Positions 1 through 24,366 of a stretch of 24,366 nucleotides of DNA are shown here, piece by piece. The translations under genes were made by a program, and so were the position numbers. Under the pieces are notes generated by a model. It was not told the origin of the DNA. It saw only the letters and a list, made by a program, of their open reading frames with translations, and made no database searches. How positions within the stretch are numbered: the stretch's first letter is position 1; each line of letters starts with the position of its first letter. Source of the DNA: a virus; the IMG/VR virus record IMGVR_UViG_3300021425_000189, positions 1-24,366 of that record, one strand, 5' to 3'.

Positions 1-1
1 T

Positions 2-1762
2 GCAGTAGAGAGTGCATTTAATGCTTCTACAGGACACAAGCATGATGGTACTGCTGGTGAGGGGGCACCTATAACTAAGGTTGGCCCTAGTCAGAACTTG
101 GTCGTATCTGCTACTAATGTTAATCCTAAGACTAGTAATACTCTAGACTTAGGTACTAACTTACTGCAGTATAAAGATGGTTACTTTGATGGCACTGTTT
201 ATCAGGATTCAGCTATTGTAGGTGTTAATGCCTACATGACACTCTCTGATAATGAGATTGATGTATCAACAGGAGGACTTACTCTTGATGTTGCAGGTGA
301 CATTAGCTTAGACGCTGATGGTGGTGATGTCCTACTAAAAGATGCAGGTACTACCTTTGGTACACTTACTAATGATGGTAACAACCTTATCGTAAAGTCT
401 GGCTCTACTACATCAATCACCTTAAGTGGTGCAAACACTACATTGGCTGGTACTTTAGCTGTAACAGGCGCTACTACTCTTAATGGTGCTGTTACTGTTT
501 CTGGTTCAAACAATATGACTATTGATGCAGGTAATCTAACTCTCTCTAGTGGTAGTGCTACTATTGGTGGTACTTTGTCTGTTACGGGTGAGATAACAGG
601 TAATGCATCTACTGCAACAAAGTTAGCTACTGCAAGAACGATTACTATTGATGGTGATGTAGATGCCACTGCTACATCTTTTGATGGTACAGGTAACATT
701 ACTCTTACAACAACTTTGGATACAGTAAACTCTAATGTTGGATCTTTTGGTAGCGCTACGGCTGTTCCTGTTGTAACAGTTAATGCTAAAGGTCTTGTTA
801 CAGCGGTAAGTACATCTTCTATTACTACGAGTCTTACTGTTGGTGCTGATAGTGGTACTAATGATGCTGTAGCTTTAGCTTCGGATGTTCTTACTTTTGC
901 AGGTACTACAAACGAGATTGAGACTACTGTAAGCAACAACCAGATTCAGATAGGGTTACCTAATAATGTTACTATAGGTAATAACCTTACTGTTACAGGA
1001 GATTTGGAAGTACAAGGTACTACTGTTACCCTAAACACTGCAAACTTAGACATTGAAGATTCTACAGTACGTATAGCTAAAAATGCTACAACACTGTCTG
1101 CTACAAACGGTGCAGGTATTGAGTTTGGAGCTAATGCTTCTAAACCCACGCTGACTTGGGATAATAGTAACACTAGGTTGTCTTCAAATAAAGACTTTTA
1201 CGCATCTAATCTTAGGAGTGATTCACTTTATGGTACACTGCAGACTGCAGCCCAGCCAAATATAACTTCAGTTGGAACCTTATCAAGCTTAACTGTAGAC
1301 GAAATTACAATTAATGGGTCTACTATATCTGATTCTAGTGTTCTCACTGTTTCATCTGGTAGTGTTGTTAAACTAGATGCGGCTAGTGATATCCACCTTG
1401 ATGCAACAGATACTATTTACTTCTATGAGGCAGGTAATCTTGCGGGTGGAATCGTTCTTGACGGTCCTAATAACATGTACACTTTTAATTCAAATACTAG
1501 TGTAAGTGAAATGAAAATTGGTGACGGTGGGGTTACTGTTTTGCGGGGCTTGCGTGTTGGAGACAATGGTACAGCGACAGATAATGATATTTATGCTGTT
1601 GCAGATATTGAAGCTGGAAACTCTTTTAAACTAGGTGACTGGACAATCACTCAATCTGGTAGTAGTTTAAAGTTTGCTTATCAGGGTACAAACAGACTTA
1701 GCTTGTCTAGCACTGGTGCACTTACTGTAGAAAACGATGTAACAGCATTTGGTAACGCATAA
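2..1762 (+). CDS. tail fibre protein, 5'-truncated by window edge
   Basis: This is the C-terminal 586 residues of a phage tail fibre, probably involved in host attachment at the tail. The frame is open to the left edge, so the gene starts upstream; the TTG at 98 is only an internal leucine codon. The first visible residues include GHKHDGTAGEGAPI, a histidine-rich stretch common in phage fibre proteins. The rest is Thr/Gly/Ser-rich, with repeated beta-type segments such as GTLAVTGATTLNG and GTLSVTGEITGNAS, as expected for a trimeric beta-helical shaft. It ends in ALTVENDVTAFGNA, which resembles the lead-in to a C-terminal S74 chaperone domain, but no such domain follows. The stop overlaps the next start as TAATG. 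Fibre identity is confident; the receptor is unknown. Confidence 0.8.
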   Translation, partial: AVESAFNASTGHKHDGTAGEGAPITKVGPSQNLVVSATNVNPKTSNTLDLGTNLLQYKDGYFDGTVYQDSAIVGVNAYMTLSDNEIDVSTGGLTLDVAGDISLDADGGDVLLKDAGTTFGTLTNDGNNLIVKSGSTTSITLSGANTTLAGTLAVTGATTLNGAVTVSGSNNMTIDAGNLTLSSGSATIGGTLSVTGEITGNASTATKLATARTITIDGDVDATATSFDGTGNITLTTTLDTVNSNVGSFGSATAVPVVTVNAKGLVTAVSTSSITTSLTVGADSGTNDAVALASDVLTFAGTTNEIETTVSNNQIQIGLPNNVTIGNNLTVTGDLEVQGTTVTLNTANLDIEDSTVRIAKNATTLSATNGAGIEFGANASKPTLTWDNSNTRLSSNKDFYASNLRSDSLYGTLQTAAQPNITSVGTLSSLTVDEITINGSTISDSSVLTVSSGSVVKLDAASDIHLDATDTIYFYEAGNLAGGIVLDGPNNMYTFNSNTSVSEMKIGDGGVTVLRGLRVGDNGTATDNDIYAVADIEAGNSFKLGDWTITQSGSSLKFAYQGTNRLSLSSTGALTVENDVTAFGNA

Positions 1763-2823
1763 TGACAATAACCTCATTAGATAACTTTGGTCATGCTTCT
1801 GGCTCAATATCTATGAGTGAGTTGCGTGACTACTATGGTCAGTCTGGTGCTGTATCCCTCAATGCAAATTTTAATGGTGGTACAAATCCTGTGCCTGATG
1901 ATTTACCAGCATCAGGTGCTACTACTTCCTTTTCTAATTATCGTAGTAAAACTAGGATACTAAGAAAGAAAGGTACTACAGAAACAAAAGCTAGTGGTAC
2001 TTCTTGGTCACCAGCACAGTCAGGTTGTGTACAGTATAATGTCTACGTTCTTGGTGGTGGTGGTTCTGGTGGTGGTCATTCAACGGATGCTGGTCGTGAA
2101 AAGGTTGCCTCTGGTGGCGGCGGTGGTGGTACAGCCTTTCGTAGGTACTCTGTACAAGATCACAGTATAACTTCTGCTACTATTAGTATTGGTGCGGGCG
2201 GTTCTGGCGTTTCTTATCCTGCTAGTAGTGGCGCAGCCATATCAGGGTTTAATGGCGGCACTACGACTTTTAACCCTGATGGATCAGGCACTACTATTTC
2301 TGCTACTGGTGGCTTAAGAGGGTTTGGTGGTAGACAGGGTTTACTTACAGACACAGTGACAACAACATTACCAGTAGGTGAGGGTTCTACATCTGTAAGT
2401 CAAGGTGCTTGGGGGCAGTGTGCTTCTTCTGTGGGTGGTACAGGTTCTGGTGGGGAGAGTAATTACACTGGCGGTATTGGTACAGGTTTTAATATAGGTG
2501 GAGATCAATCTGCGTCTAGCGGTGGGGGTTCTCCAAACTTAGGATCTGGCGGTCATAATGGAACAACAGTTTCAGCAGCGGGTTACTCTAAAGGTGCTAC
2601 TACTACGGCTCCCACTAAACCCTCAGAATGGGGGTCTGATGTAAGTGCTACTTTCCAAGGTGGTGCGGGTGTACAACACTCAAGTGGTGCTGCTGGTGCT
2701 TCTGATGCAGGTACTAACTACGGTGCAGGGTCTGGGGGATCTGCATCAGAATCTGGCGCAGGTTCTACAGGTGCAGGATCTAGTGGTGGTATATTTGTGA
2801 CCTACTACGAGGTAAACACATGA
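1762..2823 (+). CDS. glycine-rich tail fibre tip / putative receptor-binding adhesin
   Basis: A 353-residue protein. Residues about 1-70 contain short ISMSELRDYYG and ATTSFSNYRSK segments, a repeat type widespread at the ends of marine phage fibre proteins. From about residue 90 the chain is dominated by Gly, Ser, Thr and Ala, with runs such as GGGGSGGG and GGGGGG alternating with short hydrophobic strands (YNVYVLG, ATISIGAGGSG, GGIFVTYYEV). Such poly-Gly segments resemble the glycine sandwich of T-even gp38-type adhesins and glycine-rich fibre tips. It lies directly after the fibre gene (TAATG overlap) and overlaps the next start as ATGA. I infer a receptor-contacting role; a separate shaft or chaperone role is possible. 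Confidence 0.6.
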   Translation: MTITSLDNFGHASGSISMSELRDYYGQSGAVSLNANFNGGTNPVPDDLPASGATTSFSNYRSKTRILRKKGTTETKASGTSWSPAQSGCVQYNVYVLGGGGSGGGHSTDAGREKVASGGGGGGTAFRRYSVQDHSITSATISIGAGGSGVSYPASSGAAISGFNGGTTTFNPDGSGTTISATGGLRGFGGRQGLLTDTVTTTLPVGEGSTSVSQGAWGQCASSVGGTGSGGESNYTGGIGTGFNIGGDQSASSGGGSPNLGSGGHNGTTVSAAGYSKGATTTAPTKPSEWGSDVSATFQGGAGVQHSSGAAGASDAGTNYGAGSGGSASESGAGSTGAGSSGGIFVTYYEVNT

Positions 2824-3068
2824 CCCAGTTTACACCAGAACAACTAGAAGCTATGATGGATAGAGCCGCTAAGAAGGGTGCTAGGCAAGCCTTGTGCGAC
2901 TTAGGATTGGCTGACTTAGATGCAGCTAGTGATATTAAAGAACTACGTAGTCTATTAGACTCATGGCGTGATACAAAGAAAAGTATATGGAAGACACTCG
3001 TACAATTAGGAACAGTTGCAGTACTGACATTCATAGCTACTGCTGTATGGATGCAAGTAGGCAAGTAA
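2820..3068 (+). CDS. small membrane protein, DUF6127-like
   Basis: An 82-residue protein. Residues 1-55 are charged and helical (MDRAAKKGARQAL, DIKELRSLLDSWRD). Residues about 59-80 form one hydrophobic transmembrane helix (LVQLGTVAVLTFIATAVWMQV), leaving GK at the C-terminus. The GARxAL...LGL...DI.ELRSLLD.WR pattern matches what I remember of DUF6127, a family in alphaproteobacteria and their phages; this was not searched. The start overlaps the previous stop as ATGA. Lying between fibre and internal virion genes, it could be a lysis accessory or a virion membrane-contact protein; the sequence does not decide. Confidence 0.6.
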   Translation: MTQFTPEQLEAMMDRAAKKGARQALCDLGLADLDAASDIKELRSLLDSWRDTKKSIWKTLVQLGTVAVLTFIATAVWMQVGK

Positions 3069-3079
3069 GGATAAGATAG

Positions 3080-5446
3080 ATGGCAAAACGTTTCTTAGGA
3101 TTTACACCAGAGCAGAGAGGCAAGATACTGCCTGAGTTAGCTGGTATGCAAGAGGATGAACAACGTAAAGTTATTGCATCTAATCCTGCCTATCAGCAGA
3201 AGCTTGGTAATGCTACAGAGCAAGCAATGCGTATACTCAACCCAGAGCCAGTAAAGGCAAGGGGTGGTATGTTTATGCCCGGAGGACAACTAATTAGTCA
3301 ACTTGACCCTAATAAGATTCAACAGCTTCAGGATGCTAACTCTGGGGTGGCAGACAACTTTGTTCGTCCTGAAGATAATGCTAATAGCTCTTCATTCTTG
3401 GTTGAAAATGGTGATATAGCTAGTACTTTAACACCTAAGCAACTAGAAGAACTTTCAGGTACACCTATCGATATGCAGTTTGGTCCTGCGACTAATCAAC
3501 CTATGATAGCTGATCAGGATGTAACTAATAGGTTCAACAGAGAACAGCAACCCCCATCACAAGGTCAGATAGACTTAGATGCTGCACAGAAGGCTGCTAG
3601 TGATGCTATGGCTGCAGTACAGGCCGCTAGAGATGCTCAAGCCGCTGATCCTAGCAATGAAGACTTAGTAAAGGCTTTACAGGAGCAAGAGGCTGCATTA
3701 ACTAGGGCGCAGGAAGGTTTAACTGTTGCTCAGCAGAGGTTTAAGACTACAGAGATGCCATCTAATGTAGAGATGACTTCTGCTGCTGTTACTGACCCTG
3801 AATCTCTAGTAACCCCTACAGAGGTTGCTAAAGTAGAGACTGACGATAAGCAAGTTATAGCAGAGGGTACTGGACAAGTAACTGGACCTGCACCTACTGC
3901 TACAGTAACAACTGCTGAGACTGCTGCTCCTGTTGTCGCCCCAGAGAAAACACCTGCACCTACAGTAGAAGCTACAACTGTGTCAGATGAAATAAATGCT
4001 ACACTTGACAAGCTTACTGCAGCAACTGGACTACCTAGTGATGAGGCACTAGCTAAGGCCGCAACCATGAAGCCAGAAGAACTGGCACAGCTTGGATTAG
4101 ATGCAGCACAGATTACAGCCGCACAGACAGTTAAAGCACCTGATGCTCGTAAGCTAGAAGAGGGTGAGATGATTGAGGGCGCTACCGTAGATATGGAGCG
4201 TGTTCGTAAAGAGACTAACTTTGAGGCAGCTACAGGCGCACCATCTACTGATGCTACAGTACAGGGTCAGCTAACTGGCCTGATGCAAGACTTTGAAGGT
4301 AAAGAACCACCAGCATGGGCAGCAGGAGCTATGAGGGCTGCATCTGCACAGATGGCTGCAAGGGGTCTTAGCTCTTCTAGTATGGCTGGTCAGGCTATTG
4401 TACAGGCTGCAATGGAGAGTGCTATCCCTATTGCATCTCAGGATGCTAAGACTGCAGCAAGCTTTGAGTTACAGAACTTATCTAACAAGCAACAGTCTGC
4501 TATGTTTGCTGCACAGCAACGTGCTGAGTTCCTCAACCTAGAGTTTAACCAAGAGTTCCAGACTCGTGTAGCTAATGCAGCTAAGATCTCTGACATAGCT
4601 AACATGAACTTTACTGCAGAGCAACAGATAGCACTAGAGAATGCTAGACTAGCTCAGTCAGTGGATCTAGCTAACTTGGATGCAGCTAATGCTAAGGTGT
4701 TGTCTGATGCTGCAGCTATGTCTCAGTTGGACATGACTAACTTAAACAACCGTCAGCAAGCACAAGTGCAACAAGCTAATGCGTTCCTACAGATGGATAT
4801 GAAAAACCTTGACAATGAGCAACAGACTAGTGTATTTAAGACACAGCAACGTGCTAATGCTCTGTTGTCTGATCAGGCTGCTGAGAATGCAGCTAAACAG
4901 TTTAACGCATCTAGTGAGATACAGGTTCAACAGTTCTACGATAACTTGAGTGCCTCTCTAGGGATGTTTAACTCAGAACAGACTAATGCTCAGAATAGGT
5001 TTAACGCTGGTGAAGCTAATGCTGTAGAGCAGTTCAACAAGAAGATGCTGGATCAGCGTCAACAGTTCAATGCAACAAACCAGTTAATCATTGAGCAAGC
5101 AAACGCATCATGGTATCAGTCTGTCGCTACTATGGATACTGCAGCACAGAATGAAGCTAACCGTGCTGATGCTGCTGCAGCAACTAATATGACTGCATTA
5201 GCATTCAGTGCTATGATGCAAGAAACTAGAGACATGATGAGTTATGCATGGCAAGCCGCAAACAATGACGCAGATAGAGCAACACAGTTGGCTATCGCTC
5301 AGATGCAATCAGATGACGCTAAACAGGCAGCAAGTGCTTCTAAGTCTGCTGGTTTCTGGGGCGCTATTGGTAACTTTGCAAGTTCAGCCATTGAAGGCTA
5401 CATGTATGGCAAAGCTACAGGCTCATCAAAACTTCCAACAGGGTAA
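3080..5446 (+). CDS. repeat-rich virion protein, putative internal or tail structural protein
   Basis: A 788-residue Ala/Gln/Asn/Met-rich protein, unlike any enzyme I know. Residues about 1-130 are mixed. About 150-230 is an Ala/Gln/Asp helical stretch. About 230-340 is Thr/Pro/Ala/Val-rich and probably flexible. From about 400 to 720 the chain is almost entirely predicted helix, with repeated NL.N.QQ units (see the repeat entry) followed by QFN/RFN units. The C-terminus has a small Gly/Ala segment (SAGFWGAIGNFASSAIEGYMYG) that could touch membrane. An AAGGA ribosome site sits about 8 bases before the ATG. Between fibre and lysozyme genes, a virion role such as core, ejection or tail protein is likely; a tape-measure role is less likely in a short-tailed phage. 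Confidence 0.6.
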   Translation: MAKRFLGFTPEQRGKILPELAGMQEDEQRKVIASNPAYQQKLGNATEQAMRILNPEPVKARGGMFMPGGQLISQLDPNKIQQLQDANSGVADNFVRPEDNANSSSFLVENGDIASTLTPKQLEELSGTPIDMQFGPATNQPMIADQDVTNRFNREQQPPSQGQIDLDAAQKAASDAMAAVQAARDAQAADPSNEDLVKALQEQEAALTRAQEGLTVAQQRFKTTEMPSNVEMTSAAVTDPESLVTPTEVAKVETDDKQVIAEGTGQVTGPAPTATVTTAETAAPVVAPEKTPAPTVEATTVSDEINATLDKLTAATGLPSDEALAKAATMKPEELAQLGLDAAQITAAQTVKAPDARKLEEGEMIEGATVDMERVRKETNFEAATGAPSTDATVQGQLTGLMQDFEGKEPPAWAAGAMRAASAQMAARGLSSSSMAGQAIVQAAMESAIPIASQDAKTAASFELQNLSNKQQSAMFAAQQRAEFLNLEFNQEFQTRVANAAKISDIANMNFTAEQQIALENARLAQSVDLANLDAANAKVLSDAAAMSQLDMTNLNNRQQAQVQQANAFLQMDMKNLDNEQQTSVFKTQQRANALLSDQAAENAAKQFNASSEIQVQQFYDNLSASLGMFNSEQTNAQNRFNAGEANAVEQFNKKMLDQRQQFNATNQLIIEQANASWYQSVATMDTAAQNEANRADAAAATNMTALAFSAMMQETRDMMSYAWQAANNDADRATQLAIAQMQSDDAKQAASASKSAGFWGAIGNFASSAIEGYMYGKATGSSKLPTG
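4475..4870 (+). repeat. ~22-residue protein repeats inside the 788-residue virion protein
   Basis: Within the protein, N-L (or N-M) pairs fall at residues 466, 486, 508, 532, 554 and 576, intervals of 20, 22, 24, 22 and 22. The best-preserved units start NLSNKQQ, NLNNRQQ and NLDNEQQ and continue into an Ala/Gln segment such as QQRAEFL or QQRANALL. A 22-residue period equals two 11-residue turns, typical of long helices in coiled coils or lying on a membrane. The repeats are visible in the protein but poorly conserved as DNA. Confidence 0.6.
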
Positions 5447-5453
5447 TGATAAC

Positions 5454-6533
5454 ATGGCAAGTGAAGTACAATTCTCATTCGATGCTCTAAGCTTTCTAAA
5501 AGAGGCTTTACCAGAGCAAGAGGTTACTAAGCCAACTGAGTCGTTGGTTACTAGGAAGGCTCCTACTGTAGAGCCTGTTGAAGCTCAAGATGAAAACCAA
5601 ACTATGCTACGTGAGTTTGCTACTAGGCTTAATGATCGTTATGACTTAGCTAGTATCAATCAACAAAAGCCCTCTATTGATTACAGAAACTCTATGATAC
5701 AAGAGTACCTTGATAGTATCGAAGAGTACAGTCGTGACGATCAAATGAGAAGTGCTATTGATAAGGCTCTAATGGAAGCTACTAGACCCCCTATAGGGCA
5801 ACTATCAGAGACAGCTAGGACTGCTATGTTTAGTAGTGCTGATATGCGAGGTACTGAGTTAGCTATGATGGACAACGCTAGGGAAGCTCAGGATGTATTT
5901 CAGCCTATGGTTACGCCTGTCTCTAGGGGTGAACAACCAGAGATGGCAGACAGCCCAGCGCCTGTTGATACACCTAGTATAGATGCTCGTAGTAATGAGA
6001 TGCTAGATAAGCCTAAAGGTATTATGACTGACCCTAGAGGTAACAAACGTCCTAAAGCTAGACCAGAATCTGTTGAAGACCCTTTCTTTAAAAGAGCTAC
6101 AGAATTTTTAACTTTAAATGAAGGTTTTAGAAATGAACCTTACAAAGATTCTCGTGGATTTTGGACTATTGGAATAGGTCATTTGATAACTAGAGACAGT
6201 AAACTTCCTGATAAGTGGAAAGGTGTAAAACTTACAGACGAACAAGTTACAGATCTGTTTAAAAAAGATTACGACAAGCACTTAGAAGAAGCTAAAAAAT
6301 TCTCCGTCTATAATAAACTAAATGAAGAGGGCAGATTAGCTCTTTTAGATCTAACTTTTAATATGGGTACATCTAAATTTAATGAGTCTAAGTGGCCTAA
6401 TTTTTTTAAAGCTTTAGAGTCAGAAGACTTAGATACAGCCGCTGCGGAACTTAAAAACTCTAGGTGGTTTAATCAGGTTAAAAGTAGAGCGCCTCGTGTA
6501 ATAAGTTTAATTAAAAACGCACAATTCATATAA
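5454..6533 (+). CDS. T4-type lysozyme (GH24 muramidase) with long N-terminal extension
   Basis: A 359-residue protein that cuts the glycan chain of peptidoglycan. The start at 5454 is chosen because it follows the previous stop by seven bases with a CAGGG site upstream; the frame is open further left but would overlap the previous gene by about 200 bases. Residues 1-205 are Pro/Glu/Met-rich and look disordered or virion-binding. Residues about 210-359 are a T4 lysozyme domain: E223 in NEGF, D232 in YKD and T238 in FWTIGIGH, with the same 9- and 6-residue spacing as E11, D20 and T26 of T4 lysozyme. No signal peptide is seen. The extension and the virion-gene context fit either a virion-associated lysozyme or the endolysin used with the next gene. 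The domain is clearly more AT-rich than the extension. Confidence 0.85.
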   Translation: MASEVQFSFDALSFLKEALPEQEVTKPTESLVTRKAPTVEPVEAQDENQTMLREFATRLNDRYDLASINQQKPSIDYRNSMIQEYLDSIEEYSRDDQMRSAIDKALMEATRPPIGQLSETARTAMFSSADMRGTELAMMDNAREAQDVFQPMVTPVSRGEQPEMADSPAPVDTPSIDARSNEMLDKPKGIMTDPRGNKRPKARPESVEDPFFKRATEFLTLNEGFRNEPYKDSRGFWTIGIGHLITRDSKLPDKWKGVKLTDEQVTDLFKKDYDKHLEEAKKFSVYNKLNEEGRLALLDLTFNMGTSKFNESKWPNFFKALESEDLDTAAAELKNSRWFNQVKSRAPRVISLIKNAQFI

Positions 6534-6955
6534 TGTTTGGCTTACCTCTAGAACTTATCACTATGCTCTTCTCAACAGTGTTGGGGGGAGTAATGTCTAT
6601 CTGGGGTCAGTCTAATAAACAGAAGGCTGAACAACAGAGGGCTTTGATAGGTGCAGCAAGTCAGGCCCGTGAACACGGTAAGACAGATAAACACTTCGCT
6701 TGGACTAGACGTATCATAGCATTATCTGCAGTTTTCGCAATTATTGTCTTGCCAAAGCTAGTAGCAGTGTGGTATCCTGAAGTTACTGTCATAGTAGGGT
6801 ACACTGAAATGAATGGTGGGTTTTGGAACTGGTTGTTTGGCCCCGCTGAAAGCACTATGTGGGTATCTGCACGAGGCTTTGTTATTACACCCCTAGACAC
6901 ACACATCGTATCAGCCATTGTAGGACTTTACTTTGGCGCTGGATTTACTAAATAA
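6533..6955 (+). CDS. putative three-transmembrane holin
   Basis: A 140-residue membrane protein. Hydrophobic segments lie at about residues 4-24 (LPLELITMLFSTVLGGVMSIW), 61-81 (IIALSAVFAIIVLPKLVAVWY) and 122-138. A basic, soluble stretch (residues 26-60, SNKQKAEQQ to WTRR) separates the first two, and a Trp-rich loop the last two. This matches the general shape of 3TM holins, such as the gene-transfer-agent holin family. The start overlaps the lysozyme stop as TAATG, the usual place for a holin. Holins pierce the inner membrane so that lysozyme reaches the wall. The function is inferred from topology and position; a structural membrane protein remains possible. Confidence 0.5.
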   Translation: MFGLPLELITMLFSTVLGGVMSIWGQSNKQKAEQQRALIGAASQAREHGKTDKHFAWTRRIIALSAVFAIIVLPKLVAVWYPEVTVIVGYTEMNGGFWNWLFGPAESTMWVSARGFVITPLDTHIVSAIVGLYFGAGFTK

Positions 6956-6966
6956 GGTACAACAAA

Positions 6967-7518
6967 ATGGTTGATTTACTAAACGCCCCTATCCCTGGTC
7001 AGTCTCTTACAGACATACCTAAGAACTCACCGTGGGAAAACCCACCTGAGATGGTTAAGGTTCCAGAGATTGTAGACTACTACATTGGTAGTCTTGCTGA
7101 TGATGACAAGATGGAGGACTTAGCTATTCTGTTTGAGCTTGGTGCTGATCTACGTGGGATAGTAAAGACTATTACTACTGCAGGTGCTATGAAGGGCTTA
7201 CACACAGTTGAGGCTGGTATATTAGCTGCCCCTGTTATAGGTGCTTTCATAAAGGCTGCAATGTCTGAGTACGACATTAAAGTTAAAGAGACAAGTCTCG
7301 ACATAGAGAAAGCTCAGTCAATGAAAGAGAAAGAACGTCTTAAGTTGTTGACTATGGCGGCTATAGAAAAAGAGGCTAAGCAGGATGGTACAACCTCTGG
7401 CATTCTAGATGAAATTCGTGAGAACATGGACGTAGAAGAAGAGGCTCCTATGTCAGAGCCTACAGAAGAACAACCACAAGAAGAACCTAAAGGTCTTATG
7501 TCGAGAGGTGCAGTATAA
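6967..7518 (+). CDS. conserved phage virion-associated protein of unknown function
   Basis: A 183-residue protein. The N-terminus carries NAPIPGQSLTDIPKNSPWENPPE (split here as NAPIPGQSLT then PKNSPWENPPE), a pattern I recall from T4-like and podovirus-type marine phages. Residues about 32-100 look helical, with a mildly hydrophobic GILAAPVIGAFIKAAM segment. Residues about 104-145 are charged helix, probably coiled coil. The tail is very acidic (DVEEEAPMSEPTEEQ) and ends in GLMSRGAV. A TAAGG site built from the previous stop lies about 9 bases before the ATG, and the stop overlaps the next start as TAATG. It is probably a virion or assembly protein; the acidic tail could bind a basic partner. 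No enzymatic motif is seen. Confidence 0.55.
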   Translation: MVDLLNAPIPGQSLTDIPKNSPWENPPEMVKVPEIVDYYIGSLADDDKMEDLAILFELGADLRGIVKTITTAGAMKGLHTVEAGILAAPVIGAFIKAAMSEYDIKVKETSLDIEKAQSMKEKERLKLLTMAAIEKEAKQDGTTSGILDEIRENMDVEEEAPMSEPTEEQPQEEPKGLMSRGAV

Positions 7519-9566
7519 TGGCTGACTGGCAAGCATTTGCAGAGAGTTTCTTAAATCGTAGTGCTGAAGGTATTCGTGCTAGAACTGCATCAGCGATTGA
7601 ATATGAAGAGCGTCAACGTGAGTTAGCTCGTACTACAGGCACTAAGAGCTTTAAGCTAAAGAGGTCTGCAGCACAACAGATGGGTGCTTTAGGCTCTCAA
7701 GCTAAGTCTCTAGGAGCTACAGACGCTATGATTGCTGCAGCTATTGATAGTGGCCCTACTGGTTTGGTTGACCTCTCTAAGAATTTGAACGATCTTAAAT
7801 TGTCACTAGGTGACAGATGGACACCAGAGGCTGCTCTTAATTCTGTCGATATCCCAGAGGCTTACGAGACTATGAAGTATGAGCCTGACTGGATGCAGAA
7901 ACGTATTAAGTCTACTGTTGGTTTAGGTGATCCTACTGTCGGTGACTATAAGGCTCCTGAAAGTTCTTTCCTAAAGAGTATCTTTGGATTTGACGCTCGT
8001 GAGCAGGCTAGGGTCCGTCTTGATTCAGAGTTAGGTGTAGGTGGTTATAGCTTACTTGATTTAAATGAGTTAGCAGCACAGTCTGACTATGAATCACTTA
8101 TGGACAATGCTTACGTCAACTTCTCACCAGTTAAAGTGTTTGACCCAGATGATATTGGCACTGAGACGTTTAACTTAAATAAGCAGATTGGTCTTATATT
8201 AGAGGACAATCCAGAGTTTACACGATTGAAAACACAGTTATCCTCTATTGAGGACTCTAGTGACCCTAAGTACATGGGTACAGACGGGGCTACACTTAGA
8301 GCAAAACACATGTCAGAGGTGCAATCTCAAATAAGTGCCATGAGGGCACAAGCTGCTACCACTCATGCTAGAGGTAGGGCTTCTATTTACAGTGGTGGTG
8401 GATATTATGAATCTATGGCTCCTGCACTAGAAGCATTTGGTGTAGATATTGCATCGCTTACACAAAAACCAGAGGATGAAGAACTACCCCCTGTTACTAA
8501 GGCCGCTGTTGCAGTAGAAGAAAAGGGGGGTGCTACTGACTTTGTTGGGAATAATAGTGTTACGTACAGTCACCCTAGATTTAACCAGTACAGTGACGAT
8601 GGTAAGATAAAGTTTATACATGATTCATCTGGTAAGGTTCAGTCTGCTGTAGTAACTGTAGCTGGGCAGCAGGTTGTTGTGAATGATCCTGCTGAAGTAG
8701 AAGAACTCTTTGACTACACCTTAGATCCAGATAAGACTACTGCTGGCCCAGAGTTAGACTTAACTAATGTTGGTGCAGATTTAAGTGAAACTCCTGCAGG
8801 TGAGATGCCAACACTTAACCCTGCTCTAATGACTGAGGAAGAGTTTGACTCTCTAAGTAGGCAACAGAAGCAAGCTGCTGGCCTTCCAGTTAGTGCCTTG
8901 GGTGACTGGATGACTTCACATCTTAGTGAAGAGGATCGTGATGCTCGTGTAGCTATGATAGACCTCAAGCGTAATGTTGATCCAGAGGCTTTCTATAAGA
9001 TCACTATGTCTGGTTTAAACTTGAATAGACCTATGAAAGTAAAAGGATCTAACCTTAAGTACATCCCAGATGCAGCTATAGCTAGGGGCTACAACAACGT
9101 AAGCATCTCTAGTTTTGATATAGATGAGGATATCCCAAGAAAGACTGTAACTAAGCGTAAGCTTATTAAGACCTATGAGACTGCTGGTGCAGAGGGTGAA
9201 GTACAGGTAGAGGGTCAAGCTAATATTGGTATGATGTCTCCTATTAAACCTAAGCGTAGACCTGACGGTACTGAGACTGCTCCTACTGAGGAAGAAGCTT
9301 CTCAGCAAGTACTTCAGGCCAGTAAGCCACTAGAAGAATTTGTTAAGGGTTACGGTCAGGATGTTGTTACCTATCTTGTAGAGAATGGTTTTGCTGCAGA
9401 TGATGACACTGATGAGATCAGAGAAGGTCTTGCTATGTGGTTTGATGAGAATGCAGGTAAGCTAGGAGAGATGCCTGACTTTGATGACATGGGTGGATTA
9501 ATCTTCCTAATGAAGCAAGCCCTGTCTGGTGTAAAACCTGACCTATCAGACAACCCAGAGGTTTAG
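7518..9566 (+). CDS. large virion protein, putative internal/ejection protein
   Basis: A 682-residue protein of no family I can name. Residues 1-60 are helical and basic (RQRELARTTGTKSFKLKRSAAQQ). Residues about 60-330 mix helical segments with acidic loops. Residues about 335-400 look beta-rich (VTYSHPRFNQY, KVQSAVVTVAGQQVVVND). Residue 571 starts a GMMSPIKPKRRPDG motif, and the last 90 residues are acidic and helical. It lacks signal peptide, transmembrane helices and catalytic motifs. It sits four bases before the 1196-residue gene, in the position where podoviruses carry internal core proteins, so it may be co-packaged and ejected with DNA. That role is inferred from size, order and composition only. 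Confidence 0.5.
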   Translation: MADWQAFAESFLNRSAEGIRARTASAIEYEERQRELARTTGTKSFKLKRSAAQQMGALGSQAKSLGATDAMIAAAIDSGPTGLVDLSKNLNDLKLSLGDRWTPEAALNSVDIPEAYETMKYEPDWMQKRIKSTVGLGDPTVGDYKAPESSFLKSIFGFDAREQARVRLDSELGVGGYSLLDLNELAAQSDYESLMDNAYVNFSPVKVFDPDDIGTETFNLNKQIGLILEDNPEFTRLKTQLSSIEDSSDPKYMGTDGATLRAKHMSEVQSQISAMRAQAATTHARGRASIYSGGGYYESMAPALEAFGVDIASLTQKPEDEELPPVTKAAVAVEEKGGATDFVGNNSVTYSHPRFNQYSDDGKIKFIHDSSGKVQSAVVTVAGQQVVVNDPAEVEELFDYTLDPDKTTAGPELDLTNVGADLSETPAGEMPTLNPALMTEEEFDSLSRQQKQAAGLPVSALGDWMTSHLSEEDRDARVAMIDLKRNVDPEAFYKITMSGLNLNRPMKVKGSNLKYIPDAAIARGYNNVSISSFDIDEDIPRKTVTKRKLIKTYETAGAEGEVQVEGQANIGMMSPIKPKRRPDGTETAPTEEEASQQVLQASKPLEEFVKGYGQDVVTYLVENGFAADDDTDEIREGLAMWFDENAGKLGEMPDFDDMGGLIFLMKQALSGVKPDLSDNPEV

Positions 9567-9569
9567 TAA

Positions 9570-12500
9570 ATGAAAGTAATGACATTAGAAGAGATACGTA
9601 AGCTAAGGGCATCATCAAGTGTACCTGAAGCTTTAGATGTTCAAACTAATAAGGCTCTACCTTCTGCTACACCAGAGGGTATGAAAACCATGACCCTATC
9701 TGAGATACGTAAGTTAAGATCTCAGCAGATGGATGAAGAGGATGACTATCCCTTTGATGATGATACCAAACTTAAGAAGAAAGACTTGAAGGTTGGTAGG
9801 AACGCTAAAGACATACGTAACTATATGGAGCAGCGCTTTGGTGTTGATTACAACCCTAAGCAGGGTAAGTCAGATGATGAGGTTGTAGAAGATTTTGTCG
9901 ATCATATGCGTTACTTTAATAGTAACATTGTAACTACCGCTAGTGAAGTTAGATACATACATGATGCTGATGAGGACAAGAAAGCCTCTGCAGCTAAAGC
10001 ATATGAACTGTATGACCGACTAGGTAGCGTCTTTACTAATGATGGCTTATCTGGTGCTGTGGATGGTATGAAAGACTACTTCATGTCTACAGTAAAAGAC
10101 CCATCTAACTACATAGGTCTACTCACTGGTGGTATTGGTAAAGCCTCTGGTGTAGGTCTTACTCAGGCTGGTCGTATGTCAGTTAAGAGGGCTGCAGTAG
10201 AAGCCGGGAAGAAGGCTGTTGCTAGTGGTGCGACACAACAGGCGGCTAAGGAAGCTGGTGAAGAGGCGGCTAAACAAGCGGCTAAACACTTTGCAGCAAA
10301 TGGTGTTAAGAACCAAGTCTCAGCTAAAATACGCAGACAGGCAGCACGTAGAGAGCGTGAGATATTTATACAAGAGGCTAAGAAGAAAGCCCAGAGAAAA
10401 GTACTCCAAGAGCAATCTAAGAAGGACACAAAGAAAATCCTGATAGGTACAACTGCCTTAGACTCTACCTTTGCTGTTATGCATGATGTTACACTACAGA
10501 ACACTCTACTAGAAGCTGGTTCACAGACAGATTACAACTATGTTCAGACAGGCTTTAGTTCTTTACTTGGTGGTATTGGTGGACTAGCACAGTTAGGCTT
10601 TGGTAAGTTTGCTGGGGCATCTGGCTTATCAGACTCAGATATTTTGTTGTCATCAGCTAAGGCTAGAACTGAGTCAAGGGAAGCTGTAGATGAAGCTACA
10701 AAACAACTAGTAAATAGACAGGCTCGTGCAGACTTTAGGATTAGTGAAGAAGCGGCTAGAGATGCAGCATCTATGATTATGGAGAAAGCTAGGGCTTGGG
10801 ATGTTAAGGTAGCTGCAGGTAAGGACAGCTTTGATGATGTTCCTACATCTGTAGACTTTATTAAAGAGATAATGCTGGGTGAAAAGGGTGACGGTAAGGG
10901 CGGCATAGTTAAGCTATTCAAAGACCAAGGGCTTAAACTACCTAGAGATTACACTGTCTCTGATGTAATGACTACCATTGTTAAGTCTATGCCTATGGAA
11001 GAACTGGCTAAGATTAACAAGTCGCTAGAACCTAAAGGCTTTACTCTTGGTCAAACTACAGAGATGGCTACAAGCTTAGGTGATCTAATTGCTTTAGAGA
11101 TCCGTAAGGGTGGTCAAGTCTTGAATGTAATGTCTCAGGTTCGTAAGACCCTAGATGCTGCAACTCTACATGGGCATCAACTTATTGATGGACAAGTTAG
11201 TGCTATTAAGGCTCTAGAAGATGAGGCTGCTAAGGCTACTAAAGCTAAGTATGCTCAGTATGGACAGAATTTATGGCGTAGAATGCTTGTGTCATCACCC
11301 GCTACTACTGCTGTCAACGTAATGGGCTTTGGTCAGTTCTATGTAGGTCAAACCCTAGCAGACTTGTTCACTGGAACCGCTAATACAATGTACGGTTTAG
11401 CTATGGGTGGAACTAGGACTGCTAAGGGTAGGGAAGCTTTACGTGTAGGTAAGGTGTACAGACAGATACAGACACAGAAGATACGTAACTTACTAGATCC
11501 CTACACTACCCATGACGCTTACATGGAGTTCTTGTCACAGAACAAAGAGGTAAGTAAGGTTCTCTTTGAGAGCTACACTGGTGGTGTTCAACGTAGCGCT
11601 GGGCGTTATGGTATTGATGAGAATGCTAATTGGTTTAAGAAAGCAGAGGCTGTAGCTGATGGTGCTAACCGTTTAACTGGAGTTAAGATCCAAGACACAT
11701 TTACTAAGTCACAAATGTTCATCACTGAGATGGACAAGTGGTTGCGTGTCAATAAAGACATCTCTCTACAGGATGCACTAAAGAAGGGTGACTTGTCAGT
11801 TATTGATGATGATGTGATTGGTGGTGCATTAGACACAACCATGAAGTCTGTGTTCTCTAAGGACTACACCACAGATGATCAGCTACTTTCAGCAGCGGCT
11901 AAACAAGTAGAGAACTTCTCTAACATACCTGTCATTGGTACGATCTTACCCTTTGGTCGTTTCTTTAATAACACTCTAGCCACAGCATATCAGTGGAGTG
12001 TAGGTGGTATGGTTGAAGTTGCATCAGCTATCGTAAAGAAAGAGAAGCGTAATATCAAGACAACAGAAGCCTTTGCTAGAAGCTTAGTGGGTGTAACGTC
12101 ACTACGGATGGCGATGGACTACGATGAGCAGAAGCGTGAGAAGGGTTACGCTTGGTATCACATGGACACAGGTGGTGGTAAGATAATAGATGCTAAGAAT
12201 ATGTTCCCTGTATCACTGTGGCTTGCTGTAGGTCGTGCTGGTAACTTATCACGTAATGGAGAGATGGTTCCTAAAGAACTGATTGAAGATATTACAGCAC
12301 AGTTAGCCGTTGGTCAGTTCGCTAAGGATATTCAGTTTGGTAATGACTTGTACAATGCTTTCGATACAATGTTTAACCAAGAGGAAGGTGCAAGGCAGAT
12401 GTCATTCAATGCTCTGTATAAACAGGGTGGTAACATCTTAGCTGGTTTTACTAGACCACTTGATGCAGTAAACAGAATGGTAGGCTTTATTAATGACTCA

Positions 12501-13160
12501 GATGCAGCTAAGGATGCTAGACAGGAAGTAGGACTAAGCACATTCAGTGTAGGTGCTACTAAGTATGTTGATAATATCCTAGAGATATTTGGAGATAAGA
12601 TTGAAGGTGTAACTGGTGAAGAGCTTAGAGTAGCTACTAGAGAAGGCACCATTAAAGATGCTGCACCTGTACTAAGGATAATGGGTATTACACAGTTACC
12701 AGCTAGAACAGCTACAGAGAAGGCTTACTCTATGGCTGAGATGCATCCTTGGAAAGCTAATGAAAGATCTCAGATACCTGCGTATGATAAACTATTCAAT
12801 GAAATTATTGCACCAATCTTTGAAGATAAGCTTATGGATCTTATAAACAGTGAACCGTTTAAAAAGGGTACTGTTGCTCAACGTAGACAGCAGCTTACAT
12901 CTTTGAAAGGCTCTATAAAGACATCCATAAGAAAGCATATGACAGAGAACCTAGACCCTGATGGTACACTGAAAGCCTTGAAACGTAAGGCTACTATCTC
13001 TGGAAATAAAAACTCTAGGTCAGAGGCAAAGAAGTTTTTAGAGGAAAGGTACGGGTACACTGGCTCCATTCAAGAGTTAGAAGGGCCAGAGGCTTTTGAG
13101 TTACTTCAAATATACTTCTCTTACATTAAGATGTTTGAGGAACAACAGAAAAGAGAATAA
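9570..13160 (+). CDS. giant internal virion protein, putative DNA-ejection protein
   Basis: A 1196-residue protein, the last gene of the late operon, comparable in size to T7 gp16 (about 1300 residues). The N-terminus holds a duplicated motif, MKVMTLEEIRKLR at 1-13 and MKTMTLSEIRKLR at 38-50. Residues about 178-200 and 325-350 are Gly-rich and hydrophobic (NYIGLLTGGIGKASGVGL; GFSSLLGGIGGLAQLGFG). Residues about 210-290 are a strongly basic Ala/Lys/Arg/Gln amphipathic helix. Further hydrophobic stretches occur in the middle (SPATTAVNVMGFGQFYVGQ; IPVIGTILPFGRFFNNTL). This mixture fits a protein that enters the cell envelope during DNA ejection. No transglycosylase motif was recognised; the lysozyme gene may supply that activity. 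An AGAGG site precedes the ATG. Confidence 0.6.
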   Translation: MKVMTLEEIRKLRASSSVPEALDVQTNKALPSATPEGMKTMTLSEIRKLRSQQMDEEDDYPFDDDTKLKKKDLKVGRNAKDIRNYMEQRFGVDYNPKQGKSDDEVVEDFVDHMRYFNSNIVTTASEVRYIHDADEDKKASAAKAYELYDRLGSVFTNDGLSGAVDGMKDYFMSTVKDPSNYIGLLTGGIGKASGVGLTQAGRMSVKRAAVEAGKKAVASGATQQAAKEAGEEAAKQAAKHFAANGVKNQVSAKIRRQAARREREIFIQEAKKKAQRKVLQEQSKKDTKKILIGTTALDSTFAVMHDVTLQNTLLEAGSQTDYNYVQTGFSSLLGGIGGLAQLGFGKFAGASGLSDSDILLSSAKARTESREAVDEATKQLVNRQARADFRISEEAARDAASMIMEKARAWDVKVAAGKDSFDDVPTSVDFIKEIMLGEKGDGKGGIVKLFKDQGLKLPRDYTVSDVMTTIVKSMPMEELAKINKSLEPKGFTLGQTTEMATSLGDLIALEIRKGGQVLNVMSQVRKTLDAATLHGHQLIDGQVSAIKALEDEAAKATKAKYAQYGQNLWRRMLVSSPATTAVNVMGFGQFYVGQTLADLFTGTANTMYGLAMGGTRTAKGREALRVGKVYRQIQTQKIRNLLDPYTTHDAYMEFLSQNKEVSKVLFESYTGGVQRSAGRYGIDENANWFKKAEAVADGANRLTGVKIQDTFTKSQMFITEMDKWLRVNKDISLQDALKKGDLSVIDDDVIGGALDTTMKSVFSKDYTTDDQLLSAAAKQVENFSNIPVIGTILPFGRFFNNTLATAYQWSVGGMVEVASAIVKKEKRNIKTTEAFARSLVGVTSLRMAMDYDEQKREKGYAWYHMDTGGGKIIDAKNMFPVSLWLAVGRAGNLSRNGEMVPKELIEDITAQLAVGQFAKDIQFGNDLYNAFDTMFNQEEGARQMSFNALYKQGGNILAGFTRPLDAVNRMVGFINDSDAAKDARQEVGLSTFSVGATKYVDNILEIFGDKIEGVTGEELRVATREGTIKDAAPVLRIMGITQLPARTATEKAYSMAEMHPWKANERSQIPAYDKLFNEIIAPIFEDKLMDLINSEPFKKGTVAQRRQQLTSLKGSIKTSIRKHMTENLDPDGTLKALKRKATISGNKNSRSEAKKFLEERYGYTGSIQELEGPEAFELLQIYFSYIKMFEEQQKRE

Positions 13161-13187
13161 AAAGAGGGGGCTTTGCGGCCCCCTTTT
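13159..13187. terminator. bidirectional intrinsic terminator between convergent operons
   Basis: The stem is GGGGGC (13166-13171) paired with GCCCCC (13178-13183), with a TTTGCG loop and flanking A-tract (13159-13163) and T-tract (13184-13187) that extend the stem. Read on the + strand the hairpin is followed by TTTT just after the 1196-residue gene. Read on the - strand it is followed by TCTTTTT after the last early gene. It therefore suits both converging transcripts. Confidence 0.85.
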
Positions 13188-13392
13188 ACTTTAGTTTAAA
13201 TAGTTCTGCAGCAAACCTCGCTATAGTAGCAGCATCATCAAGTCTTTCTAATGCCCTGTCTTTAGGTCTAGACTCATATAAGTTATCTTGTATGTGCCTT
13301 CTAGCTGGTATTAACAAGGTTACTAGTTTATCATAGAACTGCTCTTGTCTGATCTTTGTATGCCTTTTGGCTTCTTCTTCTAGGTCGATCAT
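13186..13392 (-). CDS. small basic helical protein, unknown
   Basis: A 68-residue, probably all-helical protein, the last gene of the - strand operon. Its stop codon lies inside the T-tract of the terminator hairpin. The sequence is rich in Arg, Lys, Glu and Leu (EEEAKRHTKIRQEQF; RPKDRALERLDDAATIARFAAELF). It has no Cys, transmembrane helix or known motif. The start overlaps the previous stop as TAATG, which supports it as a translated gene. The C-terminal helix weakly recalls small helical-hairpin phage proteins, but not enough to name a function. Confidence 0.6.
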   Translation of the reverse strand: MIDLEEEAKRHTKIRQEQFYDKLVTLLIPARRHIQDNLYESRPKDRALERLDDAATIARFAAELFKLK

Positions 13393-13580
13393 TACGCACT
13401 TTCTGGTACTTGGAAACAGTATGTTTTAGCTGATGATTCTGGTGTAGGTCTAGTACTCATAAGACGTTCTTCCATTTCGGAAGCTAGTTGATTACAGGAC
13501 TTAACGTCCATAAATAAACCATCGAAGGACTGAACTTTAATCTTACCTTCAAACATCATTATGAGTACTAAGACGTACAT
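13392..13580 (-). CDS. small protein with hydrophobic N-terminus and two Cys, possibly exported
   Basis: A 62-residue protein starting at the ATG at 13580, which overlaps the previous stop as TAATG; an upstream TTG in frame is less likely. The first residues, MYVLVLIMMF, are hydrophobic and look like a short signal or anchor, though without a basic residue first. The remainder contains FDGLFMDVKSCNQLASEMEERL and a second Cys near the end (KTYCFQVPESA), so a disulfide in the periplasm is possible. I recall similar two-Cys small proteins in marine phages but know no function. Confidence 0.55.
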   Translation of the reverse strand: MYVLVLIMMFEGKIKVQSFDGLFMDVKSCNQLASEMEERLMSTRPTPESSAKTYCFQVPESA

Positions 13581-13699
13581 TAGAACCAACCTTTTACTTG
13601 ATCAATAATGGCTGGGCCATACTCTGCAGTAAGGCTAACAACTTCACCTACCGCTGCCATACCAATACCTGCTACTACCATAAATTCAAGTCCTGTCAT
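13580..13699 (-). CDS. 39-residue hydrophobic small protein
   Basis: This short gene fills the space between glutaredoxin and the next gene. It reads MTGLEFMVVAGIGMAAVGEV, then VSLTAEYGPAIIDQVKGWF. A strong AAGGAG ribosome site lies about 8 bases before its ATG and overlaps the end of the glutaredoxin gene. Its TAA overlaps the next ATG as TAATG. The central LEFMVVAGIGMAAVGEVV segment is moderately hydrophobic and could insert in or lie on a membrane. The function is unknown. Support comes from the ribosome site and the locked junctions rather than from family recognition. Confidence 0.55.
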   Translation of the reverse strand: MTGLEFMVVAGIGMAAVGEVVSLTAEYGPAIIDQVKGWF

Positions 13700-13700
13700 G

Positions 13701-13931
13701 TTATTCTCCTTTCAAGAGAGTTTTGAGTTCTGAGTAACCACCTATGTGATTACCATCCCGATCCCAAATCTGTGGAACCGTCTTTATACCAGACTTTTTA
13801 AATAAGTCAAGTACCCATTTAGAGTCATTGAGGGAGTAGTACTGCACTACAATACCACTGTCCCTTAACAAACCCATAGCTTTGGAGCAGTGAGGGCAGT
13901 CAACCCGCCCCACTAATACATACACACTCAT
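13701..13931 (-). CDS. glutaredoxin
   Basis: A 76-residue glutaredoxin/thioredoxin-fold protein with the active-site pair C12-P-H-C15 near the N-terminus (YVLVGRVDCPHCSKAMGLL), the cis-proline segment KTVPQIW and a GGYSEL turn near the C-terminus. It reduces disulfides in the cytoplasm. The gene overlaps the upstream ribonucleotide reductase stop as ATGA, so its likely partner is that enzyme: the reductase carries a C-terminal Cys pair that must be re-reduced each turnover. Length is normal for phage glutaredoxins. Confidence 0.9.
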   Translation of the reverse strand: MSVYVLVGRVDCPHCSKAMGLLRDSGIVVQYYSLNDSKWVLDLFKKSGIKTVPQIWDRDGNHIGGYSELKTLLKGE

Positions 13932-15826
13932 GTTAGATCCACTATCTCACAAGTATCACCACTACATGCCATAGTCTGACTACCTGCAGTATTGTCTTCA
14001 TCTTCATACTGACTTAGCTCTGACCAGTCAATGTCCTTTGGCATAGCTGATAGCAACTCTTCATAATCTTCCTTTGAACAATCCTGGTAAGGAGCTTGCT
14101 GATAAGTATGATCTGTGTGTGGCAAGAAAGACACACCTGACATCTCATCAAAGTGTTTGTACACAAATGCACCAACTTCCATCCATTCAGAATCCCGTAC
14201 TGAGATCGTCACGCTAGGTTTATGCTCACACCAGTGTCTCTGATACGTTAGCCAAGTCTCTAGTTGCTCAATGGCAGTCATATCATTACGAGTGACAGCA
14301 CCCTCTGGTGACTTAACAGGGAAGCTAAACACTGTAGTAGTGTCGCCCTTCATCACACATGGCTCATTAGGTACACCCTTGTCCTTCATAAACTGTGTCA
14401 GGGGATCCTTATTATCACCACGCACAGTACGGATATAATAGGGACTATGGCGAGCATGTATCCCAGAGGCTGAATCCACCAACTGACTGACTGTGCCCGA
14501 TGGTTTGACGCAGCTAATCGCAGTGCTATGAGGTATACCAAGGCGGTCAGCCCATTCAGCATTAGTAGTAACAGCAACATTTCTAAGGTGTTCAAGGGTC
14601 TTCTCCAGTCCAGCGTTTGCTGATGTCATAAGAGGGTTGTCCATTATTCCCGTAAGTGACACACCAAGCAAGCGCTCTTCTTCTGTATTGTTCGCCCACA
14701 CCTTACGCAAGTATGGAAACTTTGTGTATGAGGACTGTATGGTTCCCAGAATCGTAGCCAAGCGAACCTTTCTTTCCAGATCGTCAATAGTATCTGTAGC
14801 ACGTACAACACACTCCGTTAAGTTACAGAACTGATATGGGCGTAGTATGATCTCACTACAGGGGTTAGTACCAAAGTCGTAGTTAGGATCTCTACGGTCA
14901 TACTTAGCTGCTTGCTTCTTAGAAGCCTCACGATTAAAGATACCACGTTCACCAGACTTAGACTCAACCAGTGCTGTCCACTCACGCATAAACGTTTCCA
15001 TGTCAGGCTTCTCAGTGTAACACACAGAGTTATTAGCTAAGGCTCTCCATGAGGCTGAATCCCACCACTGACCTGACTTAGCGTGACGCATGCGATCATC
15101 ACTCAAGTTAGACAGGCTAATCATAGCACTACGGCGAACACCACCTACGACAACAATCTGACCAATAAAGCACATCAAGTCGTGACATTCAACACTAGAC
15201 AGCTTACGTCCTTGTGCATTCTTGAAGGTTGTAATGGCAAAGTTAAACAATTCAACTAGAGGCGCTGGGCCACTAGCTCTACCACCAAACGTCTTGAGCC
15301 TAGCACCTGCAGGGCGTACTAATCCAATATCCCACTGAGGGATCTCACCAGCCCAAAGGAGTGCCAGTAATTGTCTGAAAGCTTTAGCCCAACCTTCCTT
15401 ACTGTCTTTGACAACGATTGTAGTCTCACTATCGAAGAGTTTAGGTATTTCAGGGAGCTTGCTAACGTACTGCCTCTCGACACTGAAACCGACACCAGTG
15501 CCACACAAGAGGATGTACATAGCCTCATCGAAGGACTTAGGGTCATCTACGGGTAAGTAGCTACAGTTATACCCAGCAGTGTTGTCTCTGTCAAGTGCTG
15601 GTCCTGCAGTCATCATGGCTCTCATAGAGGGCATTACCTCTAGGTTCATAATAGCTTCACCTATAGCTTCAACGTAGCTGTCCTTGCCAGCCTTGGGGTG
15701 TACCACGTTGTCCATGTAGCGTTGTACTGTATCGCCCCAAGTCTCACGGCCCTTACCGTCATAGTACTTGGCGTATCGTGACAGAGCAATAAAACTCTGG
15801 TAGTCTGTTGGTAGGTAGTTATTCAT
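13928..15826 (-). CDS. nrdJ: class II (adenosylcobalamin-dependent) ribonucleoside triphosphate reductase
   Basis: A 632-residue monomeric class II ribonucleotide reductase, which makes deoxynucleotides using coenzyme B12 to start radical chemistry. It shows the redox pair C88 (AGYNCSY) and C334 (QFCNLTEC), the radical cysteine C323 with N321 and E325 in NPCSEI, and a C-terminal shuttle pair C621/C626 (CSGDTCEI). The 11-residue spacing of C323 to C334 and 5-residue spacing of the last pair match the Lactobacillus leichmannii enzyme (C408/C419, C731/C736), which is about 100 residues longer. No small subunit or activase gene is nearby, consistent with class II. It overlaps mazG and the glutaredoxin gene as ATGA. 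Host cells must supply cobalamin. Confidence 0.93.
   Translation of the reverse strand: MNNYLPTDYQSFIALSRYAKYYDGKGRETWGDTVQRYMDNVVHPKAGKDSYVEAIGEAIMNLEVMPSMRAMMTAGPALDRDNTAGYNCSYLPVDDPKSFDEAMYILLCGTGVGFSVERQYVSKLPEIPKLFDSETTIVVKDSKEGWAKAFRQLLALLWAGEIPQWDIGLVRPAGARLKTFGGRASGPAPLVELFNFAITTFKNAQGRKLSSVECHDLMCFIGQIVVVGGVRRSAMISLSNLSDDRMRHAKSGQWWDSASWRALANNSVCYTEKPDMETFMREWTALVESKSGERGIFNREASKKQAAKYDRRDPNYDFGTNPCSEIILRPYQFCNLTECVVRATDTIDDLERKVRLATILGTIQSSYTKFPYLRKVWANNTEEERLLGVSLTGIMDNPLMTSANAGLEKTLEHLRNVAVTTNAEWADRLGIPHSTAISCVKPSGTVSQLVDSASGIHARHSPYYIRTVRGDNKDPLTQFMKDKGVPNEPCVMKGDTTTVFSFPVKSPEGAVTRNDMTAIEQLETWLTYQRHWCEHKPSVTISVRDSEWMEVGAFVYKHFDEMSGVSFLPHTDHTYQQAPYQDCSKEDYEELLSAMPKDIDWSELSQYEDEDNTAGSQTMACSGDTCEIVDLT
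15566..15594 (-). promoter_or_regulatory. promoter-like sequence inside the reductase gene
   Basis: Read on the - strand, TTGACA (15589-15594) and TATAAC (15566-15571) are separated by exactly 17 bases, the same boxes and spacing as the intergenic promoter at 19297-19325. It lies in codons for the conserved DRDNTAGYN segment, so it may be a by-product of protein conservation. If active it would transcribe the glutaredoxin and the small terminal genes. Confidence 0.3.
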
Positions 15827-16209
15827 CTATTGTCTCCTGATCCCTTTAGAACACCACGCTGCTCTCTATCGTCAAGCTTTGCCATATTCATTTCCATAGT
15901 TTTCTTTAGGTTTCCCCCAAAGATGTTTGATAGAGCTACAACATAGAATAGTACATCCCCTAACTCTTTCAGTACATCCTCATCACTAAACTTATTTTTG
16001 TCACGAAACAGTTTCTTTATCTTTTCTGCTACCTCACCAGACTCACCTACAAGTCCAAGTGTGTTTTCTACTAGGCGCTCTCTTCCCTTGGTGAATACTT
16101 TATCCTCTACAAATTGACTGTAGAAGCGTAGTGGGTCATTCCCATAGTCAGGACTATTCTGGAACATATCAAAGTATCCAAATGCTTCTAGATCTGTTTC
16201 GTTAATCAT
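15823..16209 (-). CDS. mazG: MazG-like nucleotide pyrophosphohydrolase
   Basis: A 128-residue single-domain MazG protein, which hydrolyses nucleoside triphosphates to monophosphates and pyrophosphate. The metal-binding motif is visible as GLVGESGEVAEKIKK (E56, E59, E62) followed by KELGDVLFY (E82, D85). The N-terminal 45 residues (FYSQFVEDKVFTKG) are typical of phage MazG proteins. It overlaps the preceding small gene and the following reductase gene as ATGA. Phage MazG has been proposed to adjust alarmone or nucleotide pools during infection; here its place next to the reductase favours nucleotide metabolism. Confidence 0.88.
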   Translation of the reverse strand: MINETDLEAFGYFDMFQNSPDYGNDPLRFYSQFVEDKVFTKGRERLVENTLGLVGESGEVAEKIKKLFRDKNKFSDEDVLKELGDVLFYVVALSNIFGGNLKKTMEMNMAKLDDREQRGVLKGSGDNR

Positions 16210-16373
16210 TGTCGTTCCTTTATGTTTAAGTTTTCTATTTTAATAGCTTCTGAATCGTAGAACAAGTCCTTAATATAATCAAACACATCTTCCTCATGTG
16301 CATCTTCTACTGAGGATAGTATGTTATTGTCCTCATCTAACTTAAGTAAAAATGTAACACTGAACTTTCTCAT
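16206..16373 (-). CDS. 55-residue acidic small protein, unknown
   Basis: This short gene exactly fills the gap between the DUF3310 gene and mazG, with ATGA overlaps at both ends. It begins MRKFSVTFLLKLDEDNNILS and continues through acidic, helical residues (EDAHEEDVFDYIKDLFYDSE) to IKIENLNIKERQ. An N-terminal strand followed by a helix and a last strand suggests a small alpha/beta fold. A GGAAC-type ribosome site for mazG lies at its 3' end. Similar small acidic proteins occur in marine phages, but I cannot name a function. Confidence 0.65.
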   Translation of the reverse strand: MRKFSVTFLLKLDEDNNILSSVEDAHEEDVFDYIKDLFYDSEAIKIENLNIKERQ

Positions 16374-16597
16374 TTATGTGTCTCCACCCAACGTTTACGC
16401 ATTCTGTTTAGATACCAGATAGCTTTATCAATATCCTCTAGTCCATTCTTGTATTCACAGCGCCACATATACTTGAGTACGTTAGCTGCCTGTGGTGCTA
16501 TTGCTCCAGACATATTCTCTGTCATAGCTTCTATAGCTTCAATACATTCTATACCAGCCTGATTGTAGTGTACTGGTTTGTTTACTGGATCTATCAT
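16370..16597 (-). CDS. DUF3310 (SaV-like) protein, possible nucleotide kinase-related
   Basis: A 75-residue protein with the DUF3310 pattern: PVNKPVHYNQAGIECIEAIE, then NVLKYMWRCEYKNGLEDI and DKAIWYLNRM. The HY, KY.WR and KNG.ED..KA..YL residues define the family in many phages. The T7 relative gp1.7 has been described as an unusual nucleotide kinase with a longer chain; whether this short form has activity is unknown. Its place between endonuclease I and MazG/reductase genes agrees with a nucleotide-related role. Both junctions are ATGA overlaps. Confidence 0.82.
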   Translation of the reverse strand: MIDPVNKPVHYNQAGIECIEAIEAMTENMSGAIAPQAANVLKYMWRCEYKNGLEDIDKAIWYLNRMRKRWVETHK

Positions 16598-16926
16598 GCA
16601 TTGCCCTTTGTTTTAGTCCACTGAGTTAGAGTTAAGACATTACCATCTCTAATAATCTCAGGCTTCTCTTCATCTTCCATATTCTCTTCCATTAACATAT
16701 TCCTGTGATCTTCTACTTCATCTAGGATATCAGGATAATCCTCTACCCAGTCTAAGAATGCTGACATGAGTGTAACTATATGTATCATGTGTGCCTGTAT
16801 AGTAGGCTCTAGATCAGGTGAAACATATATACCAGTAGCGACATCACCTTTCCACTTTCCGTCATTTCCAAAGATAGGCTTGGCAATCAGAGCCACCTCA
16901 TCCTCTTTTACTTCATAGCGAGCCAT
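16594..16926 (-). CDS. acidic protein of unknown function
   Basis: A 110-residue protein, not recognised. Residues 1-35 look like beta strands (EDEVALIAKPIF, GDVATGIYVS). Residues about 38-65 form a helix (QAHMIHIVTLMSAFLDWVED). Residues 66-90 are very acidic (DILDEVEDHRNMLMEENMEDEE) and the end is a short strand plus basic tail. It overlaps endonuclease I as TAATG and the DUF3310 gene as ATGA, so it is surely translated. It could be an accessory of nucleic-acid or nucleotide metabolism by position only. Confidence 0.65.
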   Translation of the reverse strand: MARYEVKEDEVALIAKPIFGNDGKWKGDVATGIYVSPDLEPTIQAHMIHIVTLMSAFLDWVEDYPDILDEVEDHRNMLMEENMEDEEKPEIIRDGNVLTLTQWTKTKGNA

Positions 16927-17369
16927 TAGGCTTTCCTTCTCTTTACAGTTATCCTAGCAGTTTTAGAGCATTTACCACGTTCTGTCAACCACTCCTTTGG
17001 TATTAGTCTGTGTGACCATTTGAAACCATACTTATCGCACCAGTCAGAGTACCTAGACTTGGCACCCTTGTAGAGTTTTGATCTTGCGTTACTAAAGACA
17101 AATCGTATATCTAACTTAGGATGTTGTCGCTGTACTTCAAGATGTTTTCTCCTGTCTGCTGCACTAAAGATGCCCTTGGTTTCTATAATAATACCATTGT
17201 CCAACTCAAAGTCTGGTGTATATGTGCGGTACTTTAGATCTTCCCATTCTATCTTTAGCTTCTCGTACCTTACTTCTTTCTGATGTTCAGACAAAAACGC
17301 AGCAGCCTCGACTTCAAGGCCACTGCGGTAGGTACGTTTATTGTGGCGACGATTATTTGTCTTCACCAT
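16926..17369 (-). CDS. T7 endonuclease I-type Holliday-junction resolvase
   Basis: A 147-residue homologue of T7 gp3, which cuts branched DNA and can degrade host DNA. The start used is the ATG at 17369; a GTG directly before it (17372) is an alternative. The catalytic set is visible: the Glu of RSGLE (residue 19), the Asp of TYTPDF (53), and Glu and Lys of ETKG (63, 65). The downstream segments DRRKHLEVQRQHPKLDIRFV, SKLYKGAKSRYSDWC, YGFKW and IPKEWL follow the family order. It ends in a basic tail (KTARITVKRRKA). It overlaps the preceding gene by 17 bases. It likely resolves replication and recombination intermediates before packaging. Confidence 0.93.
   Translation of the reverse strand: MVKTNNRRHNKRTYRSGLEVEAAAFLSEHQKEVRYEKLKIEWEDLKYRTYTPDFELDNGIIIETKGIFSAADRRKHLEVQRQHPKLDIRFVFSNARSKLYKGAKSRYSDWCDKYGFKWSHRLIPKEWLTERGKCSKTARITVKRRKA
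16960..16988 (-). promoter_or_regulatory. promoter-like sequence near the end of the endonuclease I gene
   Basis: Read on the - strand, TTGACA (16983-16988) and TAAAAC (16960-16965) are 17 bases apart. Transcription would begin about 25-30 bases before the start of the 110-residue gene, a sensible position. The -10 box matches only four of six consensus bases, so this is a candidate. Confidence 0.3.
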
Positions 17370-17565
17370 CACCAGCTTCTTCTGTTACTAGCATACCCTT
17401 TAAGATGTTTACCAGAGTGCCAGAACGATCCTTAAGAACCGCCATCTGATAGTCCAGTTGTTGCTGTATATTCTGATTAGCTACAAGCTCATTGTAAGCT
17501 CGTACCTGATCCTCGTTAGACTCATCAATTTCGTATTGCTTTTCGTCGATAGTTAGAGTAGCCAT
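17353..17565 (-). CDS. small coiled-coil protein, DUF6447-like
   Basis: A 70-residue acidic protein. It opens with MATLTIDEKQYEID, then a Gln/Asn-rich helix (AYNELVANQNIQQQLDYQ) and a second helix (MAVLKDRSGTLVNILKGML), ending EEAGDGEDK. The order strand, YEID, then L..L..Q...A.L..... resembles DUF6447-type proteins common in marine phages; this was not searched. An AAAGGAAAG ribosome site lies just before the ATG, spanning the exonuclease stop. The function is unknown; a DNA-metabolism accessory is plausible from its neighbours. Confidence 0.65.
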   Translation of the reverse strand: MATLTIDEKQYEIDESNEDQVRAYNELVANQNIQQQLDYQMAVLKDRSGTLVNILKGMLVTEEAGDGEDK

Positions 17566-17576
17566 TATCTTTCCTT

Positions 17577-18431
17577 TCAGTACTCTTTGAGGTAGGTGTA
17601 TTCTACCATTTTAGGGTTCTCTGACTTAGATACCTTTGAGGGTAACACTTTCATATCAGGGTAACACTTATGTTTAAAACTACAGAAGCCACACTCTTTT
17701 GATAGCACCATATTACCACTAGGCTTCTTGTAGTAAGTTTCTGGCACTGGATCAAAACAACGCTTGAATGGCTCATCGTTATCAATGTAGTCCACTAATT
17801 GTTGAATCTCTTCTAGCACCTTATCCTTATCGACAGAAGAAGCATCTACATACTTGAACTCACCATTAGCTTTATTGATAGCCCACCAACCACCAACACC
17901 TTTACCAGCCGCTTCTGCGTAACCTACAAGCTGTGGGATGTAGCCAAAGCTGTCATCCTTCTGTAGTTTCTCTAGTGACTCAAACTTGTTCTTGTAAGAC
18001 CAAGGTGATGCTGACTTAACATCATCAATCTTACCGTCCAACTCCATATCATACTCACCAGAGATAGTGCGTCCATCTTTTAGTTCAAGTGTTACCTTAG
18101 CGTTATCCTTAAATTCAACACCAGCAGACGTAAGCAACCCTTTAAACACTGCCTCGACAATATCTCCAAGGATCATGTTCATAAGGAAGTGTGGTGGCAT
18201 GGGTGCTTTGTCTGCTGGGTCATTCTTTTCAAACCACAACTGGCACCTAGGCTTACCTATGTTAGACATACGCAACCTAAACTCATCACGAGGCCCACCA
18301 TCAAACTGCTTTAACATAGCAGCCTTAACATCAGAGGCGACTTTATCAGCCACCTCTTCTGTAATAGTAGTCTCGCCAGCCATAGCTTTCTGTAAGAAGG
18401 AATAAACAGATAGCTCTGCAGGGTGGTTCAT
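17577..18431 (-). CDS. PD-(D/E)XK exonuclease with Fe-S cysteines (Cas4/RecB-like)
   Basis: A 284-residue nuclease of the RecB/Cas4/AddB type. The catalytic core reads GEYDMELDGKIDDVKSA, giving D128, D137 and K139, followed by a QLVGY (QxxxY) motif. Four cysteines fit a 4Fe-4S cluster: C63 (KPRCQLWF) and C247, C250 and C256 (CGFCSFKHKC). This arrangement is typical of Cas4/AddB-type domains. No CRISPR array is present, so a phage replication role is more likely, equivalent to the T7 gp6 exonuclease in recombination, primer removal or host DNA breakdown. It starts overlapping the putative SSB stop as TAATG. Confidence 0.85.
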   Translation of the reverse strand: MNHPAELSVYSFLQKAMAGETTITEEVADKVASDVKAAMLKQFDGGPRDEFRLRMSNIGKPRCQLWFEKNDPADKAPMPPHFLMNMILGDIVEAVFKGLLTSAGVEFKDNAKVTLELKDGRTISGEYDMELDGKIDDVKSASPWSYKNKFESLEKLQKDDSFGYIPQLVGYAEAAGKGVGGWWAINKANGEFKYVDASSVDKDKVLEEIQQLVDYIDNDEPFKRCFDPVPETYYKKPSGNMVLSKECGFCSFKHKCYPDMKVLPSKVSKSENPKMVEYTYLKEY

Positions 18432-19264
18432 TAGAACACCTCTCCTTCAATGGCGTTATCTTCGCAACGCTCATTGTACTTCTCTAAAATAGAGGCGTTA
18501 GAGTAGTCAATGTATTCTAAGAAGTTCTTTAGAGTAGCATTGTCTGTGTCTTGGATATCAACCTTAGATCCTGGAGCAGCTTTAACAACACCAAACTGTG
18601 CGCCAGATGGGATTGAACCTACATCACTTGTCAGGTTAAACTCCTGAGTAAGCATTTCAATAGGTGACCTACGCCCCATAGCTGTGTCCAGAGACTTAAG
18701 ACTGTCACGGTTCTTGATGTCCATAACAAACGGTACATCCTCTACCTTGATATCAACTGGGTTACCAGTCTCATCCATAGGGTTATCAATAGTAAGAAGA
18801 CCCATGAATACCTTAACCTTCTTAACTGAACGCATGTGGTCCTTAGTTGCGTCAGGCAGTGCGTTGAAGTCCTCAATGTAACCAGATGGCCTTCCAATAT
18901 TGTAGCCACCCAAGTTATCCTTTAGATCCTTTGACAGAGATGTTGACATAACAGTCTTCTCCATCTCTTCTGTTGCATTATTCCAGCGCTGCCAACGCTG
19001 ACGAGTAGCAAACACACGAATAGAAACCTTCGCGCTGTAGACTTTATCATCACCAATTTCTACTTGGTATGTTCCAATAGGTAGAACCTCTGTGCGTAGT
19101 GTCTTACCACCCACATCTACATCACCCATTACAGCTTGGTGGATCATACCTACCCTAGCTAGAGAGGGCTGTTTACTTTCTGTACTACCACCCATATTGG
19201 TAATACCCATTAGCTCCTCTAATGACTTACCCATTTCAGTTCCGACTGTTAATTCCATGCTCAT
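18431..19264 (-). CDS. putative single-stranded DNA-binding protein
   Basis: A 277-residue protein with no motif that I can name with certainty. Residues about 60-95 alternate as beta strands with aromatic and basic residues (GTYQVEI, YSAKVSIRVFATRQRWQRW), consistent with an OB-type DNA-binding fold. The C-terminal 15 residues are acidic and end in Phe (ERCEDNAIEGEVF), recalling the acidic, aromatic-ended tail of T7 gp2.5. It lies directly after DNA polymerase and before the exonuclease, and has its own promoter and an AAAGGAAC ribosome site. Position and tail suggest an abundant replication protein such as an SSB; homology is not demonstrated. Confidence 0.45.
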   Translation of the reverse strand: MSMELTVGTEMGKSLEELMGITNMGGSTESKQPSLARVGMIHQAVMGDVDVGGKTLRTEVLPIGTYQVEIGDDKVYSAKVSIRVFATRQRWQRWNNATEEMEKTVMSTSLSKDLKDNLGGYNIGRPSGYIEDFNALPDATKDHMRSVKKVKVFMGLLTIDNPMDETGNPVDIKVEDVPFVMDIKNRDSLKSLDTAMGRRSPIEMLTQEFNLTSDVGSIPSGAQFGVVKAAPGSKVDIQDTDNATLKNFLEYIDYSNASILEKYNERCEDNAIEGEVF

Positions 19265-19296
19265 TGTTGTTCCTTTCTGAGCGTTAAAGAGATTTA

Positions 19297-19325
19297 GTTA
19301 TAGCTTATACCACTAACCTTGTCAA
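19297..19325 (-). promoter_or_regulatory. sigma70-type promoter for the SSB-exonuclease-reductase segment
   Basis: In the 66-base gap between polymerase and the next gene, the - strand reads TTGACA (19320-19325), 17 bases, then TATAAC (19297-19302): six of six and five of six consensus bases at ideal spacing. Transcription would start near 19290 and meet an AAAGGAAC ribosome site before the ATG at 19264. An imperfect palindrome, TTAGT...ACTAA (19294-19316), covers the -10 box and could be an operator. Host RNA polymerase is the expected user. Confidence 0.75.
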
Positions 19326-19330
19326 GTAAA

Positions 19331-21163
19331 TTAGTGAATCTCTGCGTAAGTTTTTCCAAACTGTGCGTCAACCCCAAGATCCACATTTAGTTTAAGCTGT
19401 TCGTTTAATTCTTGGATAGAGTAGTTCATATTGATTGCTGTTTCTATCTGATCCCCTTCTTTTACAAGCGCAATAATTTCATCGTGAAACTGACCAATAG
19501 TCTTGATACCTTTCTCACGACATTTCTTTACCCAGTTATCAAAGCAGTAAACACCAGTACCTTGATTGAGTGTAGAGAAACGATCCTTCTCGCTGCGTAG
19601 GCTGTACCAGAAGCCAGACACAGGGTTCTGTACCCACATACCACCAAATAATTCACGCTTACGTAGTGTTGTTGCTACCTTCTGTACTGACCAGTTACGT
19701 GACCAAAATGCATCTAGTAGCTTCTGGGCTTCCTTCTTTGACATACCTGTCTCACGGGCCAGCTTAGCGGCTCCTACGCCATATGTAGCGGAGTAGTTTA
19801 CCACCTTATAGTTCTTACGTAGAGCCTTGAGAGACTTCTCACCTGAGTTATGCTTGTCGATATCATCCTGAGTAATTATACCAGCATGTTTAGCTAGATC
19901 GAGGTGAGGGTCAAAACCTTCCTTAGACATCTCAGCTACGTAATTAGGGTCAAGCGGTTTCATGTAGTGACGCTTGGTTGTGTCCTCTAGGCTAGTCATG
20001 TCAGCCCCACATAATACATAACCCTCTGGTGCAGTAAGACATCCACGTATCTCTTTACCGTAGGGCTTCTCTACTGAGGGTATATTGACTAAGGGCTTTG
20101 CGTGTTTAAACCGTAGGGTGTTTGTCATACCAGCGACAGTGGCCTGTACATAACCATCTACCTCATGCTCTACCATACCTTTCAAGACTGATATGCGGTG
20201 ACTTAAGACAGACAAGCCATCCAAGATGGACACTGCAGGATCTTCTGATACTAGATCTTTTACTGATGGGCATAGTTCACCCTCTCTACGGATCTGTGGT
20301 ATCTGCTTCTCCTGATCGTCTGAACCCCGAACAAACTTGAATGTACGTGGAACCCAACCAATAGAGTACAGCCAGTCCTTGACTTGTTCTGGTGAACTAG
20401 GGTTACCACGAACCTCACCAGTATTGACGACAAAAGACTGTACATTTTCTGGCTGTCGGTACTCCTTACGTAACTCCTCAAAGCGTTCCCCATGAGAGGA
20501 TAGCTCACCATCTTTCTTGTACATAACCTTTGGACGTTGCTGTACCTTAGTTAGTACACGCTTAGGCATAGCCTCTGCAAGCTGTTCAATCTTGTCTTCC
20601 TTCATGTCACCCCACTCAGCGAGGTACTTGTTAGCCTTTTCTACATCAAGCTTCCATTTCAATGCTTCCTGTTCTGCAGCGCACTGCATCTTGAATGTTA
20701 GGTAGGTTAGTAGATCCCACTTATGGTTCACATTAGGATACAGCTTAGATAGTTTGATATCCAAGTCACGCCATAGACGTACATTAATCTTGACATCCTC
20801 TTTACAGCGATGGGCATACTCTTCTTTAGTTAAGTTTTCCCAGTCAGTAATCTCAGGCTTCTTGACGTTGTAGTACTCACCATAACCCTCTAGGCCATGC
20901 TTAGGTCTAGTGTGATTGATGTACCAAGACACAGCTAGAGTGTCCACTAGGGTAGCTGTTACCTTGATGCCTAAGATCTTCTCTACGGCAGGTATGTCAT
21001 ACCGTACAATGTTGTGACCAATGAGGATCGTAGCTTCCTCAAAGAAGATACGCATAGCCACATAGTCATGCGTGTGTTGAATTTTACCAAGCTCATCTTC
21101 CCAAGATAGTACGTGTATCTTAGTTGGGTCTAGTCCGTCTGTTTCTATATCAAATACTGTCAT
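19331..21163 (-). CDS. family A DNA polymerase with 3'-5' exonuclease domain
   Basis: A 610-residue T7 gp5-type replicative polymerase, lacking a 5'-3' exonuclease domain. Exonuclease motifs: I, FDIETDGL (D5, E7); II, GHNIVRYD (D56); III, HRCKEDV (D123), where the usual Tyr three residues before the intervening positions appears to be Arg119. Polymerase motifs: A, GADMTSLED (D388, E393); B, RKNYKVVNYSATYG (R449, K453, Y457, Y461); C, FHDEI (D561, E562). Tyr457 occupies the position of E. coli Pol I Phe762. A GAGGA site precedes the ATG, and the gene overlaps the endonuclease VII-like gene by 14 bases. A promoter follows its stop. Confidence 0.95.
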   Translation of the reverse strand: MTVFDIETDGLDPTKIHVLSWEDELGKIQHTHDYVAMRIFFEEATILIGHNIVRYDIPAVEKILGIKVTATLVDTLAVSWYINHTRPKHGLEGYGEYYNVKKPEITDWENLTKEEYAHRCKEDVKINVRLWRDLDIKLSKLYPNVNHKWDLLTYLTFKMQCAAEQEALKWKLDVEKANKYLAEWGDMKEDKIEQLAEAMPKRVLTKVQQRPKVMYKKDGELSSHGERFEELRKEYRQPENVQSFVVNTGEVRGNPSSPEQVKDWLYSIGWVPRTFKFVRGSDDQEKQIPQIRREGELCPSVKDLVSEDPAVSILDGLSVLSHRISVLKGMVEHEVDGYVQATVAGMTNTLRFKHAKPLVNIPSVEKPYGKEIRGCLTAPEGYVLCGADMTSLEDTTKRHYMKPLDPNYVAEMSKEGFDPHLDLAKHAGIITQDDIDKHNSGEKSLKALRKNYKVVNYSATYGVGAAKLARETGMSKKEAQKLLDAFWSRNWSVQKVATTLRKRELFGGMWVQNPVSGFWYSLRSEKDRFSTLNQGTGVYCFDNWVKKCREKGIKTIGQFHDEIIALVKEGDQIETAINMNYSIQELNEQLKLNVDLGVDAQFGKTYAEIH

Positions 21164-21554
21164 CTGTTTTCCTCAAATACTTAATGGCTGTCTCAAGCCC
21201 CTCTATGTTATCACCTAACAAACCTATACCCGTGTTACAATTCTTACAAACCCAACCTCTAAACTTGTCAGTTATATGATCGTGATCTAAGACTATCAAA
21301 GATCTTCCTTCTGTTGACCCACAACACTGGCAATAATCCGTTTTAGGCGGGGCTACTTTCTTTATCTCCTTTAACACAAAAGATTGATGCTTAGCACAAG
21401 ATCTACACCTTTGATCTCTTTTGTCTCTGTGTGAGTTATTCTTATTAAAATCCTTATAAGGCTTAAACGTTTTACAAACTATGCATTTTTTACCTTCTAA
21501 TCCCTCTGGTTTTAGTTCAGGCTCTGTTTGAACTTCAAATAAATCATACTGCAC
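21150..21554 (-). CDS. endonuclease VII-like HNH nuclease with extra zinc finger
   Basis: A 134-residue protein starting at GTG, with a GAGAGG site nine bases upstream. The C-terminal half is the T4 endonuclease VII pattern: CQCC (C75, C78), LDHDH (D90 to H93), then CKNCN (C103, C106, N107), matching the zinc cysteines, catalytic Asp and the Asn after the last Cys of T4 gp49. An additional N-terminal zinc finger-like set is present (C24, C27, C50, C53, with KPYKDFNKNN between). It lies between primase-helicase and polymerase genes. It may resolve DNA branches or be a free-standing homing-type HNH nuclease. Its DNA is more AT-rich than neighbouring genes. Confidence 0.85.
   Translation of the reverse strand: MQYDLFEVQTEPELKPEGLEGKKCIVCKTFKPYKDFNKNNSHRDKRDQRCRSCAKHQSFVLKEIKKVAPPKTDYCQCCGSTEGRSLIVLDHDHITDKFRGWVCKNCNTGIGLLGDNIEGLETAIKYLRKTDDSI
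21271..21299 (-). promoter_or_regulatory. promoter-like sequence inside the endonuclease VII-like gene
   Basis: Read on the - strand, TTGATA (21294-21299) and TATAAC (21271-21276) are separated by 17 bases. Each box is one base from consensus. It would transcribe the DNA polymerase gene starting about 110 bases downstream. It overlaps codons for the catalytic LDHDHIT segment, so coincidence is possible. Confidence 0.3.
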
Positions 21555-21555
21555 A

Positions 21556-23130
21556 CTAGATAACCTCTCTAAGAGTAAAGGTTTCTGTGTTAAACCTCAT
21601 CATACCAGCGAAACCTTCCTCTGAACATGGACGATTCTTTTGTACTGATATATGTGTAGTGTTACGCTCTTCAAGATCATCAGCTTCTTTGTCACGACTA
21701 AGATCAATAATAACAGAGGCACGTTGACCAATCATCTTACAGTACTTAGGGTCACCATTGTCATTAGTGTGAGCAATAGTAACAATACCTACGTTTAACT
21801 CAGCGGATAACTTAGATAGACGTACCGATAGATCAGCTAACATCTGCTCCTTACCTTCCTCAGATGAACCAGAAACGACATCCTGGATAGGCTCAAAGAA
21901 GACAAACTTACAGCCACATGCCTGACTAAAGTAACGTATCTGGTCACACAATGCATCAGCACCCTGACCATCACTTAAGTAAAACTGGTAGAAGAGTTCA
22001 TCCTTAGTGATACGCTCAATAGCACCCATAACTGCATCATCAGCATTCTTCTCAGCAATCAAGTCACGCCGTGTCAAGTTATCACCTAGCTCATACGACA
22101 CTAACCCAAGCAGTGACCGTAGCTTAGTCTCTTCCAAGTGCCACGCTGCGAAGGGAACCTTATGCTGTAACATGTTGTATTCTAGGAAGCGCATCACCTC
22201 TGTCTTACCAATACCAGTCGGTGCCTTGATGACTGTGAAGTGTCCCTGCATCAAGCCAAGGATCTTATCGTCAAGCGCTTGAATACCTGTAGGGATGTAC
22301 TGGTGGTCAGGTGTATCCTTGTAGAGTGAGATAAAGTCCTGCGTACTGTTAAGCACATTCTCTGGTGTGTACTTCTTAGCGTTCCACCAAGCAGTCTTGA
22401 ACTCAGCCCCGGCCTTGTTAGTCAGGAACTCATTGGCATCCTTGAACCTGTCATGCGGTACACGATACACCTTGTTAGGGAATAACTTAGCTATCTTATC
22501 AGCTACTGCATTACCAGCCTCATCATTGTCAACTGATAGTACAATCTTCTCAAAACTATTGAGCCAGTCTGAACAGTTTTCCCATAGCTTTTTAGATGGT
22601 GTTGCGCTGGGCAGAGATACCACAGGGTTAGTGTAGTTGCTCTTAAGCATCTGAGCCACTGACAATGCATCAAGCTCACCCTCAGTGATTGTAACCATCT
22701 TAGACGAGCCAGCGGTGAATAGATTCATACCAAATAGTTCATCACCCTTGAAGTTATTCTTAGTGTAGAAAACTTTTTCATCTAACTTACGAACCTTAGC
22801 ACCACCACTAGGGTAAATATATTCTTGTCTATCAGGGTAGGTCAGCACACCATAGTCTTCCATAGTCTTCTGACTAATACCACGCATTGCAGTGTAACTA
22901 CCCTTTTGGTTAGTTTCTATCCTTTCGGATATATAATTTACGTTGGATGTCATAGTAGTTCCTTGTGGTACTGGGTATTTCTCTGCAACCCATTGAAATT
23001 TCTGGTACTTTGAAGGGTAGGAACGATGACAAGAATGGCACTTACCATATCCTTTAGTATTAAAACTGAATGCATCTGACGATCCACACTCTACATAGGG
23101 GCATGGTTGATGCGCTATTTCTTGTGTCAT
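21556..23130 (-). CDS. T7 gp4-type primase-helicase
   Basis: A 524-residue bifunctional protein that unwinds DNA at the fork and makes primers. The N-terminus has a zinc-binding set, C10, C15, C31 and C34 (CPYVEC, CHSCH); the first pair is spaced by four residues rather than two. A TOPRIM domain follows, with E150 in TEGELDAL and D201/D203 in SVDNDEAG. The helicase domain has Walker A APTGIGKT (303-310), AAWHLEET, Walker B-like KFVFFEPIQD, GIVTIAHTND and a final arginine-rich QKNR segment. Its start overlaps the preceding 54-residue gene as ATGA. Length is close to T7 gp4 (566). Confidence 0.94.
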   Translation of the reverse strand: MTQEIAHQPCPYVECGSSDAFSFNTKGYGKCHSCHRSYPSKYQKFQWVAEKYPVPQGTTMTSNVNYISERIETNQKGSYTAMRGISQKTMEDYGVLTYPDRQEYIYPSGGAKVRKLDEKVFYTKNNFKGDELFGMNLFTAGSSKMVTITEGELDALSVAQMLKSNYTNPVVSLPSATPSKKLWENCSDWLNSFEKIVLSVDNDEAGNAVADKIAKLFPNKVYRVPHDRFKDANEFLTNKAGAEFKTAWWNAKKYTPENVLNSTQDFISLYKDTPDHQYIPTGIQALDDKILGLMQGHFTVIKAPTGIGKTEVMRFLEYNMLQHKVPFAAWHLEETKLRSLLGLVSYELGDNLTRRDLIAEKNADDAVMGAIERITKDELFYQFYLSDGQGADALCDQIRYFSQACGCKFVFFEPIQDVVSGSSEEGKEQMLADLSVRLSKLSAELNVGIVTIAHTNDNGDPKYCKMIGQRASVIIDLSRDKEADDLEERNTTHISVQKNRPCSEEGFAGMMRFNTETFTLREVI

Positions 23131-23291
23131 GTCTTATTAGCCTCGTATCTCTCTAATGCTCTCTTACGTTCTTCATCATCAAACTCTCTGATCAGTTTGT
23201 GTTTAGTTATGAACTTCCTAAGCTTATCTATCTCTTTCTTTTGTTGTTTGATTTCCCAACGCATATCTTCTATTGTTCCAACCATACTCAT
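23127..23291 (-). CDS. 54-residue coiled-coil small protein
   Basis: A short gene directly before the primase-helicase, with ATGA overlaps at both ends. It starts MSMVGTIEDMRWEIKQQKKE and continues as charged helix (IDKLRKFITKHK, EFDDEERKRALERYEANKT), so it is probably one long coiled-coil helix or a hairpin. It has no Cys and no hydrophobic segment. Because both junctions are locked to neighbours and the frame is clean, it is very likely translated. It could be a helicase accessory by position, but nothing in the sequence shows this. Confidence 0.6.
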   Translation of the reverse strand: MSMVGTIEDMRWEIKQQKKEIDKLRKFITKHKLIREFDDEERKRALERYEANKT

Positions 23292-23413
23292 TTCTTAAAC
23301 ATCCTCTTCAATCTCATTACAACAAGATATATCAGAACTCCAGGAATAAATCCAATGCTCATTAGTATTACTGACAATGCTATTAAGTATGGGATCCATT
23401 CTGATAGGCTCAT
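23288..23413 (-). CDS. 41-residue membrane protein
   Basis: A short gene starting at the ATG at 23413, with an AGAGGAAG ribosome site about nine bases upstream, and ending in an ATGA overlap with the next gene. It reads MSLSEWIPYLIALSVILMSI, then GFIPGVLIYLVVMRLKRMFKK. Residues about 7-33 are hydrophobic with a Gly/Pro break in the middle, followed by a basic tail, which suggests one transmembrane helix or a tight hairpin with the C-terminus inside. It could be a small inner-membrane effector; no family is recognised. Confidence 0.6.
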   Translation of the reverse strand: MSLSEWIPYLIALSVILMSIGFIPGVLIYLVVMRLKRMFKK

Positions 23414-23414
23414 A

Positions 23415-23666
23415 TCATTCTTCCTCTAAACAGAAACCACACATATCATTCTGCGCTGGGCCACCACAGCTTACACAGGTCTGCCACTTCTTTTTCTTAC
23501 TTCTGTTTGACTCTGATTCCAAGCCAGCTTCTACCAATGCTATAAACCCTGCATTAAAGATAGCTGCGAATGTCTCAGGGTCACACTCTACTTGTAGTGT
23601 AGCACTACCATCCTCGTGTTCTTCTATGTCTATTACTTTTATTATGTCACTCATCTGTTTATTCAT
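23415..23666 (-). CDS. small protein with C-terminal zinc ribbon
   Basis: An 83-residue protein. The first half (MSDIIKVIDIEEHEDGSATL, ECDPETFAAIFNAGFIALVEAG) has a strand-strand-helix look that I recall in small marine phage proteins. A basic KKKKW linker leads to CVSCGGPAQNDMCGFC, two CxxC pairs that should bind one zinc ion, followed by an acidic end. The start overlaps the previous stop as ATGA. It could bind DNA, RNA or a host protein. An internal Met (residue 5) is an alternative start. Confidence 0.65.
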   Translation of the reverse strand: MNKQMSDIIKVIDIEEHEDGSATLQVECDPETFAAIFNAGFIALVEAGLESESNRSKKKKWQTCVSCGGPAQNDMCGFCLEEE

Positions 23667-23872
23667 CCCAAATCTCTTAAATCTAACTGTATATTCATGT
23701 CAATTAGATACCCTTGATCCGCTGATAAATTTGCAGCCATTTGATCTGCCATAGACCAAGCATTTTCTGCAAAACCTTCACAAGTAAAATCATAATATCC
23801 AGATGAATCTATAGTCAGGTAGGCTACCTGTTTACCTTCGTTATTTTTAAGTGTTATGTTTGCTACCATCAT
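23663..23872 (-). CDS. small protein of unknown function
   Basis: A 69-residue protein. I chose the ATG at 23872 because it gives an ATGA overlap with the preceding stop and has AGGAG about ten bases upstream; the frame is open for six more codons. The first half looks like three beta strands (NITLKNNEGK, VAYLTIDSSGYYDFTCEG), followed by an Ala/Met-rich helix (NAWSMADQMAANLSADQ) and a last strand (LIDMNIQLDLRDLG). No motif or membrane segment is present. Confidence 0.6.
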   Translation of the reverse strand: MMVANITLKNNEGKQVAYLTIDSSGYYDFTCEGFAENAWSMADQMAANLSADQGYLIDMNIQLDLRDLG

Positions 23873-24021
23873 TTCTCTACTCCTATACATGGTAATAATA
23901 TAGACAGCTTACAGTACTTTGGGTACTCGTCATACGTCATAGCTATCAACACAGGTGGCGCAGCTATCAGTAAAGCTACAATAGCTGACGCCTTGATTGC
24001 ACCGTTAATATTACCTCTCAT
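23869..24021 (-). CDS. small one-helix membrane protein
   Basis: A 50-residue protein starting at the ATG at 24021, which shares its A with the ThyX stop (TAATG); a longer reading from 24051 would overlap ThyX by 31 bases and is less likely. A short basic start (MRGNINGAIKAS) is followed by a transmembrane helix (AIVALLIAAPPVLIAM) with a Pro-Pro kink, then an acidic/aromatic stretch with two cysteines (CKLSILLPCIGVEK). The topology suggests an inner-membrane protein with the two cysteines outside. The function is unknown. Confidence 0.55.
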   Translation of the reverse strand: MRGNINGAIKASAIVALLIAAPPVLIAMTYDEYPKYCKLSILLPCIGVEK

Positions 24022-24365
24022 TACCTTTGCCCCTTTGCTAATGCCATCCACGATACAGGAAACAACTTGTGCATCTGTATGCTAATCTTATTGGCTACCT
24101 CTTGTGTCTCTGCTTGTGTGTCAGGCGCACAGCGTAGCTTACACATATCAGCAAAGGCATCCAAGCTACCTGACCAGTACCACTCAGTCATCATAGACTG
24201 CGGCAGAACCATACGTGCTTGCTCAGGGCATACACCTAAATCTAGAAGATACTCATACTCTGTCAATGCAATCTCGTTAAAACCATTGTCAGATACAGTT
24301 ACTTTACCTGCGCTACCTTGCTTCTTATCAAGGCTACGTCCACGATACGTATCAGGCACATAAAA
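24021..24365 (-). CDS. thyX: flavin-dependent thymidylate synthase ThyX, C-terminal part
   Basis: About 115 C-terminal residues of a ThyX that makes dTMP from dUMP using FAD and methylene-tetrahydrofolate. The frame is open at the right edge (FYVP precedes the GTG at 24359, which is an ordinary Val codon), so the gene starts outside the window. The visible motifs are DKKQGSAGK, then LGVCPEQARMVLPQSMMTEW (GV..EQAR..LP), then FADMCKLRC and AQ-like DTQAETQEVANKI, which match the family order. The RHRxxSxNExSxRY signature would lie upstream, outside the window. It heads the visible part of the operon containing the other nucleotide genes. Confidence 0.85.
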   Translation of the reverse strand, partial: FYVPDTYRGRSLDKKQGSAGKVTVSDNGFNEIALTEYEYLLDLGVCPEQARMVLPQSMMTEWYWSGSLDAFADMCKLRCAPDTQAETQEVANKISIQMHKLFPVSWMALAKGQR

Positions 24366-24366
24366 C

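Follow-up and report, generated by a model that had tools for sequence, protein, structure and literature searches.

The likely exchange of the catalytic half of a phage lysin, in frame and behind a linker that stays in place, is the main outcome of this study. It concerns one gene, called here the slot gene, of the window (the whole stretch of 24,366 nucleotides that was analysed, IMG/VR record IMGVR_UViG_3300021425_000189, itself a fragment). Taking the explanation as a whole, we think it likely that this gene belongs to an HMO-2011-like marine podovirus and encodes a modular enzyme cutting peptidoglycan, with recombinational cassette exchange of the catalytic domain behind the retained linker. 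In the related viral contigs that we aligned, unlike catalytic types are shown to stand behind nearly the same linker on near-identical backbones; the 3' boundary of the exchanged piece is the stop codon before the next gene, and its 5' boundary lies in or just past the linker.

The shuffling of endolysin domains and the natural exchange of lysis genes are already known from the available parts of two papers. One describes mosaicism across databases, recent in origin, in which a shared protein part is joined to unrelated parts (Smug 2023, PMC10684548); the other reports that lactococcal phages exchange their endolysin naturally by homologous recombination, the piece exchanged being the entire lysis cassette, and calls the endolysins of phages infecting Gram-negative hosts rarely modular (Oechslin 2022, PMC9371310). 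Our case is like the first in combining a shared part with unrelated partners in phage lysins, and like the second in that a lysis gene is apparently swapped between phages through flanking homology. It differs from the first in that one linker of one marine phage group precedes about nine types, with the breakpoints resolved, and in that the constant part is this linker and not a known wall-binding domain; it differs from the second in that only the catalytic half would move, in frame, in phages whose hosts are presumed to be Gram-negative. No title or abstract among the open-licence papers searched describes a fixed linker with many domains, and the available parts of the literature on HMO-2011-type phages, RCA phages and roseophages do not mention it. 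Within the literature searched, we regard it as new that a single group of marine phages has, at one and the same place, a fixed linker followed by about nine catalytic types; new too are the in-frame breakpoints and a short peptide shared with a neighbouring gene. Similar backbones and one linker with many unlike wall-cutting domains form a natural series within one phage group, so that the question of why phages swap lysins becomes testable there.

The slot gene and its neighbours

Table 1. Features of the slot gene and of the genes around it in the window
Feature	Position	Strand	Remarks
Gene -2, 788 aa	3080..5446	+	conserved upstream neighbour, homologue of HMO-2011 gene 25
Slot gene (probable modular lysin), 359 aa	5454..6533	+	ORF and GH24 domain
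N-terminal part, residues 1-92	5454..5729	+	similar in 12 further contigs (L101-L112), dissimilar in nine (L113-L121)
Conserved linker, residues 93-195	5730..6038	+	recurs in 21 other contigs, with other catalytic parts behind it
Short motif PKGIMTD, residues 187-193	6012..6032	+	single-copy score only P 0.05-0.06
5' junction zone	6034..6084	+	similarity to L101 stops at 6034, to L112 at 6068; GC change point 6083/6084
Short motif RPKARP, residues 199-204	6048..6065	+	motif counts
GH24 (T4-type) catalytic domain	6084..6530	+	Pfam PF00959, residues 223-340
3' junction	6529..6533	+	similarity to relatives restarts at the stop codon / next ATG
Gene 0, 140 aa, hydrophobic in three stretches	6533..6955	+	holin-like by position and hydropathy only
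Gene +1, 183 aa, C-terminal tail PKGLMSRGAV	6967..7518	+	tail carries the shared motif
Gene +2, 682 aa	7518..9566	+	holds GMMSP-KPKRRP; relatives hold RPKARPEGLM
Gene +3, 1196 aa	9570..13160	+	without the motif, without a family match

The start of the slot gene was taken as 5454; a longer in-frame ORF, from 5244, overlaps the end of the gene at 3080-5446. In a profile search PF00959 reaches 63.2 bits on its protein (curated cut-off 22.3), and E223, D232 and T238, read from the translation, fit the E-x8-D-x5-T spacing which we take to be the catalytic triad pattern of T4 lysozyme. The catalytic half is in both respects like GH24 lysozymes of the T4 type, to which the window protein adds a 210-residue N-terminal region, including a linker that is probably unstructured. 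This region had been described at first as virion-type, a label that found no backing: its 210 residues had no match in phage records at E 0.1 and none to a family profile, and no structural-protein domain joined to the catalytic half was recognised in them by either search. The whole protein had 1602 matches in phage records, none of which covers 80% of it. Virion-associated lysins are well known (T4 gp5 and T7 gp16, for example), and the PHROG profiles of internal-virion and baseplate lysozymes do match the window's GH24 domain, with scores below that of the endolysin profile phrog_7; the window lysin differs from such proteins in that it has no recognised structural-protein domain.

The window phage shares a homologous class II RNR (84.4% to CRP-345 and 65.0% to HMO-2011) and gene -2 (50.6% identity to HMO-2011 over 57% of the query) with HMO-2011-type phages, and likewise gene +1, as compared with the available parts of their description (Qin 2022, PMC9038755). 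HMO-2011 itself differs in having no annotated slot gene and, instead, a stand-alone lysozyme adjoining the terminase. Gene 0, a putative holin on the grounds of hydropathy and position, gave no curated family over cut-off in profile searches. Among the matches listed, CRP-5 (Cobavirinae) has it at 81% identity, pelagiphages at 52-55% and a Verrucomicrobia phage at 33%; it therefore crosses phage groups. What is annotated directly before it varies: a putative lytic transglycosylase in CRP-5, a cell wall hydrolase in CRP-603, hypothetical proteins in CRP-2 and CRP-207, while several pelagiphages have a feature named peptidase M15 under the gene-0 match, at an approximate position.

At least 80 more loci were fetched by means of gene 0, and a census was made of their 75 slot proteins of at least 220 aa, after spurious N-terminal extensions over gene -2 had been trimmed. 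In this wider panel, 468 pairs had a match, in both halves for 84, in the C half only for 76, in the N half only for 267 and otherwise for 41, and the C halves of the 75 proteins fall into 28 clusters among the matches listed. The untrimmed census (74 proteins and 463 pairs; 70, 86, 267 and 40 in the same order) was little different. A protein of up to 730 aa precedes gene 0 in L036, L038, L054, L066, L068, L069, L071, L073 and L077. The slot proteins of this group (that of L036, for example) resemble no known lysin, which counts against the exchange of lysin domains as a full account of the panel.

Probable exchange of catalytic domains behind the linker

When viral contigs were searched with a linker profile (built from alignment A1, residues about 93-194), 21 others proved to have it, which makes 22 with the window, the gene being closed in 18. 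The first 92 residues are common to the window and twelve of these contigs (L101-L112, clade A with the window) and are not found in the nine others (L113-L121, clade B), so within one phage clade the N-terminal part is shown by alignment to be retained along with the linker. Behind the linker stand about nine catalytic sequence types, including GH24, SleB/Hydrolase_2, GH19 and a T4-lysozyme-like type. These were labelled by sequence, and one member of each (two for the type LysH) was scanned for families. The scan gave PF00959 over cut-off for the window, which alone has type GH24a, and PF00959 again for L116, which shares GH24b with L114; PF07486 for L112, of the SleB/Hydrolase_2 type (with L102, L107, L108, L109 and L115); PF00182 for L105, of the GH19 type (with L117, L120 and, from a partial domain, L119); and phrog_5867 (endolysin) for L118, alone in its type. 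No curated family was over cut-off for LysC (L101), LysD (L111 scanned; also L110 and, from 20 residues only, L106), LysF (L104 scanned; also L103) or either of the two LysH members (L113 and L121, 46% identical and given two labels in the tree test below), a point that weighs against our explanation. In profile comparisons with GH24 the L104 type reached 91%, a good match, and the L111 type (aligned with L101) and the L113 type 43% and 36%, both weak. The AlphaFold model of LysD (L111 type, pLDDT 73.9) had no match under E 0.001 with plain Foldseek; among the best 50 rows re-ranked by VIA-align its closest partners were T4 lysozyme chains, with Z values of 7.5-8.2 over 123-138 residues, a Z of up to 8.2 being at the edge of what VIA-align calls clear, and several of these chains being, we presume, receptor fusions containing T4 lysozyme.

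The window's GH24 domain was found behind the linker in none of the 20 other contigs with a readable part there (in L106 only 20 residues are readable behind the linker, and L007 stops ahead of the junction). The preliminary description had seen in this gene a recent joining of the catalytic domain to an older N-terminal region, and part of this idea stands: the catalytic domain does look like a separately moving piece behind a retained N-terminal region, both from this count and from the flanks of L101, and the linker region, when the two halves were searched separately, was indeed found with other lytic domains in related phage contigs. We would speak of a replacement rather than of a new fusion, however, since the genes of the relatives already hold a lytic domain at this place.

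Twelve contig pairs were compared at the DNA level, ten of them with different catalytic types (L117/L120 and L115/L112 share theirs). In all ten, similarity on the 5' side stops 23-143 nt past SNEM and on the 3' side restarts at most 6 nt from the stop codon. L113 and L114, with unlike catalytic parts, are 98.9% identical over 4335 nt upstream, as far as 137 nt past SNEM; downstream they reach 99.9% over 2455 nt, starting 6 nt before the stop. The same holds around the unlike middles of L117/L121 (99.4% over 3027 nt upstream, 99.2% over 3109 nt downstream) and of L108/L111 (96.9% over 3776 nt upstream, 94.3% and 90.0% in two downstream pieces). For the window and L101, whose catalytic halves are unlike, three upstream pieces are 94.2-95.9% identical, the last of which extends to 44 nt past SNEM; downstream, identity is 95.0% over 3364 nt beginning 4 nt before the stop, and the aligned flanks are about 95% identical overall. 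The reverse case is given by L117 and L120, which have different N parts and share 98.1% over 1758 nt comprising the linker, the catalytic part (99.9% identical) and the next gene. On a tree of 600 upstream nucleotides (22 rows, 10 labels), the catalytic labels require 12 changes, with a minimum of 9 and a shuffled mean of 14.8, and as few were reached in 2 of 200 shuffles; the labels thus track the backbone tree beyond chance, and exchange is not free. In three sets of rows with the same upstream sequence, more than one catalytic label occurs.

All contigs with the exact linker are metagenomic, and the breaks coincide with the points where the sequences become shared, as they would if assemblers had jumped between strains at the common DNA of the linker and of the next gene. 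We consider it highly improbable that such an artefact explains the data. Some backbones and domains may have been misjoined in this way, but a jump requires two real genomes with the linker before different domains, so that several domains behind one linker could not have been invented by it, and the same linker-domain arrangement recurs in separate samples (L103 and L104). The pattern also exists in cultured phages: the slot proteins of the isolates CRP-2 (L135, 26172-27095) and CRP-603 (L136, 26139-27080) share ADGVQP[TE]DGKV ahead of different C-terminal parts.

The linker DNA itself is shown by these comparisons to be common to clades whose neighbouring genes are highly diverged. Between clades A and B, four-fold sites give a difference of 0.158 within the linker, compared with 0.524 for the gene upstream (both from 117 pairs) and 0.595 for the gene that follows (from 56 pairs), and codon-wise profiles display a conserved tract, the linker, within otherwise unlike genes. 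It follows that the linker either moved between the clades or was preserved as DNA. Such a constraint, or recombination at a specific site in place of general homologous recombination, would account for 0.158 against 0.52-0.60 in the neighbours; it is nevertheless unlikely in our opinion, as the breakpoints have no fixed base (the 5' ends of the ten pairs spread over 23-143 nt after SNEM) and the codons under the shared motif vary.

We favour general homologous recombination, in which co-infecting phages would recombine by way of the linker DNA at the 5' end of the cassette and of the next gene at its 3' end; judging from the comparisons above, these two boundaries would keep each exchange in frame. 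The variety could be maintained if the best cell-wall chemistry differs between hosts or between competitors.

The base-composition step within the gene

The gene changes in composition where its GH24 domain begins, as the preliminary description had noticed from hand counts on sample lines, and full calculation agrees with all three of its observations. GC is 48.3% at 5941-6000 and 28.3-35.0% across the five 60-base lines of 6121-6420 (31.7% overall), or 43.1% in 5454-6017 and 33.5% in 6018-6533; the codons AAA, TTT and TTA go from 4, 4 and 3 in the first 210 codons to 15, 10 and 8 in the last 149; and the best GC change point, nucleotides 6083/6084, falls at residue 210/211, across which GC drops from about 43% to 32%. 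Permuting bases matched this change point in 3 of 500 runs, and permuting codons did so in 4 of 1000. The GH24 domain has the lowest GC among 944 windows of 150 codons, taken from the sufficiently long ones of 18 genes.

We do not think, however, that this step can be taken as proof of a recent joining, which the preliminary description had read from it. In a simulation with synonymous codons drawn from eight neighbouring genes as reference, amino acids alone gave an expected GC step of 0.068 (sd 0.016) where 0.110 was observed (P 0.004), so that amino-acid content accounts for about 60% of it. A synonymous shift towards AT does exist in the domain, whose GC3 is 0.221 where 0.350 was expected (P 0.0004), the N part not being deviant (P 0.18), and the GC3 step is 0.083 where -0.017 was expected (P 0.011); yet the best change point of GC3 alone lies elsewhere, at 5961, and is not significant (reached by 64 of 500 permutations). 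The first gene of the window, at 2-1762 (GC3 0.215 overall), has 150-codon stretches down to a GC3 of 0.12, under the 0.22 of the GH24 domain.

The catalytic part has a lower GC than the N part in 21 of the 22 contigs (one C part being of 60 nt only), and its GC3, set against the codon use of its own genome, has a mean z of -1.76 and lies below -2 in 8 of the 18 closed loci, some of which share a domain type, as against none of 18 for the N part. The lower GC and GC3 of the catalytic half are thus a general property of these genes, strongest in the window, and the step is weak evidence for recent acquisition because unrelated domains in the relatives follow comparable GC3 steps. The window's GC step (0.092) is the largest of the 18; its GC3 step (0.105) is not, L102 having 0.147.

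A recent acquisition from an AT-rich source, with nothing more required, would fit the low GC3 of the domain, the window's catalytic half as the most extreme of the 18 (z -4.1) and its largest GC step. We give it little credence, since the step is general in the relatives, the domain's codon choice, taken as a whole, has an unremarkable likelihood (P 0.32 in the simulation) and scans of viral contigs and genomes found no close donor: the nearest relative, 51% identical, is in L094, a contig beginning inside the gene, the other viral contigs reach 29-36%, and the genomes gave one short match, in Chryseobacterium. The step is not by itself a date stamp, and under the exchange that we prefer the AT-richness of the GH24 half would reflect its amino acids together with a leftover synonymous bias of the source pool.

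The shared peptide and the possible roles of the enzyme

The linker has in common with the tail of gene +1 a peptide, G[LI]M[ST]xP, often accompanied by RPxxRP, which hints, from its occurrence in the sequences, at docking or packaging. Both patterns were first noticed by eye in linkers (as RPxxRP and G[LI]M). Among the loci listed, 102 in number, 38 of the 584 unique ORFs contain RPxxRP, where shuffles give 0.7; by class, it is present in 32 of the 80 slot proteins (against 0.16 when shuffled) and 6 of 71 gene +2 proteins (0.08), and in none of 74 gene -2, 54 gene 0, 71 gene +1 and 65 gene +3 proteins. The C-terminus of gene +1 reads PxGLM[SA][RK] or nearly so, with G176 and M178 invariant in all 20 aligned sequences, some only 25% identical to that of the window; it lies in a low-confidence, probably disordered stretch of the structure model.

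To avoid a choice of pattern by eye, a scoring matrix was trained on gene +1 tails alone and then scanned elsewhere. At P<=0.01, among the loci listed, it finds 17 of 36 non-redundant slot proteins, where 0.4 are expected (19 of 36 after trimming), 2 of 17 gene +2 proteins, and none of nine, one and two proteins of genes -2, 0 and +3; when every unique slot protein is counted, the passes number 37 out of 75 and come from 12 flank families, or 33 out of 76 with the extensions trimmed. Among 247 ORFs in stretches of six named phages, 8 pass where about 2.5 are expected, four being training rows of gene +1 and the others, in CRP-603, the slot lysin and gene +2, in CRP-2 the slot lysin, and in HMO-2011 a gene between portal and coat. 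Two other readings of the motif were rejected: the codons under it vary, contrary to a DNA-level element, and Shine-Dalgarno-like letters precede only 15 of 36 sites, contrary to an internal start codon at the GLM methionine.

These counts could mean that the lysin is virion cargo, its linker peptide docking it to an assembly partner of genes +1 and +2; it would be packaged, be ejected with the products of these genes and open the wall at entry, and may serve lysis too. The variable codons, the lack of a motif match in the stand-alone lysozyme of HMO-2011 and the GH24 domain near the C-terminus of the 1639-aa gp54 of HTVC104P (L139, 19563-24479) go in the same direction. Still, we hold this to be a minor possibility. 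The window's own lysin copy scores only P 0.05-0.06 with the gene +1 matrix and its gene +2 copy is not significant, the pattern was first seen by eye, and the matrix passes include neither the CRP-207 and CRP-5 slot proteins nor any ORF of HTVC104P. Nor could genes +1 to +3 be named as ejection proteins: searches of PHROGs and PDB profiles, and a fold search for gene +1, gave no annotated relatives, with three stray PHROG matches of one member each (E 0.0015-0.0068), one PDB profile match at E 0.4 and one unnamed fold match under E 0.001. The parallel that we see with T7 gp14, gp15 and gp16 is therefore limited to order and size.

An ordinary role in lysis appears more likely to us. When six hydrolase families were searched in six genomes (Peptidase_M15_4 and Amidase_2 had no matches there), the slot gene was the sole match in CRP-603, CRP-207 (below cut-off) and CRP-5, which makes a lysis role likely, and from its position the slot enzyme would be an endolysin working with the holin-like membrane protein of gene 0. 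CRP-2, which has another hydrolase in gp58, speaks against this reading. That the lysozyme is particle-bound, as the preliminary description had suggested, is unproven: the shared peptide is only a hint, and the census favours lysis.

A broader and somewhat doubtful extension, which we put forward tentatively, is that marine podoviruses tag swappable wall enzymes with G[LI]M[ST]xP (often with RPxxRP), which is also the conserved tail of gene +1, a neighbour within the structural gene cluster. On the strength of this motif sharing, the enzyme may dock, through its linker peptide, to a partner common to genes +1 and +2. The linker would then be at once docking tag and recombination handle, a joint claim on which we are equally hesitant, and the same partner would recruit, and package or deliver, any catalytic domain placed beside the tag. 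The peptide in any case offers a concrete handle on whether a short tag can address lysins to the virion.

Three further observations concern large genes of the relatives. In the pelagiphage HTVC104P, gp54 is the largest gene of a minus-strand structural cluster. The SleB/Hydrolase_2 domain of CRP-2 (L135, 43315-45258) is in gp58, a protein of 647 aa encoded between portal and coat, the N-terminus of which carries KPKLRPK; in HMO-2011, gp49, also between portal and coat, carries a GIM motif.
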